Origin: a bacterium ADurb.Bin236
Lineage (GTDB): Bacteria; UBP15; UBA6099
Assembly: GCA_002069885.1 (NCBI GenBank)
Contig: MWCD01000030.1
Location: 1-47,407, forward strand
Length of the DNA stretch: 47,407 nucleotides
Direction of reading: 5' to 3'
Below are positions 1-47,407 of this stretch, piece by piece. The notes below the pieces were generated by a model. It ran no database searches, was not told the DNA's origin, and saw only the letters and a list, made by a program, of their open reading frames with translations. A program made the position numbers and the translations under genes. Every line of letters begins with the position of its first letter. Position 1 is the first letter of the stretch.

Positions 1-165
1 CCCCGCCCCAATCGCGCCCGAAAGAACGAACGCCGCCCCGCCCGCCGCCGCGATTATCGCCGCGTGCAAAATCAGCGCCCGCGACGCTCCCGCATCGAAC
101 GCTTCTCTGGGAGCCCATCCTCCGCCGGCCTTCTTCTTTTTGCCCTTTTTCTTCTTCGCCGCCAT
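1..165 (-). CDS. N-terminus of a membrane protein (partial)
   Basis: Reading leftward from ATG at 165 gives 55 codons that run off the window edge. The first 12 residues are very lysine-rich (AAKKKKGKKKKA), then a Gly/Trp linker, then a hydrophobic Ala/Ile/Leu/Phe segment from about residue 30 that looks like a first transmembrane helix. A GGGAG ribosome-binding site lies just before the ATG, and an extended -10-like TGaTACTAT lies further upstream. The family cannot be named from this fragment. A cytoplasmic basic tail followed by a membrane helix is all that is visible. Confidence 0.6.
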   Translation of the reverse strand, partial: MAAKKKKGKKKKAGGGWAPREAFDAGASRALILHAAIIAAAGGAAFVLSGAIGAG

Positions 166-504
166 CTCTCCCGCCTCTTTTCCATCAGATATAGTATCAG
201 CGCGCGACAGCTTTTCTTTCCCTCGAAAACTCGCTTGCGCTCTTAATGAATGTGTTCAGAGATTAATTTGTTTGTGTGCGGGGAAACCATTTTTTGCAAA
301 AATAGGTTCCCCGCGCTCCTTCCAAAAAAACTCCCGGTCGCCGGTTTTGTTGAACTTCGTTCATCACAAAACCGGCTTATTCCGCATCTTTCACCAATGC
401 CTATACCCGCTTTTTGCCCATGTTCGAAAAGTTTCGGAAAAGGGGGTTGGGAAAGAACCCTTTTCAAAGGGTTTTTCCCCAATCGCCGAAGGCGAAAACC
501 GATT
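166..504. other. Intergenic region holding repeats A1 and B1
   Basis: No credible gene is present. The stretch consists largely of composite palindromic repeat A1 (272-376) and terminator-like repeat B1 (about 421-518), which overlaps the end of the next minus-strand gene. Short frames here are by-products of the palindromes. Confidence 0.7.
272..376 (+). repeat. Family A composite palindromic repeat, copy A1
   Basis: About 105 bp with two hairpins: GCGGGGAAACC...GGTTCCCCGC around a TTTTTGCAAAAA loop, then a conserved CTTCCaaaaaaACTC linker, then GCCGGTTTTG(T)TGAAC...GTTC..CACAAAACCGGC. Three other copies occur at 2331-2437 (reverse), 5026-5132 and 33693-33805. All four are intergenic. Confidence 0.85.
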
Positions 505-518
505 CTATCGGTTTTTCG
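421..518 (-). repeat. Family B terminator-like repeat, copy B1
   Basis: Read on the minus strand it starts with an ACCGAT/ATCGGT hairpin, then CGCCTTCGGCG, then a GGGGAAAAACCC...GGGTTCTTTCCC palindrome, then CCCCTTTTCCGAAAC. It lies at the 3' end of the 505-1068 gene, whose TAG stop falls inside the first hairpin. The layout is shared with copies near 9421, 9081, 11301 and 11604. Confidence 0.7.
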
Positions 519-1068
519 TATTTAATCTTATCGCCGCAAGATAAAACAGAACCGGGGCGGCGGCCCACACAACCTGAATGAGCGCCGTTATGTTGTGTCC
601 GTTGAAAAGGAACAACACGGGGTTCCACGGATATTCGATGTAAGACCAGCCGTCGTTCATCGTGCTGGAGAGTTCGACGAGCAGGGCAGACGCTTGGCCC
701 CAGAGCAAGAGAACCGCCAACTCCCGGAGCCTGAAGCTCTGAAAATGCGGCCCGCGGCACAAACCTATGACCAGCCGCGCGCCTATCACGAACAGCAGAC
801 CGTCCCACAGCGAATGACATATCAGGAACACGACATAATGCGCGGGCAACGGATTGTGCCAGACGATTATCGGCAACGCAGTGGTTTCCCCGCTCAATAT
901 GAATATCGGCGCTTCCCAAAGAGCGCCGAGCAACGCGCCCAGCCAGAAAACCCGCCACATGAAACCGTCTATCCGCCCGCTCCTGAGCATCAGAAACAAA
1001 ACGACCGGAGACAAATAACCCGCCAGCAGATCGAGATAGTAATAATACTCTTTGAAAAGCTCCATCAT
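505..1068 (-). CDS. Polytopic membrane protein of unknown function
   Basis: 187 residues with four to five hydrophobic helices: about 13-28, 36-55, 75-100, 117-130 and 160-180. The sequence is rich in Trp/Tyr and has conserved-looking motifs such as SLWDGLLF and YIEYPWNP between helices. No enzymatic motif is recognised. The start is one of two adjacent ATGs preceded by GGCGGGGG, and a perfect TATAAT lies at 1111-1116. The last codons (LNTKNR and stop) are supplied by repeat B1, so the natural C-terminus may have been replaced by the repeat. It appears to be a single-gene transcription unit. Function unassigned. Confidence 0.75.
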   Translation of the reverse strand: MMELFKEYYYYLDLLAGYLSPVVLFLMLRSGRIDGFMWRVFWLGALLGALWEAPIFILSGETTALPIIVWHNPLPAHYVVFLICHSLWDGLLFVIGARLVIGLCRGPHFQSFRLRELAVLLLWGQASALLVELSSTMNDGWSYIEYPWNPVLFLFNGHNITALIQVVWAAAPVLFYLAAIRLNTKNR

Positions 1069-1110
1069 CCCCCGCCGCCCTCTGATTTGCTATCCCCTGA
1101 TACGCTCTAC

Positions 1111-1116
1111 ATTATA
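1111..1116 (-). promoter_or_regulatory. Putative -10 box for the 505-1068 gene
   Basis: TATAAT on the minus strand in a GC-rich context (GGCGGTGTATAATG), about 43 bp upstream of the start codon. The -35 region is weak (TTGGGT with a short spacer). The same GGCGGT(xx)ATAATGT context occurs upstream of the GH36 gene at 4993-4998. Confidence 0.45.
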
Positions 1117-1216
1117 CACCGCCCGCGCGAAACCCAACGCCCTTGCCGCAATGTATCCCTAAGCAATACAGACAATGTCCTCGGATTCACTCTAATTGTT
1201 TCTTTCCAAGAACTTC

Positions 1217-2054
1217 TTAAAATCTGGTAGTTGGAGGAAACCTAAGCTTGCGTAAAGCTTTTGATTCAATCTTTCTTATATTGCTTGGATTTTCATTCAT
1301 TGATTCTGCTATCGTTTCGCAATCACGCGGTATTCCGTCAATCAATCCAAACCTTAATTCGAGAACACGTCTTTCCTTATTTGTCAACACAACTAGCATT
1401 TCTTGAATATGTCTTTTAAGTTGAACCCCAGAATCTTCTATCGGTATGTCATCGCCTTCGAACACGGGGACAACAATCAGTGATGATTTATAGATTGCTT
1501 TATGATAATTAAAAAGATCGTCATAAGTTAAAAATTCAATATTATTGTAATTGTTAATCAAGTCAATCAGTTCTTCATTGCTGATATTGTTGTTTTTTCT
1601 ACCTGCAATAAGCAATATTTTAGGTTTGTAAATTTTAATTCCCGTTTTATTCTCAGTTAATTCCCTATTTGTCTTATCATTCATCAAATTTCTGTAATTA
1701 AGGGATTGGTTTATTCCGTTCTGTACTACAGATGAAAAGTTCCAGTGTTTACCTTTCTTTACTAGCGGCGAAACCCCCGGCTTTTTAAGTTCAACTATAT
1801 CCCAGTACAATGAGCCATACCTCTTCCTGCAAAAATCCACACGGTACATCTGTTCATTTTGAGGTGTGGATAACCACATTTCTCTTTCTAATCTCTCATA
1901 GCCATCCATCAAAAGAAATTTTGGGAACAAAGGCAAAGAATTTAGAGACTTCAGGTTCACTTATATTCGCGTTTTCCAATATCATATTTTCATATTTTAG
2001 CAAATCTGCCATTTCAACGACGCCAGAAGACACTGTTATTATCTTTGTATTCAT
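1217..2054 (-). pseudogene. Frameshifted Shedu-like (DUF4263) nuclease fused to a sigma-70 region 4 HTH
   Basis: A strong SD (AGGAGGG, 2063-2069) precedes ATG at 2054. That frame reads 45 residues ending KFFAFVPK and then stops at 1896. Shifting one base at the CCCAAAA run (1919-1925) continues as FLLMDGYE to a stop at 1217, giving about 278 residues overall. The body matches the DUF4263/Shedu nuclease core: VDFCRKRYG, then DIVELKKP (PD-(D/E)xK-type D-x2-E-x-K), then a QSLNYR helix and a KILLIAGRKN strand. The last 56 residues read LTNKERRVLELRFGL...NIRKIESKALRKLR, which is sigma-70 region 4. Without the shift, only a GTG at 1960, directly after an in-frame stop and with no SD, could start the longer frame. 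Shedu proteins act as single-gene anti-phage nucleases. The gene is AT-rich compared with its neighbours, consistent with transfer. A sequencing error, a true mutation, or +1 recoding cannot be distinguished here. Confidence 0.7.
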
Positions 2055-2464
2055 AACCCTAACCCTCCTGATAGTATTAACAATTACGGGTTATCATCAT
2101 CAACGTTACTCACTTGCGAGATGTTATACGATGCTCCTTGTATTCTGTTACTTCAAGTCTCAAAATCCATAAAAGGCCTTATGAACATTGTTTTTTTAGA
2201 TATTGCCGATTTTTGTAATGCTTTGCTTCGATGTTATCATAATGCTCCCTATTTGGCAAATTGAATGTTTTGTTTTAAGTAACCCGTCTTTTTTGCCAAC
2301 ACGGGAGTAGGGAATTCACTATGGAAAGAAGCCGGTTTTTGCGTTGAACGAAGTTCAGCGAAAACCGGCGTCCGGGAGTTTTTTTGGAAGGGGCGCGGGG
2401 AAACCTATTTTTGCAAAAAATGGTTTCCCCGCACACATACGAAAAGCCTTGCGCGCGAGCAGGG
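2055..2464. other. AT-rich intergenic region with repeat A2
   Basis: No credible gene. The part nearest the Shedu-like gene is AT-rich and should contain its promoter, but no convincing -35/-10 pair stands out. The right part is repeat A2 (2331-2437), directly 3' of the GH36 gene. Confidence 0.6.
2331..2437 (-). repeat. Family A composite palindromic repeat, copy A2
   Basis: Same two-hairpin layout as A1 but in reverse orientation: GCCGGTTTTTG..GAAC/GTTC..CGAAAACCGGC, then a GGAGTTTTTTTGGAAG linker, then GCGGGGAAACC...GGTTTCCCCGC. It begins 28 bp past the GH36 stop codon, in the sense orientation relative to GH36. Confidence 0.85.
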
Positions 2465-4969
2465 CTATTTCTTTTTCTTGTGGGCGTCAGGGGCGGGAGG
2501 GCCGGGTTTTTTGAATTTCAGGGTCCAATTCGCATTTCCGGATTCGGCGGGGGTGAACCTTACGGTTATCACTCTGCCTTCCGGCGAAAGCTCCGCTGCT
2601 GCCGAGGAGCCTGCGACTTCGGCGACGTCAAACTGGTAAGGCTCCGGCGCGTGGAATGTCAGGGCGTAGTCGAACCCGGCGACGGAGTCTTGAGAGCCGC
2701 GCAGTTCGAGCGATGCTTGGTCCCAAGAGACGGAGCGGACGTCTGTTGCGCCCATCGTGATGTGTCTGTTGGTGGCGATGAATTGGGGTCTGTCGAGAGC
2801 TTCGACGACAGAGACGACTTGAACGGAATGAGGAGCCAGCCGGACGGCGTGGCCGAATTTCGGGTTTCCGACATATTCGTTTTTCCAGAAATCAAAGACA
2901 TGGCACTGGGCGTTGGGAGAGAGGCCGAGAGCTGAAAACGGAAGGTGGACGAGGCGGGCTTCGGCTGGTATTGTCGCGCCGTTGTCATCGTTTTCGCCCC
3001 AGTTGAAAATGCCGACGATGTGGCGAGGGGAGTCCGGGGCGTCGAGCCGGAGGGATAGGATTTCCGGGAAGTTTTTTGTGAACAGGTCGAGAGGTCGAGC
3101 GCCTTTGGGAAAGACGGGGAGAACGGCGCGGGCGATTGCCAGAGCGTCCGGAGTCATATCTGCTGGCGGGTCTGCGATTTCGAGTATCTGGCCTGACAAG
3201 GCGACGGCGCTAGCCCACGCGGCGAGCGCGTCCTTCGGCAGCGGGTTTTCTCCCCACCTTTTCGCTGTCTCTTCAGAGCCGGTGTAGATGACGTCCGGGT
3301 CGTTGTGCCACAGGATGTTGTTTAGGAATTGCCTGCGAATCATTGAGGAGAAAGCAGGTTTGAAGCCCTGCGCGGCGTAACCGCGTTCTTCGCCGATGCG
3401 GGGGGCGGTGTCCAGTCCGGTTCTCATGCCGTCCACCAGCCCGGCGTGGATGCCGACGGGCACGCCGACGGCGAGGATGTAGGCATCAGGCCCGGCGGCG
3501 GCGCGCATGGCCTTGAACGCGTCCCTGAATATCTCCGCGCGCGTTCTGCCCTTCGCCGCGTAGTTCCTGCCCAAAAGCGAATAGTAGGTGAAATCGACTT
3601 TGATTATGCCGAAGCCCCAATCATGGACGACGCGGGAAATAACCCCGCTCAGCCAAGCGAGGGCTTCCGGGTTTGAGATGTCGAGAGCGCGCTCGTTGGA
3701 CGGTATGATGGCGGAGCCGATGGCGTCCGGGTCGAGGAACCAGCCGGGGTTGTCGACGCAGACGGGGGAATCGGCGGCAGCCGAGAAAGGGGCGATCCAG
3801 ATGGAGGGAGTGAGGCCGCGCGCGCGGATCGCGTCCGCCAGCGCCTTCATCCCTCCGGGGAATTTTTCATTCGGCTCCCAGTCGCCCCTGCGCTTCTCCC
3901 AGCCCGCGTCGATGTGGAATGCGTTGAGACCGAACGGGGCGAGCTTTTCGGTGGCGGCGTCGAGGTTGTCGAGTATTATCTGTTCGTTGATGCCGGTGGA
4001 ATATTTGGAGTACCAAGTGTCCCAGAAAGTCGGCACGGGGCGGAGGAGGGAAGAGGGGACGCTGTTTTCCTGCGCTGATGCGCGGGCGAAAACGTCTAGC
4101 GCGCCGAGAGGCGCGTCCCAAGCGCCCATGATGAAGAAGGCGTCGGATTCGAGCGCCGTATAAGGGGCCACCCGGTGTGTCGGCGTGAAAGCGGAGCGGG
4201 CGTGGAACAGACCCAGTCCGCGCCTGCCGGTGCGCGCGTCCAAAGCAGGCTCGACCGCGCCGCTGCCTGTGGACACCGACCCGAACGCCTCGCGCTGAGA
4301 CAGGAACCCGGCAACCAAAGCCCGGCCCGACTTCTCGTCGTAGAGAGCTACGCTCCAGTTGCTGTCAGACCCGTCGGCGGCCCGCGTCCTTCTCACCCAG
4401 AAATCAAACTCCAGCCTGTGTCCGTTCTCAAGGGCCACCACGTCCGCCGGGTCAAGTCCGAGGAACACTCCCGATTCGCCGTCCCCTGAGTCCACCACAA
4501 TCGGCGACAGCCTTCTGACCCCGATGGGTTTGTCCGACACGTTCTGCGCCGTGACGCTCATCAGTATGAAAGGCTGGTTGTCGTAAACGCGGAAAGTGTG
4601 AACGACGTCAGGGTCGGACCCGGAGCCGGTGGCTGTGACGCTGACGGAGGCTCCTTTGCCGTGCGCGTCTTCGATGTCCTCGAAGAACCAGCCGAGTTTG
4701 GCGGCCCCGCGAGTGGAGAGAGTGGATTCCTTGCCGCCTGCCGTGACGACGACCTCCGCGCGAGCGCCCCGCGCGACGGCCTCGCCGTTCGTCCTCGCGA
4801 TGTCGAACGTCCCGGTCTCCATGTTGTAAATCACGGCAAGCTGCGCGCCCATAGCGAACAGCCGGTTGTCTTTCCTTACCACCGGGGCCGCGCCGGCGCC
4901 CGAACTGACAAACAGCGACAATATAATCGCGGCGGCAACGCCAGCCGCCCTGTTCTTCATTGTTTCCAT
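2465..4969 (-). CDS. Secreted GH36-type alpha-galactosidase (melibiase-like)
   Basis: 834 residues. Residues about 1-27 form a signal peptide (charged start, hydrophobic core, AGA-A cleavage site), so the enzyme is exported. A beta-rich N-terminal domain (about 30-310) precedes a TIM barrel and a C-terminal beta domain. Glycoside hydrolase clan D signatures are visible: FHIDAGWE (352), IIKVDF with the presumed nucleophile Asp459, and RTGLD with Asp520 as the likely acid/base. It should hydrolyse terminal alpha-galactosides or a related alpha-glycoside; the exact substrate is not readable. The C-terminus ends in a basic DAHKKKK tail. A TATAAT box lies 24 bp upstream, giving a short leader. It stands alone, divergent from the reductase gene at 5259. 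Confidence 0.85.
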   Translation of the reverse strand: METMKNRAAGVAAAIILSLFVSSGAGAAPVVRKDNRLFAMGAQLAVIYNMETGTFDIARTNGEAVARGARAEVVVTAGGKESTLSTRGAAKLGWFFEDIEDAHGKGASVSVTATGSGSDPDVVHTFRVYDNQPFILMSVTAQNVSDKPIGVRRLSPIVVDSGDGESGVFLGLDPADVVALENGHRLEFDFWVRRTRAADGSDSNWSVALYDEKSGRALVAGFLSQREAFGSVSTGSGAVEPALDARTGRRGLGLFHARSAFTPTHRVAPYTALESDAFFIMGAWDAPLGALDVFARASAQENSVPSSLLRPVPTFWDTWYSKYSTGINEQIILDNLDAATEKLAPFGLNAFHIDAGWEKRRGDWEPNEKFPGGMKALADAIRARGLTPSIWIAPFSAAADSPVCVDNPGWFLDPDAIGSAIIPSNERALDISNPEALAWLSGVISRVVHDWGFGIIKVDFTYYSLLGRNYAAKGRTRAEIFRDAFKAMRAAAGPDAYILAVGVPVGIHAGLVDGMRTGLDTAPRIGEERGYAAQGFKPAFSSMIRRQFLNNILWHNDPDVIYTGSEETAKRWGENPLPKDALAAWASAVALSGQILEIADPPADMTPDALAIARAVLPVFPKGARPLDLFTKNFPEILSLRLDAPDSPRHIVGIFNWGENDDNGATIPAEARLVHLPFSALGLSPNAQCHVFDFWKNEYVGNPKFGHAVRLAPHSVQVVSVVEALDRPQFIATNRHITMGATDVRSVSWDQASLELRGSQDSVAGFDYALTFHAPEPYQFDVAEVAGSSAAAELSPEGRVITVRFTPAESGNANWTLKFKKPGPPAPDAHKKKK

Positions 4970-4992
4970 CGTCTTCCACGCTCCCGCGCAAC

Positions 4993-4998
4993 ATTATA
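4993..4998 (-). promoter_or_regulatory. Putative -10 box of the GH36 gene
   Basis: Perfect TATAAT on the minus strand, 24 bp upstream of the GH36 start codon. No good -35 hexamer lies 17 bp away, so activator dependence is possible. Confidence 0.45.
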
Positions 4999-5025
4999 CC
5001 GCCTATTCAATGTTTTTTTCTATGA

Positions 5026-5132
5026 GTTTGCGGGGCAACCGTTTTTTGCAAAAACCGGTTTCCCCGCGCCCCTTCCCCGAAAAACTCTTGGAGAGCCGAT
5101 TTTGTTGAACTGCGTTCAACACAAAATCGGCT
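5026..5132 (+). repeat. Family A composite palindromic repeat, copy A3
   Basis: Hairpin 1: GCGGGGCAACCG...CGGTTTCCCCGC around TTTTGCAAAA. Linker: CCCTTCCCCGAAAAACTC. Hairpin 2: GCCGATTTTGTTGAAC...GTTCAACACAAAATCGGC, 16-17 bp and nearly perfect. It lies between the divergent GH36 and reductase genes, so here it cannot be a simple terminator. Confidence 0.9.
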
Positions 5133-5179
5133 TCTGAACATTCGCGTCCGCGCCGCGTCCCGGTTTGTGAATTTTTTCC

Positions 5180-5207
5180 TTTACAACCGCGCCGCCGTTC
5201 TGATAAC
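5180..5207 (+). promoter_or_regulatory. Possible promoter of the SDR gene
   Basis: TTTACA at 5180-5185 and GATAAC at 5202-5207 with a 16-bp spacer, about 50 bp before the reductase start. The -35 matches 5/6 and the -10 matches 4/6 of consensus. Confidence 0.35.
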
Positions 5208-5258
5208 ATTCATATCGCAACATCAAATTAAAATAACGCTTGTTTAAGGGGGAAAAGA

Positions 5259-6071
5259 ATGGCCATACTTGATGATTTCAAATTAGACGGAAAAGTAGCG
5301 GTGGTCACCGGAGCAGGGCGCGGCATCGGGCAGACGGTGGCGGTAGCCCTCGCTGAAGGCGGCGCGAAGATCATCGTCAACGACCTTGACATCGAGCCGG
5401 CGAACGAAACGCTCGAACTGGTCAAGAAGGCGGGCAGCGACGGCGTCGCCATCGCGGGCAACGTCGCCTCTAAAGACGACGTGCAGAAGACGGTCAAGAC
5501 CGCCCTCGACAAGTTCGGCGGGCTGGACATCATGGCGAACATCGCGGGCATCACCCGCGACGGCATGCTCCACAAGATGTCAGAAGATATGTGGGACTTC
5601 ATAGTGGACGTGAACATGAAAGGCACGTTCTTCTGTTGTCAGGCGGCGATGGCGGCAATGCGCGATCTGGCGAAAGCCGACGGCAAAGAGAAAAAATCCC
5701 GCAAAATCATCAACACCTCCTCAGTCGCCGGGCTTTTCGGCAACAAGGGACAGGCCAACTACTCGGCGGCCAAATCCGGCATCGTCGGTCTCACCAAGAC
5801 GGTCGCCATCGAAGGCCTTATGTTTAACGTGCAGTGCAACTGCGTGGCTCCCGGCTGGATTGACACACGCCTCACCCAGAAAAAACCCGAAGGCTCCGAC
5901 ATCGGAATCCCCGATCAGGACCGCCAGCAGTCCCTGATGTACATGAACTTCATGGGAATCCGCATGGGCGCGCCCATCGACATCGCCCGCGTGGTCTATT
6001 TCCTGTCAACCTCCGGCTCCGACTACCTGACCGGAGTGACGCTGAACGTGAGCGGCGGCCTCAAGACCTGA
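5259..6071 (+). CDS. Short-chain dehydrogenase/reductase, FabG-like
   Basis: 270 residues, normal for a classical SDR. The nucleotide-binding motif TGAGRGIG is at 17-24, NIAG near 94-97, and the catalytic Ser155/Tyr168/Lys172 set falls in NTSSVAG...YSAAK. The C-terminal LNVSGGLKT ending fits FabG-type 3-oxoacyl-ACP reductases. The likely reaction is NAD(P)H-dependent reduction of a 3-oxoacyl thioester or a related ketone in the cytoplasm. A GGGGGAAAAGA leader sets the start. It is monocistronic, closed by a strong hairpin terminator. A fatty-acid role is not supported by neighbours (no acpP or fabD), so the specific substrate is open. Confidence 0.85.
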   Translation: MAILDDFKLDGKVAVVTGAGRGIGQTVAVALAEGGAKIIVNDLDIEPANETLELVKKAGSDGVAIAGNVASKDDVQKTVKTALDKFGGLDIMANIAGITRDGMLHKMSEDMWDFIVDVNMKGTFFCCQAAMAAMRDLAKADGKEKKSRKIINTSSVAGLFGNKGQANYSAAKSGIVGLTKTVAIEGLMFNVQCNCVAPGWIDTRLTQKKPEGSDIGIPDQDRQQSLMYMNFMGIRMGAPIDIARVVYFLSTSGSDYLTGVTLNVSGGLKT

Positions 6072-6146
6072 GCCTGCTGTCGCGCGAGCAACCGCGGAGC
6101 GCGTTCCGAACCCGGAAGACTCGCTGATTTCGGATTTAAGAAAACC

Positions 6147-6184
6147 AAAACCGCCCCGGCACAAACCCCGGGGCGGTTTTTTTT
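6147..6184 (+). terminator. Rho-independent terminator after the SDR gene
   Basis: AAAACCGCCCCGG, short loop, CCGGGGCGGTTTT followed by further T residues. It is 13 bp, GC-rich and with a long U tract. The A-rich left side also makes it usable on the minus strand. Confidence 0.9.
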
Positions 6185-6332
6185 ATGCGCGCATACGAAG
6201 TAATAAACCTGTTCTTATTTGGTTTTGCTCATCGCACACCCACAACAGGGTTGTGGGTGGCGCCCGGCACGATGGGTAAAATTAAATAATTCATCGTATA
6301 AAGGATTCATCCATTGTGCCGGGATGCGTAGG

Positions 6333-6947
6333 CTATTCCGGCTGAGCGCTTTCGCGGAGCCGCTGTTCGAGTTTTTTCTGGCAGATGATGTTGGTGAGGT
6401 CGCCCCGCGTGCGTTCGATTATGGGGCGGAACTGGTCCTGTTTTCGGCGCATCGGCAGCACGGCGTCCGTGTGGTCGAACTTCATCAGGATGCCCTGCAG
6501 GTCGTCCATCAGGTCCATGAAGGCGATTGATTCGTCGATGCGGTCGTTGCGGAGCAGGTCGAGAATGTGGCGGCGAAGCTCTCCGATGACGTCCGCCATG
6601 CCGAGGAGGTAGCCGCGTTCGGTGGCCCCGATGTCCTCGCGCGAGGGCGGTTCCTGTCCTGAGATGAAAGCCAGAGTGAGGGCGGCTTCGGCGTATTCCT
6701 GTTGTGCCTCTTCAGCGAAACCGAACCTGCTTTCGAGGGCGGCGAGTTCTACCGCGGCGTCGCGGCCTTTGGCTATCAGCTCGCGGGCTTCGTCGAACCT
6801 TCCGCGATGGATGTGGCGCACCGCCTGCACGGAGTCGCGGCGCAACTCCCTTGCCGTCACATACGCCCATTCGCGTTTGCCGTCTATGCCGTCGAAATGG
6901 TTTTTGAGGGTTTCTATCTCAGCGTAAAACTTTTCCGTCAGGCTCAT
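6333..6947 (-). CDS. Translin-family protein
   Basis: 204 all-helical residues with translin-family landmarks: ARELRRDSVQAVRHIHRG (about 32-49), QQEYAEA (82-88, the acidic region that in TRAX/C3PO supplies RNase residues), YLLGMADVIGELRR (about 113-126), and a C-terminal RRKQDQF...ERTRGDLTNII block. Known members bind single-stranded nucleic acid and assemble into octameric shells; some cleave RNA. Glu84 and Glu87 are present, so RNase activity is possible but unproven. SD GAGGAG is 7 bp before the ATG. A TATAAT at 7016-7021 lies upstream. The gene diverges from the oxidoreductase pair. Confidence 0.85.
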   Translation of the reverse strand: MSLTEKFYAEIETLKNHFDGIDGKREWAYVTARELRRDSVQAVRHIHRGRFDEARELIAKGRDAAVELAALESRFGFAEEAQQEYAEAALTLAFISGQEPPSREDIGATERGYLLGMADVIGELRRHILDLLRNDRIDESIAFMDLMDDLQGILMKFDHTDAVLPMRRKQDQFRPIIERTRGDLTNIICQKKLEQRLRESAQPE

Positions 6948-7015
6948 TATTGTCTCCTCAATCGCGCGGGCCTCGCGTGTCGCGCTGTCTTGCGGCGCCG
7001 CGCCGTGTTCCGCCG

Positions 7016-7021
7016 ATTATA
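7016..7021 (-). promoter_or_regulatory. Putative -10 box of the translin-family gene
   Basis: TATAAT on the minus strand, with TGTTCA 17 bp upstream as a weak -35. It sits in the divergent region between the translin-family gene and the oxidoreductase genes. Confidence 0.4.
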
Positions 7022-7114
7022 CAGTTTTTGCGGAGCTTTGAACAGGAGATTGACGAGTGCGGCGCGGCGGACATATCATTTCGGCGAGAGGCAGCGGGTC
7101 TGCCGGAGGGCGGG

Positions 7115-8083
7115 ATGGCGACTATAGGTTTCGCCGGATACGGATTCATGGCAAGGGTCAGGCGCGACGCGTACGCGGCTGCGGGAGGCTCGCGTCCGTC
7201 GTTCGCTGCGGACACCGACCCTGCGAGGCGCGCGGAAGCGGAAGCGGCGGGAATGAAAGCGTTCGCTTCCATCGAAGATATGCTGGAGCGAGCGAGGCCG
7301 GACGTGGTGGACGTGTGTCTGCCGACGCACCTGCACGCGCCTGCGGTCAGGGCGTCTCTGGAAGCCGGGGCGCATGTGTTCTGCGAGAAACCGCTGTGCG
7401 CGAACCCCGCTGAAGCGCGGGCGCTGGCCGCGCTGGCGGCCTCAAGGGGCCGGTTGCTGCTCGTCGGCCACATCCTGCGTTTTTTTCCGGATTACAGGAC
7501 ATTGCTGAACAGTTACAGGAACGGGGATGTCGGAGCGCCGGGAGTGGCGCGCGCGCGCCGGCTGACCAACCGCCCGCCGGAATCGCGCGCATGGTACTGC
7601 GACGACGCGCTCTGCGGCGGCGTGATACTCGACCTGATGATTCACGACATAGATTTTGCGCTGCTGGCTCTGGGAGCGCCCGAAAGGGCATTCGCGCGGC
7701 GGGCATGCGACCCGGCGTCGGGGCTCGATTTCGCTCTGGCGACTCTTCGGTTCAAGTCCGGGGCCATGGCCCACTTCGAGGCGTGCTGGGCCGCTAACAT
7801 CGGTTTCAGATACGAGTTCGAGCTTGCGGGAGACCGGGGGCTGCTGCACATCGACAGCGCCTCCAAACCCGCTCTCAAGACTTCGCTTTACGACGGCTGC
7901 TCGCGGCTCGAAAACCCGACATCGAAATCTCCGATGGCGCTTCAACTCGAACATTTCTTGGACTGCGTGGAAAACGGGGCGGAACCGTTGATAAACGCGG
8001 ACGAAGCGGCGCTCGCGGTGGCCGCCGCAGACGCGATAGCGCGCTCCGCGAGGGAAGGAAAGGTTGTCGCCATTGAAACTTAA
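7115..8083 (+). CDS. Gfo/Idh/MocA-family NAD(P)-dependent oxidoreductase (first of pair)
   Basis: 322 residues from ATG 7115, which has GGAGGG just upstream. An in-frame start at 6950 would add 55 residues that do not belong to the fold and is rejected. The protein opens with the Rossmann strand TIGFAGYGFMARV, has the family EKP signature in VFCEKPLC, a VGHILRFFP segment, and a C-terminal alpha/beta domain with LMIHDIDFAL. Family members oxidise or reduce sugar and inositol derivatives in the cytoplasm. The gene overlaps the next oxidoreductase, which implies translational coupling. The substrate cannot be read, although carbohydrate use fits the GH36 and GH20 genes in the region. Confidence 0.85.
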   Translation: MATIGFAGYGFMARVRRDAYAAAGGSRPSFAADTDPARRAEAEAAGMKAFASIEDMLERARPDVVDVCLPTHLHAPAVRASLEAGAHVFCEKPLCANPAEARALAALAASRGRLLLVGHILRFFPDYRTLLNSYRNGDVGAPGVARARRLTNRPPESRAWYCDDALCGGVILDLMIHDIDFALLALGAPERAFARRACDPASGLDFALATLRFKSGAMAHFEACWAANIGFRYEFELAGDRGLLHIDSASKPALKTSLYDGCSRLENPTSKSPMALQLEHFLDCVENGAEPLINADEAALAVAAADAIARSAREGKVVAIET

Positions 8084-9068
8084 AGCGGTCATGGCAAGTT
8101 TCGCTCACCCGCACGCCAATAGTTACGCGAACTGTCTGGCGCGGCGGGAAGACGTCTCCGTCTGCGGCGTGTACGATGACGATGCGCAACGAGGGAGCGC
8201 GGCGGCGAAAAAGCTGGGCGCGGCTTACGACGACAATCTGCCGGAGCTGCTCGACCGGCTGAAACCTGACTTCGCGGTGATATGCTCTGAAAACGCGGCG
8301 CACCGCAGGGACGCTGAAGCGTGCGCCGCCGCCGGAGTCCACGCGCTCTGCGAAAAACCTATCGCGCACACGCTGGAAGACGCGCGGGCGATGATGGCTG
8401 CGTTCGAGCGCGCGGGGCGGATTCTATCCGTCGCGTTCCCTGTCAGGTATTCCCCGCCGGTGGCGAGGTTGAGGGAAAAAGTCATGGGCGGGGAGATAGG
8501 CCTTCCGATGGCCGCCTCCTGCACGAATCACGGACGCATGCCTCCCGGCTGGTTCCTCGACGCCTCTATGTCCGGAGGCGGCGCGGTTATCGACCACACT
8601 GTCCACGTGGCGGATGTCCTGCGCTGGATTCTTGCCGCCGACGCCGTCGAGGTGTTCGCGGAAGTCGGAAACTCTCTCCTGCATCCGGGGTTGGGGCTGG
8701 ACGACGCGGGCCTGCTGTCCGTGAAGTTCGAAGGGGGCTTTTTCGCGACTATCGACACGAGCTGGTCGCGCCCGAAATCGTTCCCGACGTGGGGGGACGT
8801 GACGATAAATATATTTGGAGACGCGGGAGCGATCGAGCTTGACGCGTTCGCGCAGAACGCGCTTTGCAGCGACGACCGGGCGGGGATGACGGTGTGGAAG
8901 GGATGGGGCGACAACATGGACGCGTTGCTTATCGACGACTTCGTCCGCGCGGTCCGCTGCGGCGGCCCGGCTCCCGTGCCCGCTATCGACGGCCTAAAAG
9001 CTCTCGAAATCGCTCTCGCCGCCTACGAATCCGCCCGCCGCGTCGCGCCTGTCGCTTTGCCGCTCTAA
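8073..9068 (+). CDS. Gfo/Idh/MocA-family oxidoreductase (second of pair)
   Basis: 331 residues. The best start is TTG 8073, 9 bp after AAGGAAAGG, giving KLKAVMASFAHPHA as the first Rossmann strand. TTG 8064 and ATG 8091 are alternatives. The motif CEKPIA is the family EKP signature, and the region around VIDHTVHVADVLRWI supplies the likely catalytic His. The 11-bp overlap with the upstream paralogue indicates co-translation, possibly as sequential steps on one sugar-derived substrate. Repeat B3 follows 12 bp after the stop and probably terminates the pair. Confidence 0.85.
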   Translation: MKLKAVMASFAHPHANSYANCLARREDVSVCGVYDDDAQRGSAAAKKLGAAYDDNLPELLDRLKPDFAVICSENAAHRRDAEACAAAGVHALCEKPIAHTLEDARAMMAAFERAGRILSVAFPVRYSPPVARLREKVMGGEIGLPMAASCTNHGRMPPGWFLDASMSGGGAVIDHTVHVADVLRWILAADAVEVFAEVGNSLLHPGLGLDDAGLLSVKFEGGFFATIDTSWSRPKSFPTWGDVTINIFGDAGAIELDAFAQNALCSDDRAGMTVWKGWGDNMDALLIDDFVRAVRCGGPAPVPAIDGLKALEIALAAYESARRVAPVALPL

Positions 9069-9080
9069 AGGCGGGGAGTT

Positions 9081-9131
9081 AAGGGAAAACTTTTGAAAAT
9101 GTTTTCCCTTAAACCCTTTTAAAACATTTCC
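9081..9131 (+). repeat. Family B terminator-like repeat, copy B3
   Basis: AAGGGAAAACTTTT/gAAAATGTTTTCCCTT palindrome (9081-9110) followed by AAACCCTTTTAAAACATTTCC. It lies 12 bp past the oxidoreductase stop, in the sense orientation. Confidence 0.75.
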
Positions 9132-9420
9132 TTCTTGCGGCGAAGCGGAGGCGTTCGCGCCTTCGCTCGGCGGCTCTCATGTGAAAATATATCTGGAAAA
9201 TTTTTAAGGCAATGTCTTTATCCTGTATGTCGCTGATAATCAGGATGTCGTTTTTGTAGGGACGATTCACGAATCGAGCGTGAACGAGGGCGCATACTGT
9301 TTCGCATGTGACGGCAGTTCGAGTCGACGATTCAACCCGGATTCGTCAATAGGAAACAAGGCCTTGTAAATATCAACGAAAACATCGCAATGTTCTAAAA
9401 AGCGATCAAACAAAAAGAGG

Positions 9421-9486
9421 CGAAAATTTTGGAAAAGGATTTTCCCCAATCGCCGAAAGCAAAAAACGATTCATTCGGTTTTAGGG
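9421..9486 (-). repeat. Family B repeat, copy B2 (central palindrome deleted)
   Basis: On the minus strand it reads ACCGAATGAATCGTTTT, GCTTTCGGCGATTGGGG, AAAATCCTTTTCCAAAATTTT. Compared with B1 it keeps both outer parts but lacks the central palindrome. It begins about 27 bp past the peptidase stop, in the sense orientation. Confidence 0.6.
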
Positions 9487-9512
9487 TTCATATCGGGACG
9501 CCAAAATCCAGT

Positions 9513-10787
9513 TTACCGCGAATCGAGCGCCCCGGCGTCTATCTTCCTCACCATATCCATCGTCAATTGCAATGAGACGGCCAGCGATTCCGGCCTCACG
9601 TGCTCGATGGTGTCATAGCGGGTGTGATAGTTCGGAACCAGCCTGCTGACGTCCTGACAGACTATGGTGGTGGAAGGGATTCCGGCAAGCGAGAACGGGG
9701 TGGCGTCCGACGCGCCGAGCGGAATGAGCGTGGTCTTGATCGGGAAGCCTCGGCTCGCGGCGGCTTCCTGCGCTAGCTTCACCAGCGCGGGGTCGTGCTT
9801 AGCCCCCGTGCAGATTTCCCGCGTCATCACCGCCAGAAACTTCTCGTCATATATTCCGTCGAGGAAAATCCCGTATGTCGGGATTTCCTTGAGCTTGGCT
9901 TTGTTGTCGGAAACGTACCTTTTCGCGCCGCGCAGTCCGGCCTCCTCGGAGGACATGCCGATCAGGACGACTTCGGTGTTCTTCAGCGGGTCGCCCGCCG
10001 ACTTTTCATCTTTGAGCATCTTTCCCAGCGCCGACGCCACGGCGACTCCCGCCATGTCGTCCATAGCCCCCGGAACCGGCTTGTACGTGTGAAACACAAA
10101 GAAAAGAGCCACCACCGGCGCCAGCCCCAGCGCGACATAGCCGACTATGTTATAGACCTGCGCCGAAGGGTCCCCGGCGTACATCGCAACCGTCTTCGCG
10201 ATGCTTCCGAAGAACAACGTCAGCACGCCGACTATCCCAACGATCATAACCGGGATCGCCGCATTTTTCAGAACCAGCCAGATGTTAAACTCGTACGCCG
10301 AATCCATATGCCCGCAGACTATCACCCGCCGCTTCACTTTTCCCTTGGGCTTTATCGTTCCTATTATGCTCTCGCCGTCCGCTTTCGGGAAAAGAAAGTC
10401 CACGAATTCCTTGTAGCGGACGAATTCGAACAGGAGCAGAGCGGTTCCGAGCGCGGACAGCGCCAGCGCCAACTGAGGATAGAACCAATACGCCGCCACG
10501 CCACCCATGTACAGCAGCACGGCAAACGGCATGAAACCCAGAAACGCGTAAGGGCTGCACCTGAATTTATGCTTCTCCACCTTGTCGCACACCGGCTTCC
10601 ATTCCTTGACGAGCATGTCGCCAAGCATCCTTTCCTTCGGCCCGCATGGGGGCCTCGGCCCTATTTCATCCACAACCTTCCTAATCATGTCGTGCATGTA
10701 GCTTTTATATTTGTCGGCAAGCATCGGCGTCAGCGCCCTTCCCCGCCCCGGACTCGGCCGCCCGGAACTTGATGTAGTCCCAAACAT
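9513..10787 (-). CDS. Membrane-associated M28-family zinc metallopeptidase
   Basis: 424 residues from ATG 10787; ATG 10724 gives a 403-residue version and looks equally possible. M28 zinc-site residues are visible: CGHMDSAYE (His160, Asp162), GAMDDMAG (Asp243), SSEEAG (Glu281/282), and a C-terminal NYHTRYDT (His388). Hydrophobic segments at about 80-100, 105-120, 173-195 and 212-232 suggest a membrane-bound enzyme with helices inserted between metal ligands, unusual for this family. It probably acts as an aminopeptidase; topology and substrate are inferred. Repeat B2 follows the stop. Confidence 0.85.
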   Translation of the reverse strand: MFGTTSSSGRPSPGRGRALTPMLADKYKSYMHDMIRKVVDEIGPRPPCGPKERMLGDMLVKEWKPVCDKVEKHKFRCSPYAFLGFMPFAVLLYMGGVAAYWFYPQLALALSALGTALLLFEFVRYKEFVDFLFPKADGESIIGTIKPKGKVKRRVIVCGHMDSAYEFNIWLVLKNAAIPVMIVGIVGVLTLFFGSIAKTVAMYAGDPSAQVYNIVGYVALGLAPVVALFFVFHTYKPVPGAMDDMAGVAVASALGKMLKDEKSAGDPLKNTEVVLIGMSSEEAGLRGAKRYVSDNKAKLKEIPTYGIFLDGIYDEKFLAVMTREICTGAKHDPALVKLAQEAAASRGFPIKTTLIPLGASDATPFSLAGIPSTTIVCQDVSRLVPNYHTRYDTIEHVRPESLAVSLQLTMDMVRKIDAGALDSR

Positions 10788-11049
10788 TATTCAGCCGAAC
10801 GCCGGGTTTTTCAACCCGATGCCCGAAACGAATACCGCCCTGTTTCGCTCGCTTTCTCCCCGCCATCCGCGCGGCTCCGGTGTGGACATCTTTTTAATTG
10901 TGTGAGATGCTATGCGTAAAGCTATATTTAAAAGAGTAATTTTCCGGGTTTCCCAGTAGAAATCCGGTCAGGCAGGATATGTTCCGGGCGCGCTCAACCG
11001 GCATTTCCTAAAGCTACGGCGCGTCGCGGGGCGACTAAGGCGGTGTGTT

Positions 11050-11259
11050 ATGCCGGAACCCGGCGACCCTGATTTCTTTGAGTTCCTCGCCCTGAACAAC
11101 ATGCTTATGTACATGGCAGAAACGGAAGACGAGGACATGGGCGCCCCGCGCAGCCGGACCGAAAAGCCGCCAATCGCGGCAGACCCTTCCATCGGCGGTT
11201 GCGTCCTCTTCGCCGCCGCCGCCGTCATCCTCCTTATCATCATAATAGCCGCCTTCTAA
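11050..11259 (+). CDS. Small single-pass membrane protein
   Basis: 69 residues: an acidic, Met-rich N-terminal half (EPGDPDFFEFLALNN, then ETEDEDMG), a basic stretch RSRTEK, and a hydrophobic C-terminal helix (GCVLFAAAAVILLIIIIAAF) typical of a tail anchor. AAGGCGG lies about 7-9 bp before the ATG. No family is recognised. The opposite strand is also open here but has no SD and an implausible Arg/Ser-rich translation. Terminator-like repeat B4 follows 42 bp later in the sense orientation. Confidence 0.5.
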   Translation: MPEPGDPDFFEFLALNNMLMYMAETEDEDMGAPRSRTEKPPIAADPSIGGCVLFAAAAVILLIIIIAAF

Positions 11260-11300
11260 AAGCCGTCGCAAGGATTCGGGCGGACACGGCCTCCGGCGGC

Positions 11301-11351
11301 CAAAGAGAAACTTTTGAAAAAGTTTCTCTTTGGATTCTCTTCAAAACGTTT
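11301..11351 (+). repeat. Family B terminator-like repeat, copy B4
   Basis: CAAAGAGAAACTTTTg / AAAAAGTTTCTCTTTG palindrome (11301-11332), then GATTCTCTTCAAAACGTTTC. Same layout as B3, located 3' of the small membrane protein gene in the sense orientation. Confidence 0.75.
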
Positions 11352-11414
11352 CAATGGTCGTCGGCAGCGCCGCGCTCCGCGCGCCTCTCTCGACGCCCCT
11401 TGTAAAATCGTAAT

Positions 11415-11478
11415 CGTAGGGGCGGGGCTTGCCCCCGCCCTTTTAACATTTCGGGCGACCGCAAGGGTCGCCCCTACG
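11415..11478. repeat. Double-hairpin palindrome (REP-like)
   Basis: Outer arms CGTAGGGGCG / CGCCCCTACG enclose two inner hairpins, GGGCGGGGcttgCCCCCGCCC and GGGCGACCgcaaGGGTCGCCC. This resembles GC-rich intergenic palindromes common in many bacterial genomes. A related half-copy may occur at 9257-9277. Confidence 0.75.
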
Positions 11479-11603
11479 GTTGCGGTTACGCAACGCATGA
11501 TGTGAAATCGTTTATGTGCAAGATTCCACTAAAAACCTTTGCCAGAATCTTTTCATTGACACGCGCCAAAGGCAGAAGCGAAGCTCTGCCTTTGGCGCTA
11601 GCA

Positions 11604-11660
11604 TGAAAGATTTTGAAAGGGATTTTAAGGGAAAACTTTTTCAAAAGTTTCCCCTTAATT
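11604..11660 (-). repeat. Family B repeat, copy B5
   Basis: On the minus strand: AAGGGGAAACTTTTG / AAAAAGTTTTCCCTT palindrome, then AAAATCCCTTTCAAAATCTTTC. It directly abuts, and supplies the stop codon of, the truncated P-family gene at 11641-11739. Confidence 0.75.
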
Positions 11661-11739
11661 CCCCACGCCACGCCGCAGCCGCCCAGACCGCCGCGAGCAA
11701 GCACGTGACCGCAACCTTTTTTATCTTGTTGCTTTTCAT
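11641..11739 (-). pseudogene. Truncated third copy of the P-family membrane protein
   Basis: From ATG 11739 (SD AAAGGAAGAA), 24 codons read MKSNKIKKVAVTCLLAAVWA and on to AAAW. This almost matches the N-termini of the two intact paralogues immediately upstream. Coding similarity then stops and the frame runs for eight codons into repeat B5, ending at TGA 11641. It is therefore the remnant of a third tandem copy cut off at the repeat boundary. The remaining peptide is essentially one membrane helix. Confidence 0.75.
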
Positions 11740-11750
11740 TTCTTCCTTTA

Positions 11751-12428
11751 TCAACGATGCGTTCCCGTTTGCGCCATTATGCTTTCCCGCCATTCCCTTA
11801 TTCCGCTTCTAACTTTATTTAAATCTTTATCGTTAAACGAAAGGCACTCCTCCATCCTTCGCCCATCCGCATATTGAATCTCATACCATTCGCAAAACCT
11901 GAAGCTCAGAGGCTCATGTCTGATATTCTCAAGCGCAAGAATTAGCGTATTCGCGCAGAATGGTTCTGTTTTTTCATCCAGAACCGCGTCAACAATCATC
12001 GACACATAAGGGCCCTTATCAAGCGAATAACGCTTGCTCAGACTCCAAAGAGCGTCAAAAGAACTGCATGCGGCAATAAATGTAAGCGCATCATCATTTA
12101 GCTCATAGGTTTCTTCTTTCGTCATATCTTTCATTTTTTTATATGAAACAATTGAACCGCCCCCCGATTGTTGATTCGACTGTTTTTCCACTTTTTCCAA
12201 CACGCCGAAATCATTGTCGCATTTTGCTATGCCTTTGATTGCGTATCTTGTTGTCCACCTCGGACCTAAATCAGAAATGACAATTGAACTCGCGGCTCGG
12301 ATATAACCCTTTGGCATTCTTGTCATGCCAATCACGCCGATTATGATGAACGTCTGCCACGCCGCCGCCGCCCAGACCGCCGAAAGCAAGAAAGCGACCA
12401 TAGCCTTTTTTGTCTTTTTGCTTTTCAT
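11751..12428 (-). CDS. P-family membrane-anchored protein, copy P2
   Basis: 225 residues from ATG 12428, chosen because the paralogues also start M-x-x-K-K-x-K-K; a TTG at 12443 with a better-spaced AAGGAAG is possible. A basic N-terminus precedes one transmembrane helix (FLLSAVWAAAAWQTFIIIGV), which places the rest outside the cytoplasm or anchored to the membrane. Family landmarks are SSIVISDLGPRWTTRYAI, YVSMIVDAVLDEKTEP and a Cys/Trp-containing CEWYEI. No known domain is recognised. It follows P1 with a TTGA-type overlap and precedes a truncated third copy. Tandem membrane paralogues after a cargo protein are common for immunity proteins, but that role is only inferred. Confidence 0.75.
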   Translation of the reverse strand: MKSKKTKKAMVAFLLSAVWAAAAWQTFIIIGVIGMTRMPKGYIRAASSIVISDLGPRWTTRYAIKGIAKCDNDFGVLEKVEKQSNQQSGGGSIVSYKKMKDMTKEETYELNDDALTFIAACSSFDALWSLSKRYSLDKGPYVSMIVDAVLDEKTEPFCANTLILALENIRHEPLSFRFCEWYEIQYADGRRMEECLSFNDKDLNKVRSGIREWRESIMAQTGTHR

Positions 12429-12439
12429 TCCCTTTGCTC

Positions 12440-12985
12440 TCAACGAGGCGCTTCCTTTTTCGGTCGCTTATGTTCACTCCATTCCCTAACTGAATCAAAA
12501 AGCCCTTTCGCTTCCTCATCGTCCCTTGTCATACATTTATAAGCGCTGCATTGCTCGCATTCTGCCTTCGGGAGCCAGTAGCACAAACCGTCCGGGTCGA
12601 AAGATGTCCCGGCAAAATCGTTTAGCTTGAATATAAAAAAACGCGCGTTGAATATCGGCGTTTTCTCATTGAGTATCAAAGCCACCATCATGTTGATATA
12701 TCTCTCTTCATTCAGCGAACGTCTTTTGTGTAAATCGTCGACCGCGATAAATGCCTCGCAATCCGAAGGCGCACAATAAGAGCTGGCGATGATGGCATGC
12801 TTTACAGTCCATCTAGGCCCATATTTTCCGACTATGGCCGATCCAATTTCCCGCGCCCCAATAACGCTTTTAGGATGCCTCATGCCAATCACGCCGATTA
12901 TGATGAACGTCTGCCACGCCGCCGCCGCCCAGACCGCCACAAGCAAGCCCGTGACCGCAACCTTTTTTATTTTCTTAGCATCCAT
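12440..12985 (-). CDS. P-family membrane-anchored protein, copy P1
   Basis: 181 residues from ATG 12985, preceded by GGAGGAG; an upstream ATG at 12997 lacks an SD. A basic MDAKKIKK leader is followed by a transmembrane helix nearly identical to P2 (LLVAVWAAAAWQTFIIIGVI). The soluble part has GPRWTVKHAI, INMMVALILNEKTPIF and a GTSF..DGLCYW segment, plus several cysteines (CEQCSAYKC). It shares this core with P2 and with the distant copy at 34358-34945. Two-gene overlap with P2 indicates one operon. Function unknown. Confidence 0.75.
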   Translation of the reverse strand: MDAKKIKKVAVTGLLVAVWAAAAWQTFIIIGVIGMRHPKSVIGAREIGSAIVGKYGPRWTVKHAIIASSYCAPSDCEAFIAVDDLHKRRSLNEERYINMMVALILNEKTPIFNARFFIFKLNDFAGTSFDPDGLCYWLPKAECEQCSAYKCMTRDDEEAKGLFDSVREWSEHKRPKKEAPR

Positions 12986-13022
12986 CTGCTCCTCCATGTC
13001 GAAACACAGACAAAACTAAAAC

Positions 13023-13055
13023 AAGGGCGCGCCCCTTTAGAGGCCCGCCCTTTTT
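13023..13055. terminator. Hairpin between the Q-domain frame and the P1 gene
   Basis: AAGGGCGcGCC / GGcCCGCCCTT stem with T runs on both sides, so it could act on either strand. It would separate the Q-domain frame from P1/P2 or attenuate transcription into them. Confidence 0.5.
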
Positions 13056-13095
13056 CTCCAATCAAACAAGCCATGATAACCTCGACAAATAATCT

Positions 13096-13380
13096 TCATG
13101 GCGTCCAACCGAGCTGTCTCGCTGTAACCGGATCCACGTAAGACGCTCCAAATGCATTTACACAAAGAATGTCATTGCTAATCGTTATGCTTGCAAAACG
13201 TGATGAATCTAATATCTTAATTGCCCCCGCCGCGACTATCTTGCCAGTACCGGGCGCAAAAAACTTCTGACCGGGCAGTATTATCACTGCATCTGCGTCT
13301 TGCAGATAATTAGTGGACTTCTCTCCCGGATACAAATATACCTTGTCTGGAGATCCGTTATAATCATTCCCCTTTATCAA
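13096..13380 (-). CDS. Q-domain frame, probably C-terminal part of a frameshifted fusion
   Basis: Conventional start TTG 13380 has only a poor SD; the open frame continues upstream to about 13430. The 94 residues (VYLYPGEKS, then DADAVIILPGQKF) match the last 85 residues of the protease/scaffold protein (MYLASGGNS, then DADGIVIIAGQRF). Similarity extends upstream of the TTG (AFGTIVNH here, LFGSVKKH there), which places the true domain boundary before this start and overlapping the stop of the 158-aa gene. Joining the two needs a -1 shift on the A6 run at 13428-13433. The fold is probably beta-rich; function unknown. P-family genes follow. Confidence 0.6.
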   Translation of the reverse strand: MIKGNDYNGSPDKVYLYPGEKSTNYLQDADAVIILPGQKFFAPGTGKIVAAGAIKILDSSRFASITISNDILCVNAFGASYVDPVTARQLGWTP

Positions 13381-13418
13381 TACTCTTACTGGACTATGAT
13401 TGACGATAGTCCCAAACG

Positions 13419-13895
13419 CTATGCCAGTTTTTTGAAAATAACATCCTTTATGGCATCCTTCGCTGATTTAGTTGTATTCTTCACGCCTCGTTCCGCCCGC
13501 TCTGCAATATCTTTAAGAAAGTCTTTGGCCTTCGAGAGTTTCGCGTAGTCCGATTCAACAGACGCGCCGTCTCCGGCTTTCTTTGTTTCGAGCGCAACTA
13601 GCAAGCCCGCGGCGGTTGCCGCCCTTACGCTGATATTTCCGAGTATGTTCCCCGCTTCAATTATACTATTTCCCTCCGGGGAGAGGTCAAGCAACTCCGC
13701 GACTCCGTTGTTGCTTTCGGTCATCTCTTCGTCGGCCCGTCTCCTTTTGTCCGCCTCCATCGCTCCCCGCGCGTATCCGTCCGCGTCCTCGAAGTCCGCC
13801 CCAAGCTCCGCGCAGCATTTCATCGTCTCCAGTTCCATCTCGATTTCCCTAATCGCCGCTTCCGCCTTCACTGCCGCCTTTAGGATCGTTCCCAT
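13419..13895 (-). CDS. 158-aa helical phage-cluster protein
   Basis: Start ATG 13895 with GAAAGGGGAA upstream. It is mostly helical and charged: AAVKAEAAIREIEMELETMK at the N-terminus, a hydrophobic AATAAGLLVAL patch near 93-103, and an amphipathic C-terminus AKDAIKDVIFKKLA. No family recognised. It lies downstream of the holin gene. Its last codons overlap an open -1 frame that encodes the Q domain, so the full product may be a roughly 260-residue fusion. It could be a cargo protein loaded with or released by the particle; that is speculation. Confidence 0.6.
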   Translation of the reverse strand: MGTILKAAVKAEAAIREIEMELETMKCCAELGADFEDADGYARGAMEADKRRRADEEMTESNNGVAELLDLSPEGNSIIEAGNILGNISVRAATAAGLLVALETKKAGDGASVESDYAKLSKAKDFLKDIAERAERGVKNTTKSAKDAIKDVIFKKLA

Positions 13896-13940
13896 TGTTT
13901 TTCCCCTTTCATATTCTTGTCCAACGAGTTAGGAACGGTC

Positions 13941-13964
13941 GGGGACGGGCGCTGCGCCCGCCCC
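13941..13964. repeat. GC-rich hairpin between holin and the 158-aa gene
   Basis: GGGGaCGGGCGC / GCGCCCGcCCC-type stem with a minimal loop. It has no U tract, so it is more likely a REP-like or attenuating structure than a terminator. Confidence 0.45.
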
Positions 13965-13991
13965 TGCCTTTCCATGCGCGCGGGTTAATCT

Positions 13992-14387
13992 TCAAAAGAC
14001 TTTTTTGAGCCATTTGGCGGATTTTCGGGCGAGTTTCGCCGCCACTCCCGCCGGGTTCACTTCGATGTTCCCCTGTCCGTCAATCTTGAATGTCGCGCCG
14101 TTGCGCGCGTCCTGTCCGCCGTTGACCAGCGCCGTGATTATGGGTTTTACGTCTTCGGCGTCGACGCCTTTGAGTTTGGACGCCGCAACCTCGGCGGCGC
14201 GGTCAATCTGCGGGATGTCGCCCGCTTTCGCTTTCAGGATGAAAGACCTCGCTTCGGCCAGCGCGGACTGCAACTCGTCGGCCACTATCGCGCCTCTGTC
14301 CCATCCGGCGAGCGACATCAGTTTCTTCGCCGCGATAATCGCGACGAGCGCTATGAGCGCGTAATCGTTCAATGTCAGGTTTTCCAT
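13992..14387 (-). CDS. Putative phage holin (LLH/superfamily 6-like)
   Basis: 131 residues from ATG 14387 with AAGGAGA at good spacing; an in-frame start at 14429 is less likely. One N-terminal transmembrane helix (YALIALVAIIAAKKLM) is followed by a charged helical region (SALAEARSFILKAKAGDI) and a basic C-terminus ARKSAKWLKKVF. Size, single N-terminal helix, helical tail and position directly after an endolysin fit LL-H-type holins. Such proteins permeabilise the inner membrane at lysis. Assignment rests on layout more than on sequence signature. Confidence 0.55.
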   Translation of the reverse strand: MENLTLNDYALIALVAIIAAKKLMSLAGWDRGAIVADELQSALAEARSFILKAKAGDIPQIDRAAEVAASKLKGVDAEDVKPIITALVNGGQDARNGATFKIDGQGNIEVNPAGVAAKLARKSAKWLKKVF

Positions 14388-14468
14388 GATATTTCTCCTT
14401 TGGGTTTTGTTTGAATCCGAATCCTTCATTATTATTCGGGGGATTCATCTGTAAATCAGCATTGAAGG

Positions 14469-14825
14469 TCAGCCGCGCCAGCGCGCGCGCTTCCCCCGAA
14501 CGTCTATATGAGTGAAACCGGGATATCTGCCGACGCCGCCCCTGTCGCGGATAAGCGACTCGCAGTAGTCCGCCACATTGGCCGCCGGAACTCCTTTCAC
14601 CACGATGTCCGCCGCTTTGCCCGTCAGATGAAAACTCTCTTCCGCCCCGCCTACAGTCCGGTTGTGTTTTTCGCACCGGCGCGCGGACGTCGCCGTCACC
14701 GGCGCTTTGAACTTCTCTCTTACGCATTCGAGCGCGTACAGCAGTTCCGGGTCGATCCCGGACAGCCCGCAGCCGCACTTGCAGGCGAACTCCTCCTCGT
14801 GGAAGTTCGGGCTGATTTTTTTCAT
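14469..14825 (-). CDS. M15-family peptidase endolysin
   Basis: 118 residues. M15A zinc-peptidase pattern: PVTATSARRCEKHN, then SFHLTGKAADI (His66, Asp73), then GFTHIDVRG (His106). An N-terminal segment KISPNFHEEEFACKCGCG is typical of phage M15A endolysins and D-Ala-D-Ala carboxypeptidase-like proteins. It cuts peptidoglycan cross-bridges. There is no signal peptide, consistent with release through a holin. GGGAGG SD upstream. It sits between an XhlA-like gene and the holin, forming a lysis module. Confidence 0.85.
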   Translation of the reverse strand: MKKISPNFHEEEFACKCGCGLSGIDPELLYALECVREKFKAPVTATSARRCEKHNRTVGGAEESFHLTGKAADIVVKGVPAANVADYCESLIRDRGGVGRYPGFTHIDVRGKRARWRG

Positions 14826-14871
14826 GGTCTTTGCCTCCCTCGCGCGGACATCGCCGCGCCATTCCGCCGCG

Positions 14872-15090
14872 TCATCTCAGGAACATCGCCGCGACAGCCA
14901 CTATCGCCGGCGCCGCGCCCGCCGCCGCTCCGTACAGCCCCGCCTTCACCCTCAGCGCCGCAAGCTCCCCGTCTATCTCCCTGTGCCTTCCCCCGCATCC
15001 GATCTCCATCTCGTGCAGCCTGTACTCGATGCGTTCCAGCGACTCCCGAATCCATTCGATGTCTCTATCCAATCCGTCAATGTCCGGCAT
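14872..15090 (-). CDS. XhlA-like coiled-coil/membrane protein
   Basis: 72 residues. An acidic N-terminal heptad-rich helix (LDRDIEWIRESLERIEYRLH) is followed by RHREIDGELAALR and a C-terminal transmembrane segment (AAAGAAPAIVAVAAMFL). This coiled-coil plus tail-anchor layout matches XhlA/hemolysin-type proteins that work with holins. AAGGGGGCGAGG precedes the ATG. It directly precedes the endolysin gene. Confidence 0.6.
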   Translation of the reverse strand: MPDIDGLDRDIEWIRESLERIEYRLHEMEIGCGGRHREIDGELAALRVKAGLYGAAAGAAPAIVAVAAMFLR

Positions 15091-15123
15091 ATCCTCGCCC
15101 CCTTTCCTCCGCTCCCGCGCGCG

Positions 15124-15708
15124 TCACTCTATTTCCTCATAGCCGTTCAGCAGCGCGTCGATGTCGAAGTCCGTCGCGCCGCCCAGCTTGACCTCCACTC
15201 TGAACTGCCTGCCGTCCAGAATCCTTATCGGAGTGGCGAACGCCGCCGACGTGTTGTTCGGAATCCCGAACGCGACAACCGCCAGCGTCTGCTCTACGGT
15301 CGAGTCGATTATCGCCGCCTCTGCGGGGATGTGCTGAACCGCTATTTCCGCCGCCGCGTCTCCGTTCACTCTCAGAAAAATGTCCGTTATGTAGAGATTG
15401 AACCCCGGAGAGGGAGCAAAATCGTCCGACGCGGCGGCTGTCCATCCCGCCTCGACCTCGCCGAAAGGGATGAGCAGGCATCCGCCCGGAAGATCGCACG
15501 TCGGGCGGGAGGGAACGCCCGAGCAGCGCAGCGCCCGGTCGCCGCCTGTTACTCCCGCCGTCCTCTCTCCGTCCGTCACCCGCGCGTATCCCGCCCTCGA
15601 TTCGGCGTCCATCGCGGGCATGTCGTTCTCCCCGTCCGTGACCTTCACCTTTCCAAGCAGCCTTCCTAGGTTGTTCCTGATTTCCTGTATCTGAGCGATA
15701 ATGAACAT
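15124..15708 (-). CDS. Phage tail-associated protein, unknown
   Basis: 194 residues with a strong AAGGAGG SD. The N-terminus is a short helix (FIIAQIQEIRNNLGRLLGKV); the rest is beta-rich and acidic, ending IDALLNGYEEIE. A segment VTDGERTAGVTGGD resembles the discoidin-entry motif VTDGDPATGVTGGY of the 1,635-aa tail protein, and the strand pattern FNLYITDIFLRVNG fits a beta-sandwich. It may bind a surface ligand. Its place between tail tip and lysis genes supports a tail fibre or tip accessory role. Confidence 0.6.
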   Translation of the reverse strand: MFIIAQIQEIRNNLGRLLGKVKVTDGENDMPAMDAESRAGYARVTDGERTAGVTGGDRALRCSGVPSRPTCDLPGGCLLIPFGEVEAGWTAAASDDFAPSPGFNLYITDIFLRVNGDAAAEIAVQHIPAEAAIIDSTVEQTLAVVAFGIPNNTSAAFATPIRILDGRQFRVEVKLGGATDFDIDALLNGYEEIE

Positions 15709-15718
15709 GCGCGCCTCC

Positions 15719-16642
15719 TTATGATATTTCCGAAATCACAGCCGCCACCCTCTGCTGCTGTGTCGCGATTGTCCTGACTATCGACGCGACGGGAGCCCCG
15801 GACGCGTCGTAAACCGAATGCGTGTAGCCTGACAGCAACCCTGCGGCGTCGTATCCGAGAGTCCAGCGGGCGGCGAGACACTCCATGCCCTCGTCCGCCC
15901 ACAGCGTCGCTCCGGCGACGTATCCGGAAAAACCCGTAATCGAGCCATCGTCGTCATATCTGGGAACGAGGAAACCGTCCCGCTCAAAGCGGGCGCGGCT
16001 GTGGCTCTTGAGAGCCGACGCCTCCCGCGCCGCCCACGGAACCGGGCCGGTCACGAAAGCCGCCACCGGGCCGACGCCCGACGCCCTGCCTTCGAGCGCC
16101 ACCGCGAACGCTCCCGCTTCGGTCGCTTCCGAAGCTCGCTCCGCTCGCCCGGCCGCCGCTGAAGCGACAAGGTAGTCGCCGGGAGCTATCGGAGCTGCGT
16201 CAGCGTCCGCCGTCACATTCATGCGTCCGCACAGGCACACTTCTCCTTTCTCGCCGTTCGGCGCCGCGTCCGAAATCCCGTCCGGCGAGTCCGAGCACAA
16301 TACTCCGAGCGCCGACAAATCTCCCGCTCCGGAGGCCGCGTCGAACGCGCCGCCCGCCGCGCCGTGAAGCGTCACGACGTCCCCGTGATTCATTCCCGCG
16401 CCGCTTCGGTTCGTCATCGCCGCCGTCGCCGCAGCGTCCGGGGCAGCCGGGGCGATTTCCCCTCTCTCGTCGCGCGGCTCGTTGTCCGCCAGACGCAGTT
16501 CCGAAATCATCTGGTAAACCGCCTGAATCTGCGCTCTCAGTCCGGCAAGCGCGGTCTGCACCGCCGCCTCCGTCTCCGATCTTCCGCTGTTGCGCGCTAT
16601 CTGCTCGACCCGCGTCTCCTTCGTGATAAATCTCCTCGCCAT
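15719..16642 (-). CDS. Putative tail fibre/tip accessory protein
   Basis: 307 residues, SD AGAGGAGG. The N-terminal 55 residues form a helix suited to trimerisation (EAAVQTALAGLRAQIQAVYQ). The middle (about 80-205) is a beta-rich Ala/Gly domain with repeated VxLxGxA/G patterns, similar in style to small phage capsid or fibre beta domains. The C-terminal WTLGYDAAGLLSGYTHSVYD plus a final helix TIATQQQRVAAVISEIS may be a chaperone-like or attachment region. It follows the giant tail protein. The precise role is unknown. Confidence 0.6.
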   Translation of the reverse strand: MARRFITKETRVEQIARNSGRSETEAAVQTALAGLRAQIQAVYQMISELRLADNEPRDERGEIAPAAPDAAATAAMTNRSGAGMNHGDVVTLHGAAGGAFDAASGAGDLSALGVLCSDSPDGISDAAPNGEKGEVCLCGRMNVTADADAAPIAPGDYLVASAAAGRAERASEATEAGAFAVALEGRASGVGPVAAFVTGPVPWAAREASALKSHSRARFERDGFLVPRYDDDGSITGFSGYVAGATLWADEGMECLAARWTLGYDAAGLLSGYTHSVYDASGAPVASIVRTIATQQQRVAAVISEIS

Positions 16643-16765
16643 TAGAGCCTCCTCTTCTCGCGTCCGGCATCGGACATGATTTGCCGCGCGGCAAAACAGC
16701 GCCCTCCGGCGCGCTCCGCCGCGAACTCCCGTTCGCGCGTTGTTTCTCTTGCGTGGTTGTTTCTC

Positions 16766-19700
16766 TTATGCGAGAGTCGCCCCGCCGAACTCGTCCCCGT
16801 CTTCAGTCGCCGAGCGGTCCTCGACGAAGAAAGTTTCGTCCACGCCGAGAGCCTTATTTATCACACGGATTGTGGAGAACACCGGCACGCCGGGAAGCCA
16901 CGGCGACCGGATGGAGACGCGGCTGACGAGCCTGACGATCTCTTCCAGCGTGTAGCGCGCGTCGAGGTCGACTTTGGCCTGCGTCGTAAGCGCGGCGTCT
17001 TCCGCCCCGCCCCTCGCCACATGCGTCTTTAAACCGTGCTTCTCAAGCAGTCCCCATCTATCGTACAGAGGCGCGCCGGGGTCCTCCGATTGCAGCCTCG
17101 CCTCTCCCATTATCGTCGTGTCGGGGTAACACTGTATCTCGCTTATCCCTATCTGGCTGTGAGTCTTGTCTCTTCCCCATTTGTAAAGCCCGAGGCTGTG
17201 GATGTTCACCCTGAGATACCGGACATTGACGCCCCGGTCGAAGTTCACTCCGGCCTTCAGGTGGACGTTCCCGCCCGGCGGCGCGTGAAACGGCTCCGCC
17301 ATTCTCACGAACGCGTCTCCGTCCGCCGACCCCCAGACGCTCATTATCTGAACCACTCCGCCCACTTCGCCCTCTGTGGACACTTGCGACGGCCTCGCCA
17401 CCACTATCGTTTCCGGCTCGCGAAGCTCCCCCATGTCCACTAACAGCGCGGGCGTCCCGTCAGGCTCCGAAGCCGCAAGCGCGTTCTGGACGTCCAGCGT
17501 CAATCCCTCACCCGGCTCTCCCCATTTGCCATATCCACCTGTCACTCCCGTCGCCGGGTCTCCGTCCGTCACGGATGAAACGTCCGCCCCCGGATGCCAG
17601 CCGTGCGGCCACACGTCCTCCACCTCCGCTCCGCGACAGTAATCCGGAAGCTCCTCGATCCTGCCCGTCCCGAAGCTCAGCGCCCTCGTCGCCACCGCCT
17701 CGTACGCCGGGTTGCATTCCAGCGACATTATGACGATGTCCCCATCCGATATCGTCGCGTCCTCGCCGCCCCGCGGTTTCTGCGCAAAGTAATCGCACTC
17801 AATCTTCCCGTCCCTGCCCTCTCTCAGGATATAATTCGGCGCGACCAGACGGCACACCTCGTTTATCGCGTCATACGTCGTGTTATGCGTCTTCGGCTTG
17901 AGCGAAAGAGGCCGCAGCGTGACTCCGCTCTTCTGAATCGAGCAATACGCGCAGTCGCCTTCCACCAACGCGCCTTCCGCCGGCGGCGACGCAAAAACTA
18001 TCCTCCCCGCGCGATATTCCCACTCGTAATCCCTTCCCGCCTCCATCTCCGCCCCGTTCACCCTTACCCTGTTCCTCTCGTCGTTCCTCAATATGTTGTT
18101 TTTAGGAAACCTCCAGACCGCCGCGCTTTCCCTCTCAAGCTTTGCTTCCGACAACGTCCGCGTCAGATACGACATGTCCAGCCCGCAACCGCCAAGCTCC
18201 TGCGGATATGTCAGCGCGCACACGATTATGTCTTCCGCCTCGTTCGTGCCCGGAACATACGAGTTGAACGTCGCCGTGATTGCTTTTTCCGACATATCCT
18301 CATCGAACACAACCTCGCCTGAAGCCAAATCAATGGAATACGCCGCCACCTGCTCTCCGTCCGCGAACACTGCCGGCTCCGGCCTTGACGCCAAATCCGT
18401 CGTTCTGCCATTTTCATCTTCATGCCGATACGTCAGCCCGTCGTCGCTCGTCAGCAAAACATTCGCGTTTATCTTCAGCTCCGGCGAGTGATAGCCCTGA
18501 TAGACGGACCTCGTGACGAACGTCGCGATGGCTCCCATCGCCGTCGCCTCCATCGTCGCCGCCCCCTCTTCAATCTCTGCAGGCGACTGCGCTATGAACG
18601 CTTGCCCCTCCGTTATCCACGTCCACTCCGCGCCGTCCCAGACCCCGCGCTCCACGTTCAACCTCGACATATCCTGCAGCGCGCCGTCGTAGCTTCCGGG
18701 CAATCCCTCGCTCTCGTTCAGCGAGCTTCTCGCCCACGGCAGATACTCCGCGCCGCGCACGCCGAACGAGAACCTGCAGCTTGCCTGCCCCTTGCTTTGA
18801 CTCCATCGCGGCGCAAAGAACGTCGCGGGCTGTCCGAACGCGTCTGCCGGATGCGTAGCGCCCGCCCCCATGATGATGTCCGGCGCGCTTCCGTCCCACC
18901 ACACGCGCGGATCTCGCGACCATCCCCCGCCTTCGCCTTCCTCTTTCTCTATTTGCCATATCCAGATTTCGCCTCGCGCGTTATCCGCTAGAGACTGGCT
19001 GCCCTTGCCGGTAAAAAAGCCCATGCTCCGGTTTTTGAAGTTCACAAACGCTCCTGATATTCCGGCGTTGACATCGCTTATTGCGTCGTCAATATGCTCA
19101 AGTTCGGCGTCCCTCCGAAAATCAAGAAACCCGGACTCCTTCAGGTCGTATATCTGAATCGCAAGGTTAGGGCTTCCTGCCTTTGTAACCGGGAACGGGT
19201 CGAGAACGCCGACGTTGACAAGCTCGTCTCTCGAAACGACAAGCGCGTGATTGTCGGTTAATCGGGCAATCGCGCCTGTTTTATTAAACGCTAGCGCTTC
19301 CGCGTCCGTCCTCTCCCCGTTCGCGCCATCGCCCCCGATGAACTTTGCGTCATTCGATATCATGTATTTGTCGTTTAATATGTAATCCTTTCCCGCGCCC
19401 GTTCCTACGAAAAGCCAGTTAATCGTCTTGTCTATCGCATGACCGTCCGCCATCAGCGTCGCAATTATGGCTATAGCGTTCGATGCCGGATATAACAGCG
19501 TTATAGGCGTGTTGTGCGTTCCGGGGAAAAGCCTCGCAAGCGTCGCGTTTACAGGGCCTTCGCCGTCAATGTCAAAATCCTCTCCGTCCAGCAAAACAAT
19601 TTTGGGTTCGGGATTTTGCGAAGACTGCGGTGAGCCGACATATAATATGTCGCCGTCCGCATTCACAAACGCGCAATACGTCCCTGTCGGCTCAAACACA

Positions 19701-21673
19701 TTGGTGGAATATACAATTCCGTTCCACTCTATCGCGCAACAAGTCGCCACATATTTGCCGCTGTCAGAATCGTATGTTAGCGACGGCCTGACAAGCCCCG
19801 ATTCATGCCGCGTCAACTTGTCGCCAGTGTGCCGCCATAGTCCCGCGCCTTCGCCGAACCCATCGGCGATCGATGCCGCCCACGCCGGAAACGCGTATGC
19901 TCCGGCTTCCTCAGAATAAGTTATGCCATTGCTGATTCTCGCGTGGACGCCGGACACATCGACTTGTTTGCCGAATTTTAACGGGGATTCCGCGCCGCCT
20001 GGCAAATAATCTTTTTCCGGCAGCTTATCATCGTTTTCCAACATCAGTGGCGCGTCGCTTTTCGCGTCTATACAATCCACTATGCCGCCGTTGCAAGGGT
20101 ATGGATAGACATAAGTCGGGAATCTCAATGTAAATGGGTCTTGCGCGGGCCACACCCCGCCCCCCAAATATTCCGGTTTCGGTATGTCCTCGGCGGGCCG
20201 CTTGTAGTTCGCGCCTATTCTTATTTGAAGCGACCCGGAATTACACGTCACAACCTGATTGGTCATTACGGGGCGTTTTTCCGGAAAATAATCTCCATCG
20301 TCGCTCCAAAACGAAGTCCCGTAATCGCCCTCAATATACGAATATGCCAAAGCATCCGAATTAAAGTCGTCAGAATCGTCAACCCAGTCTATGCCGCCTG
20401 TGTGCGCCTGTTCTATCTGAACCCGCGCCGCGCCGACCACGCCCTCAAATTCAACCGTCCTTATGTCAAAACCGGCAACTTGGTGAAACAAATAATAATC
20501 TGATGCCGTTTCAACATATAGCGAAACCACCTCGGATTCCAACTCCGCAACATAGCTGTGAACAGCCTCCGACGTTCCGGCAAGCAGTCTTTCAATATCC
20601 AGCCTGAATATAAACGGCTCCACTCCGAAGGCGCTTGCTTCGTAATAGCCCCCTGTCACAACCGGATATGTCGAATTCGGGTTTGAAACCATTAATATCT
20701 CGCCCTGCGCCCCGCTGTCCTGAACCTCGAAAGAGCCGACATCGTAAAACGGCAGCGCGACATCTCCTCCGATTGTGCCGTTAGCCTGCAGAAGCGCGCC
20801 ATGTCCCATCGGGCTTATGCTCGGCTGATTCAACACGGTAACGCTTGAGTCGAAAAGTTCCCCGGAATGATTTATCTGTGTCGGCGTGGGGATCCATCCG
20901 TGTTGCATCACAAAGCTATATTCCCCTGCCTGCGTGAAATATCCGAGTTGTCTAAACACCGGGTCGCCGCCTCCCAACAAACCCGCGCCGTGCGCCCAAA
21001 CCCACCACCGCCCGCGATAGTATCTGACGAATTTTATACAGCACGCCGAAGTTGTCCCGATTATGTCGCGCGGCGCATAAAACGTTTCGCATTCGAGATA
21101 GTTATCGTTAGGGGATAGTCGGTTGCATTGACCGGTAAAAAGCTCGTTTTTCTCTTTCGCGCAATCGATGATTATCAGGCAAGGAGCCACGCCAGTTCCG
21201 CCCACGCCCGGCGTTCCCGCCCCGCCAGTCGCTATCGCCAACTGATTCTTGTCCGGGTTGAACGCAATGTCATACGGAAAATCCGATTCGCCGAAAAGCC
21301 CCGGCCAGCCTCCGCATGTCCCGGCATTCACTACGTCGATATAGTCCCCGCTTCCCGGTTCTTCATCATGATTTATTATTGAGACTATTGCGTTGCTCTC
21401 GGAATCAAGCCGCTCGTCGTGCAGCAGAAAAGTCCTGTTGCGCTTTTCATCATGAATGATTTTCTTATATTTGCCGCTGACAGTATGATACGGATGCTGT
21501 TGCGCTCCCGCCACATCGGGATCGACTTTCACAACTTCCGTCGCCTCCTGCGCGGCAGGCAGAGCCTTTGCCCCGGCCGGTTTGAGTATCTTCATGCGCC
21601 ACGCCGTCTTGCGCCAACCCTTTTTCAACTCCGCCATCTGTTCTTCCATCAACGCGACATCCCTGTAATCCAT
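16766..21673 (-). CDS. Giant tail tip/hub protein with discoidin-like domain
   Basis: 1,635 residues, SD GGAGG, the largest gene here. After a basic N-terminal helix comes a long beta-rich region (about 60-900). This includes a 120-residue module (SLTYDSDSGKYVATCCAIEW...TPITLLYPASN) also present in the capsid-adjacent 460-aa protein. Near 1270-1310, TYDAINEVCRLVAPNYILRE resembles a tail-hub domain that assembles at the tail end. Around 1370-1515 a F5/8-type (discoidin) domain is evident: VTDGDPATGVTGGYGKWG, VWGSADGDAFVRM, VRYLRVNIHSLG, ISEIQCYP. Such domains usually bind carbohydrate or lipid. It probably forms the central tip and receptor-binding assembly, analogous to lambda J or GTA gp15. 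The exact fold order is inferred. Confidence 0.75.
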   Translation of the reverse strand: MDYRDVALMEEQMAELKKGWRKTAWRMKILKPAGAKALPAAQEATEVVKVDPDVAGAQQHPYHTVSGKYKKIIHDEKRNRTFLLHDERLDSESNAIVSIINHDEEPGSGDYIDVVNAGTCGGWPGLFGESDFPYDIAFNPDKNQLAIATGGAGTPGVGGTGVAPCLIIIDCAKEKNELFTGQCNRLSPNDNYLECETFYAPRDIIGTTSACCIKFVRYYRGRWWVWAHGAGLLGGGDPVFRQLGYFTQAGEYSFVMQHGWIPTPTQINHSGELFDSSVTVLNQPSISPMGHGALLQANGTIGGDVALPFYDVGSFEVQDSGAQGEILMVSNPNSTYPVVTGGYYEASAFGVEPFIFRLDIERLLAGTSEAVHSYVAELESEVVSLYVETASDYYLFHQVAGFDIRTVEFEGVVGAARVQIEQAHTGGIDWVDDSDDFNSDALAYSYIEGDYGTSFWSDDGDYFPEKRPVMTNQVVTCNSGSLQIRIGANYKRPAEDIPKPEYLGGGVWPAQDPFTLRFPTYVYPYPCNGGIVDCIDAKSDAPLMLENDDKLPEKDYLPGGAESPLKFGKQVDVSGVHARISNGITYSEEAGAYAFPAWAASIADGFGEGAGLWRHTGDKLTRHESGLVRPSLTYDSDSGKYVATCCAIEWNGIVYSTNVFEPTGTYCAFVNADGDILYVGSPQSSQNPEPKIVLLDGEDFDIDGEGPVNATLARLFPGTHNTPITLLYPASNAIAIIATLMADGHAIDKTINWLFVGTGAGKDYILNDKYMISNDAKFIGGDGANGERTDAEALAFNKTGAIARLTDNHALVVSRDELVNVGVLDPFPVTKAGSPNLAIQIYDLKESGFLDFRRDAELEHIDDAISDVNAGISGAFVNFKNRSMGFFTGKGSQSLADNARGEIWIWQIEKEEGEGGGWSRDPRVWWDGSAPDIIMGAGATHPADAFGQPATFFAPRWSQSKGQASCRFSFGVRGAEYLPWARSSLNESEGLPGSYDGALQDMSRLNVERGVWDGAEWTWITEGQAFIAQSPAEIEEGAATMEATAMGAIATFVTRSVYQGYHSPELKINANVLLTSDDGLTYRHEDENGRTTDLASRPEPAVFADGEQVAAYSIDLASGEVVFDEDMSEKAITATFNSYVPGTNEAEDIIVCALTYPQELGGCGLDMSYLTRTLSEAKLERESAAVWRFPKNNILRNDERNRVRVNGAEMEAGRDYEWEYRAGRIVFASPPAEGALVEGDCAYCSIQKSGVTLRPLSLKPKTHNTTYDAINEVCRLVAPNYILREGRDGKIECDYFAQKPRGGEDATISDGDIVIMSLECNPAYEAVATRALSFGTGRIEELPDYCRGAEVEDVWPHGWHPGADVSSVTDGDPATGVTGGYGKWGEPGEGLTLDVQNALAASEPDGTPALLVDMGELREPETIVVARPSQVSTEGEVGGVVQIMSVWGSADGDAFVRMAEPFHAPPGGNVHLKAGVNFDRGVNVRYLRVNIHSLGLYKWGRDKTHSQIGISEIQCYPDTTIMGEARLQSEDPGAPLYDRWGLLEKHGLKTHVARGGAEDAALTTQAKVDLDARYTLEEIVRLVSRVSIRSPWLPGVPVFSTIRVINKALGVDETFFVEDRSATEDGDEFGGATLA

Positions 21674-21736
21674 AATCCCGCCTCCGCATTTGCGCTTTTC
21701 CGAAACGCAAAACAGCCTCTAATAACGCCCGTTTTT

Positions 21737-22336
21737 TCACGCTTCAAGCTGAATCACGCTCATGGCAATCCGGGTGAACCCCGGCATTCCGGGTATCTCT
21801 TTGAACGCCGGATAACTCGCCGGATACAGCCGCTCCAAACTGTTCAGCGGAGCCGCGAGCGATGCCCTTTTCAGATCGAACGTCGTTCCTACCGTCTCAG
21901 CAATCCGCCTTATCTCGTCCCAGAACGTCTGTTCGGCATACTCCCACACAATCAGCCCGCGCCAGCCCGTCGTCTTCTCCGCGCTTTCCGTCACTATCGT
22001 TCTGCCGTTCGCGTCCTTCGCCGCCTTGACATTCAGCTCCCGCTCGACTTCGTACACCGACAACTCGTTGCGCGAGCCGCATTCTAGCCTCCACGCATAA
22101 TCGCACTTCACCTCGCGCCCCGCGCGCGTCTCGTGGAACGTCACGCTCGCCGCCGTTTCCGCGTCTCCGGGATCGAACACATACTCCCCGGCGTCCGCCC
22201 GCGAGCCGTCCACCCTGACAACCGGCTCAGGCTCCGCTTCCGCCCCTCTGCCGCTCAACACGAACTTCAGTCCGTCCCCGAAGTCCTCCGCCATTTCCCC
22301 TCTGCGTTTCACTATCAAAACCGCGTCTCCGCTCAT
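21737..22336 (-). CDS. Putative distal tail protein
   Basis: 199 residues. Mixed beta structure with WRGLIVWEYAEQTFWDEIRR, a GTTFDLKRASL segment and a C-terminal strand FTRIAMSVIQLEA. Size and place (between tape measure and giant tip) match distal tail/baseplate proteins of siphophages, and the equivalent GTA gp12 position. Sequence signatures are too weak to name the family. Start ATG 22336 follows GGGGCGAGGCG. Confidence 0.55.
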   Translation of the reverse strand: MSGDAVLIVKRRGEMAEDFGDGLKFVLSGRGAEAEPEPVVRVDGSRADAGEYVFDPGDAETAASVTFHETRAGREVKCDYAWRLECGSRNELSVYEVERELNVKAAKDANGRTIVTESAEKTTGWRGLIVWEYAEQTFWDEIRRIAETVGTTFDLKRASLAAPLNSLERLYPASYPAFKEIPGMPGFTRIAMSVIQLEA

Positions 22337-22406
22337 CGCCTCGCCCCGCCTTTCTTTTGGCGTTTGCCGGACGCCGCCCGTATTTTGCCATCCGTCAACT
22401 CGCGTC

Positions 22407-23054
22407 TTATCCGTGATTGAAGTTCGTCCGCCTCGGCAGCCCCGATATCGAGTTCATCACCGACGACCTCACCCATTTGTCCTCCGATATCGCGTCAAAC
22501 TCCCTAGACGGCTTTATGTGCACCGTCACTTCCGGCGACATCCTCGGTTCGGCGAATTTCCTCAGCATCCCGCCGTCCGCGTTCCGCGACGAAAACGCCG
22601 CCCGCTCGAACACCTCCGAGCCGTACAACTGGCTCATGTCCCCTCCGAAGAACGCCGTTCCGCTCTTAAATATCTCCTCTACGCCGGACATCTCCGGCTT
22701 CTTCTTTTTATCCAGCAGCCCCGTCATCGAAGCTATCGAGAGCAACCCGCCGACAACCCCGCCCGCTCCGCCCCCGAAAAACGACAGTTCGCTTCCCAGC
22801 AACTTCCCGAGCGCGCCGCCAAGCCCGCCCCCGATTATTCCACCGCCGCCCGCTCCGCCCGCCAGAAACCCTGTCGCTCCTCCGCCCCCGAACGCCGCGC
22901 CCCTTATCGCTTCGCCAATCGCCCTCTTCAGCCCGCTCTTTATTTCCTTCCCTATCGATTCGCCTATCCGGCCGCCGCTCAACGCCTCCCCTATCCCTCT
23001 CTCAAACGCCCCCCTGAACGCCTCGCTCATCTCCCTGTCGAAATCCTTCATCAT
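22407..23054 (-). CDS. Short tail tape measure-like protein
   Basis: 215 residues from ATG 23054 with AAAGGAGG six bases upstream. The N-terminal half is an amphipathic helix series (MSEAFRGAFERGIGEAL, IGKEIKSGLKRAIGEAIRGA). A long Gly/Ala/Leu-rich hydrophobic region with several GGGxGG runs follows, typical of tape measures. The C-terminus carries an unusual basic end (RRTNFNHG). It lies just after the tail chaperones. Its length is far below that of most siphophage tape measures and close to the short ones of gene transfer agents, implying a short tail. Assignment is from position and composition. Confidence 0.6.
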   Translation of the reverse strand: MMKDFDREMSEAFRGAFERGIGEALSGGRIGESIGKEIKSGLKRAIGEAIRGAAFGGGGATGFLAGGAGGGGIIGGGLGGALGKLLGSELSFFGGGAGGVVGGLLSIASMTGLLDKKKKPEMSGVEEIFKSGTAFFGGDMSQLYGSEVFERAAFSSRNADGGMLRKFAEPRMSPEVTVHIKPSREFDAISEDKWVRSSVMNSISGLPRRTNFNHG

Positions 23055-23148
23055 CCAAAACCTCCTTTCACATTGCGCCACAAAACAGACAGCCGCCCTC
23101 GGCCGCCCGGACTCTTCCGTTTTCTCCCGGATTGCTTTCGCCCGGCCT

Positions 23149-23412
23149 TCAGATTCTCCTCAAACCGCCCGACGCTCCGAAAACCTTTTCTTTCAGCTCG
23201 TTCAGCATTCCGTCTCCCGCCTCGCGCGCCCGCTCCCTGTCCATGAACGCGCACACTGCGTTGAACTGCTTCATAGTCATCCCCGCCGCGCGGCCCGGCT
23301 CAATTCCGAACCTCAGCAACATCACTCCCGCTATATCTCCCCAGTCGGCCCCGGCGGTTCCTCTTCGTCCTTCCCGGCCAGACCGCTCTTTTTTTTTACC
23401 AGTTCCGCACAC
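23149..23412 (-). CDS. Tail assembly chaperone T part, made by -1 frameshift from G
   Basis: This frame overlaps the end of the G gene and is open through the nine-A run at 23389-23397. It has no convincing start of its own. In the G frame the codons read GTA AAA AAA AAG, giving the classic A AAA AAG slippery heptamer; slipping by -1 enters this frame (KKKERSGREG...). The T part carries DWGDIAGVMLLRFGI and MTMKQFNAVCAFMD, typical of small tail chaperone second domains. The G-T fusion (about 217 residues) would help load the tail tube around the tape measure, as lambda gpG/gpGT do. Confidence 0.75.
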   Translation of the reverse strand: MCGTGKKKERSGREGRRGTAGADWGDIAGVMLLRFGIEPGRAAGMTMKQFNAVCAFMDRERAREAGDGMLNELKEKVFGASGGLRRI

Positions 23413-23783
23413 CGGGCCGCGAACTCGTCGTGACAGATGTCAAGGTTTGCCTCCACCGCCCGGTCCCTCAACTCCTTCGCGTCCTTCAGCGTCAGCATCT
23501 TAGAGAGCGACCGCGCGGAATAATCAGGCAACCCCATCGCGCGCCGCGCCCTCGCCCACAGCCCCGGCTCAGCCGCCATCAGCGTCTTTTGCAGAAACAC
23601 CGCCCATGCCCCTCCTGCTACCGGCGACACCCACATGTCCGCCAGCGCGCCGTAGAACTCCTCCAGACGCCCTATAGGAAACACCCGGATCCTCCACGCC
23701 CTTCCCGCTGAATCCGTCACCCGCTCCTCTCCCGCCATCTCCGCAGCCGTATACCTCTTCTCCGCTCTTCCCTTATACGCCAT
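23331..23783 (-). CDS. Tail assembly chaperone (G-type)
   Basis: 150 residues from ATG 23783, which has AAGGAGGGAGAA directly before it; an in-frame upstream start at 23843 is rejected. The protein is mostly helical (GRLEEFYGALADMWV, TLKDAKELRDRAVEANLDI), with the slippery lysine run near its end and an acidic Pro-rich tail EEEPPGPTGEI. Position right after the tail tube gene and the -1 overlap with T define it as the first tail chaperone. It is translated in excess of the frameshifted G-T form. Confidence 0.8.
   Translation of the reverse strand: MAYKGRAEKRYTAAEMAGEERVTDSAGRAWRIRVFPIGRLEEFYGALADMWVSPVAGGAWAVFLQKTLMAAEPGLWARARRAMGLPDYSARSLSKMLTLKDAKELRDRAVEANLDICHDEFAARCAELVKKKSGLAGKDEEEPPGPTGEI
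23389..23397 (-). promoter_or_regulatory. Programmed -1 ribosomal frameshift site
   Basis: Nine consecutive A on the minus strand read in the G frame as GTA AAA AAA AAG. The A AAA AAG heptamer is the standard efficient bacterial slippery sequence. It lies exactly inside the G/T overlap. Confidence 0.8.
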
Positions 23784-23839
23784 TTCTCCCTCCTTTTTCA
23801 TCCTATTCGGTTTTTCGAGTTGAAACAAAGACGGACGCC

Positions 23840-24835
23840 TCATTCCGGGTCGGGATATCCGGGTTCGCCGTTGCGCAACGTCGCCTCAATCATCTTTCCA
23901 GTCGCGGGGTCGGGCGACGCCACGAACGCCACCGTCTGGGATATCCTTTCCCCGGCAGGCGAGATATTCGCCGCCGCCGCAGTGTAATATATCTCCGGCA
24001 AATCTATCGTTAGCGAGTATTTCCTCTCGCCGGTTATCGAGTCCCTGTGAACGATGGAGATAGACAGCGAACCGGGCGCGAGCGATTTCGACGGCGTCGC
24101 CGCGTCCGCCCCTCCCCACAGCCTCCTCGTGTCCGCGTCCGACCTCAGAGCGAAACTCGCAGTCCCCGCCGCCTCGAACCCTCGCGCGAACTGACCGCTC
24201 GCCCATCTCTCTCCGTTCAACGTCAGCGCCGACTCCACATTGTTGCTTATCTCAAGTCGGAAATCCTCGAAGTCCAGCCTGCCGACACCGTTGAAAACGA
24301 ACTCCACGTCCGCCGCCACCCACGCCCCGGCGCTCGCGTAAAAAGGCTCCGCCGGCGTCGCCGCCACTGGCCTCTGCGCCGTCATCCTCGCATCCATCTC
24401 CAGCGTCTCCCCCGGAGATATCGATATCGTCGCCGAGTCGACCGCGCACCCAAGCCAGTTCGCGCATCCTCCCTCGCCGTGCCCCACCTGCACAGTGAAA
24501 CTCGGCAAGTCCGGCGTCTGCGCGGGCGCGAACTTGTGCTCATACACTCCATCCTCCACAAGCGCGCTCTCCACCCGCCCGAACAACCCCTTCAGCAGCC
24601 ACGGCGTTATCCCCTCCGGCTTCATGTCCAGCGTCATTCCCCCGCTCGCCGTCACCGCTCCCGGATACGTCCTTCGCGCAAACCGCGTCCCGTTCGCCGT
24701 CGCCGGCCTCAGCGCCCCGTTGTCCATCCTGAACGACTCGCTCGAAATATCCCCGAACACAACGGGCGGCGTCGCCTCCGCTCCATATTCCGATTCCTGT
24801 TTCAGCCCCAAATGCCCAAGCATTCCTATAGTCAT
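23840..24835 (-). CDS. Major tail tube protein
   Basis: 331 residues, a size suited to a tube protein with an added Ig-like insertion. N-terminal GHLGLKQESEYGAEATPPV is the usual phage tail-tube opening, followed by ARRTYPGAVTASGGMTLDMK and WLLKGLFGRVES. The body is beta-rich with SATISISPGETLEMDARMTA, and EFVFNGVGRLDFEDFRLEIS mid-protein. It forms the hollow tail shaft. Its stop overlaps the region just before the G gene, and it is the first tail gene after the cargo islet. Confidence 0.75.
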   Translation of the reverse strand: MTIGMLGHLGLKQESEYGAEATPPVVFGDISSESFRMDNGALRPATANGTRFARRTYPGAVTASGGMTLDMKPEGITPWLLKGLFGRVESALVEDGVYEHKFAPAQTPDLPSFTVQVGHGEGGCANWLGCAVDSATISISPGETLEMDARMTAQRPVAATPAEPFYASAGAWVAADVEFVFNGVGRLDFEDFRLEISNNVESALTLNGERWASGQFARGFEAAGTASFALRSDADTRRLWGGADAATPSKSLAPGSLSISIVHRDSITGERKYSLTIDLPEIYYTAAAANISPAGERISQTVAFVASPDPATGKMIEATLRNGEPGYPDPE

Positions 24836-25194
24836 CTCCTTGCTCCTCCCCTATTAAATTGCGTCCGCGCGCCGCCTTCCCACTCGCGCACCTCCGAACG
24901 CTCTTTCGCTTGTTCGTAATATCAATTCAAATCCATCTTTAAGACTCGGGAGCGATTGTTCAGAGCGGATGAAATGCGAGACGCAAGGCGCATTTTTGCA
25001 GCAAATAGAACTTATGGTTCATGAACAAAAAATTCGGCGGCAACGACGCAGTTCGCCGCTATGAACAATCGCCCCGGTTCGCCAGTTCTATCGGCGAATC
25101 CGGGATCAATTCGGAACTTAAAAAACGACGCAGGCAATACTACAAAACCCTTCGCCTGTCTCCGTTTTGCTTCATGAATAAGTTTGTTTTGGAA
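24836..25194. other. Intergenic region with repeat R1
   Basis: No supported gene. A plus-strand frame at 25021-25260 has no SD. The right part holds a roughly 70-bp repeat (25100-25172) also found at 26836-26925, each lying 3' of a minus-strand cargo gene. Confidence 0.5.
25100..25172. repeat. Repeat R, copy R1
   Basis: Shares CAGGCAATACTACA exactly with 26880-26893, followed by an aligned TTCGcCTGT.TC...TTTT. Weaker similarity upstream includes CAATT...GAAC.CTTAAAA. Both copies lie just past the 3' ends of minus-strand cargo genes, and both keep an RQYY reading on the plus strand. Confidence 0.45.
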
Positions 25195-25920
25195 TTACTT
25201 CCCGGCGCGCATCGCTTTTATTCGCTCTTCGATGTCAGGCGGAGCCGGAGAATTCGTTAGCAGGCACGTCCGCGCTTCGTCATCCCGGCATCCGACGACA
25301 ACATAGTCTTTTTGACTTCGCCCCTCGGCGAAATCCCGCGCGCATTCTTCGTCCGTCTTCCCTCCGCACTTCTCGAGCGCTAAATAAACCGAGTCCGGCC
25401 TGCCTTTTTTCGCCCTCTTCGCCACCGCGCTTAAAGACACATAATACGCGTATCCGACTCGCAACCCTTGCGTCTTCACTCTCTCTCTATAACACTCAGG
25501 AGTCTGTCCAAACACAATCCTTGCCGCGATTTTTTGCTGATACATCGTGTCAACACAATCCTTCAGCCCCGCTTCTCTCAACTCGTCAAGCTCGAGGCTC
25601 TCAATTTCCCAATGACCGTCCGCTCCGTTTTCTTCGTAATTGAATACACTAATAGAGCCGACCCTTTTAGGAGAGGTCTCGAATTTCATGTCATCGGACA
25701 GATAGATTATTATATTCTCTCCGTCAAACCCCGCCGCCGCGTAATTCTCCCTATCTGTCTTCACACCCATTGGCGGACCAGCCAGACACTCCATTATTAT
25801 CATCAGCGCGAATATGACTGGTTGATACAACAAAACAAATAGCGCGACCACCGCCGTGGCAATGATTCCTTTCCATGTCGGACTTGCTTCTTTATACCTG
25901 TTATACATATCAATTATCAC
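25195..25920 (-). CDS. Membrane-anchored cargo protein, partner of the HExxH gene
   Basis: 241 residues from GTG 25920 (ATG 25908 is an alternative). After a short basic N-terminus there is a strong transmembrane segment (IIATAVVALFVLLYQPVIFA, extended to MIIMECLAG). The rest is soluble and mixed alpha/beta with several cysteines (LKDCVDTM, TPECYRE, LEKCGGKTDEEC, VVGCRDDEART). The protein is probably periplasmic or membrane-attached. It follows the HExxH gene by 31 bp, so both are likely co-transcribed. No family recognised. An immunity or anchoring role is inferred only from order. Confidence 0.65.
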   Translation of the reverse strand: MIIDMYNRYKEASPTWKGIIATAVVALFVLLYQPVIFALMIIMECLAGPPMGVKTDRENYAAAGFDGENIIIYLSDDMKFETSPKRVGSISVFNYEENGADGHWEIESLELDELREAGLKDCVDTMYQQKIAARIVFGQTPECYRERVKTQGLRVGYAYYVSLSAVAKRAKKGRPDSVYLALEKCGGKTDEECARDFAEGRSQKDYVVVGCRDDEARTCLLTNSPAPPDIEERIKAMRAGK

Positions 25921-25951
25921 TGCTTTCTCTGAGCGTCTCCTACGCCGCCTC

Positions 25952-26584
25952 TCAGTATCTCAACCAACGGCGTAATAATACATCTTTTCTTGCCTTTCCA
26001 TCGCCCTCATACATTTCCTTCGTCGGCAATCTTTTGTTTTCCATTATCCAATCCGCCTGAGCTTCCGGTGGCCAGATGTCCCACGGTATGCTTTTGCTTA
26101 TCAGATGTTTGTACGCATAAGGATCATAACTCAACCCGCCGGGCAATACGTCTGTCATCGTCTTTATGCAATGCTGACGTAATGCCCTTGTCGCATATCT
26201 AAACCCCATTCTGTTATTATACTGCCACACATGCGCCGCCTCATGAATCAAAACATCTTTGTTTACTTGACCGTCTTCTTCAATATCTCCCTCTACAACA
26301 CAAATTCTGTTGCCTACTCCCCTGCTGTAACCCAATATTGTGAAAACGCCTCCGATATGTACCCTTATTTTACCGTAATCCAACTCATTTCCAAACACAC
26401 TCACAAGTATCCTTTTCTCGTTGTCCGTCAAACCTCTTATTCGTCCTGTAATTCCTCCGACATCCGCCCCTTCAAATATATACTCTTGCAAAGCCAACTC
26501 GCTCTCGCTCAGCCCAAAATAGCGCCCGCCACACTCATGCAACTCCGTTGTGGAACATGTCTTTCTATCTTTTTTCTTCGTCAT
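25952..26584 (-). CDS. HExxH protein resembling Vgr-related/DUF4157-like metallopeptidases
   Basis: 210 residues from ATG 26584. The zinc-site motif is VLIHEAAHVWQYNN (His114, Glu115, His118), followed by GFRYATRALRQ, DPYAYKHLI and PEAQADWI. This combination of HExxHvWQ, a Y-x-Y segment and a later E-x-Q-A helix resembles Vgr-related proteins encoded beside type VI/contractile effectors. Two N-terminal cysteine pairs (TCSTTELHECGG) are of unknown use. There is no signal peptide. It sits in an AT-rich islet between neck and tail-tube genes, directly upstream of a membrane protein, which suggests cargo rather than virion structure. Activity unproven. Confidence 0.65.
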   Translation of the reverse strand: MTKKKDRKTCSTTELHECGGRYFGLSESELALQEYIFEGADVGGITGRIRGLTDNEKRILVSVFGNELDYGKIRVHIGGVFTILGYSRGVGNRICVVEGDIEEDGQVNKDVLIHEAAHVWQYNNRMGFRYATRALRQHCIKTMTDVLPGGLSYDPYAYKHLISKSIPWDIWPPEAQADWIMENKRLPTKEMYEGDGKARKDVLLRRWLRY

Positions 26585-26915
26585 AATATCATCCTTTATT
26601 TATTGCTCTTCATATATTACATCTGGTAGGAAAAGCGTATTATGCTTTCCATTCTTTCTTTTCATTAGAGGTAGTAATCCATGTTAATTCTGTTTTATTG
26701 TCTTTGCCTCTCATAAATAGGTCCCCGATTTCGGGACTGTTGAAAAAAAACGGAATCAGGAAATATATTGATGCGACCGAAAAAACACTTGGGAAACAAT
26801 ATTTGTTCATTGGTTTTCCTGCTAATCGCCGAAGACATCTCGTTTTTAGGCAATTGTAGAGAACGCTTAAAATATCAATACAGGCAATACTACATACGAT
26901 TCGGCTGTGTCTATT
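26585..26915. other. AT-rich intergenic region with repeat R2
   Basis: No gene supported. AT-rich, with repeat R2 (26836-26925) at the 3' end of the two-helix membrane protein gene. A promoter for the HExxH gene could lie here, but no clear boxes were found. Confidence 0.5.
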
Positions 26916-26925
26916 TTAAGGCGAG
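26836..26925. repeat. Repeat R, copy R2
   Basis: Second copy of the repeat described at 25100-25172, containing CAGGCAATACTACA, then TTCGGCTGTGTC and TTTT. It runs into the stop of the 26916-27152 gene. Confidence 0.45.
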
Positions 26926-27152
26926 TTGAGTTTTTGCCTAATTTCAATCATCAGTTGAATTATTAAAACCACCACGCCGAAAAAAACGTAAACAAACCAT
27001 AAGAAAAACATGTATACCCATAAACCATACGCGAAATCGCCATTAAAAGGCGGGACATAAACTACTAATATAAGCGCCAAAACCACGATCAATGAATAGA
27101 CTAGACCAAGCTTTGCCCACTTGTTCAGCAACTTTCTGAGATCTGCTTTCAT
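26916..27152 (-). CDS. Small two-helix membrane protein
   Basis: 78 residues: basic N-terminus (KADLRKLLNKWAK), helix 1 (LVYSLIVVLALILVVYVPPF), a short loop, helix 2 (VYMFFLWFVYVFFGVVVLII) and a basic end. GAGAGGCG is 3 bp before the ATG, just after the upstream gene's stop. It is the distal gene of a two-gene unit with the Trp/Tyr-rich protein. Two-helix proteins of this size occur as immunity proteins, holins or small anchors. Nothing in the sequence decides between them. Confidence 0.65.
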   Translation of the reverse strand: MKADLRKLLNKWAKLGLVYSLIVVLALILVVYVPPFNGDFAYGLWVYMFFLWFVYVFFGVVVLIIQLMIEIRQKLNSP

Positions 27153-27161
27153 AAACGCCTC

Positions 27162-27722
27162 TCACCATGGTGTTTGCGGAGCCGGTGTGCCGATGAGAAA
27201 TGAATCTAGAATTATATGTCCTCCCCCTATGACTGGTACTGTCACAAAATTTTCAACATACCAAATGCGCTCTTCCGGGGGGCCGATATATTTGTATCGT
27301 TTCGTTGCTTCTTGTGCCCACTTATGTGTGGCTTGTTCCCAATCAAAACATACAAAACCCCTTCTGCCGCGTGAAGCATAGAACTTTGCCGCTTCAATAG
27401 CTGGCATTGGAGATGTATGATGATAATATGCATGCCATCTTACCCATTTAGCATATTCTTCTTTGAATTGCCTAATCTCTCGTGACACATCTGGACGAGG
27501 CTTATACCTTCTCTCGCCCTTGTTCCTATCCATTTCAAGCCGATTATAATAATCAGGTCTTCTTACATCATTTGGTCTAGGTTTCCAATGAGTAGCGTCT
27601 AATGGTAGAGCCGCCGTTTCGTTATAAAAGTATTCCCCATTCTCTGGATTCGCGCATTTCGCGGTGGAGATGTCAGGACCGCAAACGATGTATTCTCTGA
27701 ATCGGTTTTTCATCTCTCCCAT
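27162..27722 (-). CDS. Trp/Tyr-rich protein of unknown function (possible effector)
   Basis: 186 residues, no signal peptide or membrane helix. It is unusually rich in Trp, Tyr, Arg and Pro: THWKPRPNDVRRPDYYNRLE, KWVRWHAYYHHTSPMPAIEA, FDWEQATHKWAQEATKRYKY. The C-terminus is hydrophobic and beta-like (VPVIGGGHIILDSFLIG). No known domain is recognised. The gene is AT-rich relative to the virion genes, starts the cargo islet, and is followed after 9 bp by a two-helix membrane protein. A toxin/immunity reading is possible but unproven. Confidence 0.6.
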   Translation of the reverse strand: MGEMKNRFREYIVCGPDISTAKCANPENGEYFYNETAALPLDATHWKPRPNDVRRPDYYNRLEMDRNKGERRYKPRPDVSREIRQFKEEYAKWVRWHAYYHHTSPMPAIEAAKFYASRGRRGFVCFDWEQATHKWAQEATKRYKYIGPPEERIWYVENFVTVPVIGGGHIILDSFLIGTPAPQTPW

Positions 27723-27793
27723 ATTATACTCCTTTCAACCGACTCATCTAACGACAATGAGATATTATTTGTTGCGTAATATCTAACCATTAA

Positions 27794-27820
27794 AAGCGTC
27801 CGCATGTAAAACCGACGCTT
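27794..27820 (-). terminator. Possible terminator after the second neck gene
   Basis: AAGCGTCGG / cGGACGCTT stem with TTAA following on the minus strand, about 25 bp past the stop of the 27845-28288 gene. It would separate neck genes from the cargo islet. Confidence 0.45.
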
Positions 27821-27844
27821 ACGCTGCGCAGTCTGCGACATAGT

Positions 27845-28288
27845 CTAAAGCGCCGCCAAAAGTTTTGCGATGATCGTCACTTGTCCGATATGAATGGTTT
27901 CTCCCTTGTCACTCAGTATGTCGGGATTGCTTTTCGTGAGATATGAGGGACTCGAACACATGTTGACTCTGCGCCCCCTCAGCGCGTCGCAGATGTCGTC
28001 GCAAAGCTCGACTATTCCAACGCCGCCGCACTCCGCGCCCTCGCGCGCGACTCCCGGCGCAAGACTCTTCGTTCCCGCGATTATTTCTATCATGTATGTC
28101 AGAACCACGCTTCCGGTCGTCGCCTTGTCCTGCCTTATGTGAAAATTGCCGACATCGATAAACGGAAATATCTTTCGCGACACGCTCATGTCTCCGTGCG
28201 ATATTCTTTTAACGTATGAGGAAAGCTTCGGGTCGCTTTTCAGCGCTTCAAGAATGTTGTCCAGAATTTCTTTGTTGTCTATTTTCAT
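27845..28288 (-). CDS. Neck/tail-terminator-like protein, paralogue 2
   Basis: 147 residues from ATG 28288 (AAGGAG upstream); earlier in-frame starts overlap the previous gene and are rejected. N-terminal KEILDNILEALKSDPKLSSY, then KRISHGDMSVSRKIFPFIDV, match the paralogue immediately upstream. Size and place after a Gp36-like adaptor fit tail-completion/terminator proteins (Mu gp37-like position). The C-terminal half diverges (ICDALRGRRVN, SYLTKSNPDILSDK). Confidence 0.65.
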   Translation of the reverse strand: MKIDNKEILDNILEALKSDPKLSSYVKRISHGDMSVSRKIFPFIDVGNFHIRQDKATTGSVVLTYMIEIIAGTKSLAPGVAREGAECGGVGIVELCDDICDALRGRRVNMCSSPSYLTKSNPDILSDKGETIHIGQVTIIAKLLAAL

Positions 28289-28326
28289 GGTCCGGCGCTC
28301 CTTATCGTCAACCTCTTCATTTCGTT

Positions 28327-28797
28327 TCAAGCGGATTGCTTGTCTGTCGCTGTCATTCCGCTCAGCGAGACTTCGCAGGCCCACGACCTGCCACCGGAGC
28401 CGGATTTGTGCGCGGTGGACGAATTCAGCAGTTTGACAGGAGCCTCGAACGCGCCCCCGAAATCGTTCATCACGACCGCGTTAAGGATGTCCGCGTTTAG
28501 TTGCAGTATTCCTTTCGCTCCGGATGTTTCATCTCCCGCGTGCGCGGTCTCAGGCAGAGTGTGGAATGTCCCGCCGTATATGCGGACCGCGCAGTCGTTT
28601 CTCATCCGCCCCGCTTTCCCGATCGTCAACGCTTCGGCTTCGTTCTCTACCGCGTCCACCGACACAAAAGGAAAGATATTCCTCGCCGAATCAATTCCGC
28701 CCGCCGAGAACTTCTTCACGTATCCCGACAGGGCGGCATCCGCCTTGAGGCAGCTCAACACTTTTTCCGTGATTTCCTTCCCGCTGAACGTTCCCAT
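28327..28797 (-). CDS. Neck/tail-terminator-like protein, paralogue 1
   Basis: 156 residues. KEITEKVLSCLKADAALSGY, then KKFSAGGIDSARNIFPFVSV, parallel the next gene; the rest is alpha/beta with LQLNADILNAVVMND. It probably caps the tail tube or connects it to the head. Having two adjacent diverged copies suggests a local duplication, either hetero-oligomeric or with one copy specialised. Confidence 0.65.
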   Translation of the reverse strand: MGTFSGKEITEKVLSCLKADAALSGYVKKFSAGGIDSARNIFPFVSVDAVENEAEALTIGKAGRMRNDCAVRIYGGTFHTLPETAHAGDETSGAKGILQLNADILNAVVMNDFGGAFEAPVKLLNSSTAHKSGSGGRSWACEVSLSGMTATDKQSA

Positions 28798-28892
28798 AAT
28801 TCTCTCCCATGCTTATTATCTCTTCCCGATTGTCTCAAACAATCGTCAGCGATTCATGTCTGATTGTATGATGCTTCCGCCGTTCTTCTCGC

Positions 28893-29366
28893 TCACCAAT
28901 TCTCCATCGTGCCCTCGAACGGCTCGCAGACGCTGGCGCCGCCTGATGTGCGCTCGACGGTGAAAATCCTGTCCTGATTCGGAGTGGTGGTGGAAACTTT
29001 GGAGTCCATGCCGTAACCGGAGCCGGACGCCAAAGCTCCTCCGCTCTCGACCAATTTATCGAGCAGTTCGAGCGGGCGTTTGTAAAACTTGTCCACCCAT
29101 TCTGAGTCGTTCGGCGCGCTTCCTGTAAAGAGCCGCCGCAACAGAAAATACGTCGCCAGATCGTCCGATATCCCGTTCACGACGGCTGGCGGAGAGGAGA
29201 GAGGAAGAGCCGCGAATCCGACGGCGGCGGCAAGCCGGGCGTCGATTATCGCGTCCGCTGCGGCGCGGCAGTCGGCGGCCATATCCTCGGTTATCGCCTC
29301 GCATACGACTAGGTCCGCATAATCTATCAGGTTGTTGCTGATTCCGTTTTCAGTTCCGTAAGACAT
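28893..29366 (-). CDS. Head-tail adaptor, Gp36-like (DUF1320-type)
   Basis: 157 residues. A mostly helical N-terminal domain (LIDYADLVVCEAITEDMAAD, then AADAIIDARLAAAVGFAALP) is followed by ISDDLATYFLLRRLF, which matches Mu Gp36-type connectors (I..y...R...P....P..v...a.dla.y.l.rr). The C-terminus is an unstructured Gly/Ser/Thr tail. It would sit below the portal. Its place before the neck genes agrees. Confidence 0.65.
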   Translation of the reverse strand: MSYGTENGISNNLIDYADLVVCEAITEDMAADCRAAADAIIDARLAAAVGFAALPLSSPPAVVNGISDDLATYFLLRRLFTGSAPNDSEWVDKFYKRPLELLDKLVESGGALASGSGYGMDSKVSTTTPNQDRIFTVERTSGGASVCEPFEGTMENW

Positions 29367-29430
29367 GTGAGTCCTCCTTAGCTCCGGCCGCCTTGCGGCA
29401 GGGCAATGTCGCTATTTATTCATTCATGCG

Positions 29431-29464
29431 AAAAAAGCCGGGCGCGGCGCGGGGCCGCGCCCGG
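29431..29464 (-). terminator. Strong rho-independent terminator of the capsid operon
   Basis: On the minus strand CCGGGCGCGG, loop, CCGCGCCCGGC then TTTTTT. It lies 11 bp past the stop of the 460-aa gene and separates capsid genes from adaptor and tail genes. Confidence 0.9.
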
Positions 29465-29474
29465 AAACAATCGC

Positions 29475-30857
29475 TTATTCCTCGGCGTACAACAGGGCGG
29501 CTGTGGCGGTTCCGCCTGTTTCATTTTCGACGGCGACGGCGAGCGCGGCTCTCCCCCCTGCGGGACAATGCGCCCTGCCGACCACCTCCAACACGGACGG
29601 CGTCTCGGACAATATGACCGGGTACGCGTCCGCTCCGTCTATCTTCAACATGCAACGCAACTTGTTGTCCGCTCCGGCGGCCGCAAACTCCCCGGCAACT
29701 CCGATGACAAGAATGTCTCGCTGCGGCGTGAAAGAGAACACTTCCGCGCCTTCCGGAAACGACGTTCCGGAGCCAGCCACGCTTGTTTCGACAGCGCCGC
29801 CGAAAGCGTCCGCGTTGAAGACATAGTCTTCCTCCGCCCCCGCCGCCGCGAACAGCGACGGAACTCTGATTATCCGCATCAGCATTGATGCCATCGGCCC
29901 CGCGCTCAGGCTTTCCAGCAAGTCGTCTATCTGGTCCGCCGGGCACAGCAGCGTCAGCCGCAGCCACCCCAGTTCCATCGCGTCGGCGTCAATCTCCACC
30001 AGTAGCGCGTCGATGTCCTGAAGCCCGTCGAGTATCGGCGTTTCCTCATCCAGCAACTCTTCCGGCTCGGAGTCCGCCGCCACCCGCGCTCCCCATCCTG
30101 TCACTCCGTATCCGCCGCTCACATAATGGCAGAAGTTGGAAACCGGATACTGTCCGGGATCGTCCGTGTAGTCGTTTCCGTCGAACGACAGCGCGGAGCA
30201 GTATCCCTCGAAGACTTCGCTGACATCGTTCCACACGATGGAGGGAGTAGACATTCTTGCGCCGCCCGCGCCGTCGCCGCCCCATAACGCGGGGGCGTCG
30301 CCTTCGACAGGACTCCATTCGATGACGGGTTCCGGGAGAGGTCTGTCTCCGCCTCGCCCGTCGCCGCCCCAGAGAGCCGCGCCGGCGGCCGTTATCGCGG
30401 CAGTGTTCACCGGGCCGAAGTCGGCGCCCGGCCCTTCCGGCGCAGCGAAAACGCTCATTATCACAAGGTCGGCAGTCGCCTCAAGAGTCTCGGCCACGGA
30501 GTTCGGACACACTATCGTCGCGCGCGATTCCCCGTCCGTCACAAGCGCTATCGCCAGAGGCCCGCTCTCGCCGGTTATCCCCGACGCCATCAAGTTGTGC
30601 GGCTCGTCGGCTATGATCGCGAACATCTGCTCCGTCCCCATGAATACCATCGTTCCGGGGCCGTCCGAAGAGTGGTTATACACCGCTCCGTTGAATTCGA
30701 GCGCGCAACTGAGCGCCCTGTAGTCCTCCCTCGCAGCGTTCCACGTGATCGTCGGAAGAGCCACAGGCTCGACCTCGCCCGCGCTCCCATCGGACTGATA
30801 CAGCCTTGTCGTTTTCACTGCCATTCCGTCCCTGTCGTAACTCGTTCTTTTTCCCAT
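29475..30857 (-). CDS. 460-aa capsid-adjacent protein with duplicated 120-aa module
   Basis: Two tandem modules are visible. Module 1: LPTITWNAAREDY, CALEFNGAVY, then LAIALVTDGESRATIVCPNS. Module 2: TPSIVWNDVSEVF, CSALSFDGNDY, then WLRLTLLCPADQIDDLLESL. The linker carries two WGGDGxGG runs. The C-terminal 130 residues are a separate beta-rich domain (EVFSFTPQRDILVIGVAGEF). A related module occurs in the giant tail protein. Its position between capsid and adaptor, plus a terminator after it, suggests a head fibre or head decoration. No known family was recognised. Confidence 0.65.
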   Translation of the reverse strand: MGKRTSYDRDGMAVKTTRLYQSDGSAGEVEPVALPTITWNAAREDYRALSCALEFNGAVYNHSSDGPGTMVFMGTEQMFAIIADEPHNLMASGITGESGPLAIALVTDGESRATIVCPNSVAETLEATADLVIMSVFAAPEGPGADFGPVNTAAITAAGAALWGGDGRGGDRPLPEPVIEWSPVEGDAPALWGGDGAGGARMSTPSIVWNDVSEVFEGYCSALSFDGNDYTDDPGQYPVSNFCHYVSGGYGVTGWGARVAADSEPEELLDEETPILDGLQDIDALLVEIDADAMELGWLRLTLLCPADQIDDLLESLSAGPMASMLMRIIRVPSLFAAAGAEEDYVFNADAFGGAVETSVAGSGTSFPEGAEVFSFTPQRDILVIGVAGEFAAAGADNKLRCMLKIDGADAYPVILSETPSVLEVVGRAHCPAGGRAALAVAVENETGGTATAALLYAEE

Positions 30858-31172
30858 TGTTATTCACCCCTGTTTTCCCGCGCCACAAGCCCGCGCGTAT
30901 AAAATATGTATTTCCGAAACTCAGGTTGTTTTTGTATCCCGCAAGTGATTATTCGTCTTTTCATTCTGAAAAAAACATTCTTCCGGGAAGGCAGGCTAAT
31001 CCTTCGGTCTATGCGGGATGCTCGAGGATCACGGGTCCGGGGCCGCGCCGCGCGCGGGGGAAATCATCCCCTCGCCTCGCCGCCTAAGGGCTTGCCGTCC
31101 TCCCGGAAGAATGTAGTTGAAATAAAGTCGGAGCCGGGCCTTCAAAAAAGGGCGCGGTTCGGGTCATCCGGC
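30858..31172. other. Intergenic region with long inverted repeat after the capsid gene
   Basis: No gene supported. It holds the 30969-31114 long inverted repeat and GC-rich inner hairpins. Antisense frames over this area are by-products. Confidence 0.6.
30969..31114 (-). terminator. Long-stem terminator/attenuator after the major capsid gene
   Basis: On the minus strand CATTCTTCCGGGAGG (31099-31113) pairs with CCTTCCCGGAAGAATG (30976-30991), followed by seven T. The roughly 107-nt loop is itself structured and partly complementary. It probably limits read-through from the highly expressed capsid gene. Confidence 0.6.
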
Positions 31173-32129
31173 CTACATCGCGACGGCGTCCTTGATGAGG
31201 TAGCCGCAGTATTCGCTGACGACTTTCTCGACGATGATTTCGGAAACCTCGACGGCGTCGCTCTTGCGGCCGTCCTCGCGCCATTTGGCGACTTGGCGCG
31301 GCTGGCTCTGGAACGTCAGGCCGAAGGTCATTGTTCTAGGCGTGCGCGGGTTGGGAGCCACATACGCCACAAGAACGTTTCCGCCCCATACGTCGGAAGC
31401 CGCGAAAGGTTGTCCCTCCTCGGCGGAGTCGAACACCGCGCCGGGGATCAGCACCCGAAGGTTCCACAGGGCCGGGGGCAGGTCCCCGTTGACCAGAAGC
31501 GTGTTGTCGGTGTACTTGATAAGTTCCCGCACTGCGGGGTCGCGCTTGACGCATTTTGCCACCGCCGCCGGGATGACCACCACGTTAGGCTCGCGCCCGA
31601 TCGATCCGCGCACCGCTTCCTTCGCCGCGTCTATCCTCGACTCGATGGCGTCCTCCTTGGAATCGCTGTCGAACGAGGCGTCGTTCCACTGCCGGGAGCC
31701 GCTCAGTTCGATGAAGTTGCCGGAGAGCGCAAACGTCGCAGTGTCGCACAGAATGTCGGCAACGCGCTTCTCGCGGTTCAGCATCAGCATGTTGGTCAAA
31801 TTTTCGGCGACATCGAAGTCGGGGGCCAGCGGGGCGTCCGCGTTGCGCCTCTCGCGGTCGCTCACCAAGTCGGCCAGCGCCCGCTCCTCGCACCTGTATG
31901 TCGGGGTCGACTCGATTTTCCATGAATCGATGAAGTTCGTGTCCGCCTTTTCGGCGCGCAGGTCCCGAGTCGTCCTGAAGTCCTGCCTGCCATAAACGAA
32001 ATAGGCGTCGCTGTCTTTCGCCACGTCGATGCGCGGCATGATCAGGTCCGCTATCAGCGCCCCGTTGGAGTGCTTCAACGAAAAATTCGTCAGAGCCTGA
32101 TCGATGTGAATCGTTCCTCTGTTGCTCAT
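31173..32129 (-). CDS. Major capsid protein
   Basis: 318 residues, HK97-fold capsid of the GpE/DUF5309-like type. N-terminal HIDQALTNFSLKHSNGALIA, then DLIMPRIDVAKDSDAYFVYG, and ADLVSDRERRNADAPLAPDF are the usual pattern, followed by NLTNMLMLNREKRVADIL. The C-terminal YVAPNPRTPRTMTFGLTF, then ESEYCGYLIKD-like strands, fit the outer domain. It builds the icosahedral shell. SD GAGGAGGCGGG. It follows the decoration gene by 56 bp. Confidence 0.85.
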   Translation of the reverse strand: MSNRGTIHIDQALTNFSLKHSNGALIADLIMPRIDVAKDSDAYFVYGRQDFRTTRDLRAEKADTNFIDSWKIESTPTYRCEERALADLVSDRERRNADAPLAPDFDVAENLTNMLMLNREKRVADILCDTATFALSGNFIELSGSRQWNDASFDSDSKEDAIESRIDAAKEAVRGSIGREPNVVVIPAAVAKCVKRDPAVRELIKYTDNTLLVNGDLPPALWNLRVLIPGAVFDSAEEGQPFAASDVWGGNVLVAYVAPNPRTPRTMTFGLTFQSQPRQVAKWREDGRKSDAVEVSEIIVEKVVSEYCGYLIKDAVAM

Positions 32130-32185
32130 TTTCCCGCCTCCTCAGGCAAGTTTTTCCAACCCGAACCCTAACGAAGGATTCGGGT

Positions 32186-32593
32186 TCAAGCGTTGATCTC
32201 GCCCGGAATGCACAGGATGCACTTCACGAGCGAGCCGGCCGTGTTGGCCGAACTTATCGCGCGGCCCACTATTCCGGTTCCGGCGGCGAGTTCGCCTTCT
32301 CCTTTAGGCTTCACCCTTCCTTGGACGTCCGCCACGATAAGCGTGTCCCCGATCTCGACCGCCTCGGCTATCTTCACCTTCGCGATCCCAGCCACCTGAA
32401 AAGAGCCTGTCCGGCCCTCCGTCAGCGCCGCGTCCCTCAGCGCTCCCGCCACGTTGCCCGCTCCCTCTCCGCCGGGCCTCTTCACCTGACCTTCCGTCTC
32501 GGTGTCGAGCACGGCCACGCAACACTGCTCCAGCGGCTCTTCGCCCGCCTTCAGCGCGTACGTCGCCACCAACAACTCGTTCATCTCCGCCAT
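32186..32593 (-). CDS. Capsid decoration protein (DUF2190-like)
   Basis: 135 residues from ATG 32593, with a perfect GGAGGTGA seven bases upstream; longer in-frame starts are rejected. Beta-rich: SFQVAGIAKVKIAEAVEIGD, TLIVADVQGRVKPKGEGELA, GIVGRAISSANTAGSLVKC. This matches small phage head decoration or stabilisation proteins encoded just before the capsid gene. A hairpin (AACCCGAA/TTCGGGTT, 32158-32186) overlaps its stop codon. Confidence 0.75.
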   Translation of the reverse strand: MAEMNELLVATYALKAGEEPLEQCCVAVLDTETEGQVKRPGGEGAGNVAGALRDAALTEGRTGSFQVAGIAKVKIAEAVEIGDTLIVADVQGRVKPKGEGELAAGTGIVGRAISSANTAGSLVKCILCIPGEINA

Positions 32594-32833
32594 CTCTCTT
32601 TCACCTCCCCTTTTTATCGCCCCCTCGCCGGAGGCGTTTGTCTCTCGCATTCCGTTTCCTCTATTGCCATTTCGCCACTTGCGCGCTATCATTAATGCCG
32701 AATCTGCCGCGAAATTCAGGCGGATGTTCAGCGCCGCGCGGAATGCCGCCCTCATTTATCGCGGCAAGTTAGCGAATGGTGTTTTTGTTAATAAATAAAA
32801 GCTGTTTTGTTTTTCAGAAAAGAGGATTGTGTT

Positions 32834-33664
32834 ATGGAAGACCTTAAAGAAATGTTAATCAAACCGGAATTTCCCCGCTCGGCGAGTTACGATCCCGACT
32901 GGCAGCTAAGCAACCAGATGGGGCCGAACGCGCTGTGGCTTTGTGAATGGCTGTGCGAGGCGATGGAACTAAAGCCCGGAATGAGGGTTCTCGATTTGGG
33001 TTGCGGAAAAGCGATGACAAGCATATTTCTTGCGCGCGAGTTCGGCGTCCGCGTGTGGGCGGCGGACCTGTGGATGAGCCAAGACAACAACTGGAAACGC
33101 GTCAAGGAAGCCGGCGCTCAGGACTCGGTCTGCCCGCTCCGCATGGAAGCCCACGCGCTTCCGTTCGCCTCAGGGTTCTTCGACGCCGTCATCTCGATAG
33201 ACGCCTATCATTATTTCGGCACGGACGAACACTACATTGACTACATCGGCCAGTTCGTTCGGGAGGGCGGCCAGTTCGGCGTCGTCGTGCCCGGCCTCGC
33301 GCGCGAGTTCGAGAACGGAATCGTCCCGGCCCATCTTGCCGAACCGCAATCAAACGGAAAAGCTTTCTGGGAGCCTGCCTGCCGAAGCTTCAAGACCGCC
33401 GGGTTCTGGAACGCGCTTTGGAAAGGCTCTGCGTCGGTTCAAGATGTCAAAGTCGATCTTCAACCCGACGGCTGGCGGCTCTGGATGGAATTCGAGCGCG
33501 CCATCGAAAAGTCGGGAAAAGGCATATTTCCGTCCGACGCCGAAGCGATTGAAAAAGACGCCGGGCAATACATCGCTTTCATCAGAGCCACCGCCCGCCG
33601 CTCAGCCCTGTCAGAAATGAACCTGTACGACCCGACGCTCGGCCTCCAATGCGGCGCTGAATAG
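32834..33664 (+). CDS. Class I SAM-dependent methyltransferase, opposite to the phage genes
   Basis: 276 residues from ATG 32834 (AGAGGA upstream). SAM-binding motif I is VLDLGCGKAMTS (about 52-63), motif II is VWAADLWM, and the post-motif is ALPFASGFFDAVISIDAYHY. The N-terminal SNQMGPNALWLCEWLCEAM region resembles small-molecule/lipid methyltransferases found in Gram-positives and archaea. The substrate is unknown. It is the only plus-strand gene within the phage cluster and is followed 29 bp later by repeat A4. Those facts mark it as a separate insertion or moron. Confidence 0.8.
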   Translation: MEDLKEMLIKPEFPRSASYDPDWQLSNQMGPNALWLCEWLCEAMELKPGMRVLDLGCGKAMTSIFLAREFGVRVWAADLWMSQDNNWKRVKEAGAQDSVCPLRMEAHALPFASGFFDAVISIDAYHYFGTDEHYIDYIGQFVREGGQFGVVVPGLAREFENGIVPAHLAEPQSNGKAFWEPACRSFKTAGFWNALWKGSASVQDVKVDLQPDGWRLWMEFERAIEKSGKGIFPSDAEAIEKDAGQYIAFIRATARRSALSEMNLYDPTLGLQCGAE

Positions 33665-33692
33665 CTTTTTGCTATTGTATAAAAGAGTTTTG

Positions 33693-33805
33693 TGTGTGTT
33701 TGCGGGGGAACCATTTTTTTGCAAAAAACAGGTTCCCCCGCGCCCCTTCCGAAAAAACTCTTGGCGCGCCGATTTTATTGAACTCCGTTCAACTCAAAAT
33801 CGGCT
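33693..33805 (+). repeat. Family A composite palindromic repeat, copy A4
   Basis: GCGGGGGAACC...GGTTCCCCCGC hairpin, CCCTTCCGAAAAAACTC linker, GCCGATTTTATTGAAC/GTTCAACTCAAAATCGGC hairpin. Inside the phage block, 3' of the methyltransferase in the sense orientation. Confidence 0.9.
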
Positions 33806-33851
33806 ATTTGTGAAATAGACTATAGCCATAAAGCTCAAATTGGATTTGCCA

Positions 33852-34361
33852 TCAAAAGCGCGCGGCTCGGAACAATCCCGCTGCGACGGCTCCTCCCAAA
33901 CGAGACGAGACCCAAATCATCAGCGCCGGCATGATTCCGACGGCAAGAAGAATTCCGGGCAGATAGTTGATAGGATTATTGCCTCCTAAAAGCGGAACTC
34001 GCAACAATGGCGAAAACGCGAGCGTGGCAAATCCGAACAGAAAAGCAGATGGAGAAGCTATGACAACCGAGAGAATAGCGCCCGGCAGATAGCCCGCCGC
34101 GCCGTTCTGATTTTTTCGCGCCGCAGAGATGAAAGCGCGCGTCGTCAATATCCCGATCGCCGCTCCGGCTAGCAGGGTCAACGGCGGCCCCGCAAGCAGC
34201 ATGGCCGCTCCTTCAGCGGTCAAACGCATCGCCCCGTGTCTCCACATTAGAAACTCCGTCCACCAGCCCGTCGCCAACGCGCCGTACGGAAAAAACGCAA
34301 TCGCCACTGCCAAAACTACGAAAGTCCTTTTTCTGCCTTTATCCCGTTTGACATCCGTCAT
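33852..34361 (-). CDS. Four-helix membrane protein
   Basis: 169 residues from ATG 34361 with AAGGAA upstream. A basic cytoplasmic start (TDVKRDKGRKR) leads to about four hydrophobic helices, including VVLAVAIAFFPYGALATGWW, LLAGPPLTLLAGAAIGIL and LPGILLAVGIMPALMIWVS. No domain recognised. ATGA overlap with the P3 gene indicates an operon. Confidence 0.65.
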   Translation of the reverse strand: MTDVKRDKGRKRTFVVLAVAIAFFPYGALATGWWTEFLMWRHGAMRLTAEGAAMLLAGPPLTLLAGAAIGILTTRAFISAARKNQNGAAGYLPGAILSVVIASPSAFLFGFATLAFSPLLRVPLLGGNNPINYLPGILLAVGIMPALMIWVSSRLGGAVAAGLFRAARF

Positions 34362-34945
34362 GGCGCGTTCCTTTCGACAGCGTCCGGAAGCGTTCCGCTC
34401 CGTTCCCACCATTTACTAACTTTTTTCATCACGCATTCGTTGAAGTAATACGAGTCCGGACGTTGTGACGCGCCATACTCAACCATGTCCGCTCCGCCTC
34501 CAAGTTCTTCTCCCGGCTCGCAGACCCAACCGATCAACTCGCCGGCATCGGAGTGCTTCGCCGCACAGCAACTAAAACTCGTCCCTACAGCCGCAGAAAG
34601 GGCGTTCGCAAGATGCGTCCTGCTCATTTCTCCTGTTTCCTCCGACAGAATGCCCTCTATTATCATAGAAATACGAGGCTCGTCGCTCAGAGGAAATCGT
34701 TCGCTCATCCGAAGCAGATTCCCGGTTAAGTCATATTGAGCGTCTCTGTAATCGCGAACCGAGCGAATCATTCTTTCGGCGTCCTTATGTCCGCCGAATG
34801 CTCTTATGATTGTCGCGGGGACGCGCCCCATTCGTCCTTCTGACGCGTCTATGACGAGAAATGATGACGCCACGAGAAGCTTCAACGAAATAAGCGTCGC
34901 CACCGGCAATCCCGCAAGAAGAAAAAGGACCTCGCTCCGCCTCAT
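34358..34945 (-). CDS. P-family membrane-anchored protein, copy P3
   Basis: 195 residues from ATG 34945 (GGAGAAAAG upstream; ATG 34972 is an alternative). A basic start and one transmembrane helix (LFLLAGLPVATLISLKLLVA) precede a soluble domain. Its ISMIIEGILSEETGEMS matches VSMIVDAVLDEKTEPFC in P2 and INMMVALILNEKTPIFN in P1. A later GTSF..C segment and WVCEPGEE correspond to the C/W part of P1 and P2. It follows the Q domain of the protease/scaffold gene by 54 bp, the same Q-to-P order seen at 12.4-13.4 kb. Confidence 0.7.
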   Translation of the reverse strand: MRRSEVLFLLAGLPVATLISLKLLVASSFLVIDASEGRMGRVPATIIRAFGGHKDAERMIRSVRDYRDAQYDLTGNLLRMSERFPLSDEPRISMIIEGILSEETGEMSRTHLANALSAAVGTSFSCCAAKHSDAGELIGWVCEPGEELGGGADMVEYGASQRPDSYYFNECVMKKVSKWWERSGTLPDAVERNAP

Positions 34946-34999
34946 AGCTTCTTTTCTCCATTTCAACCACATTTTCTTGATGCCGCAAAGCTATAATGT

Positions 35000-36979
35000 T
35001 CACATCGGCCAACCCCAAGAAAGCGCTGCGGCTCTGCTGTGCCAGCTTATGGCCGGGCCCCAAACCCTTATTATGCCTGAACGGTCATTTGTCACATTAA
35101 CCCTTAAAGGAAATCCGGCTGTTTTTATGACGCCTGAAGAATAAACCTCTTTGTGATTATTTATTGCGAACCTTTGTCCCGCAATTATTACAATTCCATC
35201 TGCGTCAAATAAATAATCGATTGAATTTCCTCCACTCGCTAAATACATTTGAACCATTCTTTCGCTTCCTTTTTTATTGCCCACCACACACAAAGCTTCG
35301 CCGCTTTCATTTTGAATAATACGCCTGCTCAGGTGTTTTTTCACACTTCCAAACAACCCATATTCAGCAAGGCGATTATCCTTTTGGGTTTTATTATACT
35401 GAGTTTGCATATTGTCACAAGGATACGATCCGGAATAATTGTTGCTCTCGCGCAACCGGCCATTGTCGCCGTCGAAGTCCGATGACGGGGGCCGAACATA
35501 TTCCAGCGCGGCGAGGGCGGCGCGGGAGTAGTCGGACGCGTCGTCGTAGTCCAGCCCGCGCGCGGCGCAGTAGCTTTTTATCAGCTCTTCAGAGTCGTCC
35601 CCCGCCCCGCCGGCCTCGCCGCCGCCGCTGACGCCTTCTCTCCCGTACTCGCTCATCGCGGGATGTTCGCTGAGAGCGGACACAAATCCTCTGAACCCTG
35701 CCGCAAGCCCGGACTCGTCTCCGGCCGCTCTCGCGTAGTCCGACGCCGCCGACGCGTCTCCGTCCAGTATCGCCAAAAGGTCTATCACGAGGCCCCTGAA
35801 CGCGGGCGGAATTCTGCCCGCGTTGCGGGACACGAACTGGCGGCGGGCGCGCTCGCGAGCCGCGGCCTCCCGCATCCTTTGCTCGTCGAGGCGTTCGCGG
35901 GCCTCGCGAAGTTTCTCAAGAGCCTCGTCCAGCGCCGCCGACATCTCTTCCGAGGCGGCCCCGGCTTCCTGTGAATTTTCTTCCTCTGGGACGGCGATTT
36001 CGTCCTCGTTCGCAATGTCTTCCGAAGGCTCCGATTCCGTTTCGTAAGCCGCCTGCGCGCCGTCCGCCGCAAGTCCCTCTTGCGCCTCGTCTCCGCCCCC
36101 ATCCTCCGCCGCGTTCGGTTCCGGCTCGGTTGCGCCGCTTGCCTCCTCCTGTCCGGGTGAAACCTCTTTAGAAGCGTCGGCGACATCGCCGGCAACTTCA
36201 AGCTCCTCCGCGTCCGCATTGTCAAGGCCGGTCCCGTCTTCGCTTGCGGTTTCCTCGCGGCTCTCTGCTTCAGGGCCTTCGTCCAGCTCCGCATCCTGTT
36301 TTTCGGCAATGATAAGAAGCTCTTCAAGTTCCGCTATCCGCGCTTTGAGCGCCGCAATTTTTTCAATCATATCATTTGCGGTCATTTCGTCCTCCGGATT
36401 ATCGGCGTCGGTCGGTTCGGACGCCACATCCGAGCCGCCGTCATCGAGGATGCCCGCCGGGCCGGATTCGTAAAGGTAAGCCGCGCCGCCGCCTGAAGTT
36501 CCGTAGAGCGCGCCGATATCCGCCAGCGAGCCGATGGCGGGCAGCGCGGCCCCGAGCAGGGCCAGCCCGGTGGCCACGTGCTTGTGCGTCGCGCCTGTCG
36601 CTTCGTCTCGGTATCCGTGCAACACTTCTAGGCTGCGCTTGCGATAAGCTCCCGCCCGTATCAGGTCATAAACTTTTGCGGGCACGCCTACAAGGTCGGC
36701 CAACAGCCTCCCCCCCTGCGCGCGCACATTCCTCAGCCACCCTGCGGCAGGCAGCCCGTCCGCGCTCAACAGCCGTTGCTCCGGGTCGTGCCCCAGTTTC
36801 ACCGGCGGATCGAGCCTGCCTTCCAGCGCCCGGTGCGCCTCCGCCATCTCCTTCAAATCATCTTCCGTATATGCGACCGTCCTTCCCGCGCTGTCCGTCC
36901 ATGTTCCCGCCCGGAATATCTCCACATCCTTGATTTCAAAAGTTTCGGGCGTGCTTCTTTCCTCATTCAAGTTTTCCAT
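35000..36979 (-). CDS. Mu-I-like prohead protease/scaffold with C-terminal Q domain
   Basis: 659 residues, SD GGAGGAAAAAAAG. Residues 10-165 match phage prohead protease (Mu gpI-like): FRAGTWTDSAGRTVAYTEDD, DPPVKLGHDPEQ, AAGWLRNVRAQGG, AYRKRSLEVLHGY. An acidic linker (about 190-340) and a coiled-coil scaffold (EALEKLREARERLDEQRMRE, about 350-520) follow. The last 105 residues, AT-rich in DNA, are the Q domain, with an internal AAGGAA-ATG at 35257 that could also start an 85-residue Q protein. The base composition change near 35,470 and the Q match at 13.1 kb suggest a fusion. It is the first gene of the phage block; no portal or terminase precedes it. Confidence 0.8.
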   Translation of the reverse strand: MENLNEERSTPETFEIKDVEIFRAGTWTDSAGRTVAYTEDDLKEMAEAHRALEGRLDPPVKLGHDPEQRLLSADGLPAAGWLRNVRAQGGRLLADLVGVPAKVYDLIRAGAYRKRSLEVLHGYRDEATGATHKHVATGLALLGAALPAIGSLADIGALYGTSGGGAAYLYESGPAGILDDGGSDVASEPTDADNPEDEMTANDMIEKIAALKARIAELEELLIIAEKQDAELDEGPEAESREETASEDGTGLDNADAEELEVAGDVADASKEVSPGQEEASGATEPEPNAAEDGGGDEAQEGLAADGAQAAYETESEPSEDIANEDEIAVPEEENSQEAGAASEEMSAALDEALEKLREARERLDEQRMREAAARERARRQFVSRNAGRIPPAFRGLVIDLLAILDGDASAASDYARAAGDESGLAAGFRGFVSALSEHPAMSEYGREGVSGGGEAGGAGDDSEELIKSYCAARGLDYDDASDYSRAALAALEYVRPPSSDFDGDNGRLRESNNYSGSYPCDNMQTQYNKTQKDNRLAEYGLFGSVKKHLSRRIIQNESGEALCVVGNKKGSERMVQMYLASGGNSIDYLFDADGIVIIAGQRFAINNHKEVYSSGVIKTAGFPLRVNVTNDRSGIIRVWGPAISWHSRAAALSWGWPM

Positions 36980-37285
36980 CTTTTTTTCCTCCGCGCCGTA
37001 TTTTCGCTTCCACCCTAAAAAGCGTTATGAAAGGACATTTTGAACCGCTTTGCGTAAAAAAACTTTCCGCCGCCGTCGCCGGACAACGCGACACAAAAAA
37101 TTCCTTTATCGGCATTATGATTTCTGTTGTTTCCGAATTGCGAAACGATATCGCGCACACCAAGTCGTTGTTTTTTGGATTTGCGCAACAGTGTCGGCGC
37201 CTAGCGCGGAGCCACAGCTTCACATTATGCCTCGCGCTTCATGTCTGAAAAAACCTTAAAACCCGCCTTTTTCCGCCGAAGCATC

Positions 37286-37314
37286 CTGACAAAGCCGCTT
37301 TTACATATTAAACT
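37286..37314 (+). promoter_or_regulatory. Promoter candidate of the MFS/GH20 operon
   Basis: CTGACA, 17-bp spacer, TAAACT. Five of six and four of six consensus bases; 28 bp before ATG 37343. Confidence 0.5.
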
Positions 37315-37342
37315 TAGAATTCAGACGTATATGGGGGAAGAG

Positions 37343-38749
37343 ATGTCCGGAACGGACGAGAAGGAACAAGAAAGCGCGCGAATACCGGAGGCCAAGAGGG
37401 AGAAGAGCCTCCGTTTCAGCGTATGGGACGCGTCGTTTTACGCGGCCATGGTCGGTTTTGCGGAAACATATTTTATCCCTCTGCTGGTTTTTCTCGGAGC
37501 CACGAACGCGCAGGTGGGCATATATTCAGCGGCCCCGCAACTCGGGATTGCTTTCGCGCAATTCCTCTCGATAATTCTTGTGGACAGATACATGGTGCGC
37601 AAACGCATCGTGGTCGCCACGTCGTCCATACAATCCATTTTCCTTTTGGCGATAACAGTTCTGACGTTTTACAATCTGCTCTCGCCGTGGACGATGATAC
37701 TGCTGACGATGTTCTATTTTGCTGTGAACGGAGCGTCGCTTCCCGCGTGGAACAGCCTGATGGGAGACCTGACGACGGCGGAGTCGAGAGGCAAGTATTT
37801 CGGCAGGCGGAACGGGCTTTCGCAGCTTATCTCCTTCGCGGCGATATTCGCCGGCGGACTGATACTGCAACAGTATGACAACAGAGACAACGCTAGGCTT
37901 GGATTCACGCTGGTGCTGGCCGCCGCCCTTCTGTGCAGGCTCGGCTCCATATATTCGCTGTCCCGCCATTTCGAAGCTCCTTACAGGAAAGACGAGGACT
38001 CGTACTTCAGCTTCTGGCAGTTCATAAAGAGGACGCCGCAATCAAACTTCGCTCACTTCGTGCTGTTCGTGGCGTTTATGAGCCTGTCCGTGCAGTTGGC
38101 GGCTCCTTTCTTCGCGGTGTACATGTTGCGCGACCTCGGATTCAGCTATCTGCAATACACGATCGCGCAGGGAGTGTTCACAGCTTCGCAATTCATGGCA
38201 ATGAGAAAATGGGGGCCGTTTGCGGACAAGTACGGCAACCGCCTTGTCCTGCGGATAACCAGCGCGATAATCCCCGTAGTGCCCCTGTTGTGGTTCCTGT
38301 CCGTTGATTTTTATTTCATCGTGGTCATCCAGATAGCCGCCGGGCTTGCGTGGGCGGGATGGTCGTTGGCGACGGCGAACTTCCTGTTTGACGCCGTGAC
38401 GCCGCCCAAGCGCGCCCGCGCCGCCGCCTACCTCAACTTCTTCAACAGCTTCGGCATCTGCATCGGCTCTCTGTTCGGCGCCGCCCTCGCCGTCTCCGCC
38501 CCTCCGGCCATAGCCTCCGGCGCCGTCACCATCATCTACGCATCCCCCCTCCAACATATTTTTCTCATCTCGTCCGGACTGCGTTTTGTCTTTGTCTTCC
38601 TGTTCATGGCGACGGTGCGCGAAGTGCGCAAAGTGGATCAGCCCGTTCAGAGAGACATGTTCACCGTGCTTTCCCACATCCGCCCATTCGCGGGTCTCCG
38701 CCACGACCCATATACCGGCTCAGGCGACCAAAAAAAAGAGCCGGAATAG
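37343..38749 (+). CDS. MFS transporter
   Basis: 468 residues from ATG 37343 (GGGGGAAGAG before it). About 11-12 hydrophobic helices with the MFS loop 2-3 pattern LVDRYMVRKRIVVATSS and loop 8-9 KWGPFADKYGNRLVLRI. An acidic/basic cytoplasmic start precedes helix 1 (FYAAMVGFAETYFIPLLVFL). It probably imports or exports a sugar or oligosaccharide across the inner membrane. It is followed after 11 bp by a GH20 hexosaminidase, so an amino-sugar substrate is the best guess. The upstream longer start at 37241 is unsupported. Confidence 0.85.
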   Translation: MSGTDEKEQESARIPEAKREKSLRFSVWDASFYAAMVGFAETYFIPLLVFLGATNAQVGIYSAAPQLGIAFAQFLSIILVDRYMVRKRIVVATSSIQSIFLLAITVLTFYNLLSPWTMILLTMFYFAVNGASLPAWNSLMGDLTTAESRGKYFGRRNGLSQLISFAAIFAGGLILQQYDNRDNARLGFTLVLAAALLCRLGSIYSLSRHFEAPYRKDEDSYFSFWQFIKRTPQSNFAHFVLFVAFMSLSVQLAAPFFAVYMLRDLGFSYLQYTIAQGVFTASQFMAMRKWGPFADKYGNRLVLRITSAIIPVVPLLWFLSVDFYFIVVIQIAAGLAWAGWSLATANFLFDAVTPPKRARAAAYLNFFNSFGICIGSLFGAALAVSAPPAIASGAVTIIYASPLQHIFLISSGLRFVFVFLFMATVREVRKVDQPVQRDMFTVLSHIRPFAGLRHDPYTGSGDQKKEPE

Positions 38750-38760
38750 AGGGAACCCAC

Positions 38761-40380
38761 ATGAAAACAACGACGACTATTGCGATGGTTGCGGCCGCGC
38801 TGCTAGCTGTCGCGGGCGGAACTGCCCGCGCTGCAGAACGGACGGCGCTCCCACACATAATTCCAGCCCCCGCGCGAGCCGAATTCTGCGAGGGGACGTT
38901 CGAGTTCTCGCGTGACACGATAATCATCGCGTCAGAAGAGGCGGCAACCGCGTTGGCAGTTCTAAACGGATACTTCGGGGCTAAAGGCGAGGGTACGGCG
39001 TGTCCGCCGGGCGCGCGCTGCGTGTCGCTTGCGATAGACGCCGCGCTCGCCGCGAACGGGCCTGAAAGCTACGAGTTGAGCGTCGCCCCGGAAGGGGTCG
39101 AGTTGCGCGCCCCGGCTCAGGCGGGACTGTTCTACGCGGCTCAGACCCTCCGCCAGATGCTTCCTGCCGAGCCGGGAATCGCCGCCTCTGTGCCGTGCGT
39201 AAAAATATCGGACGCGCCCCGTTTCCGCTGGCGCGGCCTCATGCTCGACGTGTCCCGGCATTTCTTCCCCAAAGAGTTCGTGTTCAGGATGATGGAAGCG
39301 ATGGCGGCGCTCAAAATGAACACCCTGCACATCCACCTTACGGACGATCAGGGCTGGCGGCTGGAGATAGACGCGTTTCCGGCTTTGACCAAGACAGGGG
39401 CATGGCGCGGGGCAAGCTCTCCTGCGGACGAGCTTTCTATGTCCCCCTCCGGCCCCGCGCACGGCGGTTTCTACACCAAACAGGACATGCGGGAAATCCT
39501 CCGCCGAGCCGCCGAACTCCACATAACCGTCGTTCCGGAAATCGAGATGCCCGGCCACGCCGTCGCCGCCATCGCCTCCGTTCCCGGCCTATCCTGCAAA
39601 GGCGAGAGGCTGAAAGTCTCCACCCGCTGGGGCGTACACAAGGACGTCTACTGCGCGGGCAGCGAGCGGGTCTTCGAGTTCTTGGAAATAGTCCTCGGCG
39701 AGGTTGCCGAGTTGTTTCCCGGCGAGATTATCCATGTGGGCGGAGACGAAGTTCCGAAACACAACTGGCGTCAATGCCCGAAATGTCAGGAGCGAATCCG
39801 GACCGAGGGCCTTGCGAACGAAGAAGAGCTTCAGGGCTGGTTTATGAAAAGAATCGAGAACTTCCTCGAATCTCGCGGCAAGCGCATAATCGGGTGGGAC
39901 GAGATAGTGGAAGGAGGGCTGCCGCCGCGCGCGGCGGTGATGAGCTGGCGGGGAATGCAGGGCGGGATAACCGCCGCCCTCGAAGGCCACGATGTCGTGA
40001 TGAGTCCCACATCTCACTGCTACTTCGACTACATGCAGGCCGAAACAGGCGAACCTCGGAGAGTGGGCAGGCCGATAGAGTTGGCGAAAGTGTACGGTTT
40101 CGAGCCTGTGCCTCCCGCTCTGGCCGGAACCCCGGCGGCGGAACGGATTATCGGCGCTCAGGGCAACATCTGGACGGAATATATTGATTCCGAGGAACTG
40201 GCCGAATATATGACATGGCCTCGCGGCGCCGCGCTGGCGGAAGTCGCATGGTCTCCGAAAGAGACGAAAGATTACGCGGGATTCCTCGCTCGGCTGGAAA
40301 GTCTGCTGCCGCGTTTCGACGCAATGGGAGTCAACTACAGGCGGCCCGGCCCGGAAGACGGCGCGAACGCTCGCTTTTAA
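38761..40380 (+). CDS. Secreted GH20 beta-N-acetylhexosaminidase
   Basis: 539 residues. Signal peptide 1-24 (MKTTTTIAMVAAALLAVAGG, ARA-A). A GH20b-type N-terminal domain (about 30-150) precedes the TIM barrel: GLMLDVSRHFFP, HIHLTDDQGWRLEIDAFP, PEIEMPGHAVAA, and the catalytic pair Asp329-Glu330 in IIHVGGDEVPK. Tryptophans in GWDEIVEGG and the later MSPTSHCYFDY complete the pocket. It removes terminal GlcNAc/GalNAc from chitin-derived oligosaccharides or glycans outside the cytoplasm, and is coupled to the MFS gene. SD GAGGGAA. Confidence 0.9.
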   Translation: MKTTTTIAMVAAALLAVAGGTARAAERTALPHIIPAPARAEFCEGTFEFSRDTIIIASEEAATALAVLNGYFGAKGEGTACPPGARCVSLAIDAALAANGPESYELSVAPEGVELRAPAQAGLFYAAQTLRQMLPAEPGIAASVPCVKISDAPRFRWRGLMLDVSRHFFPKEFVFRMMEAMAALKMNTLHIHLTDDQGWRLEIDAFPALTKTGAWRGASSPADELSMSPSGPAHGGFYTKQDMREILRRAAELHITVVPEIEMPGHAVAAIASVPGLSCKGERLKVSTRWGVHKDVYCAGSERVFEFLEIVLGEVAELFPGEIIHVGGDEVPKHNWRQCPKCQERIRTEGLANEEELQGWFMKRIENFLESRGKRIIGWDEIVEGGLPPRAAVMSWRGMQGGITAALEGHDVVMSPTSHCYFDYMQAETGEPRRVGRPIELAKVYGFEPVPPALAGTPAAERIIGAQGNIWTEYIDSEELAEYMTWPRGAALAEVAWSPKETKDYAGFLARLESLLPRFDAMGVNYRRPGPEDGANARF

Positions 40381-40537
40381 ATGAATTTTTCCGTCAAAAA
40401 ACCCGGTTTGGCCGCTTTCGCCTCTATTTCCAACTCATGCGATTTTTTTCCGGCGCTTCATTTTTCGCATGTTTAATGTTAATCTAAACTTCTGGCGAAT
40501 AATGATTATGACAAAGAATATAACAAAGAGAGTAAAA

Positions 40538-41683
40538 ATGAATGGCGCGCTCGCGCGCGCGGCGGCGCTTGCACTTGCGCTTGCGTTTCTCTCCGGTTGC
40601 GCAAATCAAGCCCCCCGGCTAGAGCCGGCCAGACAGAAGACAGGCTCCGCGTGGCTATCTTTCAGAGGCAACACGCCCGGATCCACAGGCGTCGCGGTGG
40701 ACACCCTAGCCCCTCCTTTGGCCGAGATGTGGAACTACGACGCCGGCGGAGCCGTCCGCTCGTCTCCGGCGGTCAAGGATGGGATAGTAGTCTTCGGCTC
40801 CGCTGACAACGCGGTTCACGCCCTGAACGCCGACACCGGAGAAAAACTTTGGCGGCATGAGTCGGGAGACGACGTTATCGCCTCTCCGATCATCGTCGGT
40901 GAATACGTCTTCATCGGCTCGTTCGACAAAAAATTCTACAAGCTGGAATTGAGGACAGGAAAAGTCGCCGGCAGTTTCGAGGCGCGCGCTCCGATTAAGG
41001 GCGGCGCGGCGACCGACGGCGTAAAGGTTTTCTTCGGCGCGCACGACAACCGGATATATGCCCTCGACATAGAAACCCTGCTCCCGGCATGGATAGTGGA
41101 GACGGAGGACTGGGTGGAAGCAGCCCCGGCGGTGGTGGACGGCGTCGTCTATTGTGGCTCGGACGACGGGACAATGTACTCCATAAGCGCCGAGACAGGC
41201 GACATCCTCTGGAGACACGTCACGAAACAGAGCGTATACTCGACTCCGGCGGTCGCCTTCGGACGCGTCTATTTCGGCTCTTGGGACGGGAACATGTTTT
41301 CGCTCGACGCCCGCACGGGCAACTCGTTATGGAAAACAAAAATCGACGAACAGGTGTCCGCCTCGGCTGCGCTCTCAGGCGACATCTTGGTGACGGGCGG
41401 AATGTTCGATGGAACCCTAGTTGGACTCGATAGGTTGTCAGGCAAAATCCTCTGGAGCTTCAAAGTCATGGGCGGATTCGACGCCGGGCCGGTCGTCTCA
41501 GGCGACGTCGCATACGTCGGCTCGACCGACCAGCGCCTGTACGCGGTTAACGTCAAGACGGGCGAGATAGTCTGGAAGAAGCTGATGAAAGGCATGATGA
41601 GAGGGTCGGTCGCGATAGCGGACGGCGTTCTATATGTGGGCACGCAAAGAGGCAGAGTCGCCGCCATGACGACGGCGCGCTGA
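40538..41683 (+). CDS. PQQ-like beta-propeller lipoprotein (BamB-like fold)
   Basis: 381 residues from ATG 40538 (AAAGAGAG upstream; ATG 40508 adds ten residues). A lipoprotein signal ends in LSGC (Cys21), so the protein is anchored in a membrane facing the periplasm. The body has seven to eight blades with PQQ-repeat docking motifs: TGEKLWRHESGD, TGDILWRHVTKQ, TGNSLWKTKIDE, SGKILWSFKVMG, TGEIVWKKLMKG. BamB-like propellers act in outer-membrane assembly or protein binding. No other bam gene is nearby, so the role is unassigned. Confidence 0.85.
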   Translation: MNGALARAAALALALAFLSGCANQAPRLEPARQKTGSAWLSFRGNTPGSTGVAVDTLAPPLAEMWNYDAGGAVRSSPAVKDGIVVFGSADNAVHALNADTGEKLWRHESGDDVIASPIIVGEYVFIGSFDKKFYKLELRTGKVAGSFEARAPIKGGAATDGVKVFFGAHDNRIYALDIETLLPAWIVETEDWVEAAPAVVDGVVYCGSDDGTMYSISAETGDILWRHVTKQSVYSTPAVAFGRVYFGSWDGNMFSLDARTGNSLWKTKIDEQVSASAALSGDILVTGGMFDGTLVGLDRLSGKILWSFKVMGGFDAGPVVSGDVAYVGSTDQRLYAVNVKTGEIVWKKLMKGMMRGSVAIADGVLYVGTQRGRVAAMTTAR

Positions 41684-41785
41684 AACAAATAAAAATCAAC
41701 CCGGCGGCCGCGCGGCGCGGAGCCGGATAAAGAGCAAAACTGAACCGGGGCGGGAAGCAAAAACTCGCACGAAGGAGAAATCGAG

Positions 41786-44700
41786 ATGTCTAACGGAGCT
41801 TCGACTCAATCAATCAGAAATCTACAACCGGGCGAATACCTGTGCCTGCAGGGCGAGGACAGCAACGAGATTTTCGTGCTGCGCTCGGGTTCTCTCCACA
41901 TATACGTGGTGGACTCTGACGGGCCGGGAGCGGTCAGGCCGGAGCGCGTTGATTCGGAAGGCATGCTGGTCGGCGTGGTGGACACGGCGGGCGCGTTCAT
42001 AGGCGAAATCGGCGCAATACTCCGCGAGCCTCGCTCCGCCTCCATCAGAGTCTCCGACGACGGCCCCGCTCAGGTCATGGTCATCGACCTGCGCGGCAAA
42101 GGCTTCGACGCCACCGTCATGCAGAACCCCAAGATCGGATTCTCCCTCTCGAAAACTATCGCCCAGCGCCTCGGCATGACCAGCCACAGCATCAACAGGA
42201 TCGACTCCCTGTCTCTTAAGGCGAAAGGGTTCCTCGAAGAGACCGCCCGCTCTCTGTACGAGATGATAGACGAGCTTGACAAGGCGGCCCAAGCCGCACA
42301 GAAAGAACTTCCCCTTCTGGCGGAAGCCAAACAGATGGAGTCTTGCCAGATAGGCCGCATGGTCTCCAAGTACGGCTCGCTCCCGATGGACATTTACGGG
42401 ACTATCGGAGTTCCCTTCTCCGCGCACCACACGATATACCACAACAGGATATACCAGAAAAAGGCCGGCGGAGAGCCTGCCCCCCAGCCCGCGGGAGACC
42501 CGAAGCCCGGCGTGGCCGCATTTAACCCCGGCGACGTCATCTGCCCGGACAAGAGCATAGACAAGAGCATGTACTTCCTGCTGGCGGGCAAACTTGAAGT
42601 GTTCGTCGGCATGAGGGCCATCGAAACGCTTCAGGAAAAAGGAGCCATATTCGGGGAGAACGCGATATTCGGAGAACTCGAAAGAAGCAGCGGCGTTCGC
42701 GCCCTCACCGAAGTCCACGCGATGCCGGTTCCGGCGGCTCAAATTGAGCCTTACATGATGAAGAAGCCGCCGCTGGTCGTTCACACCCTGAAGATGTTCG
42801 CCAAGCGGCTTCCCCTGCTGAACGCCACCATGATGAAGTCAGCCCAGCAGATGAGCCAGCTCGTGTCCCTGCTCGGCAACGGCCCGGAAGGATGCCTGAC
42901 CGCCCTCGAAGCCTTGGCCCCGCGCATCAAGTCAGAGACCGCCGACCTCGGAGACGCAGCCGCCCCGTTCGCCGCGAAAGCGGAGTCATTGCTCTCCGAC
43001 CTCGCGTCCGGATTCGAGATGATAAATCAGGAGTACGAACAGATTTGCTCGGACACCGGGTTCAGGCCGAAGTCATACGGCGGAGCCGATTCCGCCCAGC
43101 CCTTCGCCGCCCCCAAATTCAACTTCGCTACCAAAATCGAGGAGCTTGAGACCCTCGATTCAGAACATATCAACTTCGTGCTCAACCCGAAAAAAGACCA
43201 GTTCCGCGCGTGCAGCGTGGAGTTCGGACACATCGAGCTTCTCAAACAGGCGAAAGTGGCCGAGGCTTCTTGGAACGAGTTCATTTTCGGGCGCATCATC
43301 AACTATGGCGAGTCGTTCCCTAGCCAGTTCCTCGTTTTCGACATGACCCCCGGCGCCCAGAAGTTCGACCGCGACTACGTGCTGCGCTCCCTGCAGTTCT
43401 TCGTCGAGCGCGCCGAGCAGGAAGTCGCCCTCGTTTACAAGGACGGCGCCATCTGCGAAGTCATACACATCCCCGACCACATCAGCGTCGAGGGCGAAGA
43501 AGTCGCCGACGAATCTGTTATCAACGAGATAATCGCCGCGTTCCGCAAAGACCCCAGCGACCGCGAGAACCTTGCCAAACTCAACGCCCTATACTGGGAC
43601 ATGATAATCGGCGTGGTGCAGAAGAAACTGCCGCGCGTCAAAGACAACATCATCCCGTTCGAGGAAAAAGACCTGCAACTCATCAACTTCGGCCTGCTCG
43701 ACCCCGAATTCCTCAGGGACGACTCGAACGTGCCCGCACAGATGGCCGAGGACAAAAAGTTCTCTCCGGGCGAGGGACATCCCCTCGGATACATCTACCT
43801 CACCGACATGCTTCAGGACGTCTACAAACAGGCGTTCGGGCAGAACGAACTCGACAAGCTGGAAGAGGACAAAAAGAAGGCGGAGGCCGAATTCAAGGCC
43901 TGCCAAGACAGGATCCGGGCCATTGTCAAAGGCCGCTCGGACATGGTGATGTCCTTCCCCGGCGGGCAGAACGCCGCCAAGTTCGTCCAGCAGCTCGACG
44001 GCATCGTCGTCAAGACCGCCGTGCTCGACAGAAAAATGAAATCCGGCCAGTCCATTACTATGGACGAACGCGAGAAAATCAAACAGATTAAAAACATGAA
44101 GACCCAGATCGCCGCCCACATCATGAAGTATATAACCACCCTCAAGGGCCGCGTTTCCGAAGACCAGTTGACCCAGTTCCGCACCATCGGAGAGGAACTT
44201 GAGGGCCGCGTCCTCGAAGAGCTTAAACTGCAGGACGAGCTTGCCAAAAAAACACAGAAAATCAACGACCACATCCGCGCCATGAAAACGATGTCCATCA
44301 AGCAGAAAGAGAACGTCTACAAAAACGAGATAATCAGGATAAAGAAATACGTGCTGATGACCGCCAAGAAATGCAAGATGGACTCGGCCTCGGTGCTGGT
44401 CGGCGTAAAGGACATCGCCACGAAAACAAGAGTGCGCGACATCATCAACCTGTTCCTCGCCGACAACGTGGACCCGGAGATATTCGACTCGGCGCAGACC
44501 CGCATCAAACAACTGGGGCTGCCCACCGTCATGCTCGTGCCCGGCAGCGGCAACTCCGTCTATGACTGGGAAAAACACATGTTCATCGTCCCGCTTATCC
44601 CCGAAAAAACCCTCGACGAATCAATCGCCAACGCCTTCGTCGAGTTCCACTGGGACATGGACGAGGACAAGAGCATGCGCGAGAGCTACGGCGAAATGAA

Positions 44701-44860
44701 GATTTACAAGAAACTCTCGATAACGAAACTCAAACAGCAGCTAACCAAAGACTATCTCGTGTGGGCCACGCAGGAATCCAAGGGCTGGAAGAAGCTGGAC
44801 AAAGAAGTGCGCCCGTGGTTCCAAGTGAAGATCGGCAAACAGAAGCTCGACAAGGTGTGA
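41786..44860 (+). CDS. Large protein with two cyclic-nucleotide-binding domains and coiled coils
   Basis: 1,024 residues, SD GAAGGAG. A cNMP-binding domain lies at about 10-125 (LQPGEYLCLQGEDSNEIFVL, AFIGEIGAILREPRSASIRV). A second lies at about 247-365 (FNPGDVICPDKSIDKSMYFL, IFGENAIFGE). A helical bundle follows, then a large unrecognised region (430-1,024) with coiled coils near 685-730 and 795-880 and an alpha/beta C-terminus (RVRDIINLFLADNVDPEIFD). No kinase, cyclase or transmembrane segment is seen. It may be a cAMP/cGMP-responsive scaffold. It precedes folC by 55 bp but is probably unrelated to folate. Confidence 0.8.
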   Translation: MSNGASTQSIRNLQPGEYLCLQGEDSNEIFVLRSGSLHIYVVDSDGPGAVRPERVDSEGMLVGVVDTAGAFIGEIGAILREPRSASIRVSDDGPAQVMVIDLRGKGFDATVMQNPKIGFSLSKTIAQRLGMTSHSINRIDSLSLKAKGFLEETARSLYEMIDELDKAAQAAQKELPLLAEAKQMESCQIGRMVSKYGSLPMDIYGTIGVPFSAHHTIYHNRIYQKKAGGEPAPQPAGDPKPGVAAFNPGDVICPDKSIDKSMYFLLAGKLEVFVGMRAIETLQEKGAIFGENAIFGELERSSGVRALTEVHAMPVPAAQIEPYMMKKPPLVVHTLKMFAKRLPLLNATMMKSAQQMSQLVSLLGNGPEGCLTALEALAPRIKSETADLGDAAAPFAAKAESLLSDLASGFEMINQEYEQICSDTGFRPKSYGGADSAQPFAAPKFNFATKIEELETLDSEHINFVLNPKKDQFRACSVEFGHIELLKQAKVAEASWNEFIFGRIINYGESFPSQFLVFDMTPGAQKFDRDYVLRSLQFFVERAEQEVALVYKDGAICEVIHIPDHISVEGEEVADESVINEIIAAFRKDPSDRENLAKLNALYWDMIIGVVQKKLPRVKDNIIPFEEKDLQLINFGLLDPEFLRDDSNVPAQMAEDKKFSPGEGHPLGYIYLTDMLQDVYKQAFGQNELDKLEEDKKKAEAEFKACQDRIRAIVKGRSDMVMSFPGGQNAAKFVQQLDGIVVKTAVLDRKMKSGQSITMDEREKIKQIKNMKTQIAAHIMKYITTLKGRVSEDQLTQFRTIGEELEGRVLEELKLQDELAKKTQKINDHIRAMKTMSIKQKENVYKNEIIRIKKYVLMTAKKCKMDSASVLVGVKDIATKTRVRDIINLFLADNVDPEIFDSAQTRIKQLGLPTVMLVPGSGNSVYDWEKHMFIVPLIPEKTLDESIANAFVEFHWDMDEDKSMRESYGEMKIYKKLSITKLKQQLTKDYLVWATQESKGWKKLDKEVRPWFQVKIGKQKLDKV

Positions 44861-44914
44861 CAGGGCTGAAACGGACGCGCCTTTCCGCATAACCCTAGTC
44901 TAAGGCTTTATGAC

Positions 44915-46219
44915 ATGAAATACTCAGAAGCCATCGCCTACTTGGACAACTTCTCCAACTGGGAAAAACGCGCCCACAAACTCAAAGCCAGATTCACCCT
45001 GACCCAGATACGCTCTCTGATGAGCTTGATGGGAAACCCGCAACGCTCGATCAAAGCCGTCCACATCGCCGGCACGGTCGGCAAAGGCTCTGTCTGCCAC
45101 ATGCTGGAATCGGTGGCGCGCGCCGCCGGTTACTCCACCGGCCTGTACACTTCCCCGCACCTAAACGACATCCGCGAACGCGTCAGGTTCGACGGCGAGA
45201 TGATATCGAAAAAAGCGTTCGGCGAGGCCGTCGCAAGAGTGGCTCAGTTCGCAGGCCGGGATTTTGACAAATACACATATTTCGAGATTATCACCGCTGC
45301 GGCCATCGGCGAGTTCGCCGCGCGCGGCGTGGACATCGCCATTATCGAGACCGGCCTCGGCGGCAGGCTCGACGCCACCAACATCGTCGAACCCCTCGTT
45401 TCGGTCATCACAACCATCGGCTGGGACCACCAGCATGTGCTCGGCAACAGGATGACCGACATCGCCAGAGAAAAGGCCGGGATAATCAAAAGCGGGGGTA
45501 GAGCGGTCTCCGCGCCGCAGCGCGCCCCCGCCGCCCGCGTACTGCGCGAGGTTGCCGAAAAGAAAAACGCCGCGCTCTCCTTCGCCGCCCCCGAACGCCT
45601 CGTTACGGCTGTCCCCAACGCCTGCGACAGCGCCATATTCAGGGCGCGCCCCAAAGGCCTTCCCAAGTTCGACGTCCTCCTGCCTCTCGAAGGCGAATTC
45701 CAGAAAATCAACATGTCGGTGGTCATGGAGACGGTGGACGCGCTCCGAGCTTCGGGGTTCTACATCGATTCCGAAGAGATGAAGCGCGGGTTCGAAAGCG
45801 TGGAGTTTCCCGGCAGAATGGAGCTTGTGCGTCCTTCAGGCGGAGGGCCGGACGTGCTGCTGGACGGCGCTCACAACGAGACCGCCGCCCGCGCGCTGGC
45901 GCGCCACCTGTCCGGCAGGCCGTCGAAACCCAAAATTGCCCTCGTCGTCTCCATGATGAAAGACAAAGACGCCGAAAGCGCCCTCAGGGAACTGCGCGCC
46001 ATCAGCGGCGAAATCGTCGTCGCCGGCCTGCCTTACGACAGGGCTTGGGAACCGGAGCCTCTGGCGAAAATTGCCTCCATCCACTTCAGGAAAGTCCGCT
46101 CCGCCCCCGATATCGCCACCGCTCTGAAAAAAGCGGCTGAAACCGCCGGCGCGAACGGGCTTGTCTGCGTCACCGGCTCCCTCTACGCCGTGGCAGCCGC
46201 AAAAGAAGTCCTTGATTAA
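44915..46219 (+). CDS. folC: Folylpolyglutamate/dihydrofolate synthase
   Basis: 434 residues, Mur-ligase family. The P-loop HIAGTVGKGSVCHML (GTVGKGS 53-59) is followed by the folate-loop TSPHLNDIRERVRFDG, then the IIETGLGGRLDATNIV and TTIGWDHQHVLG motifs, then LLDGAHNETAARAL. The enzyme adds glutamate to (dihydro)folate/dihydropteroate with ATP in the cytoplasm. Length and motifs are normal. Confidence 0.92.
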   Translation: MKYSEAIAYLDNFSNWEKRAHKLKARFTLTQIRSLMSLMGNPQRSIKAVHIAGTVGKGSVCHMLESVARAAGYSTGLYTSPHLNDIRERVRFDGEMISKKAFGEAVARVAQFAGRDFDKYTYFEIITAAAIGEFAARGVDIAIIETGLGGRLDATNIVEPLVSVITTIGWDHQHVLGNRMTDIAREKAGIIKSGGRAVSAPQRAPAARVLREVAEKKNAALSFAAPERLVTAVPNACDSAIFRARPKGLPKFDVLLPLEGEFQKINMSVVMETVDALRASGFYIDSEEMKRGFESVEFPGRMELVRPSGGGPDVLLDGAHNETAARALARHLSGRPSKPKIALVVSMMKDKDAESALRELRAISGEIVVAGLPYDRAWEPEPLAKIASIHFRKVRSAPDIATALKKAAETAGANGLVCVTGSLYAVAAAKEVLD

Positions 46220-46328
46220 CCTTATCTTAATCGCGCCCGCGCTCTTCCGCTTGTTAGCATAAACGCGGTTTTCACCGCGAAGACACAAAGACACGAACTT
46301 CCACCTCGCGCGCCCGCGCGCGAAATAC

Positions 46329-46357
46329 TTGAAATGGCTTTTTCTATTAGCTATATT
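46329..46357 (+). promoter_or_regulatory. Strong promoter of the H1-like protein gene
   Basis: TTGAAA, 17-bp spacer, TATATT (a shifted TATTAT also fits), 43 bp before ATG 46400. The best-matching promoter in the window. Confidence 0.7.
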
Positions 46358-46399
46358 ATGCGGTGAACCGCCGCTTGACATTTACGCGCGAGGCAGAAA

Positions 46400-46906
46400 A
46401 TGGCGACTAAGAAAACCACCGCTAAGACCCCTGCGGGCAAACCCGCTGCTAGAGGCGCCAAAGCTGCGAAAACAGCTAAAAGCGCGCCCGCCCCGAAGGC
46501 GGCGCGCAAATCCGTCGAACCTAAAAAATCAGCCCCCGCCAAAACTGCTAAAACAAAGCCCGAGACCGCCGCGCCTGAGACAAAAAAATCCGCCGCGAAA
46601 AAATCCGCGCCTGAACAACCGGCAAAGAAACCTCCGAAACCTGCTCCTGTAAAAAAGAAAATTGAATCGCCGGCTCCCGCCCCTGCGGCCAAGCCGAAGA
46701 AGAACGCCTCCGAACCCGTCGCCGCTCCGGCCCAACCCGCCAAAATCCCCCCCATTCAGGAAATCGTCGAACTCCGCCGCAAAACCCACCGCGAAATTTT
46801 TATGAAATGCCTCGAAAAGAAAATTCTTTCCGCCATCGACTCTTGGGACAACGAGGTCGAAGAGCCGGAAATCGAAGCGGACGAAACCGAAGAAGAAATC
46901 GACTGA
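46400..46906 (+). CDS. Histone H1-like Lys/Ala/Pro-rich protein with acidic tail
   Basis: 168 residues. Residues 1-115 are almost entirely Lys, Ala, Pro, Ser, Thr (e.g. TKKTTAKTPAGKPAARGAKA), a disordered DNA-binding composition like bacterial H1/AlgP-type proteins. Residues about 118-148 form a conventional helix (EIVELRRKTHREIFMKCLEK), and the end is very acidic (EVEEPEIEADETEEEID). It probably binds and condenses DNA or RNA, with the acidic tail modulating binding. SD GAGG. Terminator directly after. Confidence 0.75.
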   Translation: MATKKTTAKTPAGKPAARGAKAAKTAKSAPAPKAARKSVEPKKSAPAKTAKTKPETAAPETKKSAAKKSAPEQPAKKPPKPAPVKKKIESPAPAPAAKPKKNASEPVAAPAQPAKIPPIQEIVELRRKTHREIFMKCLEKKILSAIDSWDNEVEEPEIEADETEEEID

Positions 46907-46923
46907 CATCCTGCGGCAAAAAC

Positions 46924-46958
46924 CCCGGACCCTCGCAGAGTCCGGGAATATTTATTTA
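46924..46958 (+). terminator. Terminator after the H1-like gene
   Basis: CCCGGAC, loop, GTCCGGG, then AATATTTATTTAT. 18 bp past the stop. Confidence 0.75.
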
Positions 46959-46997
46959 TAGGACGCGCCACTAAGCAGCCGGAACGGAAAACAGCCC

Positions 46998-47407
46998 GTG
47001 CCCGAATTGAATGAATCCATATTTGAAGAAGCCTCGAACAGGCTGGCCGCAAAGCTCGCGGGCACTCAGCACGAGAAGTTCTTTGCCGGAAACAGGAAAC
47101 GATACATGTTCGCGCTGCGGCTCATCGGAGCGCCACCCTCGCCCGGCTCCAAACTCCTCGACGCCGGCGCGTCTCCCGGACACCTTTCCGCCCTCTGCCG
47201 CGAAATCGGTTGGGATGTCGCCGCAGCCGACAAACACCCCGGCAAACAGTTTCAGCCAGATATTGGCGCGCCACCTCTCGACCTTTTCTCCTCGCTCGGC
47301 ATCCCCGTCTCCGAGGTCGATCTGGCTCAAGGCTCTCTTCCTTTCGCGGACGCCTCGTTCGACGCCGTAATGTTCAACGAAACTCTCGAACACCTTATCG
47401 GCTCGCC
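46998..47407 (+). CDS. Class I SAM-dependent methyltransferase (5' part)
   Basis: Open from GTG 46998 to the window end (136 codons, no stop). SAM motif I is KLLDAGASPGHLSALC, then WDVAAADKHPG, and a motif LPFADASFDAVMFNETLEHL typical of class I methyltransferases. GGAACGG lies upstream at a wide spacing, so a later start is possible. Substrate unknown. Confidence 0.75.
   Translation, partial: MPELNESIFEEASNRLAAKLAGTQHEKFFAGNRKRYMFALRLIGAPPSPGSKLLDAGASPGHLSALCREIGWDVAAADKHPGKQFQPDIGAPPLDLFSSLGIPVSEVDLAQGSLPFADASFDAVMFNETLEHLIGS

Follow-up and report, generated by a model that had tools for sequence, protein, structure and literature searches.

Exchangeable C-terminal tips on the capsid scaffold and a lysis-end protein of a phage-derived particle locus: a probable toxin/immunity system

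Known carriers of polymorphic toxins are of the secreted, T6SS, Rhs/CdiA and MuF head types. MuF toxins belong to the head module of temperate phages; their C-terminal domain varies, and a small gene lies downstream (Jamet et al. 2017, PMC5576092). MuF is also listed among the delivery classes, with packaging into the phage head as the prediction (PMC3482391). A precedent for toxin/immunity modules that occur as orphans comes from Rhs/CdiA-type loci (Koskiniemi et al. 2014, PMC3967940), and eCIS loci carry DUF4157/HExxH proteins (PMC8213781).

The locus analysed here has the anatomy of a polymorphic toxin/immunity locus, with a predicted effector role, on a carrier for which no record was found: a literature search, with most subscription papers outside it, returned no scaffold-mounted or GTA-borne polymorphic toxins. 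The window is the whole 47,407-nucleotide stretch of contig MWCD01000030.1 from bacterium ADurb.Bin236. The comparison set was the phylum's seven searchable genomes, all of them draft, with several contigs ending inside variable regions. The window's own genome (3.87 Mb) was searched entire with Q-left as the sole query.

An earlier note on this DNA had described a domain, Q, duplicated at both ends of the phage block, with minus-strand P-family genes next after each copy. Both observations were borne out. The two copies and their carriers are:

13096-13428, minus strand: Q-left, a C-terminal tip domain of ~106 aa, in the -1 frame relative to U1 here.
13419-13895, minus strand: U1, the left-tip carrier, with 158 aa before the frameshift; in G004 and G003 it is fused to Q.
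13737-13853, minus strand: scaffold-tail motif in U1, CAELGADFEDADGYARGAMEA; profile E 1.3e-17, the sequence itself being a row of the query alignment.
35003-35329, minus strand: Q-right, a C-terminal tip domain formed by the final ~110 aa of ORF 35000-36979 (659 aa).
35000-36979, minus strand: head maturation protease/scaffold with Q-right; phrog_976 (E 1.1e-32) and phrog_3894 (E 4.5e-31).
35489-35605, minus strand: scaffold-tail motif, SYCAARGLDYDDASDYSRAALAALEY; swaps start 1 nt past the motif.

Q-left and Q-right were 36% identical across 66 aa (z = 14.8 from 500 shuffles), and Q-left alone recovered Q-right from the whole genome as the sole significant match (E = 1.9e-5), indicating that the two are homologous. 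The earlier note was right that Q is a duplicated domain, but it missed that Q is the C-terminal tip of carrier proteins that share the scaffold-tail motif, and no free-standing gene. Q-left is without a good start of its own and is shifted to frame -1 relative to U1; in the remaining five loci, Q is in frame with a motif-bearing carrier. U1 and Q form a single 299-codon frame in the same-genus genome G004, where a run of seven A residues (A7) corresponds to A6 in the window, and U1 of G003 is fused in frame to a different Q. Because both relatives have the in-frame fusion, a mutation or an assembly variant at the window A6 is a simpler account than programmed -1 frameshifting. Codons 1-130 of U1 gave a dS of 0.07 between the window and G003; the left tips of the same pair were 43% identical with saturated dS. 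U1 adjoins an M15 endolysin gene. A terminator-like hairpin at 13023-13037 (minus strand) lies between Q-left and P1, so that P1 may be expressed independently of Q-left; such sites were no commoner than in shuffles.

The tail motif spans ~40 residues and was present in every Q carrier. A profile of the motif gave 11 strong hits (E 2e-16 or better) over seven genomes, all of them scaffolds or tip carriers; six of these 11 sequences were rows of the profile's own query alignment. Strong hits outside scaffolds were U1 in three genomes, the stand-alone carrier in G001:C44 and, in G006:C110, a separate gene. Carriers among the strong hits comprised four of Q type and one, in G006, with a different tip and then a membrane protein. 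Plain scaffolds (G001:C230, G006:C110) terminate a few residues past the motif, whose window version is YCAARGLDYDDASDYSRAALAALEY. The next match to the profile (E 0.002) was a gene next to the terminase of another G003 prophage (L084:2829-3536, G003:C11), where a second copy was seen by eye. A Pfam scan found no MuF domain (PF04233/PF06152) in the scaffold or U1.

The genes that follow the two tips are:

12440-12997, minus strand: P1, with one N-terminal membrane helix and a soluble domain; proposed immunity protein.
11751-12443, minus strand: P2, a P paralogue; proposed leftover immunity gene.
11662-11748, minus strand: truncated P start with the membrane helix only; a recombination remnant and the fourth P.
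34358-34972, minus strand: P3, proposed immunity protein for Q-right.
33852-34412, minus strand: M, a membrane protein with four hydrophobic segments, located after P3; travels with Q-right and P3.

The Q profile detected six Q tips across the seven genomes, and a P gene directly followed the tip in all six. By orthology these cases represent three independent settings: the left end, the right end, and G001:C44 (genus g2) beside a clpB-like gene. Thus, Q and P were not mostly apart in other genomes, and Q-less P genes sat where a tip had been swapped or had decayed. The latter comprise P2, the truncated starts, the second P of G004, which is cut, and the P genes of G003:C78, located after Q2, and G001:C351, located after the remnant of a broken carrier. 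The soluble parts of the P proteins were homologous with the hydrophobic N-terminus left out (P1-P2, z 16.5; P2-P3, z 7.4; P1-P3, z 5.2). The 5' ends of P1 and P2 were 88% identical in DNA, and the remainder was 31% identical in protein; the conserved 5' end is likely a recombination anchor. The P of G003 was closer to window P2 (z 39) than to P1, which suggests at the sequence level that P2 is a leftover partner. The single N-terminal membrane helix makes the envelope the likely site of P.

Comparison of the window with its relatives revealed exchange of whole cassettes. DNA identity between the window and G003 scaffolds ended at nt 1483, 1 nt past the last motif codon (nt 1482), and returned at the 5' end of P3. 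Relative to the window, G004 had Q-P3-M exchanged for Q2-lip1-lip2, in which Q2 is a tip unrelated to Q and its partners are two lipoprotein genes, lip1 and lip2. Q2 was associated with lip1-lip2 in 3/3 cases. Neither lip1, lip2 nor the G006 partner showed similarity to P. In G002, Q-P3-M was followed by an 83-bp scar derived from the 3' end of the downstream gene, and then by a carrier-less Q2, lip1 and lip2. In the window, a methyltransferase-like gene (32807-33664, plus strand) closes the right cassette array, and its 3' end is the scar of G002. Q2 is therefore an orphan in G002 and carrier-fused in G003 and G004, while G003 retains P3-M behind Q2 with no Q between. Downstream of the left tip in G003, a 137-bp remnant of the P1 5' end survives. 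Particle proteins outside the tips were mostly 85-98% identical between the window and its genus relatives (major capsid protein, 98%; lowest values, 76% for g27.8 and 75% for the G004 scaffold). The tip regions had 43-50% GC, and the adjoining head and lysis genes 60-66%. Q, Q2, P and lip1 were under purifying selection (dN/dS 0.13-0.45). The arrangement expected of polymorphic toxins was thus found: a conserved carrier with C-terminal domains exchanged at a fixed junction, a specific partner gene immediately after each type of tip, and orphan tips with surplus predicted immunity genes (Q2 in G002; P3-M in G003; the P of G001:C351).

The block encodes a capsid (major head protein, phrog_1005, E 2.8e-64) and a tail tube (Phage_tube_2), together with a weak DUF2460 match; no contractile sheath was recognised in the locus. 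Neither a portal gene nor a terminase was recognised in the block. Other terminases were present on other contigs of the window's genome, and the terminase of another G003 prophage was missing from the other genomes. An MFS-like gene on the opposite strand lies upstream of the scaffold. The right flank of the particle genes was common to the window, G002 and G003; the left flank differed between the window and G003.

A second variable, AT-rich slot occupies 25.2-27.7 kb and holds two pairs of genes:

27162-27722, minus strand: variable protein of 186 aa with N-terminal REYIVCGPD.
26916-27152, minus strand: small membrane protein partner, 78 aa, which follows it.
25952-26584, minus strand: HEAAH metallopeptidase-like protein, 210 aa; PF13699 eCIS_core match (E 0.007), weak and below the Pfam cut-off.
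25195-25920, minus strand: 241-aa protein with a hydrophobic N-terminal stretch, which follows the HEAAH protein.

The equivalent slot of G004 held a 212-aa protein of unrelated sequence together with a different membrane protein. A motif, (D/E)YI..G(A/P)D, near residue 10 was common to the window, G004 and a truncated ORF of G003, and is too short for significance alone. The 241-aa protein was 100% identical over 214 aa to L085:3-644 (G003:C117), although most of its neighbours differed by several percent, which suggests, from sequence comparison, a recent transfer. Stand-alone HEAAH proteins without the N-terminal extension were also present (L104, L105 and L106, on G003:C143, G004:C319 and G004:C94, respectively); their chromosomal site was between CstA-like and acyltransferase-like genes.

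Structure predictions were made for both families. The P model (mean pLDDT 73) had a long N-terminal helix and then a helical domain with a hairpin; the best Foldseek match had E 0.23, and Z in VIA-align did not exceed 5.9. In the U1-Q model, Q formed an all-beta domain with a C-terminal helix (block pLDDT 81-94). The search for the Q fold gave no significant match, and the helices of U1 dominated the U1-Q hit list. Two candidate assignments were not trusted. A pVHL fold appeared only in Foldseek rows with E about 0.3-0.8, with no PF01847 hit at Q; a ricin-B-like lectin matched the Q profile over 58 positions with E 0.0017. Tips did not match known toxin families in Pfam, NCBIfam, PHROGs or PADLOC, a result compatible with a new domain. 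P likewise matched no known family.

We consider it probable that the window carries an inherited phage-derived particle locus in which the scaffold and U1 bear swappable C-terminal effector tips and envelope-anchored partners protect the producer. The scaffold and the lysis-end protein U1 would then be carriers of exchangeable tips, each tip being encoded just upstream of the protective partner or partners. The tail motif would place the carrier inside or on the particle at assembly, and the tip would ride with the particle to a sibling or competitor and harm it at the envelope. P, via its membrane helix and soluble domain, would neutralise its own Q. The low GC of the tip regions, the purifying selection, and the second slot, with its HExxH protein and membrane partners and its different genes in G004, also favour this reading; the lack of a known toxin family among the tips, the lack of a significant fold match for the Q model and the out-of-frame left tip of the window weigh against it. 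The earlier note had proposed that Q and P function together as either toxin/immunity or cargo/anchor. The pairing itself stood, in 6/6 cases and three settings, and of the two functions toxin/immunity fits better, because unrelated tips, with envelope partners that are also unrelated, replace one another at a single nucleotide position, and orphans are left behind. Under cargo/anchor, Q would be a docking domain and P would tie the scaffold and U1 to the inner membrane, for particle assembly or a timed release, and no toxicity would be involved. The predicted Q structure (a small beta domain with no obvious active site in the model), the N-terminal membrane helix of P and the endolysin gene beside U1 are consistent with such a role. 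However, plain scaffolds lack Q, orphan tips and surplus P genes persist, and the replacement of Q at the same site by an unrelated Q2 with unrelated lipoproteins is unexpected for a structural tether; we regard this function as unlikely.

Neutral accretion, in which Q-P and Q2-lipoprotein cassettes are mobile morons at recombination-prone ends and have no particle function, seems less likely still. The fixed breakpoint, the purifying selection on tips and partners, and the in-frame position of the other five Q tips on a motif-bearing carrier all argue against it, in spite of the low GC of the cassettes, the repeated 5' ends and remnants of P, and the frameshifted left tip of the window. The tip might also be displayed on the particle for self-recognition or exclusion, with P in the kin envelope blocking or permitting uptake and the alleles marking kin without killing. 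The paired allelic diversity, the likely envelope location of P and the conserved right flank of the particle locus would suit this role. In tailed phages, however, the C-terminus of the scaffold is normally internal and is lost at maturation, the Q2 partners are lipoproteins unrelated to P, and the sister slot holds a metallopeptidase-like protein; of the explanations considered here, we give this one the least credence.

Returning to exchangeable effector tips, a broader and more tentative proposal is that, in this candidate phylum, a headed and domesticated phage-like particle delivers proteins. The short scaffold-tail peptide would be a general capsid-loading tag for the swapping of unrelated effectors, the second slot would use its own N-terminal tag (EYIxxGAD), and each effector would have an envelope-bound antidote. 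This is possible, but we would not presume it. The swap point here is the tail of the capsid protease/scaffold, and the same tag recurs on proteins apart from the scaffold, so that the loading of effectors into the capsid could be tested directly. The P alignment was too divergent a query for the viral contigs. No relatives of Q, Q2 and P were found beyond the phylum among viral contigs, phage and plasmid records and genome contigs, in pattern-based scans that are blind to distant relatives, which makes the three candidates for new families of effectors and immunity proteins.

Among known systems, a GTA of the RcGTA type resembles this locus in its right flank conserved in three genomes, its weak DUF2460 match and the lack of a recognised terminase or portal in the block; however, the left flank of the window is not that of G003. 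The locus resembles eCIS in its phage-origin particle and in the second-slot HExxH protein with PF13699 similarity. It differs in having a capsid and Phage_tube_2 with no recognised sheath; the PF13699 match is below cut-off, and Q and P are unrelated to DUF4157. The likeness to MuF toxins lies in a head-module protein whose C-terminal domain varies and which is followed by a small gene, with packaging in the head and delivery as the proposed route. However, the carriers here are defined by the protease/scaffold tail motif and U1, have no MuF domain and are not directly downstream of a portal, and the window's tips and partners match no known family. In contrast to Rhs/CdiA loci, the carrier is a capsid-assembly protein with no Rhs or filamentous repeat. 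As in those loci, displaced start-less tips are found downstream of the main gene together with their partner genes, and a tip displaced in one genome can be the fused tip of a relative, as seen for Q2 in G002 versus G003 and G004.
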